From the NCBI RefSeq assembly GCF_000235365.1, contig NC_016454.1, forward strand, positions 186,001 to 250,000: DNA of 64,000 bases, written 5' to 3'. The DNA is from Eremothecium cymbalariae DBVPG#7215. Taxonomy: Eukaryota; Ascomycota; Saccharomycetes; Saccharomycetales; Saccharomycetaceae. The position numbers and the translations under genes are program-made. The notes beneath the pieces were generated by a model. The model searched no databases. It had not been told where the DNA came from and saw only the letters and a program-made list of their open reading frames with translations. Of this stretch, positions 1-64,000 are shown in pieces (the stretch's first letter is position 1; each line of letters begins with the position of its first letter).

Positions 1-37
1 CGAATGAGATATACTATTTATCACCAAGATCTCTGAT
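1..37 (+). ncRNA. SNR24: 3' part of C/D box snoRNA U24 (in the ASC1 intron)
   Basis: The left edge of the window holds the 3' end of the U24 methylation guide. The segment CACCAAGATCT (22-32) is complementary to the conserved 25S rRNA stretch AGATCTTGGTG that U24 guides, and it is followed directly by a D box CTGA at 33-36, the correct spacing for a C/D guide. In S. cerevisiae U24 lies inside the ASC1 intron, and here too the next exon downstream is ASC1. The C box and the 5' part lie outside the window. The exact mature 3' end is inferred. Confidence 0.85.
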
Positions 38-84
38 GATAGCCTGTTTATGGGAATTTTATTTCAATTTTTCGGGGTGCGTTT

Positions 85-106
85 TACTAACTTTAGTGTA
101 TTATAG
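85..106 (+). other. ASC1 intron 3' end: branch site and acceptor
   Basis: A perfect yeast branch site TACTAAC lies at 85-91 and the first downstream acceptor AG is at 105-106 (TTATAG). The exon beginning at 107 continues in the ASC1 frame. The donor site lies off the left end. Confidence 0.85.
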
Positions 107-529
107 GTCTGGGACTTGCAATCTTTCACCATTGAAGCTGACTTCATTGGTCACAACAACTACGTGAACACCGTTACTCCATCCCCAGATGGATCTATCT
201 TTGCCTCTGCTGGTAAGGACGGTCAAATCATGTTGTGGAACTTGAACGCAAAGATTGCTTTGTACTCTTTGGATGCCAAGGACGAGGTTTTCGCTGTTGC
301 TTTCTCTCCTAACAGATACTGGTTGACCGCCGCCACTGCCTCTGGTATCAAGATCTTCGATTTGGAACAAAGACTTCCTGTCGATGACTTGAAGCCAGAA
401 TTCGCTGGTTACGCCAAGGCTCAAGAACCACATGCCATCTCTTTGGCTTGGTCCGCTGACGGTCAAACTTTGTTTGCCGGTTACACCGACAACGTCATCA
501 GAGTCTGGCAAGTCATGACCGCTAACTAA
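107..529 (+). CDS. ASC1: ASC1, RACK1-type WD40 protein of the 40S ribosome (last exon, partial)
   Basis: This is the terminal exon of the RACK1 homologue, a seven-blade WD40 propeller bound to the head of the small ribosomal subunit that serves as a signalling scaffold and takes part in quality control of stalled ribosomes. The exon starts at the acceptor at 106/107 and reads V-W-D-L-Q before the conserved IEADFIGHN. It contains the last WD repeats ([22 protein letters not shown]) and ends with the family signature [16 protein letters not shown]. The 140 codons are the C-terminal part; the first exon lies outside the window. Codon use is strongly biased towards favoured yeast codons (TTG for Leu, AAG for Lys, GGT for Gly), as expected for a very highly expressed gene. 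The neighbour is the convergent OCT1 gene, 117 bp away. The identification is secure. Confidence 0.97.
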
Positions 530-643
530 GAAATTTCTTAGTGGCTTTTATACTGCCTGTGTATAGTTAATTTAGTAAATCAGATTTTTGGGTAGATAGG
601 TCTATTAATAAAAATGGCTGAACATATTTTTGATGTATTTATC

Positions 644-653
644 TATTTACATG
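644..653 (-). promoter_or_regulatory. Puf3-type RNA motif spanning the OCT1 stop codon
   Basis: On the minus strand the bases CATGTAAATA match the Puf3 consensus (C at -2, then UGUAAAUA). The motif covers the last Met codon, the TAA stop and the next bases of OCT1, a nuclear gene for a mitochondrial protein, the class of mRNA that Puf3 binds. That it is functional is inferred. Confidence 0.4.
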
Positions 654-2968
654 TTTTTTACCTCACCGATATATCTCATAGCCCAGTTGTCGCCATTTAT
701 TAGCCGGGGTTCATCAAGTGCATCTGCGATGCACCTCCAGGGATCTCTACTACCGCCCCATTTAAGAACACTATTTTTGAATTTCTCACCTCCAGCTCTA
801 CTGAAGGGGTCATGTTGGAATAGATGATTCCATACTTTGGCCGCAATTGCACGATCCATTAAATAACTGTAATAAGACGCCCCATAACCGAATAGATGGC
901 CAAATCTCCCACACCAGTTGCTTCTGTCGTCTACGAGAACTTGTAATTCCTTTTCTAATCCATGATAAACTGTTACGATATCCTCGCTATTATCAGTGAG
1001 ACTGTGCAACCTCTGATCCAACATAGCCATTTTTATTTGCGAAAAGGTTTCTGTATGCTCTAAGAAACGATTCTCTTGTTGATAGTTGACTAGCATTTCC
1101 TTGGGGACACGCTCTCCAGTTGCATAATGACTCGATATACGCGACAACACTCGCAGATCTTTAGCAAAATGTTCCATTAAAATACTAGGTAACTCAACAA
1201 AGTCAGTTGCACATCGAGTACCACTAATATTTTGCAATTGTGTTCTACCTAACATAGAGTGCATTGCATGGCCCATTTCATGAAATAGTGTTTCCACTTC
1301 ACTGAGTTGTAACAAACATATGGAATCATCATCTGCCTGCGTATGGCTAAAGTTACAGACTAAAGAGATGACGGGCATTTGAAATTTACTTTTATCTGGA
1401 TGGGAGCCTACCTGTATTGTGGAATAATCCGTCTCATTTGGATAAATTTGGCGGGAGCAACAAACTGTGAAATGAGCTGGATTGGGTGTTTTGCCCTGCC
1501 TTTCGAATAAATCACAGTAAATCACGCCAATCACGCCATTTGCTTCAGATATAACCTGTATTTTACGAACTTCTGGGTCCCATGTTTCACCCGTTTTTGC
1601 GACAACCGGTTCCAACCTGATACCATAAATACTTTGGAATAGATCCGAAAGTCCTTGGATAACGACACCCAAGGAAAAATAACAGTTCAAGGATTGAAAA
1701 CTCATTGTTTTGACTGACCGAGGTTGAGCTAATAAAGACATAGAACCGAAGTAATCGCGATCCCATGGTCTCACTGAAGACAAAATTTCTGATGCATCTT
1801 TGCAATGATTATCATGCTTCATGTCTGCTAAAGGTTTTAGTTCCTCCATGGCTAATGGCTTGGTGTATTCTATCAGAGTATTCATGAAATTTTTTACGTT
1901 CTTCGGTGACTTAGCCATCTTGCCTTCTAGCTGGTAGGTTGCGTAATCGGGTTTCCCCATGATATGCGCCAATTGTTGTCTTAATCGTACCAATTTCTTT
2001 AACCGTTTAATCTGCTTCTCAGGGCAAGAATACATAGCGGTCCAGACCTTCTTTCTTATATATTCAGATGGACAAGTTCTTATGATGGAGTATGGCAAAT
2101 AACCGTAGGTTGGTATTTTATAAAACTTACCGCTCAAATCCTTTGAAAGTTGCTGAAGTACCATTTGACTGACTCCACTGGCTTCCAACACATCTGTTTC
2201 TATTTCGACAAAACTGGTACCAACGTATTCGGTATTTGTTATGAATTCTTGGCCAACAATGCTGATTACTTGAGACAATTCTATAAAACGCTCACGAACT
2301 TTGGGATTCATGTAAATCCCCGATTTCTCAAAATCCTCCAGTAGAATATGACCCACACGGATCTCCTCACTGCTTAGTTCCTTCCGTATGGACTCATTTG
2401 TCAAAACTTCCTTTAATACGTTACATAATACAACATCGGTGTTTAAGACATTCATAATTTCAAACATCTCCTCATGGCACTCCTGAGCAGCTGTCACAAA
2501 GTTGTCATCCGGATGAGATGCCCTAATGAATTCACACAGGTCAATAACTCGACACAGAATATCACTAAGCTGGTCTAACCTTATGATATAGCTCTTCAGA
2601 GCATCAAAAGATGTGTCTTCTCGCAATTGTTTCACTATAGCTTCTGCATCCTTCCTAGATTTCCTAGCAAAACGACGGAGTCCATCCGGTGAGGTTAAAT
2701 ACGGATTTTGAAATAATCCAGTATCACCTTCGACAACTGATTTCCTGGGCTTAGTCCAAAACTTGAGCTTACGTTCTTGAGATTGTTTACTATGTTGATA
2801 GTTGGACGAATTTATAGTCTCCCAGAACCGCTGATCGTCGAAAACCTTGCGCAATGATAGCTTTTCCTGATGTATATTCTGTTGAAGGAAAGTTAAAGCA
2901 CTGCTACCGAAAACCCTGAGTTGAGCAGTTTTCGGATATTGCTTGAGGCATCTTGATATCCTTATCAT
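647..2968 (-). CDS. OCT1: OCT1, mitochondrial intermediate (octapeptidyl) peptidase
   Basis: Matrix metallopeptidase of the M3 (thimet) family that removes an octapeptide from imported precursors after the main processing peptidase has cut, and also acts in N-end stabilisation of mitochondrial proteins. The zinc site HEMGH is at about residues 563-567, with the downstream family segment around SGTRCATDFVELPS and PSILMEHFAKD. The N-terminus (MIRISRCLKQYPKTAQLRVF) is basic, without acidic residues, as in a matrix targeting signal. The length, 773 residues, matches the usual 770 or so, and the start is an ATG at 2966-2968. It lies between ASC1 (convergent) and MGR3 (same strand), combining YKL134C and YMR116C, which are on different chromosomes in S. 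cerevisiae. Confidence 0.96.
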   Translation of the reverse strand: MIRISRCLKQYPKTAQLRVFGSSALTFLQQNIHQEKLSLRKVFDDQRFWETINSSNYQHSKQSQERKLKFWTKPRKSVVEGDTGLFQNPYLTSPDGLRRFARKSRKDAEAIVKQLREDTSFDALKSYIIRLDQLSDILCRVIDLCEFIRASHPDDNFVTAAQECHEEMFEIMNVLNTDVVLCNVLKEVLTNESIRKELSSEEIRVGHILLEDFEKSGIYMNPKVRERFIELSQVISIVGQEFITNTEYVGTSFVEIETDVLEASGVSQMVLQQLSKDLSGKFYKIPTYGYLPYSIIRTCPSEYIRKKVWTAMYSCPEKQIKRLKKLVRLRQQLAHIMGKPDYATYQLEGKMAKSPKNVKNFMNTLIEYTKPLAMEELKPLADMKHDNHCKDASEILSSVRPWDRDYFGSMSLLAQPRSVKTMSFQSLNCYFSLGVVIQGLSDLFQSIYGIRLEPVVAKTGETWDPEVRKIQVISEANGVIGVIYCDLFERQGKTPNPAHFTVCCSRQIYPNETDYSTIQVGSHPDKSKFQMPVISLVCNFSHTQADDDSICLLQLSEVETLFHEMGHAMHSMLGRTQLQNISGTRCATDFVELPSILMEHFAKDLRVLSRISSHYATGERVPKEMLVNYQQENRFLEHTETFSQIKMAMLDQRLHSLTDNSEDIVTVYHGLEKELQVLVDDRSNWCGRFGHLFGYGASYYSYLMDRAIAAKVWNHLFQHDPFSRAGGEKFKNSVLKWGGSRDPWRCIADALDEPRLINGDNWAMRYIGEVKNM

Positions 2969-3206
2969 GATAACTGATAAGTAAATGCAATTAGATCTTG
3001 GCTTTATTCTAATTAAGACTTTAAAGTATAGTACAAGTGAAGATCGCGAACTTTTTCAATATATGTAAGCGCAGCAGTTAAATAGACCAGAAGGTGAAGA
3101 CTTTGAAATTCCAATAATAGAAAACATTGTGTGGTTAGTTTAAAAGAGGCTGGAAAGAGATTATAGAAATAATACTATATAATTATAAATATATGACTTT
3201 TTAAGG

Positions 3207-4640
3207 TTAGGCGGAATCGCTCATGGTAACATTGCTCTCTTCTTTGAGTTTCGCCTTTTTGGCAATATCAAGTTTGTTAAGTTCTTGGTTGGCTTCCTTC
3301 AACAAATCGTGGAAATCAGCTTCAGTTGCCAAAGAAATGGCATCTTTTAGTAGTCTCTCAGCTTTCGTTAGAACACCTTGGTGCAAATTAATCACACCTA
3401 GCCCATAGGTGGACAGTGCGACTGCTTGAGAAGCGGAAGGATCCATTAAATCCTTAGAGTGGAATCTTAATTTGTTGTTTTTCTTAGTGAAAGTAATGAT
3501 ACTCTGGTATGAAGTAGTAGCAAGATCCATTAGGATGCTGCGCTTGCTGCTCAATGTCCTCAGGTCTTTTATATCGGATTCTGATTTAGTTTTGTTTCGC
3601 AATTCTTTTTCTTTCTTATAAATAAGTGCCTCGGTTCTCTCTGCTTCTAAGTAGAGCAATGAGCCCAAGTTCGCTTGTGACAGCAATATCTGTCCTGGGG
3701 GCATATCTGCCATCACCATCCATTCAAGAGTGGTCATCTTACAACTCAAGGCAGATGTGAGGTCATTTGTAGATAGGCAATACACTGTGTACAAGTCTCT
3801 GGCAGTGAAGAACTCCTCTTTGAAGGGATGCCACGCGCTGCTATCCTTTTGCAGGTCTACAATCATGTTGCCGAGCTCGTCTAGCTTGAGGTTCTCTTCA
3901 GTGATATGTGACTTAAAATCCTTCCATCTTTTTTGCTGAGACACCTCTTTGTCAGTGACACTTCTTGCTTCCTCTTTTCTGCGGTCAAAGAACAACTTCA
4001 ACTCTGGCGATTTAACCAACACTTCTTCCTGTGGTAACAATAAATGTGTTAGAAGAAGCCTTTTTCCAAGATGCAAATCCTGATTCATTTCTAGACACTT
4101 GATTAAGACTCGCAAGTCTTTTTGGATATATTTCGGTCTTTTACTATCTGATATCCTTCCTTCGGTGATTAATGCTTCGTAGTAGCGATGTAACATCTCC
4201 AAATAGACATTATGTGCCTCTTCAAACATACTTAATTTCTCGTACATCTCAGCAATCTTCAATTCGATCCCTGTATATTCATCCAATATACGATCCATAC
4301 CCAGTTTGTCACATTCCTCTAGAGCATCAATGTAATATTTCAACGCAGATTGATAATCATGGTTCTTTTTATCACTCTCCTCCCACAAAGCTTTACGAAG
4401 TATTTTAGCAACGGAGTGTGGAAATGTATTATGGGGCCAATATGCCCACCATAATCCAAATGAGACTACCGATAGCCCACCGGTCAAGAGGAGAGCGGTA
4501 TTCCATCTGTTCTGTGTGAGCCTCTGTTGCGATGAAGTATAGTAGCTGCGAAAAAGAAACGACAGAAAAGGCTTGAATCTGAACGTCCCTGAAATTCAGT
4601 ACCTTATGAAAGGAAACCTCTTTTGGGCTGTGTTGAGCAT
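3207..4640 (-). CDS. MGR3: MGR3-type i-AAA protease adaptor, with an in-frame TGA near its N-terminus
   Basis: Inner-membrane TPR protein of the MGR3 (YMR115W)/YKL133C pair; Mgr3 with Mgr1 helps deliver substrates to the i-AAA protease Yme1. The continuous frame 3207-4595 encodes a basic, hydrophobic leader (SFLFRSYYTSSQQRL), one membrane segment (about ALLLTGGLSVVSFGLWWAYW) and TPR-like helices, including AWHPFKEEFFTARDLY and MVMADMPPGQILLSQANLGS, which match Mgr3 closely. There is no in-frame ATG between the membrane segment and the upstream stop. The only sensible ATG, at 4638-4640 in the same frame, gives 14 basic-hydrophobic residues, then TGA at 4596-4598, then the leader. I give the span from that ATG. 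Alternatives are a sequencing error, a non-AUG start or stop readthrough; no intron signals are seen. The function call is firm; the 5' end is not. Confidence 0.85.
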
Positions 4641-4811
4641 TGAAACTTTAAGCTTTCTTCAGCTATCGTTTGGGTCTCCAGTTATTGCATTTGTGATAAA
4701 AAGATAGAAAAATATTTTGATTTGAGATTAGCTAGTTACCTTTTCCGTTCAAATCACAAAGATTGATTAAGAAGAACTCAGGAGGGTTATGAAACTGCAG
4801 TTAATAGTGAT

Positions 4812-5729
4812 ATGTGTGGCAGATATGCATTGGATGTCAATGCTGATGAACTCTTAGCTCAATTTGATGCTTATAATATTAAAGTGAGTGAGCCTTCTGC
4901 AAGGTTTACCCCATCTTATAATGTGGGTCCGACCCACAAAGCACCTGTGTACCACTCAAATTCTCTATGCATGATGATTTGGGGGCTGATACCCTATTGG
5001 ACCAAGGATTTAAGCAAAGCACAACCTTATAAAACGTTTAATGCACGTTTGGAGTCATTGTTAACAAGTAAAATGTGGAAATTACCCTGTGAATATCGTC
5101 GATGTGTGGTTCCCATCAGCGGTTACTACGAGTGGAAGAGGTTGCCCAGTGGAAAGAAGGTACCATACTTAGTAAGGCGAATCGATGGCAACGTTATGTT
5201 GTTGGCTGGAATGTACGACGAAGTTAAGAAAGAGGACGGTTCCAACGTTTTAAGTTACACAATTGTGACAGGACCTGCCCCTGATGGCTTGAACTGGCTG
5301 CATGAACGAATGCCTGTAGTTCTGAAACCAAATACGAAAGAATGGGAACTATGGATGAACGATGAAAAACATACCTGGAATGCGGATGAGCTGTATAAGG
5401 TTCTTGAGACAACGTTTGATTCAAAAGAAGTATACAGTTATAGAGTGAGCACAGATGTGGGTAAGATTACAAACAACGAGAAGTATCTCGTAGAGCCTTT
5501 AAAAGAAGGAATTGCAAGTTTCTTCAAAGGTCAAAAACGAGAGAAGGAGAAGATCATTGATGTGCCTCAATCAACGGTGGCTTTAAAACGGGAGGAGGAA
5601 ACAATAATCAAAAAGGAAAATGAGATTACTCCCTCTGTTCAAGGATCGACTCCAATGAAAAGAGATGTTGTCAGTTTGTTGATGTCCAGCCCTAAAAGAA
5701 AAAACCAAGGCCATGACAATATGCGTTAA
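4812..5729 (+). CDS. SRAP-domain protein (HMCES/YedK family, YMR114C type)
   Basis: Member of the SOS-response-associated peptidase family, which in other organisms forms a covalent, shielding link with abasic sites in single-stranded DNA. The essential Cys2 directly follows the initiator Met (MCGRYALD), and the other active-site elements are present: the PSYNVGPT strand, the conserved Glu in GYYEWKRLPSGKKVPY, and the His in HERMPVVLKP. The SRAP domain fills residues 1 to about 230. The tail to residue 305 is charged and probably disordered, and ends with a basic segment (SSPKRKNQGH) that may bind DNA or serve as a nuclear signal. The ATG at 4812 is fixed by the need for Cys2. It is convergent with FOL3, the two stops only 5 bp apart. 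The domain call is certain; the role in this yeast is inferred from the family. Confidence 0.93.
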   Translation: MCGRYALDVNADELLAQFDAYNIKVSEPSARFTPSYNVGPTHKAPVYHSNSLCMMIWGLIPYWTKDLSKAQPYKTFNARLESLLTSKMWKLPCEYRRCVVPISGYYEWKRLPSGKKVPYLVRRIDGNVMLLAGMYDEVKKEDGSNVLSYTIVTGPAPDGLNWLHERMPVVLKPNTKEWELWMNDEKHTWNADELYKVLETTFDSKEVYSYRVSTDVGKITNNEKYLVEPLKEGIASFFKGQKREKEKIIDVPQSTVALKREEETIIKKENEITPSVQGSTPMKRDVVSLLMSSPKRKNQGHDNMR

Positions 5730-5734
5730 ACTTT

Positions 5735-7018
5735 TCAATTGTCTGAGGATGATGCTGACATATTACTATCATGGTTTCTTATTAGGTGGCCACATAAATA
5801 CAGCGATCCGCAGATGACCACCTTTTCTTGGGGATAAACTTGTGCCACGTATTTGACGGCCTCAGCAGGATCTTCCTTAACAATCACGCTGTCAGTATAC
5901 TGCTTTACAGCCTCAGCCAAGCTTACTGGGTTCACAGGATGAACCCACGGACTCCCCTCCACGGGACCGAAAGAAGGGACTACTACTCGGTCCTGTTTGT
6001 GGATTATAGGCTTCAACAGAGTGTCCAGGGTCTTGCCTTCTGAGACGGCGATTATGAAAACCAAGCGACCTTGTCCACCAGTTCTGTAGTGTTTGGTGAG
6101 ATACTTTTCCAATTCTACGGCAGCACTGGCATTATGTGCTCCATCCATCAAGACCGGCAAAGCGCCATCATCTTTGCTATACTTCAGCTGCGTATGATGC
6201 AAACGTGCGGGCCATCTAACGGACGCAATCCCCGCCATCAACTGGTCGGTATTTATACTGATCTTTTGGCATTTTTGTAAATAATCAAGCATTGAGAGTG
6301 CAACTGAAAGGTTCTGGACTTGATATTCCCCATTCAAGGGAAGATTCTGGGTGTTTACCAATCCCCAAGAGTCTGTTTCAATAAGCCCATTGGGTTTGCA
6401 AGACGCCAACTTCAACTGAGATCCTATCTCGTCACATCTCCTTCTGATGACAGCAACCGCCTCCCCGTCGTTAGTACCATCGACTGCTGTAAATTCAACA
6501 CCCTCACTTACAATCCCCGACTTAACAGCAGCGATGCTCGTCAACCCACTACCCAACAGACCCTCATGATCAAGACTAATCTTGGTAATCCCACATATCT
6601 TATCTCTTCCTTGAACAACGTTCGTAGCATCCAGCTGCCCACCGACACCAACTTCAAGCACACACCAGTCCACCCGTCGTTTCTGGAAGTATTTAAAGGC
6701 AATACAAGCTAATATCTCAAACTCAGAACAAGAAAACCTATCTGACGTCAACAAATCCTGCTTGATCGAACGAAAGTCATCGTCCGAGATAGGCACATCA
6801 TTAACCGTGATACTCTCATTAACGTACGCCAGGTGTGGCGACGTAAACTTCCCCACTAGTGGCCTGGCCGCCTGTTTCTGCAACACAGAGGCTAAATAAG
6901 AACATACCGACCCCTTCCCATTGGTTCCAGTAATATGAAGATACTTCAGCCCATAGTGCGGATTATTAACAACCCTCAACAAATTCCTGATTCTACTCAA
7001 TCTGAGATCAATAGACAT
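5735..7018 (-). CDS. FOL3: FOL3, dihydrofolate synthetase
   Basis: ATP-dependent ligase joining glutamate to dihydropteroate, an essential step of folate synthesis; Mur-ligase fold shared with folylpolyglutamate synthase. Visible motifs are the P-loop ITGTNGKGSVCSYLAS (about residues 30-45), the KFTSPHL substrate segment, the CVLEVGVGGQLDATN loop, the ISLDHEGLLG segment and the C-terminal MDGAHNASA. The length of 427 matches Fol3. In S. cerevisiae both FOL3 (YMR113W) and its duplicate RMA1 (YKL132C) exist; this single gene sits at the position ancestral to both. I favour FOL3 over RMA1 because the catalytic motifs are all intact. The start is the ATG at 7016-7018. Confidence 0.93.
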   Translation of the reverse strand: MSIDLRLSRIRNLLRVVNNPHYGLKYLHITGTNGKGSVCSYLASVLQKQAARPLVGKFTSPHLAYVNESITVNDVPISDDDFRSIKQDLLTSDRFSCSEFEILACIAFKYFQKRRVDWCVLEVGVGGQLDATNVVQGRDKICGITKISLDHEGLLGSGLTSIAAVKSGIVSEGVEFTAVDGTNDGEAVAVIRRRCDEIGSQLKLASCKPNGLIETDSWGLVNTQNLPLNGEYQVQNLSVALSMLDYLQKCQKISINTDQLMAGIASVRWPARLHHTQLKYSKDDGALPVLMDGAHNASAAVELEKYLTKHYRTGGQGRLVFIIAVSEGKTLDTLLKPIIHKQDRVVVPSFGPVEGSPWVHPVNPVSLAEAVKQYTDSVIVKEDPAEAVKYVAQVYPQEKVVICGSLYLCGHLIRNHDSNMSASSSDN

Positions 7019-7225
7019 TTGGCTTAATCGCTAGTTTGGCCAATCTTCATAGATACCTGTCTATATATATACATAGAAGTATGCTTTGGTCGGGACATGT
7101 GGCTAACCACTGTTAGAACAAACATCAAAATTTCGATTTTAATCTTTCGTAGTCTCAAAATTTGCCACTAGCACTCACCAGCCCCCCACCATCTCCTGCT
7201 CACAAACGAATAATAAAGACCCCAA

Positions 7226-7562
7226 ATGCCCCAGCCAGAGTTTGTAAAAGAGAGATTGAGGTCTCTGGATAAAATAGAAAACGAACTATGCTCCATACTC
7301 CTGCACGCACAACAAAGCATATCTACGTTAGTCGAACTCAAAAGAGGACATGAAAACCTTAAGCCCAATCTTGAACAACATGTACAGGAATACTACAAAG
7401 CCTTGGAGCACAGCACGGTATCACTAAGGAAGGAGATCAAATCACTGGACGACGCAGTAGGGACTAAACTGCTGCCCCATAAATCGTCACAAGAAGGCAG
7501 TTGGCCAAGATCAAGAGAAGATGCAGGAACAATTTGATAAACTAGAAAAATATGTAGGTTAG
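7226..7562 (+). CDS. MED11: MED11, Mediator head subunit, with an apparent +1 frameshift
   Basis: Small helical subunit of the Mediator head module that pairs with Med22 and contacts TFIIH. The first 84 codons match Med11 well (FVKERLRSLDKIENELCS, STVSLRKEIKSLDDAVGTKLLP). The given frame then runs to a TGA at 7535-7537 through sequence unlike Med11. Skipping one C of the CCCC run at 7475-7478 restores the family tail: I-N-R-H-K-K-A-V-G-Q-D-Q-E-K-M-Q-E-Q-F-D, and on to the TAG at 7560-7562. S. cerevisiae Med11 reads INVNKKALGQDTEKMEEQLD at the same place. The corrected length, 111, agrees with the usual 115 or so. The extra base is most simply a sequencing error; a real +1 shift is possible. 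The neighbours (FOL3, EUC1) are as in YMR111C-YMR113W. Confidence 0.88.
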
Positions 7563-7840
7563 TATAACAGGGTATATATTAGTAATGATTTAAAGTGGTA
7601 AAGACCTTTTATAATGATTTTAGGCATAGGCAGCTCTTATTTGGTTCCTTTTGAGGTTAACCAGCGGTGTGGTGATTAGGCAATTGAGCTTTCTACTCAA
7701 AAGAAACATCTTTATTCCGTAATATACCAAAATCCGTATCGGACATGAGCCTCCCTCTTTGCAACAAATAATTAGAGTAACAAGAGAACAAAACAAGAAG
7801 TTCAAACGAGTTTACAGCACAGTGTAGCTTAGAGGGAGGC

Positions 7841-9085
7841 ATGTTTAGTGCTAGGCAGAATAATGCGGATAGGCCGCAGCAGTCAAGTTCGACATCATCG
7901 TGTATTGGTGTTCTTTCTAATAATACGGGTACGAACACGGACCTCAACAGAAGTACGGATGAATTACAGGGACTGGTACTCGATCAGATAACGAAGATAC
8001 AAGAGCAGCAGGAAAAGCTTGACTCTAAGGTGGAGAAGCTGTCGAAGGAGCAAGAGGAGTTCTATTTGAGTGAGTACAAGAAGATGGATCAGGGATTTAA
8101 GGAAGTTAGCAAGTGTTTAAAGGAGGTCAATGCGATGAAGGAGGTGTTCAAGGAGATCATTGGGGTAATGACGGGGGATAGGATTAGGTTTGTGGACCAT
8201 TCGAATGAAAACTGTGATGCAAGTGAGGCGATGGCTGTTAACCAGTCGGAGCTGTTAGTTGATAATATGAGACGGGAGATGCAGAGACGACAGGCGGATT
8301 GGATACGGGATAGGATGGCTTTAGAAACAAGACCAGGGTATAGGGTGAAGAGTGAATTTGAGGATGAGCGGTCGGTTGAACAGCTGCTACTTCAAAGACA
8401 GCAGGAGGTTTCGGAAAACTATGTGTCTGCAGAAACCAATAGTAGAGTTCCCCCTGATGATTTCCCGACGTATCGCATGAATCGGGCTATTCGGTCTGTG
8501 ACTGATTTAGCGCGAGAATACTACGAAGGTTTGAGAGGCAAACCATCCGTGATGTCCTTGGAAAGAAGATTTGGTTCCACTTGGAGGAATTCCAGTAAGG
8601 AAAGGACCTTTTTCCATAAAAGAATGTGCATTATCAATAAGATAAACGATATAAAAGAAAATCCCGCAAAATATAACCTGCCACTTGAGATTACAAGAAA
8701 GATGGCAATTCGAGTGGTGGAAAATATGAGGCTGGGAAATAATTGTTTTAAAGGCAGACGGTGTTGTTTGACACTGTCACAACTATATGTCTATTTATCC
8801 AAGAAGATGGATACCCCAGGTGATTACAGTTTAGAATTGAAACAAGTCGGAAAAACAACTAGAGAGTTGATTACCCAAGAAAGAATACGAAGTCTAGAAC
8901 CATCTTCTTGCAACTCGCCTAGTAGAAGTGGGTATCCAAATGCTGAAAATATTTCTGCTCCAAGAGCGACTGCTCATATCGCCTCTTCTATGGTATCTTA
9001 TAATTATCCCCAGCCCAACAGAAATAATACGGATGATAGCAATGAGTTGGAAGATAATGAGGAGGAAGACGATGATGAATACTAG
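7841..9085 (+). CDS. EUC1: EUC1-type transcription factor with Gcr1-like DNA-binding domain
   Basis: Orthologue of YMR111C/Euc1, a nuclear factor that binds a small set of ubiquitin-rich chromatin sites. Residues about 40-100 form a heptad-like coiled coil (QEKLDSKVEKLSKEQEEF), probably for dimerisation. Residues about 215-300 hold the Gcr1_C-type DNA-binding domain: YRMNRAIRSVTDLAREYYEG, then the diagnostic PSVMSLERRFGSTWR and ERTFFHKRMCIINKIN. The C-terminus is strongly acidic (DSNELEDNEEEDDDEY). The length of 414 compares with about 460 in S. cerevisiae. The ATG at 7841 is the first Met of the frame. HFD1 (YMR110C), the next gene in S. cerevisiae, is not present here. The family is firm; the site specificity is inferred. 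Confidence 0.88.
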   Translation: MFSARQNNADRPQQSSSTSSCIGVLSNNTGTNTDLNRSTDELQGLVLDQITKIQEQQEKLDSKVEKLSKEQEEFYLSEYKKMDQGFKEVSKCLKEVNAMKEVFKEIIGVMTGDRIRFVDHSNENCDASEAMAVNQSELLVDNMRREMQRRQADWIRDRMALETRPGYRVKSEFEDERSVEQLLLQRQQEVSENYVSAETNSRVPPDDFPTYRMNRAIRSVTDLAREYYEGLRGKPSVMSLERRFGSTWRNSSKERTFFHKRMCIINKINDIKENPAKYNLPLEITRKMAIRVVENMRLGNNCFKGRRCCLTLSQLYVYLSKKMDTPGDYSLELKQVGKTTRELITQERIRSLEPSSCNSPSRSGYPNAENISAPRATAHIASSMVSYNYPQPNRNNTDDSNELEDNEEEDDDEY

Positions 9086-9220
9086 AAATTACATTGATTT
9101 CTCATCTAGGAAATGTGTAGGATAAATAGCTTGTACCGTTTTTAATATAATTGCTCAGAACATAGGTTTAAGTGTACTAGATTAATATATTTCATTATTC
9201 ACCTGTTGATTTGAAATGCG

Positions 9221-9221
9221 T

Positions 9222-9254
<33 letters not shown>

Positions 9255-9256
9255 TA
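9221..9256. repeat. ATAC/TA microsatellite
   Basis: About six ATAC units run into a TA tract between the convergent EUC1 and SHE2 genes, probably in their 3' untranslated regions. Confidence 0.8.
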
Positions 9257-9283
9257 ATTGAAGTTTACTCTGCAACTGAAGTG

Positions 9284-10138
9284 CTATTTGTCCTTCCTCT
9301 TATCAAATAGCTGACTCCAATGTTTGACATTTTCATTAAAAGTGTCATCAAGGTCAGTGCATTGGAAACTTAGAACCTGCTTCCATTTATCCAAAAGGTC
9401 TTCGAACTCTTCAGAACTCGTCACCAGCTGAACTTCTTGTAGCAACACATCATCTGTCTCGCCAAGATCAATGCCATCCTCCATGGCACATTTCCTCGTA
9501 AATTGAACAACTTCCATGGTTAGATCTCCAGTGGTTACCGAGGAAGAAGACTCGATAAACCACTGAACAAATTTCACATATACCCTGTACGTCTTATCAA
9601 CCATTGCAATAGATCCTGGGCTCAACACCAAGTCTTGATTTAACGTCTTAGAAATAGTCTCACTTCGTAAAGACTGTGTAAGATAGTAATTCAGCAAATC
9701 TATGATTTCCAAATACCGAATAAAGAATGATCCCAAAGGTTTGACCAAGTTCTGCAATGGATTTCCAATAGTAGAAAAATCAGGCTTATAATTATACAGG
9801 AAATCATTTAAAAACCTCAGCTTCTTAACATATTTGATCAACGTAGCTCGTTCAAATCTAAGAGTGGTAACCTTTCTTTGATAATTGATATACTTGTTCA
9901 AGAAATCAATATAACGTGAGATATAACTTGCCTGTTGCTGCAATACCTGTTCCGTTAGTTCCAGTATTGTTTCAGTTATCTGAAGTTGCGGCATGATGAA
10001 GTCATAATAATCCTGAGTATTTTGTTCAGCAATCTTCTTCTTAGATGCACTTAAAGTAGATGCAGAATCCTCTTTTAGTTCGTGATCATTTTGCACATCT
10101 TGAATCGGGATATTACTTTCTATACCAGAGCTTGCCAT
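9284..10138 (-). CDS. SHE2: SHE2, RNA-binding protein for mRNA localisation
   Basis: All-helical RNA-binding protein, unique to these yeasts, that recognises zipcode hairpins of bud-localised mRNAs such as ASH1 and links them through She3 to myosin Myo4. The core is easy to recognise: KVTTLRFERATLIKYVKKLRF corresponds to the basic RNA-binding helix of S. cerevisiae She2 (RVATLRFERTTLIKFVKKLRF), and EIIDLLNYYLTQSL, VKFVQWFIES, LTMEVVQFTRKCAMEDG and IDLGETDD follow in order. At 284 residues it is about 38 longer than S. cerevisiae She2, mainly by an acidic, Ser-rich N-terminal extension (residues 1-40) starting at the ATG at 10136-10138. It corresponds to YKL130C and lies next to the YKL129C/YMR109W myosin gene, in the expected order. 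Confidence 0.95.
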   Translation of the reverse strand: MASSGIESNIPIQDVQNDHELKEDSASTLSASKKKIAEQNTQDYYDFIMPQLQITETILELTEQVLQQQASYISRYIDFLNKYINYQRKVTTLRFERATLIKYVKKLRFLNDFLYNYKPDFSTIGNPLQNLVKPLGSFFIRYLEIIDLLNYYLTQSLRSETISKTLNQDLVLSPGSIAMVDKTYRVYVKFVQWFIESSSSVTTGDLTMEVVQFTRKCAMEDGIDLGETDDVLLQEVQLVTSSEEFEDLLDKWKQVLSFQCTDLDDTFNENVKHWSQLFDKRKDK

Positions 10139-10895
10139 GGCAGTTGTAAAACGACTTTGGGTTTTGGTTAATTCAACTAGTTTGGTAAATTACTACCAAA
10201 CGTCTTCCAAAAACGACTTCCGACAACAACACTTAAATTCAAAAGATCAGATGACCTGATTTTCTAACTGAATAAGAAATGAACCGTTTCAGGCCTTTTC
10301 GATGTGTTGGTCTTATATGGATTCGTCATGATTTGTTTGTAATTTTTCAGGCTAACGTTAACTGCGGGTATTCCGCGCCAAGGGAGAACTTAGAATGAGC
10401 GGATGTAATGCAGTAATTGAGTTGATGTTCAAGTGAACACTTCCCCGTTGATGAACGCTTGCTTATAATATATCCTGAAACTTATATTTGCCTTTATCAT
10501 GTGGTACATATATCCATCCTTAATTCTGCTCATGGAACTTCTCATAAAATAGTAGGAAACTAAGAAACGAAGCAGCAGCTATATCGAAATTACCACTTTG
10601 TTCAAGCTCTATCGCCCCTCAATGATATTCTTGGAAACCAAGTAAATCGATTCTACTCGCATGTGTTTATGTTATATCTTAAGCAGCATTTCTACAGTTA
10701 TTTATGTCTCATTGCGTTCATGTTTTTTTGCTCGAGTAAGCAGTTATAACATCAATTATGTAAAAATATAAGGCTAATGAATTTAGAATAAAATGGAGAA
10801 AGGTTCATTGATATAGTTAGAAAAGATTGAAGTATATATATCTAATTAATCGATTTCTATATTACATAATTACATATAGTCCAGATAATGTAGCT
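10139..10895. other. Intergenic: SHE2 promoter and MYO5 3' region
   Basis: AT-rich. I see no gene, RNA gene or repeat. HFD1 (YMR110C), which might be expected in this neighbourhood, is absent. Confidence 0.6.
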
Positions 10896-13800
10896 TCACC
10901 AGTCATCGTCGTCCTCATTATCTTTTTCCTCCTCAGAATCTTCATGGCGCATCTTGTTAGCCCGAGCAGCCAATGCACTTGCTAATCCAGCACTAAAGCC
11001 TGAGGCAGGAGTAGGATCCGAGTCAACAGCAGAGTTTGGTGGGACAGGAGTATTTATAGGCTTTGGCGCATTATCAGTTTCTTTGTACTCCACGATGTAA
11101 GCTGTGGGGACCCAGCCTTCTTTAGAACCGTTTAATGTTTTAGCAAGTGACCAACCACTAGGATCCGATTTAGAAATGTAGATAATGTCGCCTTTTCTTA
11201 AAGGTAGTTCACTTCCAGACCCGGTTCCAGCAAAATCATAAGCAGCTTGATATCTAGGTTCGGCGGGTTTAGCTGCGGGAGGTGGGGGAGGAGGGGGTGG
11301 TGATGGTGGGGCGGTCTTCGCAGATTCTGTAGAAGTTCCTAGATTTGGTCTCTGAACAGGCGTCTTACCGGGTGTTGATGAGTTAACAGGTTTTTTGGCA
11401 TACGGATTTTGTGGCTGTTTTGCATGTTGTTGTTGTTGTTGCTGCTGCTGTGGAGCTTGGTGGCGAACTTGTGCTGGTAGTTCATGTCCTGCTGTCTTAG
11501 CAGGGCGGGCGGGACGATATACAGCTTTGGCAGCATTGGCAGCATGGTTTGAAATTGGCATGGAAGGATGTTGTACTGGTTTCCTATTCACATTTGGTAA
11601 GGGCTCTGGAGCCTTCTTGTGGTGCTGGGCCTCAAAAGGAATTTGAGTATTTGTGTGAGAAGGTGGAACTGGTCTAGAATTAGCAGTAGCAAAACTACGA
11701 TTGCCGTTTAACGCACTTGGAAAGTCAGAAGCGTAAGAACTCAAACCCGTAGGTTTCTTATGCTGAACAGAATTCCCAGGACGACCTCTACGAACGGAAA
11801 TTGTACTCGATTTGTAGATGTCCCCGTATTTTGGAGCCGTCTCGTTTACATGAGATTTCACGATGTGTATTTTCCCTGGCTTTTTTTGGTACTCAATTGT
11901 TGGACCGATTCTAATGTCGATACGGTTATTCAATTTCTTTAGATGTGCAATTAATTCGGTCTTGAAATACGTATTTATCAAGGGGTCTGGATGAGTTGCA
12001 CCATTCACAAATATACCAACCCAATCATCCTGTAGATTGGTCAAGCTCACAAATTGGATCCTGCCCACATCAATTTTATAATCCACGGAATAAGAAAGTT
12101 GATTTTCGACAACTGTTTTCCCAATAATATATAAGTTGGTTGGTGTTAATATTATAGTCTTGGATAGTCTTTGAGCAGATCTACCAAATTTAGAATGCAA
12201 AGACTCACCATCAATAGAGAATATAACATGCTCGTCAATTCCAGCCTTCCTTTTAATGAAAGCACCTTTAGACTTCAGCTCATTACATGACAAATAATCA
12301 CCGAGAAATGCTCGATAGCCAAGCAAAGACATAGCTCTCCTCTCTTTCCTACCGCCCAATAAATTGTTACCATAGTCGCGCAATTTTTCAAACTTATTAC
12401 CATGCTTTTTTTCCCTTATTGCACGCTGAATTCGCATGGCTGAATCAATTCTTCTTTGCAAGAATCTTCTCCAAGCCCTTTGAATTCTAGCAGCCATGTT
12501 GTGCCAATATTTGTCTCGCATATGCTCTAAAGCAAACAAAGTTTCTGGAGTTTTGATGAACACCTTAGAAACCCCTAATTGATATTCCTTAGTAGGAATA
12601 GATGTGTCCTTTAATATTTGCTTAACAGCATCTAAAGTTTCGCCATGCCAAGTATAATCACCTGCATAAGAACACATAGGCGACAACAAGTAGAATCTCT
12701 CCACAAATTTATCAAACGTTTGTCTGTAAGCAAACCCTGCTCTTCTGATACGAACATTTTCTTGCAACCCTAAATACTTGATTTGATGCAGGATTTGTTG
12801 GTCATCGTAATCATTTGGTGATTTGGTTTGATTTGGTTTTATGGTTCTAATGTATGAAGGTTGAGATTTGGATAATGTATCTACCAATTCATTGGCACTC
12901 TTTATAATTTTGTCACCCGCGGTTGGTGGTCTTTTTTTCGAAGTTCTATCTGATCCATCCGTAAATATGGTTGACAAAAATGGATTAGATGTTGTTCCAA
13001 TCAAATCAACCAAGTCCTTTTGTAAATGATCCTTATTCTTATTAGTCATGCCATCGATATCATATGTTACATCACCGGCATAGTGTTTAATTATGAACTT
13101 TGAAGAGCGCGCCTCAAAATGTGGATTCGATGAAAAGAAATTCAACCGTTGGGCAAAAGCTTGGTCAGCTGCATTAGAGTCTGCATGAGCAGTTGCAACT
13201 GAGTCATTTAGTGCGGCAAAAATCCCAGGTGGTCTTCTCGCTTCAATTAGGTCACAAACAACCTTATTATCAAAATATTTGATAGGCGTCCACTGGATCT
13301 GTTCCCTTGCATATTCATCTTGTTCCGACTTTAAGGTTAATTGAATGAAGATTTGCTGTAATTTTTCATTGACGTAATTGATACAAATTTGTTCAAAAGA
13401 GTTATGGTCGAATATCTCAAATCCGTAGATATCCAAGATACCAATGGACTTATCTGCACCTGGAAAAGCATGTAGTGAAACATTTACTCTATCTACAATC
13501 CACTCAAATAAATTATTGTAGATGGCCATTGCTAAAGCATCCCTAACTGCCGTGGCTTGAACAATATTTAGTGGAACGTTGTAAATGGAACCTCTTTTCA
13601 TACCATGGTTGGTTTCTATAACCCTCTCAACAAGCGATTTTAGTAACAAATCAGGATCCACTTGTAAAAGATAAGCTAAGAAATCAGTCACTGTAGTGTC
13701 TCCAACTTGAGCGTTACCCTCATCATTTTCTGCAAAAGTGATATTGCCAATCCATAAAATCGCTGCTAACATCCTAAATATTTCATCTTGTTCTGCCTGG

Positions 13801-14657
13801 GACAACCCTATAACCCCCATGGCCTTCAAAGTCTCCTTGTAATCCTCCAAATCATCAATAGTATCCACAGAAGTGCACCCAGATGCAGAAGTATAAATAT
13901 AATGTTCAGGTAACTGAACACCATAAATCTTTCTATATGTATCTGATGCACCCCTCGTGAATTGGTAGAATATATGAAAATTCCTCTCATTTTTGATCTG
14001 GCTCACGACTCTCTGTTTTTCCAACAAATAATTCGTAATATTACCAGCACAAGGTTCGAATTGGGAATTAAACCTGATTTCCAAATACTTACCGTGCCTC
14101 GAAGAATTGTTATTGCGCAACGTTTTAGCGCAACCAAACGATTCTAACAATGGGTTCGTCGCCAAAACCATATCTTTTATCTTACCAATCGACTGCTCAT
14201 GTGACGAGGATACAGAAGCAATATATTGCATAATCCGCTTGGCCGCCTCAGTCTTACCAGCTCCAGACTCACCAGAAATAATAACACATTGATTTTCATT
14301 ATACGCCCTCAAGTTGTAATACATAGATTCTGCAATCCCAAAAACATGTGGTGGCACTTCTAACCTATTTTTCCCCTTATATGTCGCTAGCACTTGGTCC
14401 GTATATATACCCAAGTCTCTAAATGGATTCACACTGATCAACACATGCCCAATATATGTGTAAATTGTACCATTTTGAAACCTCTTCTTCAAATTCTCAT
14501 TGATATGGGAATCTGTTATCTGCGATAATAGCGTCAAATCAGAAACCCCAACCTCCTTTTTCTTACCTGAATCAAACGTCGCCTTCTTAATGTTTGCTGA
14601 CCTCTTAACAGGTGGCTGAGCTGTCTTATTCCGGACACCTCTCTTAATTATTGCCAT
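10896..14657 (-). CDS. MYO5: MYO5/MYO3, type I myosin of actin patches
   Basis: Single-headed myosin that drives endocytic vesicle internalisation and activates the Arp2/3 complex. The motor (about 35-715) has the P-loop GESGAGKT at 129-136, switch regions NNNSSRHGK and LDIYGFEIF, and the TEDS-rule serine in MKRGSIYN at residue 357, the same number as the PAK-phosphorylated Ser357 of S. cerevisiae Myo5. IQ motifs follow ([27 protein letters not shown]), then a basic TH1 membrane-binding tail, a Pro/Gln-rich TH2 with a poly-Gln run and a run of nine prolines, an SH3 domain ([18 protein letters not shown] to [11 protein letters not shown]) and an acidic end ([12 protein letters not shown]) for Arp2/3. 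The total of 1253 lies between Myo5 and Myo3. It is the unduplicated ancestor-type gene of YMR109W and YKL129C. Confidence 0.97.
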
Positions 14658-15132
14658 CCTACTGCACCGACTTCTCTGTAGCTATGATAAATCTGAACAA
14701 TCTCACACCTATTCTATTTATGCATTTAATGTAAATGCAAGTCCATCTGTAAATATCCACTAAATATCGATACTAATTAGTTAATTGATGCCCTTTATAG
14801 AAGAACTATAGGGAGAAATACGACGTCGTCCCCTATATGAAATAATAGAAAATTAGATATCGCAAGATACGAACTACATCAAACATCAATGAAACCAACT
14901 CTTGATGGTAAAGCGATGATGAGTGGCAATTAGAGTGGTATTGGTGCACGGCAGGGCCTTTACTGGGGGCTCTTCAGGCAACATTCGTTGAATTTATCCA
15001 GTTATAAGTCAAAAACATCTAGAATATTACATATGATGGGCTAAAAGGCCTTGAGAACCCAATGGGTATATTCAGCATATATATTATACATCTAATAAAT
15101 ATTCAGCATGAGGTTTGCTTATGCATGTAGGA
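14658..15132. other. Intergenic: MYO5 promoter and ILV2 3' region
   Basis: No further gene or structured element is apparent in this stretch. Confidence 0.6.
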
Positions 15133-17139
15133 TTAATATGCACCACCTGTTCTTTTATTTCGTAATTCAGCTTGTTCCTTTTCTACTTCCGGATCAAAGT
15201 CGATGAATTCGTGTAATGCTTTACCTGCTGGAACCATAGGTAACACAGGGATTTTGCTGTCTATCACAACATCTAGCAAAACGGCACCTTTATGATTTAT
15301 AAATTCCTTCAAGGAAGAGTCTAAGTCTCCCTGTTTATCCAGCCGCATGCCCCTTATGCCCATGGCTTCTGCGACTTTAACAAAGTCCGGATTCAATTGG
15401 TGAGACTGCGAGTAACGATGTTCGTAGAATAAAGATTGCCATTGTGTTACCATGCCTTGCTCTCCGTTGTTCAAAAGCAATATTTTAACTGGCGTTCCTG
15501 CTTGCACAGTGGTGGAAAGTTCTGTGATGGTCATGTTCAAGGAAGCGTCTCCGTCTATATCAATTACCAATGCGTTCGGCCTCGCTACTTGAGCTCCAAT
15601 GGCCGCTGGGAGCCCGAATCCCATCGTACCTAACCCTCCTGAAGTGATGAATGACCAAGGTTTTTTCCATTGCCAGTGTTGAGCAGCCCACATCTGATGC
15701 TGCCCCACGCCTGTGGTGACAATAACGTCCTTGCCTGTGGAATTTGAAATCTCAGATAGCCGAGCAATGACTGTTTGAGGTTTAATCCCCGAATCCGGTG
15801 TTTCCTTCTGATAAGCATATGGATACTGCTCCTTCCACTTATATATTTGGCCAAGCCACTCAGGTCGCGTTTCGACAGGGTCTATCAACGGTAGGATTTT
15901 TGCCAGATTAGCAGTAACATCTCCCTCCACAGCTACCTGGGCATCAATAACCTTGTTGATGTTTTTGGGAGAAATTTCCAAGTGCACGATACCACCACGT
16001 CCCTCAGCGGCAGCTTTACGAGCTTCTGGTGCAAACTTGGCCACGTTACCAGTCACACGGTCATCGAAACGAGCGCCAAGCGCCACAATGACATCGGCGT
16101 TTTGTATCGCAATATTTGCAGCCGCACTACCGTGCATACCAAGCATATCTAGAGACTTAGGATCATCTTGATCAAAGGCGCCCAACCCATGTAGAGTAGT
16201 CGTTACGGGTATTTGAGCGCGTTCAGCAAGCTCCTTTAAAACTTTTGGTCCAAGCTCATTGTTAAGAATCCCCGCTCCGACGTACAAGAGAGGTTTCTTG
16301 GCCATATTGATCAACTTAGCAGCATTAGCTATTGTCTTCACGGTGTGCTGGTCGACCACATGCCTCGTCAACTCCTCCAAAGTGTTCGAAGGTAGAGTAG
16401 AGGTCATCGGAATCGGCGATTTTAAAACAGATGCCGTTACATCCTTGGGCAAATCCACAAGCACCGGGCCTGGTCTACCAGATGTCGCTATTTCAAAAGC
16501 TTCGTTGATACGCCGCGGCAACTCCTCCACACTATTAACCATAACATTCCACTTAGTACAAGACCTGGAAATCCCAACCACATCAGCTTCCTGGAAAGCA
16601 TCCGTCCCGATTGCAGACCTTGGCACTTGTCCCGTGAAAACAACCATCGGCACTCCATCCGCCAGCGCATCCGCCATAGGCGTCACAACATTAGTCGCCC
16701 CCGGCCCCGACGTCACCAAAACAACCCCAGGTTTCCCCGAGGCCTTCGCATAGCCCTCCGCCATGTGGCCTGCCCCTTGCTCGTGTTTCGGAAGAACAAA
16801 CTTGAAAACATCTGAACTATAAATCGCATCGAAAACCGGTAAAATAGCACCCCCAGGAAACCCAAAAATCGTATCCACCTTGTGTCGACGCATCATCTCG
16901 TGAAAAATCTCCCCCCCGGTAAGACCAACCAACGAATTGTCCATCGAACTATTAGAAAACGACCTAACTTCGTCTTGCACGCCATATCTCTCCTTCAAAG
17001 AAGATGATTCCCATGCCTCCCTTCTCGTCGTCCCACTCGGACTCCACAACCCCGCACTACATCTTATTCCCCTCTTATGTATGAGCCCGGCTACCGCTGC
17101 CCTCCTTCTAAAACTGCCAAATAATTTCTGTCTGATCAT
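15133..17139 (-). CDS. ILV2: ILV2, acetolactate synthase catalytic subunit
   Basis: Mitochondrial thiamine-diphosphate enzyme that makes acetolactate or acetohydroxybutyrate, the first common step of valine and isoleucine synthesis. The N-domain starts at LTGGEIFHEMMRRHKVDTIFGFPGGAILP, includes the catalytic-Glu region LPKHEQGAGHMAEGYAKASG, continues through a central FAD-type domain (GARFDDRVTGN) and ends with the ThDP/Mg motif IDIDGDASLNM and the C-terminal loop EQGMVTQWQSLFYEHRYS. I place the start at the ATG at 17137-17139 (MIRQKLFGSFRRRAAV): S. cerevisiae Ilv2 also begins MIRQ, the segment is a good matrix signal, and the TATA box lies 86-95 bp upstream. In-frame ATGs at 17172 and 17202 are too close to the TATA box. 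The length is 669. It corresponds to YMR108W. Confidence 0.96.
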   Translation of the reverse strand: MIRQKLFGSFRRRAAVAGLIHKRGIRCSAGLWSPSGTTRREAWESSSLKERYGVQDEVRSFSNSSMDNSLVGLTGGEIFHEMMRRHKVDTIFGFPGGAILPVFDAIYSSDVFKFVLPKHEQGAGHMAEGYAKASGKPGVVLVTSGPGATNVVTPMADALADGVPMVVFTGQVPRSAIGTDAFQEADVVGISRSCTKWNVMVNSVEELPRRINEAFEIATSGRPGPVLVDLPKDVTASVLKSPIPMTSTLPSNTLEELTRHVVDQHTVKTIANAAKLINMAKKPLLYVGAGILNNELGPKVLKELAERAQIPVTTTLHGLGAFDQDDPKSLDMLGMHGSAAANIAIQNADVIVALGARFDDRVTGNVAKFAPEARKAAAEGRGGIVHLEISPKNINKVIDAQVAVEGDVTANLAKILPLIDPVETRPEWLGQIYKWKEQYPYAYQKETPDSGIKPQTVIARLSEISNSTGKDVIVTTGVGQHQMWAAQHWQWKKPWSFITSGGLGTMGFGLPAAIGAQVARPNALVIDIDGDASLNMTITELSTTVQAGTPVKILLLNNGEQGMVTQWQSLFYEHRYSQSHQLNPDFVKVAEAMGIRGMRLDKQGDLDSSLKEFINHKGAVLLDVVIDSKIPVLPMVPAGKALHEFIDFDPEVEKEQAELRNKRTGGAY

Positions 17140-17224
17140 CGCCCAAAGTACCCTCTTCTTACCACTCAGCATTGCCGCATTCGAAACGTGCCCCACACAC
17201 ATATACACTATGAACACACGACAG

Positions 17225-17234
17225 TATATATATA
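17225..17234 (-). promoter_or_regulatory. ILV2 TATA box
   Basis: TATATATA on the minus strand, about 90 bp before the preferred ILV2 start, a normal yeast distance. Confidence 0.55.
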
Positions 17235-17285
17235 GCACACAAGAATATATCAGAAATTAGCTGCTGTGTGTTGTTTTTTATTAGG

Positions 17286-17292
17286 TGAGTCA
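17286..17292 (-). promoter_or_regulatory. Gcn4 site before ILV2
   Basis: TGAGTCA is a perfect match to the Gcn4 consensus TGASTCA, about 150 bp upstream of the ILV2 start and 55 bp upstream of its TATA box. A near match, TGACTCT, lies at 17317-17323. This fits control of branched-chain amino acid synthesis by general amino acid control; occupancy is inferred. Confidence 0.7.
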
Positions 17293-17570
17293 TTTGGAAA
17301 ATTTTTCTAAAAACGATGACTCTCGAAACTAGGTCACAATGTATTCAAACCCCAGAAACAGCAAACTTCGCACAAAACTGGACGTGGAGGGACGTGGACG
17401 GGGGAGAGGCTCAATGGCGATTAAAAGCAGGGCGGCAGGGTCCTGATAGCCAGGCGGCCCGGTACCGGCTCGAGCCAGCAGGGCGGAGACGGCCTTTTTT
17501 CTTGACGATGTATTACTCGTTTGCTTTAGTACTAAGCGTATAACAATGTAGATATAGATACATAGATAGA

Positions 17571-18611
17571 TCATGCGTCTGGTGCATCAGCTGCCGCTGG
17601 CGCGACAGGGCCTACCACAGCAAACACAAAGCCGCTGGTTGGCAGATGCAACACAGGCGGGTGCCCCATTGCTCTGAGCGCTGCTGCAATGGCGCCGGAA
17701 TGGGACGTGATGGAGACATAGCGTTCGGGGCGTTCGAATATAGCATCCAAGGCGCTGGCCAAACGGTGGTCTATCTCAGCTCTGGTCTCCCGATGAGCAG
17801 GCGACCACAGCGCATCCTCCTCCGGGTAACAGACCTCGTACTGCAGGTCGACCACTGCAGCATGGCCCAGGGCCTGGTGCTGGTAGGCGCACAGCACCTC
17901 GCTGTGGTTCAGCCGCCGGTCGCAGGTGTGCACTCCCAACGTCTCACGCAGGTTCTCGCACACGTGGACGGGCACATTGGGCGAGCCCACGACGGGCAAG
18001 TGGTCGTACACCTGGCCCCACGACTTGATGTAGGTCTCCAAGCAGCGGCGCATTGGCGACGTGTAGAAGCGCTGTGGCACACCAATCTCATTCACCATGG
18101 GCACCAGCCAGGTGCGAGCAGCATCGATCTGCTCCTCCACACCCTGCGGCGTGAGCCGCGCATCCAGCCATGTGATGTTGCCATCCCCGTCGAGATGCGA
18201 CCAGTACGAGTCCCACGCAGGCGTACCGTAACTCTGCTCTGCAGCATTGTGGTACCCCTGCCCGTGGCGACCAAGAATAACCAGTTTCGCATCGTCTGGA
18301 ATGCTACCGTACAACTCGTTCCACGACTGCGCGTGGAGGAATTGCAAGTGTTCGTTGTTGGATCCATCAAGACCATTCCTCCCCGGCTCTGACGCAGACA
18401 CAAACCCACTGAAGTACCCCGGAAGAGCCCTGTATTTGCTAGTCATCCCACCGCCGACTACCTGTTCTTCTTGCTGGTCTCCGTGGTGGAAATCCAGCAA
18501 CTTAGCCCCCCTTGCCTCTTGACCTGCAAAACCCTCCAACGCTCGAGGACCACTCGCGTTGACGGACGAAACGACACAACAAACCACGTAAAAGCAACTG
18601 CCTTTCAACAT
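17571..18611 (-). CDS. PMU1: PMU1-type histidine phosphatase (phosphomutase homologue)
   Basis: Member of the phosphoglycerate-mutase-like histidine phosphatase superfamily. The phosphate-binding motif LVILGRHGQGYHNAAEQSYG, with the catalytic His, is at about residues 111-130. RFYTSPMRRCLETYIKSW carries the conserved Arg, LRETLGVHTCDRRLNHSE gives the second half of the site, and SITSHSGAI contains the C-terminal catalytic His. The S. cerevisiae protein begins near residue 54 of this one (MTSKYRALPGYFSGF resembles MSLRAVPGYFVAY). The extra N-terminus, MLKGSCFYVVCCVVSSVNAS, looks like a secretion signal, so this enzyme may be extracellular or vacuolar. The alternative is a start at the internal Met. 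The gene is unusually GC-rich. It occupies the YKL128C position between ILV2 and SPG4. A TATATA box lies about 80 bp upstream. Confidence 0.9.
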   Translation of the reverse strand: MLKGSCFYVVCCVVSSVNASGPRALEGFAGQEARGAKLLDFHHGDQQEEQVVGGGMTSKYRALPGYFSGFVSASEPGRNGLDGSNNEHLQFLHAQSWNELYGSIPDDAKLVILGRHGQGYHNAAEQSYGTPAWDSYWSHLDGDGNITWLDARLTPQGVEEQIDAARTWLVPMVNEIGVPQRFYTSPMRRCLETYIKSWGQVYDHLPVVGSPNVPVHVCENLRETLGVHTCDRRLNHSEVLCAYQHQALGHAAVVDLQYEVCYPEEDALWSPAHRETRAEIDHRLASALDAIFERPERYVSITSHSGAIAAALRAMGHPPVLHLPTSGFVFAVVGPVAPAAADAPDA

Positions 18612-18953
18612 TTTGACTATCGCTAGCGTGTATGTGAGAAAGAACGACTACACCAGGCACAGCACGCAACGTACAACACACACTGGTATATATAAAATAG
18701 CGAGAGAGGCAAAACAGACAAGGCTTTAAAAAGGACCGCAAAAAACGCAACCAAAGCGCCCTCTTGCATACATACATATATACACCACTACCACGCCGCA
18801 CTACCGCTAGCGGAATCATATGTCACATACGTGCCACATGCTTCAACACTTTAAAGCACATGCGCTGGCGGAAAATTAGTGGTGATCCTAATTTCCCCCT
18901 TTTTTGTTCGCTTTTTTGCTGGTACTGTATGGTAACAATCTTCTTTCTCCGAG

Positions 18954-18979
18954 TAGATAGATAGATAGATAGATAGATA
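18954..18979. repeat. TAGA microsatellite
   Basis: About six and a half TAGA units in the PMU1 upstream/SPG4 downstream interval. Confidence 0.85.
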
Positions 18980-19208
18980 AATAGTATGTAGCCGGCGGCA
19001 GGGGCGTGTTAGTTATAGACCGTATGACAACGTGCAGTCCCAGAACAATTGTTCTATGCCCTCCTCGGAGGGATGGCTGCTGGGCTGCGGCTGGCGCCTG
19101 CTGCTTCTGCTGAGGCGGCCGTGGACCGCGGCCGGGCTGGGCGGCCGGCTGCCGCCCACACCGCCGAATAGTGCAGACCAGCGGGACACCATGGACGCAA
19201 AGTCCATT

Positions 19209-19595
19209 TCAAAAATTGACTCTGTTGTTAGGGGCCCCCTTTCTAAGTGTGGTTCTCAAGCGGTCAAACTCGCCCTGGCTCAAGGTGGACAAGTCCACCA
19301 TGTTGGGGTTGTCGGTGGCTTCGCTCAGGCTGCCCTTGCGGGAGCCGGGCTGGAAGGCGCTGCCCTGGGGCAGCGGCACGGCGGCGGCCGCTGGGCCGTC
19401 GGCAAGAGGCATTGGGGCGCCCGCGCCCGCGCCCGCGGGCGCGGGCGCGGGCACCTGCTTCTTTTCTCTGTACTCATCGGCAAAGAGAAGCGTTGTCTTC
19501 CCGGAGCCGATGTTCGAATGGTTACTGCCCATCATGCCGGAGCGCGCGTGTTTGTTTCTGTTGTAGGCTGTGAACTGGTCCAAAATACCCACCAT
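19209..19595 (-). CDS. SPG4: SPG4, stationary-phase protein
   Basis: Short protein required for survival at high temperature in stationary phase in S. cerevisiae; no molecular function is known. The C-terminus MVDLSTLSQGEFDRLRTTLR followed by KGAPNNRVNF aligns with the S. cerevisiae end VDISNMSQGEFLRLYESLRR followed by GEPDNKVNR. The N-terminus (FTAYNRNKHARSGMMGSNHSNIG, then KTTLLFADEYR) also matches in spacing. The middle is a low-complexity Pro/Ala/Gly stretch (PAPAPAGAGAGAP) encoded by a 34-bp perfect palindrome. The length of 128 compares with 115. The start is the ATG at 19593-19595, with TATAAAAA at 19665-19672, 70 bp upstream. It corresponds to YMR107W; the conserved gene order ends here, since YKU80 (YMR106C) does not follow. 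Confidence 0.9.
   Translation of the reverse strand: MVGILDQFTAYNRNKHARSGMMGSNHSNIGSGKTTLLFADEYREKKQVPAPAPAGAGAGAPMPLADGPAAAAVPLPQGSAFQPGSRKGSLSEATDNPNMVDLSTLSQGEFDRLRTTLRKGAPNNRVNF
19419..19452. repeat. 34-bp perfect GC palindrome inside SPG4
   Basis: The sequence is its own reverse complement over 17 + 17 bases centred on CCCGCGGG (centre between 19435 and 19436), with no spacer, and is built of GCGGGC units. It encodes alternating Pro-Ala and Gly-Ala codons in SPG4. Confidence 0.95.
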
Positions 19596-19664
19596 TGTTG
19601 TGTTGGTTCTTCGTTTGGTGCTTTGTGCGTGTGCTGGCGACCTTCTTTTTGTATATCTCTCGGC

Positions 19665-19672
19665 TTTTTATA
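19665..19672 (-). promoter_or_regulatory. SPG4 TATA box
   Basis: TATAAAAA on the minus strand, 70 bp before the SPG4 start codon. Confidence 0.55.
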
Positions 19673-19674
19673 AC

Positions 19675-20290
19675 AGGGGGAGATGGTGGGAGGGACAGAA
19701 AGATAAGACATATTGTGTACATATATATAATTAAAGTGAGACCAGGTGGCCTTCTTGTACGAGTAGCCACAAGATTTGGTTGGTGTTTGTTTACGAGACC
19801 CAACGCATTATTAGGAGAGGGTAGGGGTTTTGGGCTGAGGCCACAGTGCGGCGGCGGAGAGGCGTTAGCGCAGGCCTTGGATTCTGGGCCTCAGTATGGG
19901 CTTTTGTCTCTGGCGGTAGGCCTGAGGGGGATCGCTCAACAGTGAGAAACCGCTGGGGAAGTTGGGAGGGAGTGAGGAAAAGGGTCACTTTGGAAAGTTG
20001 GATGTCAGCATGTCGTGTTTCACGGAGTGCAAAAGGTTTTGTTGTGGTTTTAGGGGTTGGGTTCAGAAAGGGCCGTAACGCAGGAGATCAGAGATAGATA
20101 AGAAAGAGGAAGGGGGGCGGGGGCATGTGGGGGACAAAGCATTAATCAACAATAGAGGTTTTTGCCCGTTCTCGAAGGTTCTGCTTATTTTTGCCTGGGC
20201 AAAAAAGCAAACGGTGTGCGATGTTTTTGCGAAGCGGCACGTGCCGCGAGATGCGATAAGCGTACGCAAGATGGGGGCGATACGGAGGGG
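19675..20290. promoter_or_regulatory. Cluster of STRE motifs (AGGGG) upstream of SPG4
   Basis: AGGGG, the Msn2/Msn4 stress element core, occurs at 19675, 19823, 19925, 20052, 20111 and 20286 in the intergenic region between SPG4 and the divergent wall-protein gene. Stress or stationary-phase induction would suit SPG4. The region is generally G-rich on this strand, so some copies may be chance. Confidence 0.4.
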
Positions 20291-20483
20291 TACTCCAATA
20301 AATACCCAACCGTTGGCCGGGGACGCAGCGCGCTGGCGCGCTGCGGTGGCTGGGCGTCTTGTGAAACTGGTCAGAAACACGGCGTGGTCGGAACACGGTC
20401 TGCAGAACACGGTTATGGAGTGGTGAAACCGGGATGAGACGGGTGCGAGCTGGACATGAAGTCGGTATAGAGATATATAGTGT

Positions 20484-20510
20484 GGGGGGTGGGGTGGGGT
20501 GTGTGTGGGG
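20484..20510 (+). other. G-run tract (potential quadruplex) before the wall-protein start
   Basis: Four runs of four to six G (20484-20489, 20491-20494, 20496-20499, 20507-20510) separated by short T/GT spacers lie 26-52 bp before the ATG at 20536, on the coding strand, so they may be in the mRNA leader. Confidence 0.6.
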
Positions 20511-20535
20511 CGCACAGTGGGCCGGTGGGTAGAGG

Positions 20536-21750
20536 ATGGAGCGGTTGTTTATCGCTTGTTTATTGTGGCGTGCAGGCTGGGCGGCTAATGTGGTTGAAAA
20601 GCGGGATGTGACGATTCTGCTGATGGATGGCGCGGTTATGCAGCCCGCGACGCTGGTCACCACGACGACGCAGACGATTTCAGGGGTCGGGGTGGGGGTT
20701 GGGGGGCCGTTCCTGGCACCGCAGGGGTACGTTTCGTTTACGCAGCCGACGCCGGCGGCGTCGGCGTCGGTGGGTGCCCCAGGGGCGTGGATTCCCTGGG
20801 ATATGTTGGGCAGCCGCAGTGGTTACGGGGCTGCCAGTGGGTCGTCTAGCTGGAGCAGCGCGGCGGACAGCACTAGCAGCACTAGCAGCACTACGGTGAG
20901 TGCGACTCGGAGCTCTCTGAGTCGGACAAGTTCGCAGACGTCCGCCTCCAGTAGTTCCTCCAGTAGTTCCTGGTATGGCAGGGCGAAGGGCATCAGCTAT
21001 TCGCCGTACCAACGTAATGGCGCTTGCAAGCCTCGTTGGCAGGTGAAATCGGATATCAGAAAGCTGTCCGGGTTTGATATTCTGCGAATCTACGATCCGG
21101 ACTGCGACGTTGTATCAAATCTTTTGTCCGCAATGGCGACGCATCAAAAGCTTCTGCTGGGCATCTACAACGTTGACAGAATCGCGGAGTCGATAGGCAT
21201 CGTCGACAAGGCTCTGCGGGGCGATTTTTCAAAGATCTATGCGGTTTCTGTGGGTAATGAGCTTGTAAACGATGGCAAAGTGTCGCCCGCACAGATAAAA
21301 ACAGCATTGGATACGGCAAGGGCGTTGCTGGGTTCGATCGGTTACACAGGGCCTGTGGTGTCCGTGGATACGTTGGTAGCTGTAGAAGCACATAAGGATC
21401 TATGTGGCCTTTCAGATTTCATCGCGGTAAACGTCCATCCGTTTTGGGACGGGCACGTAGACCCTTACAACTGTGGTACATGGCTCCAAAAACAGGTGGA
21501 AAATCTGGTTGAGTCATGTGGAAATGGTAAGCCCATCCTTATTACTGAAACAGGCTGGCCCACCTCTGGCGCTCCATTTGGCTCTAACATGCCAAATAAA
21601 GTAAATCAAGACATATGCATTGACTCCATACTCACCACTATAGGGCAACAAGTACTCCTATTTACCATGTATAACGATTACTGGAAGTCTCCAGGCTCTT
21701 ACGGTGTCGAACAGTTCTGGGGTATCTTTGGAGATGACTCTGACAGTTGA
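20536..21750 (+). CDS. GH17 cell-wall glucanase-like protein (Scw4/Scw10 family)
   Basis: Secreted glycoside hydrolase family 17 protein of the soluble cell wall protein group, thought to remodel beta-1,3-glucan. Order: signal peptide (MERLFIACLLWRAGWAA), a Kex2 site (VEKR, residues 20-23), a Ser/Thr-rich linker for O-glycosylation (about 100-147), then the TIM-barrel domain from AKGISYSPYQ to the end. The catalytic acid/base Glu242 lies in AVSVGNELVN and the nucleophile Glu338 in ILITETGWPTSG. There is no C-terminal GPI signal. The 404 residues agree with Scw4/Scw10. Which paralogue it represents cannot be settled, since the neighbourhood is not that of SCW4, SCW10 or SCW11, so no symbol is given. 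It is divergent from SPG4; the 5' half is very GC-rich and the 3' half less so. Confidence 0.9.
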   Translation: MERLFIACLLWRAGWAANVVEKRDVTILLMDGAVMQPATLVTTTTQTISGVGVGVGGPFLAPQGYVSFTQPTPAASASVGAPGAWIPWDMLGSRSGYGAASGSSSWSSAADSTSSTSSTTVSATRSSLSRTSSQTSASSSSSSSSWYGRAKGISYSPYQRNGACKPRWQVKSDIRKLSGFDILRIYDPDCDVVSNLLSAMATHQKLLLGIYNVDRIAESIGIVDKALRGDFSKIYAVSVGNELVNDGKVSPAQIKTALDTARALLGSIGYTGPVVSVDTLVAVEAHKDLCGLSDFIAVNVHPFWDGHVDPYNCGTWLQKQVENLVESCGNGKPILITETGWPTSGAPFGSNMPNKVNQDICIDSILTTIGQQVLLFTMYNDYWKSPGSYGVEQFWGIFGDDSDS

Positions 21751-22600
21751 AGAAAAAATACAAACGGTTCTACAAACTGTAAAAATCCTTCCTTTTTTTG
21801 GTTTTCTCTCCCTCGACGGGGAATATCGATACATGAGGTCATTGGTACTCCAAGATGGTTGCAGGCCAAAAGTAGGCACCTTTCTTGGAATGAACTATCA
21901 GATCCTCCAAATGTATGTAAGAGAGATGGGGAAATGTCTTAGCCTTTTTCAGACTTGCAAAAAAGAAAAGAAAACGTAGCATCAGAGCTTCGAACGAAGG
22001 CGTTATTCTGAGTGCCCAACAGAGCACACGTACACCATGTGATTTCCCACATCCCCCCTTCATTTCATCTCATCTCATCTACTGTCATATCGTCCCATGT
22101 CATCTCTCTACGGCATATACAGTTGTTACATCAAAAAGGGAAAGAAAAAAAATCTTGCTCATTTTTCGATTAGACGCATATAGATAAAGGGCTTGCTCGA
22201 AGGTCATCTCTGTTGGAGTAGCATCGAGCCCTCAATGTTCAACTTTCGAACTTTTCTACTTTCTTTCTCTTCTCCCTTTTTCGCTCCTATTGTTATTTGT
22301 TGCAGTTTTTTTGTTCTTGGGTTCGGGATCACGCCTTTGAGATTTTATGTATTGTTGAGTCTGGTTGAAAAATACATATAACCTAACACGATTGACGTGT
22401 AATAATAATAAATATATTTAGTGTGTTCATTTCGAAATCTGCCAAAAGGGATCTCAATAATCCCAGCAATGCATATCGTTTTTTATTCATTGCTCGTACA
22501 CTATACATACACAACACATCGAGCTGAACATCATTAATTTTGCAGTCCATTTAGTTTAGAAGCTTGCCTTTTTTTCTACTATATAGGACTAAGATACGCT
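21751..22600. other. Intergenic between the GH17 and Tda7-like genes
   Basis: AT-rich apart from a pyrimidine-rich stretch with repeated CATCTCATCTCATCT around 22060-22080. I see no gene. Confidence 0.55.
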
Positions 22601-23806
22601 ATGATCCTGCTAAGGCTACTATTATTAGCATGCTTTTTAAAAATATCTAAATCAGCAAACTCTACTGTTCCTGGGTCCAGTTCTGCGACTTCGAGCGACA
22701 CCTCTATTGAAGTCAGTAGCAGTTCATTGGCACCATCAAACGTTGAATCAACTGTTGGATCTTCATCGTCGTCATCATCGGTTTTTGCATCTTCATCATT
22801 GGCTTCCGCCTCGAGCTCTACAGATGGTACCTCTGTTAGCTCAGAGAGTTCATCGGGTCTGATAGAAACGACTGATCCTGCTGTTTCCCCAACCCAAGCC
22901 AGCGACAGGGACAGGGACAGCGATAATGATAACGTTAGCGATAGCAGCAGCAGCAGCAGCATAAGCAGCAGCAGCAGCAGCATAAGCAGCAGCAGCAGCA
23001 GCAGCATCAGTGACAACGACAACATTGTAATAACTTCCGCTGAAAATCCAAGGTCAACAAATAGCGATGAAACGTCACCCAGCTCGACCGATCCATCTAG
23101 TTCATCGTTGATACCGGAATCGACGAGCCCTCCTGGAGACTCGTCGTCAACGGACGACTTCCAACCATCATCGGCTATATCAACTGATGTAGTGCAAACC
23201 ACCGTTGCTGCTACCCCAACCACACTGACATCAACAGGCTCGGTCTCCTCACAGCAGCATATGACCGCAGTTCTGAGCACCATTATAAGCGTTGTAGACG
23301 GTAATACCGTTTTCTCCACTACCTACATAACCTCGCCGGTGAGTGCTACCAGCGAAACCGATGGTGGCTCAAGCCACACCACTGGGTTGTCCACCAAGAA
23401 CAAAAATATTGTCATTGGCTGCATTGTGGGAATCGGCCTGCCTATCATTCTGGTCGTCTCACTTATATTTTTACGTACATGCGTCAAATCCGAAAGAACG
23501 GATTTCATCAATTCCGAAGGTAAAGTCATCACCGCTTACAGTACTAGCAGGCTGTCGACGTTGTGGAATTCCTTGCTTGGTAAAAAGGTGAATAAATATG
23601 AAAGCGATTCCCCTCTGGGTGGCTCCCCAGTCCATGACGTCGACGTGCTCGAAAAATCACACATCAAAAGAGTCTCGAACAGAAACACTTCACTCTCATT
23701 CGGCGCTCTGAGCCTTCAGAACAACCGCAGATCCCAAGATCCGGTGATCAGCGAAGAGCGGTATTACGATGATGACGGTAACGAACTGACAGCCAAAAAC
23801 TACTGA
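22601..23806 (+). CDS. Ser-rich single-pass membrane protein, Tda7/YDL211C-like
   Basis: Type I membrane protein with a signal sequence (MILLRLLLLACFLKIS), a long Ser/Thr/Asp-rich ectodomain (about 20-265) and one membrane segment, IVIGCIVGIGLPIILVVSLI, near residue 270. The cytoplasmic tail contains KSERTDFINSEGKVITAY and LLGKKVNKYESDSPLG, which resemble the juxtamembrane tail of S. cerevisiae Tda7 (YNL176C) and YDL211C, vacuolar or cell-periphery proteins of unknown function. The ectodomain contains poly-Ser from AGC repeats (about 22938-23009), which may vary in length between strains, and an Asp/Arg/Ser repeat before it. The assignment rests on the tail and architecture, so it is only moderately sure. 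The ATG at 22601 begins the signal sequence. Confidence 0.7.
   Translation: MILLRLLLLACFLKISKSANSTVPGSSSATSSDTSIEVSSSSLAPSNVESTVGSSSSSSSVFASSSLASASSSTDGTSVSSESSSGLIETTDPAVSPTQASDRDRDSDNDNVSDSSSSSSISSSSSSISSSSSSSISDNDNIVITSAENPRSTNSDETSPSSTDPSSSSLIPESTSPPGDSSSTDDFQPSSAISTDVVQTTVAATPTTLTSTGSVSSQQHMTAVLSTIISVVDGNTVFSTTYITSPVSATSETDGGSSHTTGLSTKNKNIVIGCIVGIGLPIILVVSLIFLRTCVKSERTDFINSEGKVITAYSTSRLSTLWNSLLGKKVNKYESDSPLGGSPVHDVDVLEKSHIKRVSNRNTSLSFGALSLQNNRRSQDPVISEERYYDDDGNELTAKNY
22938..23009 (+). repeat. AGC trinucleotide repeat encoding poly-Ser
   Basis: Three blocks of five to seven AGC codons separated by ATA codons in the Tda7-like gene. Confidence 0.85.
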
Positions 23807-24663
23807 TCGCTGGTTGCTGACCTTTACCATCCCAAAATTAACATTAGAATTAAAATAAAAAATAAAAAAATAGAAAATAAAAACTTTTGAGGTATTCTTA
23901 TTTCTTCGTGTTTTACTGAAGCCCCTTCCCAGCGTATTTTAATAATAATCATACTAATAATAATGCCCTTATTACCAATCACCGTCATTCATTTGTTAAT
24001 TGTTTAATCCAAATAGCTAAATGGAAAACTAAAACCAAAAAGCCCAGTTTTTTACGCTACTACTCCGTTGTTCTTTTGTTCCTTAATATACTATTTTCTT
24101 CTAGCATGGTCTTTATACTTACTTTTCATTTCTTAATGCCATGTATAGTATTCACCCAGTCTGTCGTAACATCTTACCCTTCTCTTCTGTCACCAGCTAA
24201 TATTACAATATATATATATATATATTCCCTCCTCCACAGGCATTATACTGGAAACCTCCCTCTTTTTTAAAAAAATATAAAACTGCCTAATTGATCTACT
24301 AATAGCCCAGTGTAATTCCCACCAAGTAGTCCTAATCAGTCAATTGGGTTTCTAGTTGACTCCGTTATAAACCAAATGCCTGGTGTCAGAGATTCGGATT
24401 TATATCTATCATTATTCACGATTTACATCTTTCATTTAAAAAGTACACTGAATTTGCTTTAAAATGTAACTTCACATAACTTTCCTTATCTTGCCGCGAC
24501 AAAATAACACACAACCTACAAATTATAATATAAAACAATTTGTAAATATCAGATAGCGAGCTCTAAGAGGTTCAGGACCAACTAATCGAATACTTCCAAG
24601 GTGGTCTTATTTGTAAGACTCGGACTAGACTAGTTGAATAGTGGGATTTGCATTTTTTTGAGA
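23807..24663. other. Intergenic: PMR1 upstream region
   Basis: AT-rich, with a TA run near 24208-24228. I see no gene or RNA gene in it. Confidence 0.55.
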
Positions 24664-27513
24664 ATGAGCGGGAACCCGTTTGAGTCGTATTTGAAGCAGG
24701 ATGATGATGTTGGTAACAGTGCAGAGCCTGCGATGTTTACAAGTGACGCACTACTGAAACCCAATGCTTCGTTAGAGTATTGTGCAATGACGGTAGAAGA
24801 GACATTGAAACAATTTAATACTGATGGAATTAAAGGGATAACTGATATTCAACAGATACGGAACAGAGAAATCGAATGGGGCCCGAATGAGGTCACTGCT
24901 GACGGGGGGGAACCGTTGTGGAAGCGATTTGTGTCTACGTTTATTGATGATCCGTTGATCTTATTGTTGATTGGGTCTGCGTTCATTAGTTTTTTGATGG
25001 GGAATATCGATGATGCTATGAGTATTACTCTGGCGATTATTATTGTTGTTACTGTTGGGTTTGTGCAGGAGTATAGATCAGAAAAGTCTCTTGAGGCTTT
25101 GCATAAACTGGTTCCTGCGAGCTGTCATTTGATTAGATTTGGGACGGGGACGCATATCTTGGCATCCGGTTTGGTTCCTGGAGATCTAGTGCAATTTAAG
25201 GTTGGGGATAGGATTCCTGCAGATGTTAGGATCATTGAGAGTGTCGATCTAAGTTTGGATGAGAGTACGTTGACTGGGGAGAATGAGCCTATGCATAAGT
25301 CATCTGTGGAAGTTAGTCGAGCACCATATAGTAACGTACCTGGGGGTATTATTCCTATCAGTGACAGGTCGTGTATTGGTTTCATGGGCACGTTGGTAAG
25401 AGAAGGCCATGGTAAAGGTATTGTTATTGCCACGGGGAAACATACAATGTTTGGGGCAGTATTCGAAATGATGAGTTCTATCGAAAAGCCAAAAACACCA
25501 TTGCAAATGGCTATGGATAAATTAGGAAGAGACCTTTCGTATGTGAGCTTTATACTGATCGGGATTATATTTCTCATTGGTATCATTCAAGGAAGATCGT
25601 GGTTGGATATGTTTCAAATCTCCGTATCACTAGCGGTAGCAGCAATCCCTGAAGGTCTGCCGATTATTGTCACAGTGACATTGGCGCTGGGAGTGTTACG
25701 AATGGCTAACAGAAAGGCGATTGTAAGAAGATTACCAAGTGTTGAGACTCTGGGCTCTGTCAATGTCATTTGCTCTGATAAAACAGGTACTTTGACTGCT
25801 AATCACATGACAGCGGCGAAAATTTGGTGTTTGGGTAGTATGTCGAATAAAAATAATGTTCTCAGTTTAGAATCAAAGCTAGTTGGCGGTGGGAAACCAA
25901 ATTACAAACATTATCTCACTGAAGATGTAAGACTTATTTTGAAAATTGGTAGTATTTGTAACAATGCCACATTTTCACACGAACATGCAAAGTTTTTGGG
26001 TAATCCAACAGATGTTGCCTTGCTGGAAGTTCTTCAAAAGTTTGAGTTATCGGATGAAAGACCGAATATTCGGAGAATTGATGAATTGACCTTTAATTCT
26101 AAAAGGAAACTGATGGCTGTCAGAGTCGAAAGTAGTACTGGAGGTAATAAAACTATTATATATGTGAAGGGAGCTTTTGAAAGGATATTGGAAAAATCTA
26201 CAAGCTTTATTAATAGCAATGGCAAGGTAGAAAAGTTGACAGATACATATAGAGCTACAATTGATGACTGCGCCAAATCTTTAGCATCAGAAGGACTTCG
26301 AACCTTGGCCTTTGCACAAGTTGATGTCCAAAATGTTCAAGACTTGACGGATTCTAATATTCAAAATCTGGTGTTCACTGGATTAATTGGAATGAAAGAT
26401 CCTCCTAGGTCTACAGTACGCCCTGCCATCGAAGAATTACTACAAGGCGGTGTACACGTTATTATGATCACCGGTGATGCTGAAAACACAGCAGTGAACA
26501 TCGCAAGGCAAATTGGTATTCCTGTAATTAATCCTGAGATTAGCGTTTTGACTGGTGAGAAGTTGGATCATATGACTGATGACCAATTAGCTAATGTTAT
26601 CGATCATGTTAATATCTTCGCACGTGCTACCCCTGAACATAAATTAAATATTGTCCGTGCCTTGCAGAAGAGAGGAGATATTGTCGCAATGACTGGTGAT
26701 GGCGTTAACGATGCACCAGCGTTGAAGCTAGCTGATATTGGTGTTTCTATGGGTAATATGGGTACTGATGTTGCCAAAGAAGCTTCGGACATGGTTCTTA
26801 CTGATGATGATTTCAGCACGATTTTGACTGCTATTGAAGAAGGCAAAGGTATTTTCAATAATATTCAAAACTTTTTAACATTTCAGCTGTCTACATCCGT
26901 CGCTGCTCTCTCGCTGATTGCCATCTCAACAATATTTAAATTGCCAAATCCATTGAATGCGATGCAGATTTTATGGATCAACATTTTAATGGACGGTCCA
27001 CCCGCTCAATCATTGGGAGTCGAGCCTGTAGATCATGAAGTCATGAGGAAACCACCTAGAAAGCGTACAGACAAGATTCTGACTAGGCAAGTAATTAAAA
27101 GACTTTTGATGAACGCATCATTTATTATTGTGGGTACAATCTATGTTTTCGTCAAGGAAATGGCTGATGACGGCGAAATCACCACTAGAGATACTACAAT
27201 GACGTTTACTTGTTTTGTGTTTTTTGATATATTCAGTGCATTATCATGTAGGCATGCAACGAAATCAATCTTTGAGATTGGCTTTTTCAATAACAAAATG
27301 TTCAATTATGCCGCTGGTTTCTCCTTGATGGGTCAATGCTGTGCTATATATATTCCATTTTTTCAGACCATTTTCAAAACTGAGCGATTGAGTATAGGTG
27401 ATTTGGCATTTTTGTTGGTCGTCAGCAGCAGTGTTTTCATTGCTGATGAGGTGAGAAAGTATTATATCAAGAAAAATACTATACATGATCCACACTATTT
27501 TTCAATTGTGTAG
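24664..27513 (+). CDS. PMR1: PMR1, Golgi Ca2+/Mn2+ P-type ATPase
   Basis: P2A-type pump that loads the Golgi with calcium and manganese for glycosylation and protein sorting. The phosphorylated aspartate is Asp372 in [15 protein letters not shown]. Other motifs are the TGE of the actuator domain in [10 protein letters not shown], the M4 ion site [17 protein letters not shown] in the nucleotide domain, the hinge [13 protein letters not shown], and the M6 ion site [19 protein letters not shown]. The length from the ATG at 24664 is 949, equal to S. cerevisiae Pmr1 (950), whose start MSDNPF resembles MSGNPF here; the frame is open upstream but has no earlier ATG. An N-terminal calcium-sensing segment is present. 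The next gene is SUA5, as in the YGL167C-YGL169W region. Confidence 0.98.
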
Positions 27514-27696
27514 TTCATGGGTTCAATATCAATCATATTCTACCCCCCCTGGATCTATAATCCAGAATAATAATCATAAAAATTTGACATAAAAATGTAT
27601 ACATCTCTATATGTATACGTTTATTATTATATAGAATGTTAACTAAATTGTAAGCCGGTATGGGCTTTTTAAGCTCTTATTGCGATCCAGCTGAAG

Positions 27697-28959
27697 TTAG
27701 AAAGGAATAATATGATCGCCAGCAGCCTTGTGCAACCTATTCATGATGGCGAGACCTTCTTCCCATTCTTCAATACCTTCGACGAAGATTATGTCAACTT
27801 CATCTTGTTCATCCAACTTTCGCAACAAAGCAAATAAATTGCACTGTATGTCTTTTTTGCAAGTGCCCAGGGATGCAGCAATTACTTTAATATCATCTTG
27901 CATAAACTCAATCAAGTTTATAGGGAACCGATTACTAGTCAAGAGACCAACCTTTTTGACTTTACCATTGGCATAGTGTTCCACGTGGTTTTTCATATTA
28001 TTTTTAACTTTAAGCAGCCTTTGTTCCATGCTAACATCGGAATGTTCCGGTACAAATAACACAGTAAGAGCTTTGGGAGAGTAGTGTTTATATTTCATCC
28101 CTGGTGTCCTTACTGTTTCTCCTGCAGCTACTACTTTCCTACTTTCCACTTTACACTGGGACCATTCAGGACCTCCAACACTTAAAACTTGTTCATATGT
28201 GAAACCACCAGGTCTCAGCAGCATCGGAGGATTGACTAGACCATCTATGACCGTTGATTCCACACCCACGCTGCATGCTCCTCCATCTAAAATTAAAGGG
28301 ATCTTTCCTTCTAGGTCGTGATACACATGCTCGGCCAACGTGGGCGAAGGCCTTGTAGAAGCATTAGCTGATGGGGCGGCTATAGGAGTATCGCTTAAGG
28401 CTATCAATGCTCTAGCCACAGGGTTAGCGGGGATGCGTACCGCAAAAGTCGGCTGCCCTGCTGTTATAAATTTGGACAGAGGCGAAGAATCTGATACTGG
28501 GAGCAGAATAGTTAAAGGTCCAGGCCATGACTTGTCAATCAAAATGTGATAGATCGCTGGAATGTGCCGCAGAACATTTTCTTCACATTCGTCGTTGTAA
28601 ATCTTTCTATTAAGTTGGCGAATTGAAGAAACATGGCTAATTAATGGATTGTCACTAGGCCTATTTTTAGCTTTGTAAATCTTGAGTACTGAATCATTGT
28701 TCAACGATGAACCTCCTAAACCATAAACTGTTTCTGTTGGAAATGCCACAACATCGCCGCCAACGCTAATAATTCTTGCAGCCTCGAGCAAGTTTCTTTC
28801 AGTTTCTGGATCGGAAATTACTGGAAGTGACCCATCAATGTGCGATCTTGGAGGGAAATGTATAGACGATGGGTCTACCTTTAGTATCCTGGTGTTGTAC
28901 AACGACATATTTCGAAAATTTATACTTGGCCTTATAGTTGAACTGAAGTAGCTCCCCAT
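27697..28959 (-). CDS. SUA5: SUA5, threonylcarbamoyl-AMP synthase
   Basis: Makes threonylcarbamoyl-AMP from threonine, bicarbonate and ATP, the first step of the t6A modification of ANN-decoding tRNAs. The YrdC domain (about 50-250) has [53 protein letters not shown] and [13 protein letters not shown]. The C-terminal SUA5 domain follows after the linker [12 protein letters not shown]. The length of 420 matches S. cerevisiae (426). Two starts are possible: the ATG at 28957-28959 and Met18 (28906-28908); the longer form has a short basic-hydrophobic N-terminus that could send part of the protein to mitochondria. It corresponds to YGL169W. Confidence 0.96.
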
Positions 28960-29737
28960 ATACTGACAGTGTAGTAAACTCTATAAAAACTTAGTACTGT
29001 GTCTCAGCAACTGTAAATCGTGTACTGCTTTTTTTATAATTATTTAAGCTGAAGAGGGTTTGTTCCACTTTCCTGGACAGTATATGTGTGATGAGATGCG
29101 TCATTAAAATTGTTCGATTAATTGTTCTCGAGCTTTTCAACGGTATTCGCTTCTTTTTATCTTCACCACTTTTATATCACGTGACCTTTAATTTTGGCAG
29201 CCCCATATGCTGGTAGCTCTCAAAACCCGTTGGACGCTAACAGTCTCAAGTTCAAGATCGTAGACACAGCGCCTTTGTAGAAAGACTGCTAAGTAGTTTC
29301 CATTATGTGAAGGGCGCTATGGTTGGTCACGTGCTAGCTTGAACTTCTCGTCACGTGCCAACTAATACTTAGGTTGATGATCAGTTACTGTTTATATAGT
29401 CTCTAATCTGGCTCAACTACCCTCTGGGGATCTAGCTGGACCTATATCTAATCTAATCTAGCTAGTTTGGGTCTTCTTATATAGTTTCTGTTGTCCTACT
29501 TAAGCTCTCTTGCTTACTTGCTATGCAGATTCCTAGCCGATAACAGCTCAGTGGTTATCTTGACACTTCTAACAACTCTGATTCGCTGCTTCTTTGTCTT
29601 GTTATCGTGACTATCAACATGCTCCTTAGCCTGACTATCATAACTATCGGGATGCTCTTTTGATTTTACGACAACGACATGCGCATCAAGAAGCTAGTTA
29701 TTCTTTGGTAACGTTAACGAGACATCCGCGTTTCGAT
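28960..29737. other. Intergenic upstream of SUA5 and tRNA-Gly, with three CACGTG boxes
   Basis: No gene is seen. CACGTG (Cbf1/Pho4-type E-box) occurs at 29178-29183, 29328-29333 and 29352-29357. TATATAG-like boxes, a CTAATCTAATCTAG repeat and two similar GACTATCA...ATGCTC segments near 29611 and 29634 give it the look of an old retroelement flank, as is common beside yeast tRNA genes, but no long terminal repeat can be delimited. Confidence 0.45.
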
Positions 29738-29808
29738 GCGCAAGTGGTTTAGTGGTAAAATCCAACGTTGCCATCGTTGGGCCCCCGGTTCGATTCCGGG
29801 CTTGCGCA
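29738..29808 (+). tRNA. tRNA-Gly(GCC)
   Basis: 71-nt cloverleaf without intron. Acceptor GCGCAAG pairs with CTTGCGC, the anticodon stem CAACG/CGTTG encloses a TTGCCAT loop with anticodon GCC, the T arm contains GGTTCGATTCC, and the discriminator is A. A T run follows at 29812-29818 for polymerase III termination. It appears identical to the S. cerevisiae tRNA-Gly(GCC). Confidence 0.98.
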
Positions 29809-30027
29809 TTCTTTTTTTCGGCGTGAAAAGTTCTCGAGACTCAAGAGATAATCAATTATGCACGGCGCGTCCTCGAGATTCTGAAATAAGCAGGAGGTAC
29901 ATAATAGTTCAAATTTTTTGCACCTCGAAATTTTATGAAGGCTAGAGGGTATCGCATCTCATTTGCAAAGATAAACTGAAATTTCTGCCGTTTATGTAGT
30001 TCTAAGTCAGGGTTTCACTAGTAGGTT

Positions 30028-30056
30028 TGCACCCCCGAGAAATGCATGAGCACCCC
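30028..30056 (+). promoter_or_regulatory. Two Aft1-type iron-response cores before FTR1
   Basis: TGCACCC at 30028-30034 and GCACCCC at 30050-30056 match the core of the Aft1/Aft2 site (YRCACCCR). They lie 200-230 bp before FTR1, with TATATATA at about 30084-30092. A weaker TGCACCT is near 29920. Iron-starvation induction of FTR1 by Aft1 is well established in S. cerevisiae. Confidence 0.65.
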
Positions 30057-30255
30057 ATTTGTGATATGTACGAGATGCAGCTCATATATATAAGTATGCG
30101 ACCTTTGATCTAGAATAACTCATAAAAGCCTCACTATGTACTCAATAATTTTTAGCCTTTTCGGAGCCAGGGTCCATATAGTCTTTAGAAAGAATCGGAG
30201 ATTCTGTGAATTTTTTTTTCTGTAGCTTTGTTTTTGGTTGTTAAAGGAGACAATA

Positions 30256-31374
30256 ATGGCATCGAATAAGGTTTTTAACGTTGCGATATTCTTTGTGGTT
30301 TTCAGAGAATGCTTGGAAGCTGCAATGATTGTGTCAGTGCTACTGTCATTTTTAAAACAAGCCATAGGAAAGCATGAATTTGAGTTATACAAGAAGCTTC
30401 GTTTGCAGGTCTGGCTTGGTGTCGTTGCCGGTTTTGTGATTTGTTTGGCTGTTGGTGGTGCCATGATCGGTGTGTACTATAGATACGAGAATGATATTTA
30501 TAGTAATTCTGAGGATCTATGGGAAGCGGTGTTCTGTTTCCTTGCCACCATTATGATTAGTTTGATGGGTATTTCGATGTTGAGAATCAACAAAATGCAG
30601 ACCAAGTGGAGAGTCAAGATTGCTCAAGCATTATTGCAGATCCCTGAGAAAGCAAGAGATCGTTATAGGATGGGTTATTTGTTGAAGAAGTATGCCATGT
30701 TCTTCTTGCCGTTTGTCACTGTTTTAAGAGAAGGTTTGGAAGCCGTTGTGTTTGTTGCAGGTGTTGGTCCAAGTAGTCGGGGTGCTGCCGCAACCTCTTA
30801 CCCACTTCCTGTTATCGTTGGTCTTTTAGCGGGATTTACAATAGGTGCTTTGCTGTATTATGGTACTTCTCACTCCTCCATGCAGGTATTCTTGGTTATC
30901 TCTACATGTATTTTGTACCTGATCTCAGCTGGATTATTCTCCAGAGGTGCTTGGTATTTGGAAACGTATAGATACAACAAAGCTACGGGTGGTGATGCCT
31001 CCGAGTCTGGCAGCGGTAACGGTTCCTACAACATTAAAAAAGCGGTTTACCACGTCAATTGTTGCAACCCTGAGATTGAAAACGGATGGGACATCTTCAA
31101 CGCCCTATTGGGATGGCAAAACACCGGCTATCTGGCCAGTATTCTTTGCTACATCCTCTATTGGGTCGCCTTGATATTCATAGTTTCTCTCATGATTTTC
31201 GAAGAGAAGAGAGGTCATCTGCCCTTCCTCAAGAACAAGAGAATGAGCGACTTCAATCCGTTCCGTAAAATGAAGAAGAAACAAGACCTGTCCGTAGAAG
31301 ACAAAACTGTTTTGTTCTCCAAGGTTGAGAACCTCAATTTCAACAACGAGGGCCAGATCACCTCCAAAAACTGA
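30256..31374 (+). CDS. FTR1: FTR1, high-affinity iron permease
   Basis: Plasma-membrane iron permease that works with a multicopper oxidase (Fet3 type). Seven membrane segments are evident. The two REXLE iron-binding motifs are RECLE (17-21) and REGLE (158-162). The extracellular loop contains GGDASESGSGNGSYNIKKAVYHVNCCNPE in parts, as in Ftr1. The 372 residues are somewhat fewer than the 404 of S. cerevisiae because the C-terminal tail is shorter. I prefer Ftr1 over the vacuolar paralogue Fth1 because the tail and loop follow Ftr1. The ATG at 30256 is the first; upstream in-frame codons lack ATG. FTR1 is not next to PMR1 or HAA1/CUP2 in S. cerevisiae, so its position beside the tRNA marks a rearrangement. 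Confidence 0.94.
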   Translation: MASNKVFNVAIFFVVFRECLEAAMIVSVLLSFLKQAIGKHEFELYKKLRLQVWLGVVAGFVICLAVGGAMIGVYYRYENDIYSNSEDLWEAVFCFLATIMISLMGISMLRINKMQTKWRVKIAQALLQIPEKARDRYRMGYLLKKYAMFFLPFVTVLREGLEAVVFVAGVGPSSRGAAATSYPLPVIVGLLAGFTIGALLYYGTSHSSMQVFLVISTCILYLISAGLFSRGAWYLETYRYNKATGGDASESGSGNGSYNIKKAVYHVNCCNPEIENGWDIFNALLGWQNTGYLASILCYILYWVALIFIVSLMIFEEKRGHLPFLKNKRMSDFNPFRKMKKKQDLSVEDKTVLFSKVENLNFNNEGQITSKN

Positions 31375-32745
31375 TCTTAATACCATAACTGGAATAACCT
31401 CTTTCCCTTATTATGTATATATGCTACGTTGTTAATTCCCTGAAATGTACGCCCCATATTATATTGAAGAGATTTATTACCGTATTTTGCATTTGGGGAC
31501 CTACTACAATACTACAATAGGCCAATGCCTGCCTTGCAGTGTTGCATGTACGGTACCCCCCACCCTCCCCCCTATGCGGGGCGAACATACAACTTACAGG
31601 AAACGGGCTGTTCGCCCCTGCAGGGCGTCATCTCCCAAACAGATCTACGTTTCTATACTACCTTTCTATATATCTTAACGCGTCTCTCACATCCGACTGC
31701 CACTTACGGAAAAGACGTGACCCGTTATAGAGCTCCCACAATTGTAATTTTAATTAACTGCGTACGTAACAAACTTCTCTTCAACTGATAGAGACAGAGA
31801 GACAACACAAGGCCTTCTCGAGAGAAAGTCCCCTGAAAAAAAAACGGCGGACGTTGGGGTCCTTTTGCTCGAAGAACTACTGGATTTCCTTTCTAGATAT
31901 CTGGGCGTGAGAAAGGTAAAGAAAGATAGTCCAACTGATAAAGCTGCATCAAAAATAACCTACGTAAAGAACTTGTTTGTGCTACCAATAATACATCTGG
32001 AGCAACCATGATCTCAACGGTTATAAACCGTTGAATTTGATAATATATATCTTAGTTCTTACTCATGTGTTGTGTATTAAGAAGAGACGCAGAACGCTTT
32101 ACTGCAAAAATAGGCACGAAAAAAGAAAATGATTACATATATAAAAGCAGTAAAGTGAACTGCAAATTTAAGTCAGACCAATATAATAAATAGCGAGTTA
32201 AATGGGCTAAAGTGTATGCAACATTATTGTCGTTTTTAATTGTCATCAAGGGGTTTAAGCTCGAGGAAGCAGTTTTAATATTAAGCAAAGGCAGAGGATA
32301 GGTTAAAATAAGATTTTTTTTAATTTTTGTTTGTATCGTTATCGTTATCATATAACATTTTGATTGTTAGTAATTCTCTATCTCATCTACGATCAATTAA
32401 TTTTATTATTTGTTATTACTATAGTATTCGTTTTTGTATAGCGGGGAGGTTATTACTCAGAGAGAGTAACCGAAGCAGAAGTTGCAATTGTGTTCAAGGT
32501 TTTATCTATTACTATACTAGGGAGAGAAGGGATCTGGAATCTTGGGGAAAAAATAGAGGAGTGGTAGATATCCTTTTGACGTCGTATTATTGGAGGGAGA
32601 ATCTGTATTGCGTGTTATCTGCAAAGTGTGCTTTCGTTTTGATTTGGTATCGAAGGAAGGGTCATTTGTAACAAGGGAGGGTATATCCAATACACTAGTG
32701 ACTATAAAAAAGGACGATTAATTATCTGAGAAATTGGGTGGGACG
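31375..32745. other. Intergenic: FTR1 3' end and long HAA1 promoter
   Basis: About 1.4 kb without a recognisable gene. It contains a C-rich tract (31555-31572) with C runs, and a 21-bp near-palindrome at 32014-32034 (9-bp arms TCAACGGTT/AACCGTTGA around ATA) that could be a site for a dimeric regulator. A TATA-like TATAAAAAA is at 32703-32711, about 40 bp before HAA1. Confidence 0.5.
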
Positions 32746-34752
32746 ATGGTTTTGGTTAACGGAGTGAAGTATGCGTGTGAGAGGTGTATCAGAGGCCACC
32801 GGGTGACCACCTGTAATCACACAGACCAACCATTAATGATGATTAAGCCTAAGGGGCGTCCTTCTACTACATGTGCACATTGCAAGGAGCTTAAGAAGAA
32901 CAGAAATAGCAATCCATCTGGTGTGTGTACTTGTGGAAGGGAGGAGAAGCGGCGATTACTGAAGAAGGCGAAGGAAGAGGCAAGAGCTAAGTTGAAGGAG
33001 GAGAAATGTGGATGCCATAATAAAGCTGCATGCACCTGCCATAAGTTGAGACAGCGGAAGAGTTCCTCCAAACGGAAACAGATTGCAGTGAGTGAAATAG
33101 AAATAGGTGGCAACAGTTTAGGGATCGATAAGGTTCCTAGGACGGTTAATAATAACGTTGAGGGTTCACTAAAATCAGGCCAGTTTGCTGGTAATAGTAA
33201 GTTTAGTTTGATGGGATCTGTATTATCTGTGCATTCAGTCCAGTCTGGTGATACAGATCCTCTTGTTTTGGTTAGCCCGGCACACAGTGGTGTTAGTAAT
33301 AATTTTCATGGGTCTCATGCTGGCAATATAAGTTGGGATAATAATTCGGTAGCCTCATCTTTGCAATCCGAAACTTACCTGGGAGGAAGCAACACTCCCT
33401 TAGGGTTAGACCCTTTGCTGAATATAAACCCCGTGACGCCCCTGGCTAGGATGCATATGGGTGAAGTGTCCATTTCATTGAACGAGGATATTCCATCAGA
33501 TCCGGGCAGCAATATTCAATCTACGAATACGCTAATGAACCTGAATGACCGTATCTCTTTGCAAGACGATGGAGGCAAAGAGGAGAAGCTAGACTTTTTC
33601 ACTGATACGTCTAAGGCTCAATTAAACTATAATGAATTGAAACAAAAGCGACTACGTAAACCTTTGGATGTCACGTCTCAGGATAATGGTGTTATGGAAA
33701 CAACGGGGTTAGTTAGTTCCAATTCGATGAGATCTGCCTCTCCAACTGAAATAGTAAGTCCAACGGCTTCTTTGTCTACTTCAAATTCGCGATTGAGGAC
33801 TTTGAATAGTTCGGACTCTATATTATCTTTGCAGACGAATCGTGGGAATGGTTATAATAATGCTCATTACTACCAGAACATGATCCATTATCCTTTGAAT
33901 CAAAAAAGCAGTTTTTCTTTTGCAAATTCTCCTTCTGTTCATAGTGTCGATTCTGTGTCAAGACAAGCTTTCCCTAATAATAATTCCATTGCTGCATCAG
34001 TGGTACCATCGGCTATTTCTACTTCCTACGTTGCTCGAACTTCTTCTATAGTTCCTGCAACTTCTGGAAACAACCAGAACCAAGGCAACAGAGTTGAAGA
34101 AATGTCTTTGAATCCAAATTTTATTGATCTTCCCGTTAATGCATATAAAAATCCTTATCATATTTCGAATTTAAACAACAAACAAGCTAGTGAACCCCAA
34201 ATATTGAGAGACAACAATCAAGTGTTGCTACGGCAACAGACCAGACAAAGGTCCGTTAGTATTCACAAGGATCATCGTTATGACCAATTTTCTTCTCAGG
34301 AACATCAATTTAAAAAGACTTCGATAAACACATCTATAAATTCGACTGGCATAAATCCGAATGAACTTTCGACTTTGGAAAACTCGAAAAGCACCAAATC
34401 ATTTGCTTCATCTAGTACCGAATCGAGTGCTAACACATCAGCTAACCCTAAACCCTGCACTCATAAGCCATCAATGCTAGAATCTACATTTACCGCAGAA
34501 TTCAATCAGTTGCTTTCTGAGACCACCAACGCTTTAGATACAGAATGTATCTTTTCAGCTAATTGTGCCCTATGGAATTCTGATATCTCTGTCTCTCCCA
34601 CTGCAGCTACAATTCGTGGTACAACTTTACCCCAGACAAACCCTGAGAATACAACTGCTATTACAGGTACAAGCCAAGAAAATGCCAATAATATTCTACG
34701 ATTTGTGGATGCAAATTATGCCGATTTGGATAGTTTGATAACCAATTTGTAG
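32746..34752 (+). CDS. HAA1: HAA1-type transcription factor with copper-fist domain
   Basis: The copper-fist DNA-binding domain is at the extreme N-terminus: MVLVNGVKYACERCIRGHRV, then CNHTDQPLMMIKPKGRPSTTC with the RGHRVTTC and KPKGRP signatures, and a zinc-binding CxxC. A second Cys cluster (CTCGR, CGCHNKAACTCH) is similar to that in Haa1. The remaining 500 or so residues are Ser/Asn-rich activation sequence with short matches to Haa1 (GEVSISLNEDIPSD and the final FVDANYADLDSLITNL). In S. cerevisiae Haa1 activates weak-acid-stress genes and its duplicate Cup2/Ace1 activates metallothionein. The length (668) and tail favour Haa1. It represents the ancestor of YPR008W and YGL166W. The start is the ATG at 32746, the normal copper-fist beginning. 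Confidence 0.92.
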   Translation: MVLVNGVKYACERCIRGHRVTTCNHTDQPLMMIKPKGRPSTTCAHCKELKKNRNSNPSGVCTCGREEKRRLLKKAKEEARAKLKEEKCGCHNKAACTCHKLRQRKSSSKRKQIAVSEIEIGGNSLGIDKVPRTVNNNVEGSLKSGQFAGNSKFSLMGSVLSVHSVQSGDTDPLVLVSPAHSGVSNNFHGSHAGNISWDNNSVASSLQSETYLGGSNTPLGLDPLLNINPVTPLARMHMGEVSISLNEDIPSDPGSNIQSTNTLMNLNDRISLQDDGGKEEKLDFFTDTSKAQLNYNELKQKRLRKPLDVTSQDNGVMETTGLVSSNSMRSASPTEIVSPTASLSTSNSRLRTLNSSDSILSLQTNRGNGYNNAHYYQNMIHYPLNQKSSFSFANSPSVHSVDSVSRQAFPNNNSIAASVVPSAISTSYVARTSSIVPATSGNNQNQGNRVEEMSLNPNFIDLPVNAYKNPYHISNLNNKQASEPQILRDNNQVLLRQQTRQRSVSIHKDHRYDQFSSQEHQFKKTSINTSINSTGINPNELSTLENSKSTKSFASSSTESSANTSANPKPCTHKPSMLESTFTAEFNQLLSETTNALDTECIFSANCALWNSDISVSPTAATIRGTTLPQTNPENTTAITGTSQENANNILRFVDANYADLDSLITNL

Positions 34753-35058
34753 TGCTTACGGAATATGCACACAATCAAAATCCTAAGGTCCGTAACGTTA
34801 TGTAATAATGATATATTATTTAAAGTAATAATCTTGATGACAATAAATGTACTAGTAAACTAACGGTACCATTCCGAATGTTGATATAGTATTATGTTCG
34901 AGGTTTAATGGCATTTGCCACAGAATATTATTGAAGGAACTATGTTACACGATAATATGGGTATAATGCTACGTGGAGCTCATAAAGGATATATTTTCCT
35001 TTTACGTCATAGTTCAAGTTAGTAATATTCATCTAAAAAAAGAGAGTGGCTAGTTTTT
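34753..35058. other. Intergenic between convergent HAA1 and YRB30
   Basis: Shared 3' region; AT-rich, with no gene seen. Confidence 0.6.
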
Positions 35059-36392
35059 TTACGTTTTATCCAGAGACATATGTTTAAAATTATCAGTAAC
35101 ATTATCGACATCTTTACTCGTTTGCCTAATTGAATTTGGGTTCTCGTCATTTAAATAAAGTGAAAGTCTTTCATCCTTCACATCCAGTATAGAATTTTGG
35201 TCATCATTTTGCAACGTTGTCAACTTTATGATATACTCTAATAAGGAAAGAGATTTACTTAACTCTCCGTGCGATTCGTCCTCTTGGGCACTATCGTAAA
35301 CTTCTTCTTCGTCGCAACCTTCATTCGCATCCTTTCCTTCGTCAATTTCCTTAGTACCCTCTTTTTTTGTTCTTCTTCTGCCTCTTCTTCGCCAGCCTCA
35401 CTCTCTGAGTCATCAACGACTTCTTCGTATTCTCCAAAGGCAATCCACTCAATATCTTCCGTAGATGAAGAATTGCCGTCCCTTTTTAAGTTTTTGTCGA
35501 GTTTCAACACAAGGACCGGAGAGTCACGTTCCTCTAGGTTCAATAGTTTTCCAGACACAGTGAAAAATAGACGAACTATTTGATGTATTTGATAACGCGA
35601 TTTTTTTGGTTGATCTTCTTTCAAGTCATGGTATCGACCATCATTAAAATTCTCCCTCAATTCAATGTAGTAATTGTAATCAATATTATCCTTGTTGTGA
35701 GCAGCATATCTAACAATTCTTAAATCACACCGAGTGATATGTTCCTTCCAAATTATTTTGGATGACTTATCAAATACATTGAAAGACGTCACTTCAAATA
35801 AAGGCCCCACTTGGATATCGTGTTCATATTGAGTAGCAGCAGCATTTTCGTTCGATTTAATTACCATGTTGGATGCCTGCAGTAGTAAACTAGGTGATAC
35901 ATTATTGGGAAGTTTCATTGAAGAACTGACTCCAGATGTTGTCATAGATAGATTAATCAGGGGGATGACTAACTCAATGCGATGGATGAGCTCATTCATT
36001 CTTGCCTCCATCAATGCTACTGCACTCTTTTTCCCTCCATTCTCTTTCAACCCTATAAAATTAACGCCTGCGGAATCTAATGCAAGCTGGTCCATTTCAA
36101 TGTTGAATCCATTTAACTCATCCTTCAAGTCTAGAATCAAAGACAAGGTGGAACCCAGATTTGTATTCCCTCTAACAACACAAAGCTTGATTAAACCAAT
36201 AGCATTATTAATAATATCAATGCGCGTTTCCAACTGCCTTCGTAACTTTTCAAGCCTGTTAGCATCTTTTTGAGGAACGTTGGTCAGAAACTTTGTGAAT
36301 TGTTTTATTGCATAAGTAGATGCAAGTGAAACACTGGACTTGATAGCAAATGAAACTGCCTGGCTGCCTGCTCTAGAAAGTAACTCATCCAT
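35059..36392 (-). CDS. YRB30: YRB30, Ran-GTP-binding protein, with an apparent -1 frameshift
   Basis: Yrb30-type protein that binds Ran-GTP in nuclear transport. The zero frame runs 36392-35259 (377 residues): a helical N-half (MDELLSRAGSQAVSFAIK, KLRRQLETRIDIINNAIGLI) and a Ran-binding-like part (DKSSKIIWKEHITRCDLRIV, DIEWIAFGEYEEV). It ends after an unlike basic tail. The -1 frame from 35361 to the TAA at 35059-35061 encodes 100 more residues of plausible acidic and helical sequence, EGTKEIDEGKDANEGCDEEE and later SLSLLEYIIKLTTLQNDDQN and ILDVKDERLSLYLNDENPNS. The shift occurs at A AAA AAG (35367-35361), in the correct phase for -1 slippage. The joined product has 444 residues against 440 for S. 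cerevisiae Yrb30. A missing A in the homopolymer is the plain alternative. It lies next to RAD54, as in YGL164C-YGL163C. Confidence 0.85.
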
Positions 36393-36751
36393 GTGAATTT
36401 AAGAAATTCGGTTTCAACGTAGGATATATATATAGTAAAGTTTAGAGAAGAAGGTTGTTTATTGCTGGATTTGTAACTTGTTAATGGTATATGCATAGAA
36501 GGAGGGGGCTGCGATCTTCTCGAGAGATGGTCCTGGGCAATGTTGGTGTAAGGGTGATGATGACAAGAATTCTTTTTTTGGTAGAGCTTTAATCAAACAA
36601 AATGACCAGTTCATAGACATTCATACATCTTGATGATTCCAATTGATGTTTGGGTGATATAACAACTACTATCGGCCTAATAAGATGATTTATGTATGTG
36701 CCTTTTTTTAGTTTGTGTCCTTAACCTATATATAATGTTCGTACATTGAAG
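36393..36751. other. Intergenic: YRB30 promoter and RAD54 3' region
   Basis: No gene seen. A TATATATA stretch at 36424-36432 is about 35 bp before the YRB30 start. Confidence 0.5.
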
Positions 36752-39499
36752 TTAGTGAGATATATACTGGAAGACGTAACTGATATCATCAAATTGGTAT
36801 TCATTCTTCAATAAATGATCATTTGTTTTTGCTAAGGCGCCATGGTGGAGATGGTTCCAAGTAGTGGCATCACCATATAGCATGGCCTGAGCTCTTACCA
36901 TTTGCTTCCCATTTTTGCATCTTTTGCAATTAAAGGTTGTATGAGTATCGCAAGCAGTTACTGAGTCAAACTGGAACAATTGTCTCAAATTATCAGAGCT
37001 AAACAGCCTTTCAACATCTTCCTTCTCATCAACAACACATGAACTTAAACTCATTTTCATTGATTGTCTCTGGTAAATTTTTTCCTCTATTGTGCCGGTA
37101 CTAATAAATCTATAAATAAAGCAGTCCTTTTTCTGCCCATCTCTCCAAACACGGGCCAATGCTTGTTGATCAGCTGCAGGATTCCAGTCTGGATCGACTA
37201 GAATCAACCTATTAGCACCGATTAGATTAATTCCGCATCCCCCTGCTTTAGAGCTTAGTAGGAAAATGAATTCATCTCCGTCTGGATTGTTAAACCTGTC
37301 TACAAGTTTCTGCCTTTTGTTAATTGACATGGTACCATCTAGCCTTAAGACTCCATAGTGATTGTAGCGGCACATCATCTCAATTAAATCCAATGTCTGT
37401 GTATAATTAGAAATGAGTACAATTTTGTCATTTGATTCCGTTCTGATCTTGTACAAGAATCGTTCCAAGATAGAGAACTTGCCCGAATAACAAGTCTGGA
37501 TGGCAGTGTGGCCACGAAAGCCGCTACGATTATGCTGTGCCATAGAGCTACGGTAGTCTTCTGGGATTAAGTGGTCACAGCCCTCGATATCCTCGGGCAG
37601 TTGTAATAAATCAGGATGGTTACACAATTTCTTCAATAATCCAATAGCCTTCAAAGGCTGCGAGCCAGTGCCCTTGACCAGCTTGGCAACATCCCTAGAT
37701 TTTACAAAGTGCTGGTAAATCGACTTCTGCATGGGTGACAGGTTGACGAATATGACATGTTCGTATTTACATGGTAAGTATTTGGATAAGATATCATTGG
37801 TGCGTCTGATGATGAACTTGGATACAATCTGCGATAACTGTTGCAACTTGAGCTGTCCTTCCTCGATCTCCTTGTCAGTAGCATCAGCATCGCGACCACG
37901 TAAGATTGGAAGTTCGAAATTTTTCCTAAATTGGCTTCTAGTACCCAGCAGACCTGGGTTACTAAAACTCAACAATGCAAAATATTCGGATAAATCATTC
38001 TGGATGGGCGTACCAGATAATATAACTCTTCTGGAGCAGTTGATGGAATCTAGAGATGTAAACGTAAGAGATTCGCCATTCTTCAAGCGATGTCCCTCGT
38101 CGGCTAGCATAAGGCCAACTTTGGAATGCTTTAGCAGGTCAACATTTCGCCTCAAGGTCTCATAAGAAATTATAAGTACCGGTTTCACGATATTGCGACC
38201 TTGGGAGAGGGCCCATTGTTTTATAGACTGAGAAACAGATCCATTTGGTAAAGAACTTTTTTTGCCATCGATCGCCAATGGTGATAACGAATTGGGACCT
38301 AGCCATTTGACAATCTCATTGGCCCAATTATTAACCAATGATGAGGGACAAACTATAATACACTTGTCAATCGTAGGTCTCCCTTGTGAACCTTGCCTAA
38401 GCAAAGTCCACAGCAAGGAAATGCACTGCAAAGTCTTACCCAACCCCATTTCATCAGCCATGATACAACCGTATGCGCCGCGATTCCCTTCTAACATTGG
38501 TGCCGCTTTTGCAACTAATGCTGCCTTATCGCATACTGCCTCCGCTTCCTCTTCTAAGGCAGGAGGCGAAGAGGTTAACATTCTTACAGAGTCTTCTTCT
38601 TCTTCTAGATTATTTTTGCCGATCTCTAAGGCACGAGCTCCGCTCTCCGATAGCGGTTTCAACACAGCCTGGGTATCCAAGAAATCTTTCATCACCAGGC
38701 CCGTCACACACCGATACAAAAACCTGACTCCTTCTACCTGGTGCGGCCGTAATACCTGGGCCAGTTTTGGATCGATAACCACAGGAACGCTCGGAAATTT
38801 CTTGTTCCCACCAGTGTTTGTTAACCCCAATAGCTCTCTTAAACTTTTATTCCGCACACCATTTGAAAGCATTTCGGGATGTGTCGAAGTCCTTTTCGCA
38901 GGCCTAGTCCCGGATTCATCACCTCCAGTTACACCCTGTTTGCTTCCGTTGTTGCTGCTGCCGGCCACATTCTCCTTGGCGCCTTCACAATCATCTCGGA
39001 GCACCTCATCCGGAAGCTCACCATCCACCGTGGGGTCATACAAAACGATTGCAAACTCCTCTGTGGGATCATGCAAGGGTCGCGGAGGAGGAGTGACTTT
39101 CAGCTTGGTACCCAACGTCAGCGGTATGTTATGTCTTTGCACATATCCCTTGATTGGTACCGTAAATGATCTTCGTAATGTGCTCTCTATGTGCTCCAGT
39201 CGAGAGGACTCCTTCAACAGCCGTATAGCCGACAACGCATCAACCCTCTTCACTGGCCCCCGTCCCTCTGACTCCATATCCACTTCCAGCCCACTATAGC
39301 TCGTAACTGCTCTCCGCGTTGACCTTACCCCATACCGCTCCCCATGTTTCGACGACTTGTCCACTTTAAACGGTACCTTGAACGGCCTAGTCAACATGCA
39401 ATATGTCTCATTCGAATTCAACTGCCTGGGTCTCACACTAGGTCGCTGTCCAGCACCAATCCCATTAGGCGGCCTATCTGGTAACTTCCGCCGACCCAT
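36752..39499 (-). CDS. RAD54: RAD54, Swi2/Snf2 recombination motor
   Basis: DNA-dependent ATPase that helps Rad51 pair and exchange strands and remodels chromatin in homologous repair. The start MGRRKLPDRPPNGIGAGQRP is almost the S. cerevisiae start. Helicase motifs are present in order: ADEMGLGKTLQC with Lys355 (motif I), LISYETLRRN, LMLADEGHRLKNG (motif II, DEGH), ILSGTPIQNDLSEYF (III), SNYTQTLDLIEMM (IV), FLLSSKAGGCGINLIGANRL (V) and DQQALARVWRDGQKK (VI). The C-terminal CNHPDLLQLP and the zinc-like CDTHTTFNCKRC segment are also present. The 915 residues agree with the family (898). It corresponds to YGL163C, between YRB30 and SUT1, as expected. Confidence 0.98.
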   Translation of the reverse strand: MGRRKLPDRPPNGIGAGQRPSVRPRQLNSNETYCMLTRPFKVPFKVDKSSKHGERYGVRSTRRAVTSYSGLEVDMESEGRGPVKRVDALSAIRLLKESSRLEHIESTLRRSFTVPIKGYVQRHNIPLTLGTKLKVTPPPRPLHDPTEEFAIVLYDPTVDGELPDEVLRDDCEGAKENVAGSSNNGSKQGVTGGDESGTRPAKRTSTHPEMLSNGVRNKSLRELLGLTNTGGNKKFPSVPVVIDPKLAQVLRPHQVEGVRFLYRCVTGLVMKDFLDTQAVLKPLSESGARALEIGKNNLEEEEDSVRMLTSSPPALEEEAEAVCDKAALVAKAAPMLEGNRGAYGCIMADEMGLGKTLQCISLLWTLLRQGSQGRPTIDKCIIVCPSSLVNNWANEIVKWLGPNSLSPLAIDGKKSSLPNGSVSQSIKQWALSQGRNIVKPVLIISYETLRRNVDLLKHSKVGLMLADEGHRLKNGESLTFTSLDSINCSRRVILSGTPIQNDLSEYFALLSFSNPGLLGTRSQFRKNFELPILRGRDADATDKEIEEGQLKLQQLSQIVSKFIIRRTNDILSKYLPCKYEHVIFVNLSPMQKSIYQHFVKSRDVAKLVKGTGSQPLKAIGLLKKLCNHPDLLQLPEDIEGCDHLIPEDYRSSMAQHNRSGFRGHTAIQTCYSGKFSILERFLYKIRTESNDKIVLISNYTQTLDLIEMMCRYNHYGVLRLDGTMSINKRQKLVDRFNNPDGDEFIFLLSSKAGGCGINLIGANRLILVDPDWNPAADQQALARVWRDGQKKDCFIYRFISTGTIEEKIYQRQSMKMSLSSCVVDEKEDVERLFSSDNLRQLFQFDSVTACDTHTTFNCKRCKNGKQMVRAQAMLYGDATTWNHLHHGALAKTNDHLLKNEYQFDDISYVFQYISH

Positions 39500-39734
39500 A
39501 ATCTCGCCCTTTTTTCTTCTTTCTTTCTTCCTTTCTTCTTGATCCTCTAGTACAAATGGCTAACCCGTCTTCCTTAAATTCTGCTCCTCAGTCCTATTCC
39601 TGATCCACTCCTAATCCTGCTTCTTTTTCTCTTGTTTATTCTAATTGCTTCGTTTTTTCTTATTTGTTTGTTTACATTACCGCCACCCGCTTCCCGCTTC
39701 CCGAGATCCCAATAACAGCCGATATCGCCGTTTC

Positions 39735-39741
39735 CGGGTAA
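39735..39741 (+). promoter_or_regulatory. Reb1 site 1 upstream of RAD54
   Basis: CGGGTAA preceded by C (reverse complement TTACCCGG), a perfect core for the general regulatory factor Reb1, 236 bp from the RAD54 start. Confidence 0.6.
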
Positions 39742-39897
39742 CCCACATATCCTTTTCTCTGTTTCCAACTCGGCTGCTGTTCCATTCGTTCTGTTCTGCG
39801 TGTCTGCCGTGCCGCGACCGTTTACAGACCTCAGGAAGCCGTTCCATTGGATGGACCCAAGATTCCGGAATTGTCTTCCCGGAAAATCCTTTCTATC

Positions 39898-39904
39898 CGG
39901 GTAA
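39898..39904 (+). promoter_or_regulatory. Reb1 site 2 upstream of RAD54
   Basis: Second CCGGGTAA in the same orientation, 163 bp from the first. Confidence 0.6.
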
Positions 39905-40091
39905 TGCCCCTTGCATGGATTGTCACACCCTCCCGCCACCAACAAACGGACATTCCACTTGCGTGTCCTGAGGCTTGCCTGCGGCTTGCCTGCACTTCCC
40001 ACGTCGCTCGCTACAGCTCCCTCCCGCTTATATCCATCAAGTCCGGCCACCCCCCATTTCTCCGTCACCGTCTGTGCGTCTCAGAGAATTC

Positions 40092-40098
40092 CGGGTAA
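40092..40098 (+). promoter_or_regulatory. Reb1 site 3 upstream of RAD54
   Basis: Third CCGGGTAA in the same orientation, followed at once by TATAAAA, so a start site downstream on the plus strand is conceivable. Confidence 0.6.
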
Positions 40099-41433
40099 TA
40101 TAAAACTGCACATGTGGCAAATGCAGGGGCAGTGCGGACTGGAACATCTCATGCATCTGCATGGCGGACTAGGGCTCTGTTTCCGCCTCCTCCACGGTCC
40201 TCCACCCTCCTCTAGGCTCTCCTCCAACCCTCGATTTGCTTAATGTATACGCAAGATCTCTCTGGCCGCCCCCATCCATCCTGCCCCCCTCCCCCCGCGT
40301 CCATCCACCCGTTTCTGTGCGTATGTCGTCATCGCACCCCCAAGTAATTAAACCCGACAGCTCATGTTTGTGGCAGGCAAAAAATCATCATTGCCCTGTT
40401 GGGGCCGAATTGCGCTCTGTTCGCCTTCCGATCTGATGCCGCACTGCAAGTCTCCGGTTTATTGTTTGTTGGCTGCTCGATCGTTTCTTTTTCCCATCCC
40501 AGATCGTCCCTCTCCAACACCCCGCTTCCTCTCGCTTCCTGCCTCTTCGCTCGTCTCTCTTTGTTGTCTGTTTTTTTTCCTTCCAGGCTTCTTTTGGAGA
40601 CCCGTTTCGGTTCACCCTACCAGACGACACATCTCTCAGGTCGGACTAGAACGAGGGCGCTCTCGCTCTCGGGCTTGTCTCCCTGTTGCCTCTTCTGAGG
40701 ACGCGAACGACTCGGTACGTTCGGTCGACTGACAACTTACGGACGTTCTCCTCAGCCACTTTTCGTGACGGTGCGCTGAGCTGCCGCTGTTTTTAAGGCA
40801 GTACCAGCCAACTGAGAAAATAGCACAGCGCAGCACATAGCACAGCTTAGTAATGTTCAATCGGCAAAGCGAATCCCATTGCAAAGGGGTTGGAGCCCGG
40901 AACCCAATGCAGGAGCGAGCGAGCTTTTTTTGGTTCGTTTTGTGGTCTGAATAAAGTGTACGTTTTACGCCGAGACGCGGAGAGCAGCTGTTGCTGGGTG
41001 GCGCACCATCTTCTGTGCAGCCGCGCGCGCAAAGCGACGTACATGATGCAAGAGCCCGCCTGTAACCAGGTAGCCAGTAGCAGTGGTACTGGGAGCGGTG
41101 GTCCTGGTAGTGCGGCGGCGAGGACACAGACGCTCGGTTGTGGATCTAGACTAAACATATAAGGGATAAATTAGGGTGATCTTAATTGCTTGCTACTATA
41201 ATCAGAGTAAGATGGAGAGAAAAAAAGGAGGCGGCGAGGAGGTAGCGACGACGGAGCACAGAAACTCTAGATGCGTTTGATTGATTGATGTGCTTTTTTT
41301 CTGAGAAGGAAAGAGAGAGTCTGTTCCTAATTCCTTGGTGCCAGGCCACGGTCACAGGCTACTGTTTTTCTATTTGAGCTGTCAAATACTAAAGTTTTAG
41401 TGACGAACGCATGACGAAAGGAAAGAACTTAAT

Positions 41434-41470
41434 GGGAGTGTGGGGGTGGGGGTGGGAGTGTGTGGGGGGG
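41434..41470 (+). other. G-run tract, potential quadruplex
   Basis: Five runs of three to seven G (41434-36, 41442-46, 41448-52, 41454-56, 41464-70) separated by T or AGTGT-like spacers, in the SUT1 upstream region. Confidence 0.65.
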
Positions 41471-42028
41471 CGGCCTTATCGGGAGTCCAAAACGGACCAT
41501 ACAAGGTGACGGATGAGATCACTAAGTATCGTGCAGTATGGACATTAGAGGTCTTTTTCCTTTTTTTCTCATTTATCCTTTTCCCAGTTTTTATCAATTT
41601 TTCACCGTGCGAAAACTCGAAAAAGACAATAAATTCCTGTCCTGTGTTTCAAAATGGCAAGTAGCGATTGTTTTATAGTTTGAATCCGTTGACAGAAGGG
41701 AAGGAAGGTACCGAGAACCGGTGAAAAAACTCCAGGTTTTCTTTGTCTTAGTATAATAGGTTATTATAATTGTTTAATGGTGCCTAAGTGTCCGAAGAAG
41801 CAAGTTTGTGGAGGATTTCTTTTTGCAATATTTTTTCGGAAAAATTATTCGAGAGTGCACAGAGTAATGGAGGCGGAGAAGGAAGCATACGGACTAGCGC
41901 CGCGGCCCAGCAGCCCCTACGGTGTTGAGTAACGGGGGTGCTGGTGGTGGTACTAGCACCTCCACACGGCCGCCGCCGCCGCTGGCGCCGCTGCCCGCCG
42001 CTACTGCTACTGCTACTTACCATCAGCT

Positions 42029-42075
42029 CCAGTCCGCTGGCCTCACCACCACCGGTAGTGAGGCCAGCGGGCTGG
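42029..42075 (+). repeat. Long hairpin in the SUT1 upstream region
   Basis: Thirteen perfect pairs (42034-42046 with 42058-42070), then a U-G position (42033/42071) and four more pairs (42029-42032 with 42072-42075), enclosing an 11-nt loop. In RNA all 18 positions would pair. It is GC-rich and hence very stable. Confidence 0.9.
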
Positions 42076-42826
42076 TGCGTCAGAATCTGTGCCATGCATG
42101 TGTAGTAAGCACACGTGGTGGATGTCAGGCGTATTTAACGTATGAGCGTTTCTTCTTTCTTGTTCGAAAGTTCCTTCTCGTCATTACAATTACAGTTTTA
42201 AAGACCTGGGTCTGATCTCGCAAATTTTTAGTTTCACAGCTGCAGCAGGAACATTCGCGATCTGAGTTGGGTTGCTTCCATATATATTAATTGCTGTATA
42301 ATTAAGCATACGGTTTTGGGTCTTACAACTCTTGTTTCGCAAGATTTTTTAATAGGAAAGGGCCTTTTTTGGAGATACAGAATAGAGACCGGCAGACAGA
42401 CAGACAGAGGGTTATTATAATAGTAACAATAATAATAATCGAAAACTGAAAAAAATAGAAAAAAACAACTAAACATAATAATTGTAGGAGGTTCTACTTG
42501 TTTCGGTTACTTAGCTGCTGAAGGGGCCTGTTTTAATCAGCAGGTATACTATATTACTACTACTTCTGTTAGTACTTACTATAGACGAAGCGAGCGGGAT
42601 AGAGGCAGAGGCACAGGCACAGACAGGTTTTGGAATATAAATTTGAAAAGGCCTGGGATAGCTAAGGGGAACGAAAGGGAATATATTAGTCAAGTGATTT
42701 GTTAAGGAAGGTTGAATTTTTGACAAGTTATTGTCGGTTTGTTGGTTAATTTTTTTCAGGTTTTAGCGCCTCTTCCTTAGGTTTAATTCTTTCTATCTTG
42801 AAAAGTTCTGTACGGTTGAAGGTGCC

Positions 42827-43990
42827 ATGTCTTCAAGTATAGCAATTAACAACCATCATGCAGACAAGTCGTTGCCTCCGCTGCTGTTGCTTCCGTCAGT
42901 GATCCATTTTGAGGCGCATCAAGGCCAGTCTGGCGGTGGCGGTGCTGGTTATGACGGTGGTGGAGGTTACGATGGGGCTACGACGCCGACGTCTTCGTAC
43001 GATTCTACTATGTTGCATAATGATAATGACAATGATAATAATAATAATAATAATAAGCCTAGAAGTCCGTATTCTGAAAGTTCCAACACATCCTTAAGTT
43101 TGGAGCGTTTAGCGCTTCTGGCCATTAGTAAGAATGAGCAGTTTTCGAGCTATCCTAATGATTCGTACTATAATCCTCGTTTGTCACAAAAGGTGCTTCT
43201 GCAACAGCAGGGAAGTCAGGAAATGCATGCGGATCATGTTCCCGGCGCTGTTATGGCGGCAGCTGGTGGGGGTGGGGGGGGTCCTGCCTCTATTTCGGGT
43301 GGGCATTCAGACCGTACGACGGTGACATCTTTAGATACCAGAAGTATAACGCCCAATGCTGCCAGATCGGTACTGCATTATGGAGCTTCCTACAATACGC
43401 CGCGTTCCCCTGAGTCCACACGAGGTGTATCTGTCTCACCCCTCATGGCTCACAGTAATACCAATAATGGAGGAGGTGGGTTTCAGTCGTCGGAGGACTG
43501 CCGTCGGACGTCCACTCCGCCACCATCTTCCTCGCACCACCAGGAGCCAACGGTGATCGCTGCTTCTAAATATAAGAGGCAGCGTACTGGTCCCAGCTGT
43601 GATATCTGCCGTTCGAAGAAGATCAAATGTGATGCTACTATTTCGATTTTGTTCCAGGATGCGTCTGTGACGAGTCTGTTTAACAATCTTTTACACTCAG
43701 AGGTTGATATAGGAGAGCTTGGAATGGACTGGGTCAGCCAGATCCCGGAGGACATAAAGCAGGCTCTCTTAACAAAGGAGTTAACACTACTCAAACACGT
43801 TGATAAGCTTATTGCGTTCAAACCGTGTACCTCTTGTTTTAGGAGGAAAAACTGTTTCTGCACTTTCAGCAAGGGTTTTACCAGGGCAGACATTAACGTC
43901 TTTACAAACTTATGCATCAAGTCCGGTCAAAGGGATTCTATTGATCAATTTAACCTGAACGATTATAGAAATTGTGGTTACCAGATATGA
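42827..43990 (+). CDS. SUT1: SUT1/SUT2-type Zn2Cys6 transcription factor
   Basis: Fungal regulator of sterol uptake, hypoxic genes and filamentous growth. The N-half is low-complexity (Gly, Asn/Asp and Ser runs). The DNA-binding part begins at KYKRQRTGPSCDICRSKKIK and CDATIS, the first half of a zinc cluster with its basic KKIKCD. About 70 residues later comes the second half, CTSCFRRKNCFCTFSKGF, followed by the Sut signature TRADINVF. The split cluster is typical of Sut1 and Sut2, not of ordinary Zn2Cys6 proteins. The length of 387 exceeds the 299 of Sut1 and 268 of Sut2 because of the N-terminal low-complexity part. It corresponds to YGL162W and YPR009W together, next to RAD54 and YIP5. The ATG at 42827 is the first. 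Confidence 0.93.
   Translation: MSSSIAINNHHADKSLPPLLLLPSVIHFEAHQGQSGGGGAGYDGGGGYDGATTPTSSYDSTMLHNDNDNDNNNNNNKPRSPYSESSNTSLSLERLALLAISKNEQFSSYPNDSYYNPRLSQKVLLQQQGSQEMHADHVPGAVMAAAGGGGGGPASISGGHSDRTTVTSLDTRSITPNAARSVLHYGASYNTPRSPESTRGVSVSPLMAHSNTNNGGGGFQSSEDCRRTSTPPPSSSHHQEPTVIAASKYKRQRTGPSCDICRSKKIKCDATISILFQDASVTSLFNNLLHSEVDIGELGMDWVSQIPEDIKQALLTKELTLLKHVDKLIAFKPCTSCFRRKNCFCTFSKGFTRADINVFTNLCIKSGQRDSIDQFNLNDYRNCGYQI
43018..43057 (+). repeat. GAT/AAT codon repeat in SUT1
   Basis: Runs of GAT, GAC and AAT codons give an Asp/Asn stretch likely to vary in length. Confidence 0.75.
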
Positions 43991-44194
43991 GAGTAGATTA
44001 CCACCGGAGGGGACGAACATGTATATATGTATATGTATGCATATGTATGTATATTATCAATTAAAAAATGAAAATGAAAATGAAGAACACTAAATACATC
44101 CTGAAACAATATCTTGAGGGGATTAGATATTCTTTCCCCCTCTTTTACACACACTAATACCGTACATATAAGGCTAGGCCCGCGATCCGTTCGA

Positions 44195-44977
44195 TTAGAA
44201 TATCATGTGTCTCACTCCAATCACAAATACAAAATGCAATACAACCATAGCTATAGAAACAGCTTGTTTCTTAGATAATTCGTTCAAATCGTCCTGGATC
44301 TGTTTGTAAATAATACCAAATCCATATGCTCCGCCTACAGCTGTAAGCAACCATTCAACTAACGCATTCCACCCCTTCGGTAAGAGGCTTGTTAAAACAC
44401 TAACTAGTGCCAAAGGTATCCAAACAACGCAGCTAAGACCATACCACTGTATCAGCTCTACTGCGCCTAAGTTCTCGTTAAACACGTATGTGACTACAGC
44501 CTTCAATATTAAGGGAACAGCAACCACGTACCCTGTAAACAAAAAGAATACCCCCAGCAACACAGTGTACGTTCCTTTATCGTCACTTATCTTACTTCCT
44601 GCAATCATGTGTTCCACCAGCTGCTTACCGCCATACGATATATAAAGACTGACAACAACACTGATAATCACCCATATCGTAGAGTACACCTCAATGTTGG
44701 CGTTAGGACCTAGCTCCGCACTGTGCACCTTACCAAACATTACGCTTGTCGCAATCTTGTGATAAAGCTGCTCACTAGTTATCTGATAGTACGGAGCAAG
44801 TGCATTAAACAACCCCCTTTTCTGCACTTCATTCTTCGTCTGATCTGCACTACTATATCCACCAGTGATCCCCTCAACCCCGGTATCACCGGTAGAAGCG
44901 TTGAAGTTTGGCTCATCATCAACAGAGAAGAGGATATCGTCCTCAGGATCGACAGTGGTATACTTGCTATGGCTCAT
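44195..44977 (-). CDS. YIP5: YIP5, Yip1-family Golgi membrane protein
   Basis: Multi-pass protein of the Yip1 domain family, which binds prenylated Rab GTPases (Ypt1, Ypt31) in Golgi traffic. The N-terminal 80 residues are polar and cytosolic (SKYTTVDPEDDILFSVDDEP). The domain then starts with a typical APYYQITSEQLYHKI segment and is followed by five hydrophobic segments, among them IWVIISVVVSLYISY, YTVLLGVFFLFTGYVVAVPL, WYGLSCVVWIPLALVSVL and a final VSIAMVVLHFVFVIGVRHMI. The 260 residues are fewer than the 310 of S. cerevisiae, with a shorter N-terminus. It corresponds to YGL161C and is convergent with SUT1, as in S. cerevisiae. The ATG at 44975-44977 is the first in frame. Confidence 0.9.
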   Translation of the reverse strand: MSHSKYTTVDPEDDILFSVDDEPNFNASTGDTGVEGITGGYSSADQTKNEVQKRGLFNALAPYYQITSEQLYHKIATSVMFGKVHSAELGPNANIEVYSTIWVIISVVVSLYISYGGKQLVEHMIAGSKISDDKGTYTVLLGVFFLFTGYVVAVPLILKAVVTYVFNENLGAVELIQWYGLSCVVWIPLALVSVLTSLLPKGWNALVEWLLTAVGGAYGFGIIYKQIQDDLNELSKKQAVSIAMVVLHFVFVIGVRHMIF

Positions 44978-45183
44978 AGAATCACTAATCTGTTATTCGC
45001 CTCCTTATATATTATCTGATGCTCTTGAAAATCAGCCAAAAGTCGATCAGCTGCTTAAACAATGCCTGTCAATGCACATACCTTGCGTTAAAAGAGCAAT
45101 ACCAACTTGAACATAACCAGTTCCATCTTGAAACAAGAGAAAACTAATATCTCCTCCTGTATGAGGAGATAAGTAAAAAAGAG

Positions 45184-45254
45184 TGCGCAAGCCCGGAATC
45201 GAACCGGGGGCCCAACGATGGCAACGTTGGATTTTACCACTAAACCACTTGCGC
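45184..45254 (-). tRNA. tRNA-Gly(GCC), second copy
   Basis: 71 nt, identical base for base to the copy at 29738-29808 but on the opposite strand. Anticodon GCC, no intron; a T run lies downstream on the minus strand (plus-strand AAAAAA around 45175-45180). Confidence 0.98.
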
Positions 45255-46627
45255 GCGAAGTTGTATCTCAACCCCTGACTTTGTGTTAAGACAGCCACAA
45301 GTATAGTTATTCTGACACGTGATTTGAAGTTCATAAGATCTGCAAATCATAATATACACATATATGTATGCCTGCATGTATGAACATGTAAATGGGAAGA
45401 AGGGGAAAGAATAAATATCAGTGTGGCAAAGAGTTTCCTGCAGTCTTTTTGGCCAGCTGTTAATTTTTTTAGGCTTTGAAAACTATAACTTGTTAATTGC
45501 TTCAGTCGATGAATCATTTGTGTGACATATGACAGTTTGGTAACAACAGGCAATCTTTTATGTGAGGCAGCACGTCTGTAAGCAAGTGTAAAAGCTGTTA
45601 CTTAAGGCAAATATGATTCACCCTAGCAATATAGAGAAGTAGAAAGATTAAAAACGATAAAAAGTGATAAAAAAAGGCATTTAATTTGGTCTTAAATTTT
45701 TTGGAAGCGCCAAGTGGGTATATTTAGTTAGTTAATGATTCATGACGCTTTTGACATGTGTTAAAAAGAAATATAAGTAGGACTAGAAGTAGAAATAGAG
45801 ATAGAAGCAGAAATAGAAATTCCGAAAAAAATATGCAATTGGTAGTGTCCTATGAAAGATAGCGAATAACTCCGATTACTACCGCTCTTAGCGGTTGGTC
45901 AATGTTGCCCGAGTAAAGCAGCTGTCAATTATCTTATTTTCAATAATGCATCGCCATGCAGTGCGATTGAATTGTTTAAGGCGCGATTTTTTGTACTGCA
46001 TAGACTTAGGTTATTTGATTTACAGTCACTAGGGTAGTTTATAGGTTTGGGTTCACTCTAGGCAAGCCTGATGAGGTCCGCTAAGCTCCGTCTGTAGGAA
46101 CTGGTGTAGCTTGTCGATTTGTAATAAATAAAACTTAGAATTCCGAAAAAGATTTGGAAAGACCTCAGACGAGGAGGAGGAGAAGGGATGGGTTTAATGT
46201 ACGAAGTTATTCTTTCCTATATGGAAGGGAGGCGGTCTACACCTACATCTATAACACACGGCTTAGAGTAAACATCTATTGCGGTGTTACACGCCTTATC
46301 GTCTCAATTGGTTATCATAGAATATAAAACGGCAGGAACTGACCTAAACTATAGAAAGCACACATCTTCTTATAGTTAGATGCAAGCGGTGCCTTCACAA
46401 GCACCGCTAGATAAAACGGTGCTCATTGGCCCCCTGGACTATTTTTTTGTCTTCCACAGCAAAAATATCGAACGTTTAATACGTATGTGTGTATCTTTCC
46501 GTTCGCAAATATTCAACATTTAGGCAAGTGCTGTGTGCAACTAAAATGAAAACCGCTACCAGCCCCCCGCCCCCTACCACCTTCGTAATCGGGGCTGTAC
46601 TTCGCTATATCCTAAACCCGTCATGGC
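45255..46627. other. 1.4-kb interval without a recognised gene
   Basis: AT-rich. It contains a purine-rich imperfect repeat (AGAAATAG-like units, about 45785-45823) and, at 46385-46423, a set of three mutually complementary segments followed by a T7 run at 46442-46448. No tRNA or known snoRNA could be recognised. Confidence 0.45.
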
Positions 46628-47197
46628 CTACTCCAAACGTAATAACGATTGGTATACTTTAGACATATTAATCAGGTCCTGTATGTCTGAAATATTTTCT
46701 ATGTACGCCTTAAATTCCAGATCCTCAATTTGGCAGACCTTTTCATTGAAAACACGCCTGCATTTCTCTATCAGTTCAATATGATATTTGAACACATCAT
46801 CTCGCAATAACTTCACAACCTGCGCTAACGAATTTTCATGGTAACCAAGTAACCTAGATGTTTCTCTATTCAGCATCGACTTCTGGTCTAAAACGGCCCT
46901 TAGCCTTTTGTTCTGCTCCCAAACATATTCCAAGTTAATGCCTTCTTCTCCATTCCCTTCGCACTCGATCCCCCGTCGTTTTAGAAAAATATCAAAAACA
47001 CGCACATCCTTAGCATAGTCTTTTGGAGAAACGCTCTGATGCATCCTATTCGCCAAAACATCGATCTCTCTGAGTAACTTATTCCGTTCTTGCTTGTTCT
47101 TGTTCAACAGCTCCGACAGGTTTTGAACCAGATCATACAGATTCTTTAGATTTTCCGTCTGAGGGTTCATAAACATAACATGAGGTTCTTGCTCCAT
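46628..47197 (-). CDS. Unrecognised coiled-coil protein
   Basis: 189 residues from the ATG at 47195-47197 (the frame is open further upstream but has no ATG). I do not recognise the family. The protein is helical and charged: NLYDLVQNLSELLNKNKQER, then NKLLREIDVLANRMHQ forms a coiled coil near the N-terminus, a middle segment reads VRVFDIFLKRRG, and further helices follow (VWEQNKRLRAVLDQKSMLNR, YHIELIEKCRRVFNEKV). There is no signal sequence or membrane segment. The general look resembles small kinetochore or spindle-pole subunits, but no motif proves it. It is divergent from REC8, sharing a 299-bp promoter with a URS1 core, so a meiotic role is conceivable. A real gene is likely because of length, composition and the clean intergenic spacing. 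Confidence 0.75.
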   Translation of the reverse strand: MEQEPHVMFMNPQTENLKNLYDLVQNLSELLNKNKQERNKLLREIDVLANRMHQSVSPKDYAKDVRVFDIFLKRRGIECEGNGEEGINLEYVWEQNKRLRAVLDQKSMLNRETSRLLGYHENSLAQVVKLLRDDVFKYHIELIEKCRRVFNEKVCQIEDLEFKAYIENISDIQDLINMSKVYQSLLRLE

Positions 47198-47393
47198 TTC
47201 TGCCTTATTTTCATACAACCATAAACTCAATTCCCGCGCCCATATACCTACTGGAACATATATCCTTCCATTTGACGACCATTTCTTTAATCAACGCTCA
47301 ATTTGAAATATTCTTTAAATATTGCCTAAATCACCTTCGTTAATAATGATCTTTAACTGCCCTTAATCGAGGTGGCGTCTGATTTACAACATG

Positions 47394-47401
47394 GGCGGCT
47401 A
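47394..47401 (+). promoter_or_regulatory. URS1 core (Ume6 site) before REC8
   Basis: GGCGGCTA is a perfect core of the meiotic URS1 element (TCGGCGGCTA), 96 bp before the REC8 ATG. Ume6 represses early meiotic genes through it in vegetative cells and takes part in their induction by Ime1. Confidence 0.65.
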
Positions 47402-47496
47402 ACACGTTCAAAACGGAGTTGTTTCCAAACTTCAAACCACTACTTGTTTATTTTACGTGTTTATCAGCTGGGTTAAGGACTTTATAACACATAAGG

Positions 47497-49446
47497 ATGG
47501 CACCCTATCCTTCTATTTTGCTTCAGTACGAGGATGGTAATCGTAATGGTCAATCAGGAATTTCTATTGCGTGGTTGTTGTCGAATTTTGGATCTTCAGC
47601 TGCAACAGTAACGTCAGTCGCGTCGAATGGTGGTCTAACCGGGTCTAAATGTAAGAAAAAAGATATTATCAATTTATCGATTCCAGATACCTGTCAGGTT
47701 ATCTCGAAGACTGGGGTCGAGATGCCTTTGCGGTTCAGTTCGAATTTGCTTTATGGGGTTACGGTGTGTTATTCTAAGAAGACAGATTTCATTCTTTCCG
47801 ATGTGGTGCAAATCAAGGGTCAGTTGCAAAGAAAGTTATTTGGTTTGGAATCACAGTTGAGGCAGAACCGGGGTGTTGCAATGGAGGGGAGGCAGAAGGA
47901 GGTTGTTGGAGCGCAGGAGTTTTTGAATGATGATCCGTTGTTTGATATTGGACAATGGTGTAATTTAAGGTTTGATGTTGGAAACGACAACGGGGAGAGA
48001 CAGAAGAAGGAGATTAAACAACAGGACTTTTTACAGGAGGTTAATAATAACGACGAGTCGTTTTTGGACAATAGATCAGTTGCTGGGGGTGGCAGGATGA
48101 GAACGATGGATGACGATTTGGGGTCGATTGATATGGACTTGAACTTCGATATTGACGATTTGGTAAGTGACGATGGTGGGCGTCAAGATGAGTTGGGGTC
48201 TGAGACAAGTGATGAAAATTCTAAATTCGAGTTAAATTTTAATGATCCATTTAGCAATGAGCACGATAAGCTTCCAGATGTGATGGAGGGGTCCTTGTTA
48301 CAGGAGGAGAACAATGAAACAACTTCTTCAGTAAAGAGGCCATTTGGAGAGGGGGAAGACATGGACAGTGAGGATGGTGATGCCGCTAATAATACTACAT
48401 CCGAGTCAAACCCAAAAAGGAAGATGGCGAAGCACAATGCTGTTGTTTTTGGAAGGATAGTACATGATGAGAAGATAGGTCTATTAACCGACACGCTAAG
48501 GGCGAATCATAAAGACTACGTTGAACTAATGGAAGTACAAAATAGTAAAACAGGTGGAGCTGGCACTAAAAATGACACTATGACATGGAAAGATCTCTTA
48601 TTTCTTAACAGTCAACCAGCTTTTTTACAAAAAGCGTATCAAAACTTGCTGGATCCAGATCACGAGGAAAGCGGCACTCTATACTTTGAAAGAGGTAGAT
48701 CATTAGCCCATGTTTACTCTTCTCTCTCTTCCTCGAGATCCAGCAGTGTTATGAGTACTGAGCAAGGTAGAAGAATGGCTCCTAATCTGGAAACTACAAG
48801 AAGATCTAGCCAAAGCGATGCTCACGCTAACTTTTTACCTGTGTTCTTAGAAGATGAACCATTTCCGGAAGACTACAACTTTGGAGGTGATGACGAAGGT
48901 TTTCAAAACGAAAACTTCATGAACACTAATTTATTGCCCTCCAGCATTGGACGTATTTCAAGCAGATATAGTACAGCAGATTCAGGTGAGCAGGTAGAAA
49001 TATTACGTAATGCGGTGAACATCCAAGGGAGGTCCATGACTACCAAAAGAACCGGCACCGATTCATCACAGCACAGTGACAGCTCATATCAACAAGCTGT
49101 TTCTTTGGGTTCAGACATATCCAAAGGACAGCCCATAGTCCTGGACGAACAAAATAGAAAGTTCTATGCTTATATCAAAGAAAGAGCGGACTTTGTTGGA
49201 AAGACAACCAGATCACATCCACCATTTCACAAAAAATTGTTATTTGAGGACTTAATTCCAAGCAAAATATCCCAACAAGAAGCAGATAATCCTCATGAGT
49301 TTAAACCAGTTAGCAAACGAATTGCAGCGACAGCGTTTTTGTCACTATTAAATCTAGCTTCAAAGGAACTAATTCAATTAGAGACTTTTGAATTGGAAAA
49401 CAAATGTGAAGTTATGAAAGGAGATGATGTTATAATATATTGCTAG
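47497..49446 (+). CDS. REC8: REC8, meiotic cohesin kleisin
   Basis: Meiosis-specific alpha-kleisin that closes the Smc1-Smc3 ring and is cleaved by separase. The N-terminal domain matches Rec8 in spacing and detail: GISIAWLLSNFGSS, the conserved IPDTCQVISKTGVEMPLRFS segment, then SNLLYGVTVCYSKKTDFILS. The middle is acidic and Ser-rich, with candidate separase and kinase regions (DDLGSIDMDLNFDIDDLVSD). The C-terminal winged helix is RIAATAFLSLLNLASKELIQ, followed by LETFELENKCEV. The 649 residues agree with S. cerevisiae Rec8 (680). The rival Scc1/Mcd1 is less likely because of the Rec8-type N-terminus and the URS1 core. It corresponds to YPR007C. Confidence 0.93.
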   Translation: MAPYPSILLQYEDGNRNGQSGISIAWLLSNFGSSAATVTSVASNGGLTGSKCKKKDIINLSIPDTCQVISKTGVEMPLRFSSNLLYGVTVCYSKKTDFILSDVVQIKGQLQRKLFGLESQLRQNRGVAMEGRQKEVVGAQEFLNDDPLFDIGQWCNLRFDVGNDNGERQKKEIKQQDFLQEVNNNDESFLDNRSVAGGGRMRTMDDDLGSIDMDLNFDIDDLVSDDGGRQDELGSETSDENSKFELNFNDPFSNEHDKLPDVMEGSLLQEENNETTSSVKRPFGEGEDMDSEDGDAANNTTSESNPKRKMAKHNAVVFGRIVHDEKIGLLTDTLRANHKDYVELMEVQNSKTGGAGTKNDTMTWKDLLFLNSQPAFLQKAYQNLLDPDHEESGTLYFERGRSLAHVYSSLSSSRSSSVMSTEQGRRMAPNLETTRRSSQSDAHANFLPVFLEDEPFPEDYNFGGDDEGFQNENFMNTNLLPSSIGRISSRYSTADSGEQVEILRNAVNIQGRSMTTKRTGTDSSQHSDSSYQQAVSLGSDISKGQPIVLDEQNRKFYAYIKERADFVGKTTRSHPPFHKKLLFEDLIPSKISQQEADNPHEFKPVSKRIAATAFLSLLNLASKELIQLETFELENKCEVMKGDDVIIYC

Positions 49447-49744
49447 AAGGAAGGAAAGGCTTGGTTATTTCGATGTTTTTTGTTTTTGTTTTTATTTTTG
49501 CAATGTTGTATTTTTTACAGCATAATCGCTAGTGTTTCTGTTATAAATTTCTAATATCTAATTCGCTTTCCCAACGTTATAATATTTTTTTTCGCTTTTC
49601 TGTCGTTAGACATCGTTTTAAAAGTGGACTTTCCCTTTCTAGATCCAAAATCTATTCTAAGTACATAAATTTAATTATTTGGCATTTTTATAAAACATGA
49701 ATAACTTAAAAAGGAACAGGACATTTAGCAAGGTAGCACATTTA

Positions 49745-51439
49745 TCAAGGTAGAACATTTATCCACAATTTAACACTTTCTGTCTTATTCTGCTTGGAAT
49801 CCTGCATGGAGAAATCTAGACAATTCACACCCTCAGATAATCTAACATCATACCTTGGCCGCAGTTCATTATCCTCTATATTCATTGTGGGGGTTGCACT
49901 AACTTTCTCCTTGTTAACAAAGAATACAGCTGGGGAAGTTTCAGAGATCTTTGAGCATAGGCGTACTTTGAACGTGATAGCTGTTTGAATAGGTGGGAGG
50001 GTTAAAACAAATTTATTATTAGCATCGTTTAAAGTCTTGCCATCGAAATAAAATTCAACCCAGTTTTGGTTTAGCGATGGTAGCGTTCCTTGCAATGGAC
50101 GAGTTGCTTGTTCATATATAGCATTAGACGAGGAAAGTTCGATACTGTCAATCAATATGTATGACTCGGAGCTTTGTTGTGTGACAGGTGCACTTTCATT
50201 GGTGGCGGTGATGGCCGTGGCGGTGGTTGTAGTAGGAGCACTAGCAGCACTAGCAAGCGATTTTAATATATTAAATTTTACTATATCTGGCTGTTCTGAC
50301 TCCTCTGATTTGAAGCTCTTCCCCTTATCTTCTGACTTACTAGGACCCAGCAAATAGTCGCTGGGTAGGAGACTCCGATTATAGCCATTTCCCAACCCTT
50401 CATAGTGATTAAAATCATAATCATCATTGTTGTCGTCATCACTGCCATTTTCATCTTCATGCTCTGTATTAGCCAAATATTGTTCATATTCCACCTTATC
50501 ATAGTCCAATTGGATTTCCCCACGTTCACTGCTGTCCTTTAATTCAGGGAAGAAACTTTCAGACATCAATTTGTGAAATATATTTAGCAATTTTTCAGCA
50601 TCCTGATATATAAGGGTATCAGGTTCATTGAAAACTTGCGCATTCTGGAAAAGCAAATCAATATCCGCATAAAAATCATATATCTTGGAATAGTAACTCA
50701 TCTGCAAGTTGTTCTTTATCATAGTTAAAGATATCGGTTTGTGTATAACTTCATAATAATCCGGAAACTCATCCTGATTCACCAATTCCATAAATGGATG
50801 GCATAACTTTATCTTGTGATCCGTGTTCTCCGTAGGATATCCCATCACCTGAGCGACCGACTTCTCAGTCGCCTCCAACACCTGTTCTAGTAACCTCAAC
50901 AAGCGTTCCTTGATTTGATCATTGATCAAGTAATTCCTTGTAATATTTTTGGCCTTTAAAACCTCACTTTTCACATAATTAACTGCTTGCATAGAATTTT
51001 TTACAATAAGCGAATCAGTATCGTTATACGCATAACAATTCTTCCTGATCAACTCCACATCCAACAAAAATTGCTTCTCACCATCCTTATACTCATAGTC
51101 ACGATTCTTAATCTCATTGATAGAAATCGGCTGCTCGATTTTATAAAAATATCCAGGGTGAAACTTCCGGCTCGGTAACTTGATAAAATCTTTGAATATT
51201 GGCTTATAAGCCTCCACCAAATCGTCCAAAGTATACGTAATATACAAATTCAACTTCGGAATAGACCAGTCCTCATCCTTAAACAACTCCTCCTCCGGAT
51301 TTAACGGATTCCTATTATCAACGGTTGGAAGTGGTTCCTGTGCTCTCGGCTGTTTCCCTGACACATATCTTCTTTGAATTGGAACTTGCTCCACAGCAGT
51401 GTCCGCTGACTCGGAAACTTTTCTCTTCCTCGGAGGCAT
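49745..51439 (-). CDS. RSC4: RSC4, tandem-bromodomain subunit of RSC
   Basis: Subunit of the RSC chromatin remodeller that binds acetylated histone H3 Lys14 through its second bromodomain. The N-terminus is basic (MPPRKRKVSESAD). The first bromodomain is around 60-155 (KDFIKLPSRKFHPGYFYKIE, ELIRKNCYAYNDTDSLIVKN) and the second around 180-290 (PFMELVNQDEFPDYYEVIHK, DLLFQNAQVFNEPDTLIYQD). Further segments, YDFNHYEGLGNGYNRSLLPS and the C-terminal RYDVRLSEGVNCLDFS with the end LWINVLP, match Rsc4 closely. The 564 residues against 625 reflect a shorter linker. It starts the YKR008W-YKR003W block. Convergent with REC8; divergent from nothing nearby, since MEH1 is on the same strand. Confidence 0.96.
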   Translation of the reverse strand: MPPRKRKVSESADTAVEQVPIQRRYVSGKQPRAQEPLPTVDNRNPLNPEEELFKDEDWSIPKLNLYITYTLDDLVEAYKPIFKDFIKLPSRKFHPGYFYKIEQPISINEIKNRDYEYKDGEKQFLLDVELIRKNCYAYNDTDSLIVKNSMQAVNYVKSEVLKAKNITRNYLINDQIKERLLRLLEQVLEATEKSVAQVMGYPTENTDHKIKLCHPFMELVNQDEFPDYYEVIHKPISLTMIKNNLQMSYYSKIYDFYADIDLLFQNAQVFNEPDTLIYQDAEKLLNIFHKLMSESFFPELKDSSERGEIQLDYDKVEYEQYLANTEHEDENGSDDDNNDDYDFNHYEGLGNGYNRSLLPSDYLLGPSKSEDKGKSFKSEESEQPDIVKFNILKSLASAASAPTTTTATAITATNESAPVTQQSSESYILIDSIELSSSNAIYEQATRPLQGTLPSLNQNWVEFYFDGKTLNDANNKFVLTLPPIQTAITFKVRLCSKISETSPAVFFVNKEKVSATPTMNIEDNELRPRYDVRLSEGVNCLDFSMQDSKQNKTESVKLWINVLP

Positions 51440-51671
51440 TTATTACTAAATCCTAACCACAGCCTAATCTCTGATATAACCCTCTTATCCGTTCCTGATG
51501 CTTGAACTTTCCATCCAATCCATGCATTCATTTTACTAAAATGTTCAAATTTAGTTTAAACTCTTCTAAATTCCAACTAGCAACGTATACAGTGACATCG
51601 CTTTCAGGCTGCTTCCAACCTCAATGAACGATATATTATATGTATTTCGCTATTATATACTTTGAATGATG

Positions 51672-52091
51672 TTATAGGGTGACGACTAGGGGACCATTAG
51701 TATTGACCTTCAACTGTGTTTCCAACCCGTGGAATAAATCTTGATGCAATTGGCCGACCTTCGAGCGTACCTCCTTTGGAATGCGGATAGAATCCATAGT
51801 GACAAAATTGCTGCGCGAAGGGTCTTCAGACTCCAGATCTTCCAAGTCATGGCTCTGAACTACTATTCCACTGTTGCTCATCATACTAATATCAATTAAT
51901 TTATCGTTTGTGTTATTTACAATCACGGTGAGCTCCCGCTCCCTTTGCAACAATTTTTGTTGTAGTTCTTGTTCAAGGACATGGTGGTCCTCATTGGTAC
52001 TACCTTGGGAACCATAACCTAGCTGGTTATCTAAGAGAGGATCCTGTTCTCCATCACCATCGTCTGAACAGCAGCTGAATATAATGCCCAT
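51672..52091 (-). CDS. MEH1: MEH1/EGO1, lipid-anchored subunit of the EGO (Ragulator-like) complex
   Basis: Anchors the Gtr1-Gtr2 GTPases to the vacuole for TORC1 signalling. The N-terminus MGIIFSCCSDD has Gly2 for myristoylation and Cys7-Cys8 for palmitoylation, the arrangement of Meh1 and of mammalian LAMTOR1. It is followed by DPLLDNQ, a family-typical acidic/leucine motif, and a helical region (LEQELQQKLLQRERELTVIV). At 139 residues it is shorter than the 184 of S. cerevisiae, mainly in the middle. The lipidation signal fixes the ATG at 52089-52091. It lies between RSC4 and MRPL13, as YKR007W does. Confidence 0.88.
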   Translation of the reverse strand: MGIIFSCCSDDGDGEQDPLLDNQLGYGSQGSTNEDHHVLEQELQQKLLQRERELTVIVNNTNDKLIDISMMSNSGIVVQSHDLEDLESEDPSRSNFVTMDSIRIPKEVRSKVGQLHQDLFHGLETQLKVNTNGPLVVTL

Positions 52092-52234
52092 AGAAGAACG
52101 TCTAACTAGTTATACGGCTGTGGGACTGGCCTCGTGAGTTCTCGGAGCAGTAGTTCAGTCTAACCCGCTTAAAGGTTTAGAGGACCTCTTTTCTTCCAGC
52201 GGGACCATTTTGTGGTAAGCCAGGGTAACCATTT

Positions 52235-52289
52235 CACGTGATAGTCATGTGAATATCACGTGAAATGTATTGCATATTGTGATCACGTG
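52235..52289. promoter_or_regulatory. Cluster of CACGTG boxes in the MEH1-MRPL13 divergent promoter
   Basis: CACGTG at 52235-52240, 52257-52262 and 52284-52289, plus the related CATGTG at 52246-52251, all within 55 bp. Each perfect copy has T before and at least two have A after (TCACGTGA), the preferred Cbf1 context. Confidence 0.7.
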
Positions 52290-52632
52290 ATGAGGTTCTG
52301 GCAAGGGCAGTCCCGCTCTCATACAGCCTTTGGGATATAACAAAAGGCAGTAGCCCGATGGGATATTGTCGAGCATAACCATACCACTTCCAGCATGAGG
52401 AGCGCCAGCTGAATCGGTTCGCCTCTTGGGTTGTTGAGTTGTGTTTCCCCACTGCAATGTTGCAGTGTGCTTGCAAGCTCACTGAAAATTTTTATAATAT
52501 ATATATATATATATGTAATAAAAGAAAATGTACTAAAAGCATCACCTCAACAAATGATCATCGTGGGAATAAATTCCGTGAAGGTTAGTAATTTTCGGGA
52601 CGGGCGTATACTGTTGTGTTAGTATTTGCACT

Positions 52633-53376
52633 ATGGGCTTGCGTCGTCAATATGATGTAGTGAAATCAGTGAGATATTTGCATAGTAGTGGGGTTAGGCA
52701 GGACATTATATCATGGTTAACAAGAAAGAAACAGCCACCTAAGGAGGAGGTCAAGGATGTCAAGGAAGTTATGAATAGTATAGAGTCAGGCTCTACTCCT
52801 AGTATTTCTGAACCGTCGGGCAGCGCGAGGTTATCTCTTACAAATGATGATTTTATTGGGGTAGATGTGAATGAGTTGGAAAGAAAAGAACGCGAAGAGA
52901 TGCTGAAGAGTACGCCATTTAATCAATGGTTGCGTTCCCGTAAAGTTTCATCCGAGCAAGAACTTTACCAGATAGCGCTTGATGCTTATAAAGTTGCGTT
53001 TGAGGCTTCTCCTAATGATAGAGAGGCTTTGGATAGGCCGTTTCCTGATTTAGTAAGCAAGTTTAAATTTTCCAAGTATCTTCAATCGAAAACAGGTTAT
53101 ATGCTTCCTGATTATAAACTGACTACGTTATCGACACCTTTGAAACTTGTCGAATGGTATGAAGTGGAGGTATTGACTGGGAAACGGTTGAAGTTCAATG
53201 AGGCTGAACCAAATGCAATTGATCTGTCTAATGTGGAGTTACCTGCAAACGTGTATGTCGATCAGTCTGCTACTGTGAAGGATCGGAAGCGCACCTTCAA
53301 CAAGATATTGCGTGAAGTTGAAGCTTTGGAGTCAGGTAGGCTTCAACAAGCAATTGAAAAGGCAAAGAACGATTGA
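52633..53376 (+). CDS. MRPL13: MRPL13, mitochondrial large ribosomal subunit protein mL50
   Basis: Protein of the mitochondrial 54S subunit. The N-terminus MGLRRQYDVVKSVRYLHSSG is a basic amphipathic import signal. The conserved core lies in the C-half: FSKYLQSKTGYMLPDYKLTT, then STPLKLVEWYEVEVLTGKRL, and NVELPANVYV, which fits the mL50 fold in which a mature strand is followed by an L-P-x-N-V-Y segment. The 247 residues agree with the 264 of S. cerevisiae. The identification rests on this pattern together with the exact position YKR006C in the block RSC4-MEH1-MRPL13-YKR005C-ECM9-OSH6. The ATG at 52633 follows the CACGTG cluster by about 340 bp. Confidence 0.85.
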   Translation: MGLRRQYDVVKSVRYLHSSGVRQDIISWLTRKKQPPKEEVKDVKEVMNSIESGSTPSISEPSGSARLSLTNDDFIGVDVNELERKEREEMLKSTPFNQWLRSRKVSSEQELYQIALDAYKVAFEASPNDREALDRPFPDLVSKFKFSKYLQSKTGYMLPDYKLTTLSTPLKLVEWYEVEVLTGKRLKFNEAEPNAIDLSNVELPANVYVDQSATVKDRKRTFNKILREVEALESGRLQQAIEKAKND

Positions 53377-53529
53377 GGTGGGCAGTTTTTATGTTGTTGC
53401 ACAATATATTAATACGTTTTAAAGCTGTCCTCATGGTCTTGACATTTGCGGACTGTAACATACCACACGTCACTGACTATTATTGTACATCATCACCAAT
53501 GAAACTGTAGAATGGCAGAACGAAGCCTA

Positions 53530-53539
53530 CATGTAAATA
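53530..53539 (+). promoter_or_regulatory. Puf3-type motif downstream of MRPL13
   Basis: CATGTAAATA, a full Puf3 consensus, lies 153 bp after the MRPL13 stop, within reach of a normal 3' untranslated region. Puf3 binds mRNAs of mitochondrial ribosomal proteins in S. cerevisiae. Confidence 0.5.
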
Positions 53540-53781
53540 GCAATACCAAAAGATAACTTATGAGGTGGTTCAACATCCCATTGACCTTACTTAATCTACT
53601 ACCTAGCAAACTAGCATATGGACGTTGTTATGATGGATATAAGAGGTCATGTGACATTTTAATGATGTTACCTCGTTACTCTCTCTCTTCCTTGGCGGCA
53701 AAATCCAGTATAAAACTAAGAGTTAGTTGAACTTTGTGATACTATCAATCAAATATATGAATCAAACTACTACACTAAAGT

Positions 53782-55038
53782 ATGATTCAGGGTTTATACC
53801 GCTTATTCTTCATTAATGTTTGTATGTCGTTGGGCTTGGGCAGGTGTCAACTGCAATATAGCCTTAGCAACTGTCCCTCCATTCAGAATGAGTTGCTTGC
53901 ATTGAACATCAGTCTGGGAAACTGTTCTGAAGATCTTACCGATTGTTTGATGAATGAATTTTCTGCATCGAACGCACTATGTGCTACTTGTATCATTGTT
54001 TCAAATGATCTTCAAAGGGAATCGATTTGTGAGTGTCTTCAATGCTTAATCAACACTTTAGCGACTAAATGCAGCAAGGCTCACTGCGCTGGTTCCAGAA
54101 CAACAGGACTGGTGTACAAATTAAGCCAGAAATTTGATAATTCTCTTCCAAAGGCTTTGCCTTTGGTTAGCGAGCCTGTCCACGAGCTTCAATATGTTGC
54201 AGATTCAAACAATGTTATTCGTCGTGGGATATTTACTGGAGAGCGGTATAGCTTAATTAATGCACTATTAGAAGCTCTTGGTCACAAAGTTGTTAATAAA
54301 GAGGAAGGGATGTGGTACTTTGAACTCGATTCATTACCAAATGTGGAGTCTATTAAGGCTCCTTCCGACAAAACTTACACTAATACAGTAACTACGGGCA
54401 AGGTGACTGAAAGCCACACCCTCTCAATGCACAATAGTGAATCGGTATTCAATATCGTTAACAAAGCTTCAAGTCCTATATTTACTGCCTCCCTATCTAT
54501 AGAATCCTCACACAAGCAATCCAAGCCTCAGTTAACTTCCAGTGTAATTGATCTAACTTACGCACCAATCGAAGTGGTAAATGCGGCCACGACCAATATG
54601 GTGGGGACACGGTATGCTCCGTACGTCACTGGGCCTACCAAAATCGCTCCCGATGAGAGCACAAGGTTTGCCATGCGCACCAAGGCATATCCTTCAGAGG
54701 CTACAAAGATACCCTTCTTATCAAGTTCCACTACTTCCAGCGAATCTAAAGCATTCATCATCTCGATTGCTGCTGCTACATTTGCTACATTTAGCATTTT
54801 CGCCATTTCCGATATATCAACAACTGTCGATAGTTTAAAACAAGAGGGCTTTGAACCATGTTTGGAAGTCGATGCCATTTTTCATCCCGCATCATATAAC
54901 GACGAATCTGATATCAACGAATTTACCGACAGTGAGGTAGACAATGAAGTAATGCGTACACTACCTGTCCCTGTTCCTCATTCGACACATTCGTTTACAG
55001 AAATCGCTGACACTATCCATAAAATGAATTTTACCTAA
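53782..55038 (+). CDS. Putative secreted or membrane protein, YKR005C position
   Basis: Protein of unknown function. It has a hydrophobic N-terminus (MIQGLYRLFFINVCMSLGLG) that looks like a signal sequence, then a Cys-rich segment (about residues 30-115) with a dozen cysteines, including CATCIIVSNDLQRESICECL and CLINTLATKCSKAHC, probably disulfide-bonded. A Ser/Thr-rich stretch follows, then a hydrophobic segment AFIISIAAATFATFSIFAIS near residue 335 and an acidic tail of about 70 residues. The architecture suggests a type I membrane protein with an extracellular Cys domain. It lies between MRPL13 and ECM9, exactly where YKR005C is in S. cerevisiae, so I take it as that orthologue by position; sequence alone does not name it. 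Confidence 0.75.
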   Translation: MIQGLYRLFFINVCMSLGLGRCQLQYSLSNCPSIQNELLALNISLGNCSEDLTDCLMNEFSASNALCATCIIVSNDLQRESICECLQCLINTLATKCSKAHCAGSRTTGLVYKLSQKFDNSLPKALPLVSEPVHELQYVADSNNVIRRGIFTGERYSLINALLEALGHKVVNKEEGMWYFELDSLPNVESIKAPSDKTYTNTVTTGKVTESHTLSMHNSESVFNIVNKASSPIFTASLSIESSHKQSKPQLTSSVIDLTYAPIEVVNAATTNMVGTRYAPYVTGPTKIAPDESTRFAMRTKAYPSEATKIPFLSSSTTSSESKAFIISIAAATFATFSIFAISDISTTVDSLKQEGFEPCLEVDAIFHPASYNDESDINEFTDSEVDNEVMRTLPVPVPHSTHSFTEIADTIHKMNFT

Positions 55039-55177
55039 AATTAAGTAGCTCTTTTATTTGTTATGTCTTGAATAATTCCTTTAAAGAAAACTCCCGCGCT
55101 GAAAGTTCTCACGCTTCCATGTATCTGTTTAATTCATAGACAAGAGAACCATTACGAATGTATACGATAACCTCTAG

Positions 55178-56263
55178 ATGGCGCTCGAACTAACAGGGAA
55201 ACTGTATAGTTTAATTACTTCGGAAAATCAGCAAGATGTTAGACTTCTTGTATATCCTGATCAGCCTGACTATCCTCCTATTACCGTTATTCCAAGTGAT
55301 TATTATGTTGAAATTATATGCTTCAAGAGTACATACCGTCAAATTTTTGAGGAATGCCACCAAGAGTTCACTAAGTATCTTGATGAAGGTTTGGATTCGG
55401 TAATAGATCCATACTTAATTACAATAGGACTGCTGTTCACCTCATTTGAAAACCGTTCAATATTGAACTTGCACGAATCGTTGTTCTCCAACGCTTTAAA
55501 TTCGGAGAATCCTTGTCAAAAGTTACAACGGGAAATCAAGATTATAGAGACAATACTTAGCTGTAATATCAACAGCTTAAATAAGTCATCCTCCTTGTGG
55601 CTATGGTACCGGAAGCTTATAGTGTTGAAAAGGGAACGCTTCCGTGATGCTTCACTACGGGTTGTTGAAGTTTGCACAAGGTCCGCCGCTTTGCATAGTG
55701 CAAATTACTATTGCTGGAACTTTTTGCGTTGGTACTATGACATTTCATTAACTGATCTGGAGGAGAGAAAGTCATTGAGAAGTAGTATTAGTGGGTTTGC
55801 CTTTTCCCACTTGACGGATGCATCAGCGTGGGATGCCCTTGCCCATGTATACAGTTTTTCGGGGGACTATAACAGATCTGACTATGAAAGACTAGTCAGG
55901 CGTTTCAATATGACCACTGTTATAGATTGGGGCAGCGAAAAAGGAGCTTGCGATTTAGAAGATGAATTGACCAGTCTCATATATAAACTAATAGATTTCA
56001 TCGATATGTTTGAAGTATGTGAGTGGGCGCCATTTCGTTGTCTGCATATTTTGGTCAGTCTACAGCCAATAGAAAAATTAAAACCAGGAATCTTTTCTCA
56101 TTGGATTGAAAAGGTAAGCCAGCCTAAAGATATCAAACTCCTTCGTGGAAACCCTGTACTGCTGGAGGGATATGATGATACTGATATTCTGAGGACAACC
56201 AAGTACAAAAATTTAGCACTAAAGTATAGACTTCTGGATAAAATATTTGATTTAAATAATTAA
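55178..56263 (+). CDS. ECM9: ECM9, prenyltransferase-alpha-like protein
   Basis: Weakly related to the alpha subunits of protein prenyltransferases. The repeat pattern is visible as helical hairpins with the typical Trp: SLWLWYRKLIVLKRERFRDA, HSANYYCWNFLRWYYDI and DASAWDALAHVYSFSGDYN. Catalysis would belong to a beta subunit, so the role here is unclear; ECM9 mutants of S. cerevisiae have cell-wall phenotypes. At 361 residues it agrees with 377 in S. cerevisiae. The position between the YKR005C-type gene and OSH6 is that of YKR004C, which in S. cerevisiae carries an intron near the 3' end; here the frame is continuous, and no intron consensus was noticed. Confidence 0.8.
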   Translation: MALELTGKLYSLITSENQQDVRLLVYPDQPDYPPITVIPSDYYVEIICFKSTYRQIFEECHQEFTKYLDEGLDSVIDPYLITIGLLFTSFENRSILNLHESLFSNALNSENPCQKLQREIKIIETILSCNINSLNKSSSLWLWYRKLIVLKRERFRDASLRVVEVCTRSAALHSANYYCWNFLRWYYDISLTDLEERKSLRSSISGFAFSHLTDASAWDALAHVYSFSGDYNRSDYERLVRRFNMTTVIDWGSEKGACDLEDELTSLIYKLIDFIDMFEVCEWAPFRCLHILVSLQPIEKLKPGIFSHWIEKVSQPKDIKLLRGNPVLLEGYDDTDILRTTKYKNLALKYRLLDKIFDLNN

Positions 56264-56481
56264 ATGGTATTAACACTATGTAGTAATCTAAAATGTTTAT
56301 ATTTCGAATGTTAAACACGAATTGATTTTCATAGTAGTAAATCCAGACACAATATCGGTGTTGTAGTTAACACCAATGCATGCAAAGAGAACAGTTAAAA
56401 GACAAAGAATCTCCAAACGGTGAAACAGCTAAAATATTGTGGTATAGTATTAGAGCCTGGAGAAAATTATTCTTAATTACA

Positions 56482-57837
56482 TCATTCCCTTTGTTGTAAC
56501 TCATGTTTTTCATATGCCGGGATACCGAACTTTTCAGTAAAGAACTGGCCTGGTAAAATCGGTGCAATTTCCAGGATTGCTCTGATCTGAGCTTCGTGGT
56601 CATCGCCTAAGGGGATATTCTTGTATATATAGTACTCCAAATCTTCACCCAATGTAGAAGGTCTAAATAACTTTGGATGGAACTCAACTCCATCCTCGGC
56701 TCTCTTTTTAGCCAAGGCCCTTTGGTAATCTTCAATTTTAAACTTTTCTTCGGTAGCAACCTTATGGTCACGAACGGCAAGTGCATCAGTGACCTTCTTC
56801 CACAGCTTTCTGGATTCAAACTCACCTTGTTCTTCCAAGGGTCGAACCTTTGGTTTAAGTGAATTCCCTAAGCGGACATCAAATAACACTTTGGGGGTAG
56901 CATTTTTAGTCCTTAAATCTTTAATATACATGACATCATTCCACTTCCCAGTAATCTCATAAAAAGAATTGTCATTATAGTCTTTAACAACACCTTCAAT
57001 AGCATCGTACGTACCAGATATAAACCCCTTTGTTTTAAACTCAATATCAACGTGATAGTTGGGACCTTTGATTATCATATGATCACCAAGCTCTAGCCTC
57101 ATTTTCCCAAATAAGATGCCGCGAGCATACATATTAGGTTGAGTCAGGGTATACTTCTCAGGCTTACCTGTGGCTGGGTCAATAATATCTAAAAACTGGA
57201 GAACAGATAACCCCTCCATCATAGCAGCCGTGGAATTGCCCAAGAACCTTGACCTTGGAATTGTAGTACCATCTACTCTGATATTTGACTCGGGAATCAT
57301 GTAGAAATATAACGACTTAGGGGGGTGATGACTTGTCTGTTCTGCTACGTAGAACGCCTGCTGCTTATTAGGCAAGTCCCAATAAGCAGTGAAGTACTCA
57401 CCAAGCACCGGATTCAATGGTTTCTTCACAGCCTTAGGTGCTATGTGCCATCCTGCTAAGTACCACTTCACAATCTTAACGAACCTCTCCAACTCATCAG
57501 GCTCAGAATGAGCATCTATTATAATATCTGGGTACTGTAACTGATTTGTGATCCTTTCTAACATAGACTTCTTCTCAAGAATAAATGTCGGTAAAGTAAT
57601 CCTAGTCAAGTCCGAACCTGGCTTCAATTGCGAAATAATACTCAAGATGATATTTTGTCCTGACTCATCATTCTCATCTATATCATCTGTGTCGAGCGAC
57701 TGACCTTGAGAAGCGCATTTCCCCACCGAACAACTAGCACTCCCTACACTCCCAGTAACATCCCCCTCTGAGTCGGGAGCACCAGATGTACCAGACGTAT
57801 GCACACTCAAACTCTTCAGTGCCTTGGATATAGCCAT
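56482..57837 (-). CDS. OSH6: OSH6/OSH7, phosphatidylserine-PI4P exchange protein
   Basis: Oxysterol-binding-protein family member that carries phosphatidylserine from the ER to the plasma membrane in exchange for PI4P. The domain starts at DIDENDESGQNIILSIISQL and has LPTFILEKKSMLER, KPLNPVLGEYFTAYWDLPNK and the OSBP signature EQTSHHPP, which binds PI4P. In S. cerevisiae the signature is followed by ECAYFYMIPES; here by KSLYFYMIPES. The 451 residues from the ATG at 57835-57837 agree with Osh6 (448); no earlier ATG is in frame. The Ser/Thr-rich N-terminus differs. It is the unduplicated type of OSH6 (YKR003W) and OSH7. It ends the YKR block. Confidence 0.96.
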   Translation of the reverse strand: MAISKALKSLSVHTSGTSGAPDSEGDVTGSVGSASCSVGKCASQGQSLDTDDIDENDESGQNIILSIISQLKPGSDLTRITLPTFILEKKSMLERITNQLQYPDIIIDAHSEPDELERFVKIVKWYLAGWHIAPKAVKKPLNPVLGEYFTAYWDLPNKQQAFYVAEQTSHHPPKSLYFYMIPESNIRVDGTTIPRSRFLGNSTAAMMEGLSVLQFLDIIDPATGKPEKYTLTQPNMYARGILFGKMRLELGDHMIIKGPNYHVDIEFKTKGFISGTYDAIEGVVKDYNDNSFYEITGKWNDVMYIKDLRTKNATPKVLFDVRLGNSLKPKVRPLEEQGEFESRKLWKKVTDALAVRDHKVATEEKFKIEDYQRALAKKRAEDGVEFHPKLFRPSTLGEDLEYYIYKNIPLGDDHEAQIRAILEIAPILPGQFFTEKFGIPAYEKHELQQRE

Positions 57838-58495
57838 GCCTGCTTCTTTCTTTCCCTCTCTTACACTGCTTGCTATTCTCACCAATAGACACAATAATCA
57901 AACAAAAAATACCAGTCCCTTTAAGCTACAATATTATCCTGAATTCTCTTGATCAACCCTACCAATATTTATGTTGTCTAAATGATGTGCTGTTATTCTG
58001 CTACGAGCTTCACCGTGAGGGGATTCACTTGCCCACGAATTAAAATCGGCCTTTTTGAACTACCAACCAACAAACTCAGAAAGCTTTTAATACAACTATT
58101 TCTTACTGTTTCTACCTTAAGAACCAATTCTTATTTATCTAAAACTGTCGACAAAGAAATAAATTTCACTTTTAAGAAACCAAACTTGACTTTTCTTTAT
58201 TCGAACCCAATATTATATAATGCTCTTTAGCTGCCAAGCTTCATTCCAGCAATTTTGCTAAACAAGAATATAAACCAGCGAGTTTAACATTATGCTACGG
58301 AATAATGAATACAGCTTTTACACGCTATTCGTATGGATGCAGTTATAGTTTCGTCCTTTGTCCTTTATATAACAATCCATTTTGGGAAGACAATCGATAA
58401 TGCGCCTTTATACGTCTTATCGTATTGTTCACGTGACTGAAAATCCACGAGTATAAATTCGCCTGAAAAATGCTGGCGAGCAGTTGAAAGTTTTG
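57838..58495. other. Intergenic: OSH6 promoter and tRNA-Gln upstream region
   Basis: AT-rich. An 82-codon ATG frame at 57982-58230 has no recognisable feature and is probably chance. A CACGTG lies at about 58429-58434. Confidence 0.5.
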
Positions 58496-58624
58496 GGTTG
58501 CGTAGTGTAGAGGTTATCACTGTGGATTCTGAAGAGTTGTAACTCGTCTCTGCACTGCTTCTTCTGGGGCAGTTCCGGATTAGGAACATTCCACTAACCT
58601 CGGTTCGAATCCGAGCGCGACCAG
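58496..58624 (+). tRNA. tRNA-Gln(CTG) with a 57-nt intron
   Basis: Acceptor GGTTGCG pairs with CGCGACC (one wobble), the D arm is GTGT...TCAC, the anticodon stem GTGGA/TCCAC encloses TTCTGA + T with anticodon CTG (58529-58531), the T arm is CTCGG/CCGAG with TTCGAAT, and the discriminator is A. The intron at 58533-58589 begins after position 37, as in all yeast tRNA introns, and contains CAG (in GGGGCAGTT), able to pair with the anticodon as in pre-tRNAs. The mature form has 72 nt. A TTTTT terminator is at 58632-58636. The S. cerevisiae tRNA-Gln(CUG) has no intron. Confidence 0.9.
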
Positions 58625-59145
58625 GTTTAATTTTTCAGATCTTTGGGCAGCGCGTACACGCAGGGTCTTATTACGTAACATTAGTGATCATAGGTGTGGC
58701 TTTTTATTTATTTAGTTTGAGGTCTGAGACGACATATGACAGGATAATAAGAGTGGGAGCTACCAAAGTCACTCTTGGGGATGGTAGCGGTGGTCTAGAT
58801 TGTGTAATGTAAGTTTTGGACAGGTTTATGAACATGCTAAAGGTTACACAGAAAATAATAATAGAATAGAAAAGTGACTAGTGCAAAGTTACGTAACAGT
58901 TGGGATTCCGGCAAGAAATGGGTTAAGAGGAAAGAACAGGGAGATGATTTGTTTGGTTGGTATATCGTGTGCAAATAAGATGAAGGTGTTGATGGGCAGA
59001 CGCCCATCAACACCTTCATCTTGAGCGTATATACAGACATAACTCTCTTTCTCTCCACGTCTAGTCCCTCCTGCCTGTTAGTGGTGATCAATCGTACTTT
59101 TTGGTTTGGTAATTTGACTTTTATATTTGATCGTTGTCTTTTTTC
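58625..59145. other. Intergenic between tRNA-Gln and the eIF2A 3' end
   Basis: No gene seen. It contains the perfect 21-bp hairpin described separately. Confidence 0.55.
58977..59022. repeat. Perfect 21-bp inverted repeat with 4-nt loop
   Basis: Bases 58977-58997 are the exact reverse complement of 59002-59022, with AGAC (58998-59001) between. The arm contains GAAGGTGTTGATGGGC. It lies 124 bp beyond the eIF2A stop codon, so it may be in that gene's 3' untranslated region. Confidence 0.97.
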
Positions 59146-61062
59146 TCAAGGCTCCGAAAAACTTAGCAAATTCAATTCTTGCAAGACTTTTTGCTCACTT
59201 TGAATTTTCAAGATCTGTGTGTCTTCTAGCTTGTCGCCAACTGCTTGTCTTTGCTTTAAGGACTCAATGGCTCTTAATTTCTTCAAAAGAGAGCGGATTT
59301 TCTTTTCCTCGGGGGAAGTCTCTTTGTTTGGCTTAGGCATTTCCTTTGGCTCGGGAGTAGTTGCGATGCTGCTTGGGTTATCATCGGAGTCAGCGTTGGT
59401 GGGAGCGGCTTTTCTGGAATGACCATGCTCTCTCTTTTTGCGATTTTTGGCTTGAGATTTGGATTCCTTAGGAGCCATGCCCGGGACAAGACCCTTTGAA
59501 GCCTTAGGGGTCATACCAGGTACAGCAGGTTTGACGGCGGCACCGGGAACCGAGGACCCTGTAGCAGCAGCTCTTCTTGCGTGAGGTGGTTTGTACGCAC
59601 CTACTGGTTTGGAGACGCTGCTGGTGCCGTTATTTTTCTTTGGGTTCTTTTCATTATAGGCAGTAACACTTGGGTGAATTTCAACCTGGGAAGGATTTAA
59701 GACAGGATCCTTTAAGGCTGGGGAATCCTGAAGTTTCTTTGAATCCCAATTTACAATGACATGAGAACCTGGTTGCTTAACTTTGTAGATACAAGGATAC
59801 CTCCAGGAAGCTTCAAGCAACCCAGCGTACTCGTTGACAAAGCACAATTTGCCACTGACGTGCCAAACTTTCAAACCGTTATCCACTCTCAGCCTAGGCG
59901 AAGTTGTTGCAGTGAGAATGAATTCGCCACCTGGAGACCATGTACAAGTAGAGGTGTTGGCTGCGTCGAACTTGGTGATGCATTTAAATTTATCGTGACG
60001 ATCCAAGATTTCGACGGCGCCTTGCAAGTTCCCAAAACCTGCAATTAAGATATATCTGCCGCTAGGGGAATAAATCATGGTATTTTTACGCTGCTCAGTC
60101 AGCGAATGAACAGCATTGCCTCTAATGTCAAAGAAAGTAATGGTGGCGGGCATAAAGCCATAGATGACACCAAACTGTCTTGAGGTCGGTGACCAGGTGA
60201 AGTCGTGAATAGGACCCTCCTTGCCTAAAGGAACTCTGACGGATTCGCCACCTAACGATCCGTTGACACCCTGGAATGAAAGCAGGTACAAAGTGTTTTC
60301 TCCGTAGTAGGATTGGTTCGAAGCATCAAAGTCTGTGATAGCCAAACACAGTACCGCGTTTCCAAGAGCATTCCATTTCAACTGGCACGAATCTGCCTTG
60401 AAGAAGATCTTGGACACTATTTTCTTTTGTATAGTCCCTTCAGTGATAGGATAGATGGTCAATTGGGCAGGCTTGCCCCCCTTTTCTGGAGAGAACGTAC
60501 AGATCGTTGGGTGTTCTGCAGGTGAGATCAAATACCTCGACACCTGCCCATCAGGGACTAGTTTTGCGTAAGGCCTATCAAAATTAAACTTCGGCGCTGC
60601 GTGATCCAGCTTAGAAATACGCAATTCCTTCCCAAACCTCCTCACTGCATAGTTGTCCAACTTCGAAAATTGCAGTGCCCAAGCATTCTGCGTCCGCGCT
60701 TGGTACTGATACTTCACTTCCTCAGCAGAAGGCTCCTCTTCGTTCAAATACCAAATCTTCACATTTTCATGCGTCTCATTATCAATATGAGGCCGCTCCC
60801 ATGTAGATAAATACGACCCACCCGGAGAAAACTCAAGATCATATACATCTTTCAGCTTCAATTCCAACAACACGTCCTGAAAGTCACCGTTTTTGAACAC
60901 CTGCACTCTACTTTCAGTAGATATCGCTATAAACCTACCACATGGAGATAATTTAGATGTAATAAAGTTAGGACTCTCACACAAATCTAACTTACGGAAC
61001 GATGGGTAACCCTCAAATATCTCGCTTTCTACAGGAGTCTTTGCAAACAATTGAAACGACAT
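59146..61062 (-). CDS. YGR054W: Eukaryotic initiation factor 2A (YGR054W type)
   Basis: eIF2A, a non-essential factor that can bring initiator tRNA to the 40S subunit without GTP and modulates IRES and non-AUG initiation. The N-terminal nine-bladed propeller is recognisable by FSPGGSYLSTWERP, LISPAEHPTICTFSPEKGGK, DSCQLKWNALGNAVLCLAIT, DFTWSPTSRQFGVIYG and SPGGEFILTATTSPRLRVDN, all nearly as in S. cerevisiae. The C-terminal part is basic (GAYKPPHARRAAATG) and ends with the conserved helix ETSPEEKKIRSLLKKLRAIE followed by QRQAVGDKLEDTQ. The start is the ATG at 61060-61062 (MSFQLFAKTP); the frame is open upstream but without ATG. The length of 638 equals the S. cerevisiae 642 closely. Confidence 0.95.
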   Translation of the reverse strand: MSFQLFAKTPVESEIFEGYPSFRKLDLCESPNFITSKLSPCGRFIAISTESRVQVFKNGDFQDVLLELKLKDVYDLEFSPGGSYLSTWERPHIDNETHENVKIWYLNEEEPSAEEVKYQYQARTQNAWALQFSKLDNYAVRRFGKELRISKLDHAAPKFNFDRPYAKLVPDGQVSRYLISPAEHPTICTFSPEKGGKPAQLTIYPITEGTIQKKIVSKIFFKADSCQLKWNALGNAVLCLAITDFDASNQSYYGENTLYLLSFQGVNGSLGGESVRVPLGKEGPIHDFTWSPTSRQFGVIYGFMPATITFFDIRGNAVHSLTEQRKNTMIYSPSGRYILIAGFGNLQGAVEILDRHDKFKCITKFDAANTSTCTWSPGGEFILTATTSPRLRVDNGLKVWHVSGKLCFVNEYAGLLEASWRYPCIYKVKQPGSHVIVNWDSKKLQDSPALKDPVLNPSQVEIHPSVTAYNEKNPKKNNGTSSVSKPVGAYKPPHARRAAATGSSVPGAAVKPAVPGMTPKASKGLVPGMAPKESKSQAKNRKKREHGHSRKAAPTNADSDDNPSSIATTPEPKEMPKPNKETSPEEKKIRSLLKKLRAIESLKQRQAVGDKLEDTQILKIQSEQKVLQELNLLSFSEP

Positions 61063-61673
61063 CACGGTACCTATGCACCTTAAAACTGACTCTAATTGCG
61101 CTCCTAAATCCCACTTGATCAACTAGAAAACTCAGAATTAGAACTAAAACCTCCACAATAATCCACTGTGTGATTCCAAAACTTTCGTCAAACGCCTGTG
61201 AAGGCGAATAAATATTTTATATGGACCAAAAACCAATGCCAATTTTCAGCGATTTCCCCTCGTTTCTTTTTCTCAATGACATTCGTCGCACGTGACAATT
61301 TTGATCAGATTTTAGAAGAGCGTCGTTTGCCAAAAATCGGTTCTGGGCTTTTGACGGTGATCCTCCAGAGGAGGATGGTCGAACGAAACACGGATGGCTG
61401 TTCATTAGGGTAAAGAAGACGTGTGTGAGTGGGGAAGGTGTCTAGGAGGGTGCGGGTTAGTGTGGAGTAGGTGTATGGCAAAGTTTAGTGTGCGTGAGGA
61501 GTGAAGTCACACATGAAGAGAGGGAGATGATGATAACTCAAACCCACACACCATCTGGTGATATAGTTCTGCGGATTATTGAAGGGTTATTTAAGTTTGA
61601 ATGATTTGGCATCCGAAAAGATGGCGAGAGGATAGTAACAAATGGGTAAGTTTACAAGTCAGTGGTATATAGG

Positions 61674-62387
61674 ATGCTGGGATGTATGGTGCGTAAGCGA
61701 GTGAGCATTTGGCTTCGTCAACGGTGTTATTTGTCGGGTGCTACTGTTTTGTGTCGAAGACGAGAGGTGGGGAAGGGTGATGTCGAAGGAAAGCATGCCA
61801 ATATGGGTGATATGGTGAGGTATCTGCAGGGGCGTGTGCCTCTGTTGTTGCAAGATTGTATTGGGGATTGCCGGTTAGCTGAGGATGTGAGTTTGAGGGT
61901 GTTGCCTTTGTCGCGGCCTTATATTCCGAAATTCCATGGGCGGAACCATTATAAGACAGCATGGAAGGGGATTCAAGTGATTATGAACACGTTTGTGGTG
62001 CGGCAGCCTTGTTTAATTCAGGTTAGGAGGCTGGAGGTAGATGAGGTGGGACAGAAGATAAGGATATGGTGGGATACAGTAGAAAGAACAGCGTCGGAAG
62101 TGTCACGTGGAGAGAGTTCGACGGTGGACACCTCTGGTGAGGGCTGGCAAGGTAGTAGTAATGAGGAATTGTGGCGCAAGATTGGACAGCGGCCAGATGA
62201 GAAGTGGATACGGAACTTGATAAGAGATACAAAAGTTAAGTCGCGCGTTGTGAGTGGGTTGTTTGAGTTCGAGCTAGATGTGAATAATGAGAAGATCAAG
62301 CGCCATACGATTGACAATGTAGAGATGCTTGACGATGGAGAAAAGAAAATGGCTGCAAAACACGATTCCAGCCTATGTGCAGCTTAA
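61674..62387 (+). CDS. MCO32: Putative mitochondrial protein, YGR053C/MCO32 position
   Basis: Function unknown. From the ATG at 61674 (or the one at 61686) the N-terminus is rich in Arg and hydrophobic residues (MLGCMVRKRVSIWLRQRCYL), like a mitochondrial import signal. The body, VRYLQGRVPLLLQDCIGDCR, then SRPYIPKFHGRNHYKTAWKG, and IRIWWDTVERT, has the spacing of an NTF2/SnoaL-like fold, but this is only an impression. It lies between eIF2A (YGR054W) and FMP48 (YGR052W), which is exactly where YGR053C (Mco32, a mitochondrial protein of unknown role) sits in S. cerevisiae. I assign it by position and targeting. It is GC-richer than its neighbours. Confidence 0.7.
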   Translation: MLGCMVRKRVSIWLRQRCYLSGATVLCRRREVGKGDVEGKHANMGDMVRYLQGRVPLLLQDCIGDCRLAEDVSLRVLPLSRPYIPKFHGRNHYKTAWKGIQVIMNTFVVRQPCLIQVRRLEVDEVGQKIRIWWDTVERTASEVSRGESSTVDTSGEGWQGSSNEELWRKIGQRPDEKWIRNLIRDTKVKSRVVSGLFEFELDVNNEKIKRHTIDNVEMLDDGEKKMAAKHDSSLCAA

Positions 62388-62720
62388 CAATTTCGATATA
62401 GCTTTGGATCTGTGAATAAAGAAAGGGCTGTTATTCGGGTTGTGCAGCTGGATTGCAAATTCGGTTAAACATATATACATATACACAAGAAAAAAGACAA
62501 ATAGTAATCCACTGTTCAAATAATATAAAACACCCCCCCTCCCCTTTAATCTAGAAAGAGAGAGCCTTTTTATAGTTAAGCCTTATATATGACCTATATA
62601 TTTCTATGTAGTAAGTGGGCTTTTTTAACTGTAAAAAATTTATAAATTATTAGTTAACATTAAAGCGGTTAGCCAACTGTCGTTTGATTGTCCCTATTAA
62701 TAAATAATGATTATGTATCT

Positions 62721-64000
62721 TCAATATATCCATTCGCTGTATTTTGTTGCTGCATTACTGCTCGATGTCGTAGCCATGGCATTTAACGATTCTGGTAACT
62801 CAACCGAGGACCAGCCTTGGTCCATTGAAGAAGTAACTCTTCCAGAGAGTGGTATGTTAGGAATAGAATTTGCCATTGTCCTTTGACTCTCTGGAGACTC
62901 GAATGATTGCCGTTTGCTGATATCAGTAAGTGAAGCAGGAGTAACGTATTCCTTTTTGTTATTATCTTTCAACAGGTCTGCGCGGGCCTCATCCAGCCAC
63001 ATTGAAAGCATTGGGATATCGCCAAGTGTAAGTGAAGACAGAGCATGATTATTCAGCAACCCATTACTATCATTTGTATGATTTATATATTCGTTGTTGC
63101 TGTCATATGAGACGTAGTCGTAATCTGTTGGTGATAAAGCGGTGTTGTCCTCATTCTCTAAATCGTTGGATTTGGTAGTAGACCGTAATGGGAATTTTTG
63201 TTGTTGGACCAGCACTTCATTATCAAGTTGGGATAAAGGAGAACCATTTTCAGAGAGCTTCTGATCCAATTTAGTCCAAAAATGATACATACTCCTACGA
63301 GCAGGTTCCAAGTTAAGGAGATGTGAGACCACGATGTGAGCAACGGCACACAACGTGAGCCCGCGATCGCCTGGCAACTGTAGCCAGTAAGCAGGATCGC
63401 GAAACCGTGAGTATTTGCTCTTCTTTTTAAATGGTCTGTACCCCGTGGAAGATTCAGGTGAATCCCCCTTTGCCAATACTGGGTCTAGATAATATGAATT
63501 GATAAATTGACGAGGATTCCCTAAAAACAGCTCAAAGTTTTCGTTTTCCCCAGTTAATGAAGTCGTAGCTTTTAGAAACGGACATGAACCAAACATTGTG
63601 CATAACAGTGTGATTCCAAGGGACCAATAGTCTGTAGAAAATGTGTTATGGTACTGCCTAGAAAACGTCTCTGGCGCTAAATATTTCTCTGTCCCAATAC
63701 AATAATCCTGAGACATGCCCCCAACGTGTGACAAACCAAAGTCAGTCAACTTTACTTGCCCTTCGGCAGTAATGAGCAGATTTTCTGGCTTAATATCCCT
63801 ATGTGATACACCCAGAGAATGGCAGTACCTAATAGCGTTGCATATCTGGTACACTAGGGAATGGAAGTGAATTGTAACAGTAGGTTTTTCACGAATAGAC
63901 TTTATGAAGTCATATAAATCGCCGTTTGCACAATATTCCAACACAAACACGAATGCATCTGCGTTCTCATAAAAATTTATTAGCATACATATGTTCTCAT
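62721..64000 (-). CDS. FMP48: FMP48-type Ser/Thr protein kinase (5' end cut off)
   Basis: Protein kinase related to Fmp48 (YGR052W), found in mitochondrial preparations and able to bind Tor1-related factors in S. cerevisiae. The part in view starts within the N-lobe (ENICMLINFYENADAFVFVL; hinge EYCANGDLYDFI) and has the catalytic loop SHRDIKPENLL, the DFG motif LTDFGLSHVGG, the activation and P+1 segment CIGTEKYLAPETFSR and DYWSLGITLLCTMFGSCPF. The C-terminal 200 residues are Ser/Asn-rich. The open frame continues unbroken to the right edge, so the start and the ATP-binding glycine loop are outside. Its order with eIF2A and YGR053C agrees with S. cerevisiae. Confidence 0.9.
   Translation of the reverse strand, partial: ENICMLINFYENADAFVFVLEYCANGDLYDFIKSIREKPTVTIHFHSLVYQICNAIRYCHSLGVSHRDIKPENLLITAEGQVKLTDFGLSHVGGMSQDYCIGTEKYLAPETFSRQYHNTFSTDYWSLGITLLCTMFGSCPFLKATTSLTGENENFELFLGNPRQFINSYYLDPVLAKGDSPESSTGYRPFKKKSKYSRFRDPAYWLQLPGDRGLTLCAVAHIVVSHLLNLEPARRSMYHFWTKLDQKLSENGSPLSQLDNEVLVQQQKFPLRSTTKSNDLENEDNTALSPTDYDYVSYDSNNEYINHTNDSNGLLNNHALSSLTLGDIPMLSMWLDEARADLLKDNNKKEYVTPASLTDISKRQSFESPESQRTMANSIPNIPLSGRVTSSMDQGWSSVELPESLNAMATTSSSNAATKYSEWIY

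What the first reader, a model, noticed from the sequence alone, without database searches (positions are those of the whole stretch)
35059..35400. YRB30 continues in the -1 frame from an A AAA AAG slippery heptamer
The zero frame of YRB30 ends at 35259, but the -1 frame carries on for 100 codons to 35059 with acidic and helical protein-like sequence. The point where the frames must join coincides with T7 at 35362-35368, read on the minus strand as CAA AAA AAG: the heptamer A AAA AAG in exactly the phase for -1 ribosomal slippage (35367-35361). Slipping there gives 444 residues, against 440 for S. cerevisiae Yrb30. Either one A is missing from the homopolymer (the plain explanation) or the protein is made by programmed frameshifting, with a short form of 377 residues and a long form of 444. 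A 6-bp match (GGGUAC just after the site, GUGCCC about 80 nt on) could form a downstream stem, but this is weak.
Basis: partly seen in the sequence, partly recalled or inferred. Interest (0 to 1): 0.8.

Follow-up and report, generated by a model that had tools for sequence, protein, structure and literature searches.

The report
Yeast gene split by sequencing error
A normal yeast gene (YRB30) looks split into two reading frames at a run of seven A's, most likely because the run was miscounted when the genome was sequenced, so this is ordinary rather than a new case of ribosomes slipping.

Summary
YRB30's 0-frame (377 aa) ends at 35259, the -1 frame is open to 35059, and A7 (35362-35368) is the only run in their overlap. 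The tail is real Yrb30 sequence: 67% identical to the C-termini of E. sinecaudum and E. gossypii Yrb30, which are single proteins. Programmed frameshifting is poorly supported. A_AAA_AAG ends in G, which eukaryotic -1 signals avoid. The predicted stem starts 1 nt after the site (usual spacer 5-9), z -1.39. None of 11 aligned relatives has Lys-Lys at the aligned site. The same in-phase heptamer occurs 15 times in 137 sampled ORFs. The assembly itself is the best explanation. The genome fits E. cymbalariae DBVPG 7215, sequenced by 454 (inferred). In 200 kb sampled elsewhere, two conserved genes (SEC27, TEX1) are likewise split, and two more open frames seem to break at A9 and A11. The shifts go both ways. 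So about one such break is expected per 50-100 kb. Most likely a homopolymer-length error (0.88), then a true strain mutation, then recoding. Only independent reads can settle it.

The parts
35259..36392 (-). YRB30 0-frame ORF, 377 aa, Pfam PF05508 RanGTP-binding protein over residues 1-301; its last 34 codons (after the A run) are not part of the alignable Yrb30 C-terminus
   Evidence: alignment
35059..35397 (-). -1 frame open stretch (112 aa) carrying the conserved Yrb30 C-terminus (SLSLLEYIIKL...DERLSLYLNDENPNS)
   Evidence: HMM
35362..35368 (-). A7 homopolymer (T7 on +), the only run of 4 or more identical bases in the frame overlap; probable site of a run-length error
35361..35367 (-). 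A_AAA_AAG heptamer, in phase for -1 slippage
35352..35359 (-). 5' arm (GGGUACUA) of a predicted 8-bp stem, 1 nt after the heptamer; not clearly beyond chance
35286..35293 (-). 3' arm (UAGUGCCC) of the same stem

Best explanation
In the organism YRB30 is one continuous gene of about 444 codons. In this assembly the A run at 35362-35368 is one base short of what a continuous frame needs, because homopolymer lengths were miscounted in 454 pyrosequencing reads; that splits the gene into a 377-aa 0-frame ORF with a spurious 34-residue end and a conserved C-terminus in the -1 frame. Shown: the split, the conserved tail, and other such breaks in the same assembly. Inferred: that this particular run length is a sequencing or assembly error, and that the strain is DBVPG 7215.
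For: The genome has 8 contigs and 9,669,424 bases. The nearest Yrb30 proteins are from E. sinecaudum and E. gossypii. This fits E. cymbalariae DBVPG 7215, 9.7 Mb in eight chromosomes, sequenced on a 454 GS FLX Titanium at 40x (PMC3276169: Materials and Methods read, other passages seen). Homopolymer-length errors are the dominant error of 454 reads (PMC4023493, passages). Relatives carry the tail in single database proteins. In 20 tiles of 10 kb from contigs C1 and C2, SEC27 is split at or beside an A6 run: its second frame matches residues 634-809 of the solved beta'-COP chain 3mkq_A (yeast, recalled) and E. sinecaudum HER110C. TEX1 is split near A4/G4/A4: its two frames match residues 55-213 and 210-315 of the solved Tex1 chain 7v2w_H (yeast, recalled). 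Two more open frames seem to break at A9 (L012) and A11 (L009), on coding potential alone. Implied shifts are -1 for YRB30 and L012, and +1 for SEC27, TEX1 and L009.
Against: No independent reads or second assembly of this species could be examined. 40x coverage makes an A7 error less likely than at low coverage, and 25 of 27 A or T runs of 7 or more in the 137 sampled ORFs are not at a detected break. The break coincides with an in-phase slippery heptamer, which an error need not do, although 15 of 39 AAAAAAG occurrences in sampled ORFs are in that phase. Just after the site the 0-frame scores nearly as coding-like as the -1 frame (8.3 against 9.3), probably because both are purine-rich. The linker next to the join aligns loosely: beyond the join E. 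cymbalariae has about 12 residues that E. sinecaudum and E. gossypii lack, so homology does not by itself fix the exact point of the break.
Confidence: 0.88

Rival explanations
1. A true, strain-specific or species-specific frameshift mutation: A7 is real, and Yrb30 in this strain ends with a 34-residue abnormal tail and lacks the conserved C-terminus.
For: The run is a mutable homopolymer. The N-terminal RanGTP-binding domain (Pfam 1-301) stays whole without the tail.
Against: The tail has kept 67% identity to two relatives and an open frame to its stop, so any loss would be recent. Comparable breaks in SEC27 and TEX1 suggest that the assembly produces such splits by itself.
Confidence: 0.07
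2. Programmed -1 ribosomal frameshifting (or RNA polymerase slippage) at A_AAA_AAG makes a 377-aa short form and a 444-aa long form.
For: In-phase heptamer in the overlap of the two frames. The -1 frame carries a conserved tail and is open for 102 codons, against at most 33 at 14 other in-phase sites. An 8-bp stem follows.
Against: Eukaryotic signals avoid G as last base and usually have a 5-9 nt spacer (PMC7618472, passages); here the last base is G and the spacer 1 nt. Stem z -1.39, 15 of 200 shuffles as good; downstream folding ranks 5th of 15 in-phase sites. None of 11 aligned relatives has Lys-Lys at the aligned site, and all 11 are single database proteins. The tail is conserved in all 11, which fits a constitutive part better than a minor product.
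Confidence: 0.04
3. An intron removes the frame change.
For: A TACTAA sequence lies at 35356, and a weak GTGAG at 35401.
Against: No 5' splice site of seven tested forms (GTATGT and variants) occurs in 36392-35059; GTGAG to TACTAA is about 45 nt, shorter than usual yeast introns (recalled).
Confidence: 0.01

Closest known systems
Yrb30 / RanGTP-binding protein family (PF05508)
   Same: Residues 1-301 match the family at E 1.2e-103; the -1 frame tail matches the C-termini of Eremothecium Yrb30
   Different: Split over two frames in this assembly; the 11 relatives aligned are single database proteins
454 homopolymer-length errors in genome assemblies
   Same: 454 data (identity inferred), break at an A run, other conserved genes of the assembly split, both shift directions
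   Different: Not proven at this site without reads; the TEX1 break lies among runs of only 4
A_AAA_AAG -1 slippery sequence as studied in E. coli (found in 68 E. coli genes, PMC9307594, passage)
   Same: Same heptamer in the same phase
   Different: A eukaryotic host, where heptamers ending in G are avoided (PMC7618472); spacer 1 nt; not seen in relatives

Membership tests
Yrb30 (PF05508) | RanGTP-binding protein domain | tested here: met
   PF05508 E 1.2e-103, profile 1-303 of 304
Yrb30 (PF05508) | Conserved C-terminal segment seen in other yeast Yrb30 proteins | tested here: met
   Present, but only in the -1 frame: 67% identity over 78 and 81 columns to P0002 and P0003; 12-row alignment
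Eukaryotic -1 programmed frameshift signal | X_XXY_YYZ heptamer in phase | tested here: met
   A_AAA_AAG at 35367-35361; but 15 such sites in 137 ORFs
Eukaryotic -1 programmed frameshift signal | Last base Z not G in eukaryotes | tested here: not met
Eukaryotic -1 programmed frameshift signal | Spacer usually 5-9 nt before a stimulatory structure | tested here: not met
   Predicted stem starts 1 nt after the heptamer; rule
Eukaryotic -1 programmed frameshift signal | Downstream structure more stable than chance | tested here: inconclusive
   z -1.39, 15 of 200 shuffles at least as stable; rank 5 of 15 in-phase sites; pseudoknots not modelled
Eukaryotic -1 programmed frameshift signal | Slippery site kept in relatives | tested here: not met
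Eukaryotic -1 programmed frameshift signal | Measured frameshift product | not testable with these tools
   Needs ribosome profiling, proteomics or a reporter
454 homopolymer-length error | Assembly made from 454 reads | tested here: met
   PMC3276169; that this window is that assembly is inferred from size, contig number and nearest relatives
454 homopolymer-length error | Break at a homopolymer, with similar breaks in unrelated conserved genes | tested here: met
   YRB30 A7, SEC27 at or beside A6; TEX1's overlap holds only runs of 4
454 homopolymer-length error | Independent reads show another run length | not testable with these tools

The most novel reading that the evidence does not exclude
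A7 is real and E. cymbalariae makes full-length Yrb30 only by -1 slippage on A_AAA_AAG, a heptamer of a kind that eukaryotic signals avoid, helped by a stem abutting the site or by RNA polymerase slippage. The conserved C-terminus of a RanGTP-binding protein would then be controlled by recoding in one Eremothecium species.
Probability: 0.04. Interest if true: 0.7.

Novelty: not a real feature. Interest (0 to 1): 0.1.

Why it matters
As a biological claim it matters little. As a caution it matters somewhat: this assembly seems to carry a split gene about every 50-100 kb (2 to 4 in 200 kb of tiles), including SEC27 (called essential in one homologue's name), so apparent frameshifts, pseudogenes or short forms in it should not be read as biology without checking raw reads.

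Tried and rejected
Second frame break in the window at about 19210 (HMM): rejected. The gene there is SPG4-like; its 4 listed homologues are 109-146 aa (the three named ones, from Ashbya/Eremothecium, 109-120 aa) and cover 98% of the 128-aa query, so the stop at 19209 looks natural. Other HMM candidates or late A/T runs were looked at as translations only: L008, L010, L015, L018 and L013, L022, L018. None gave a clear second coding frame; L015 stays unresolved; none of these was tested by homology, and none is counted. Intron: see rivals. No solved structure matches the 377-aa Yrb30 by sequence up to E 1. The tail alone has no Pfam match up to E 1. A tRNA-Lys search of the genome, to see which isoacceptors read AAG, did not complete; ARAGORN on window and 20 tiles, with its bacterial setting, found three tRNAs, none for Lys. 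Literature: 'yrb30' with 'frameshift' and 'yrb30' alone gave 0 papers in the held library. 'frameshift', 'frame shift' and 'homopolymer' have 0 occurrences in the main text of the genome paper. The protein search returned no second near-identical Yrb30 (next best 70%). That absence is uninformative, because no E. cymbalariae SEC27 was among the listed hits either (best 120 of 2950 listed).

Full report
What is there. The minus strand holds a YRB30 gene: the 0-frame ORF 36392-35259 encodes 377 aa and matches Pfam PF05508, RanGTP-binding protein, over residues 1-301 at E 1.2e-103. The -1 frame is open from 35397 to a stop at 35059. The overlap of the two frames is 139 nt, and the only run of four or more identical bases in it is A7 at 35368-35362. 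The phase is CAA AAA AAG, so A_AAA_AAG sits in the -1 slippery phase. A frame-tracking HMM trained on long ORFs of the window and 20 sampled tiles (the 0-frame ORF included, the tail not), not told about the site, placed the change at 35361-35367.

The tail is genuine Yrb30. The -1 frame alone aligns to E. sinecaudum HFL048C (67% over 78 residues, E 1e-30) and E. gossypii AEL296W (67% over 81 columns, E 6e-25). I aligned the read-through protein (444 aa) with 11 of the 75 relatives found; the segment SLSLLEYIIKL..DERLSLYLNDENPNS is recognisable, with substitutions, in all 11, and all 11 are single database proteins. Their DNA was not seen. The linker next to the join is acidic and aligns loosely: E. 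sinecaudum aligns over the join itself (QEREEG against EQKKEG), but E. cymbalariae then has about 12 residues that E. sinecaudum and E. gossypii lack. After the 0-frame stop the -1 frame scores as coding (9.9 against -9.0 for the 0-frame); between the A run and that stop the two frames score alike (9.3 and 8.3), so coding potential cannot separate them there.

Does it look like an assembly error? The window's genome has 8 contigs and 9,669,424 bases. With the nearest Yrb30 proteins in E. sinecaudum and E. gossypii, this fits E. cymbalariae DBVPG 7215, sequenced with 454 GS FLX Titanium at 40x, with gaps closed by fosmid primer walking and PCR products (PMC3276169, Materials and Methods read). 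This identification is inferred. Homopolymer-length errors are the dominant error of 454 reads (PMC4023493, passages).

The HMM listed 10 frame-change candidates in 264 kb, 2 in the window and 8 in the tiles. Three have homology support: YRB30, SEC27 and TEX1. For SEC27 (L017), the second frame matches the COPA/B TPR domain from profile position 27 on, E. sinecaudum HER110C from residue 633 at 57% and the solved beta'-COP chain 3mkq_A at 634-809 (organism yeast, recalled). For TEX1 (L005), the first frame matches residues 55-213 and the second 210-315 of the Tex1 chain 7v2w_H (organism yeast, recalled), and the THOC3 propeller profile is split 5-121 and 123-243, both pieces far below that family's curated cut-off. 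Two are probable on coding potential and run length alone: L012 (a gene with a Helicase_C domain in its first frame, A9) and L009 (no Pfam match, A11). One is rejected: window 19210, SPG4-like. Four (L008, L010, L015, L018) were judged from translations only and are not counted.

The tiles, which were not chosen for any break, thus hold 2 to 4 breaks in 200 kb, or one per 50-100 kb, so about one is expected in a 64-kb window. In 81 simulated breaks at A/T runs of 5 or more, the detector found 36 of 39 lying more than 300 nt from an ORF end, 15 of 16 at 150-300 nt and 5 of 26 nearer than that, so breaks near gene ends are mostly missed. Shifts go both ways: YRB30 and L012 are of the -1 kind, SEC27, TEX1 and L009 of the +1 kind. 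One homologue's name calls SEC27 essential in S. cerevisiae, so its split is hardly a true loss. Chance that a random coding stretch of the same length holds a run at least as long: YRB30 0.032, L012 0.0001, L009 0.0002, SEC27 0.034 (41 nt, run of 6); TEX1's is uninformative at 0.61 (run of 4 or more). The ORFs drawn from were not cleared of YRB30 and L009 themselves.

Against this reading: the run length itself was not checked by independent reads; 25 of 27 A or T runs of 7 or more in sampled ORFs are not at a detected break (the YRB30 and L009 runs are); the TEX1 break lies among runs of only 4; and the base rate rests on two homology-supported cases outside the window.

Noticed in passing
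L017:7160-9653 (G000:C2:340001-350000): SEC27 (beta'-COP) is split into two frames at or beside an A6 run; the second frame matches solved beta'-COP chain 3mkq_A residues 634-809.
   Followed up: yes
L005:1121-2459 (G000:C1:220001-230000): TEX1 (WD repeats) is split into two frames near A4/G4/A4; the two frames match Tex1 chain 7v2w_H 55-213 and 210-315.
   Followed up: yes
L012:1-800 (G000:C1:640001-650000): A gene with a Helicase_C domain seems to break frame at an A9 run near its end.
   Followed up: partly
L009:5171-6356 (G000:C1:460001-470000), minus strand: An open frame with no Pfam match breaks at an A11 run and continues for about 100 codons in another frame.
   Followed up: partly
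window 19020-19500: The SPG4-like gene lies in a strikingly G+C-rich stretch with a CCCGCG/GGGCGC inverted repeat (seen by eye), and coding-like sequence (19020-19210) follows its stop.
   Followed up: partly
window 29737-29809 (+) and 45183-45254 (-): Two tRNA-Gly(GCC) genes on opposite strands.
   Followed up: no
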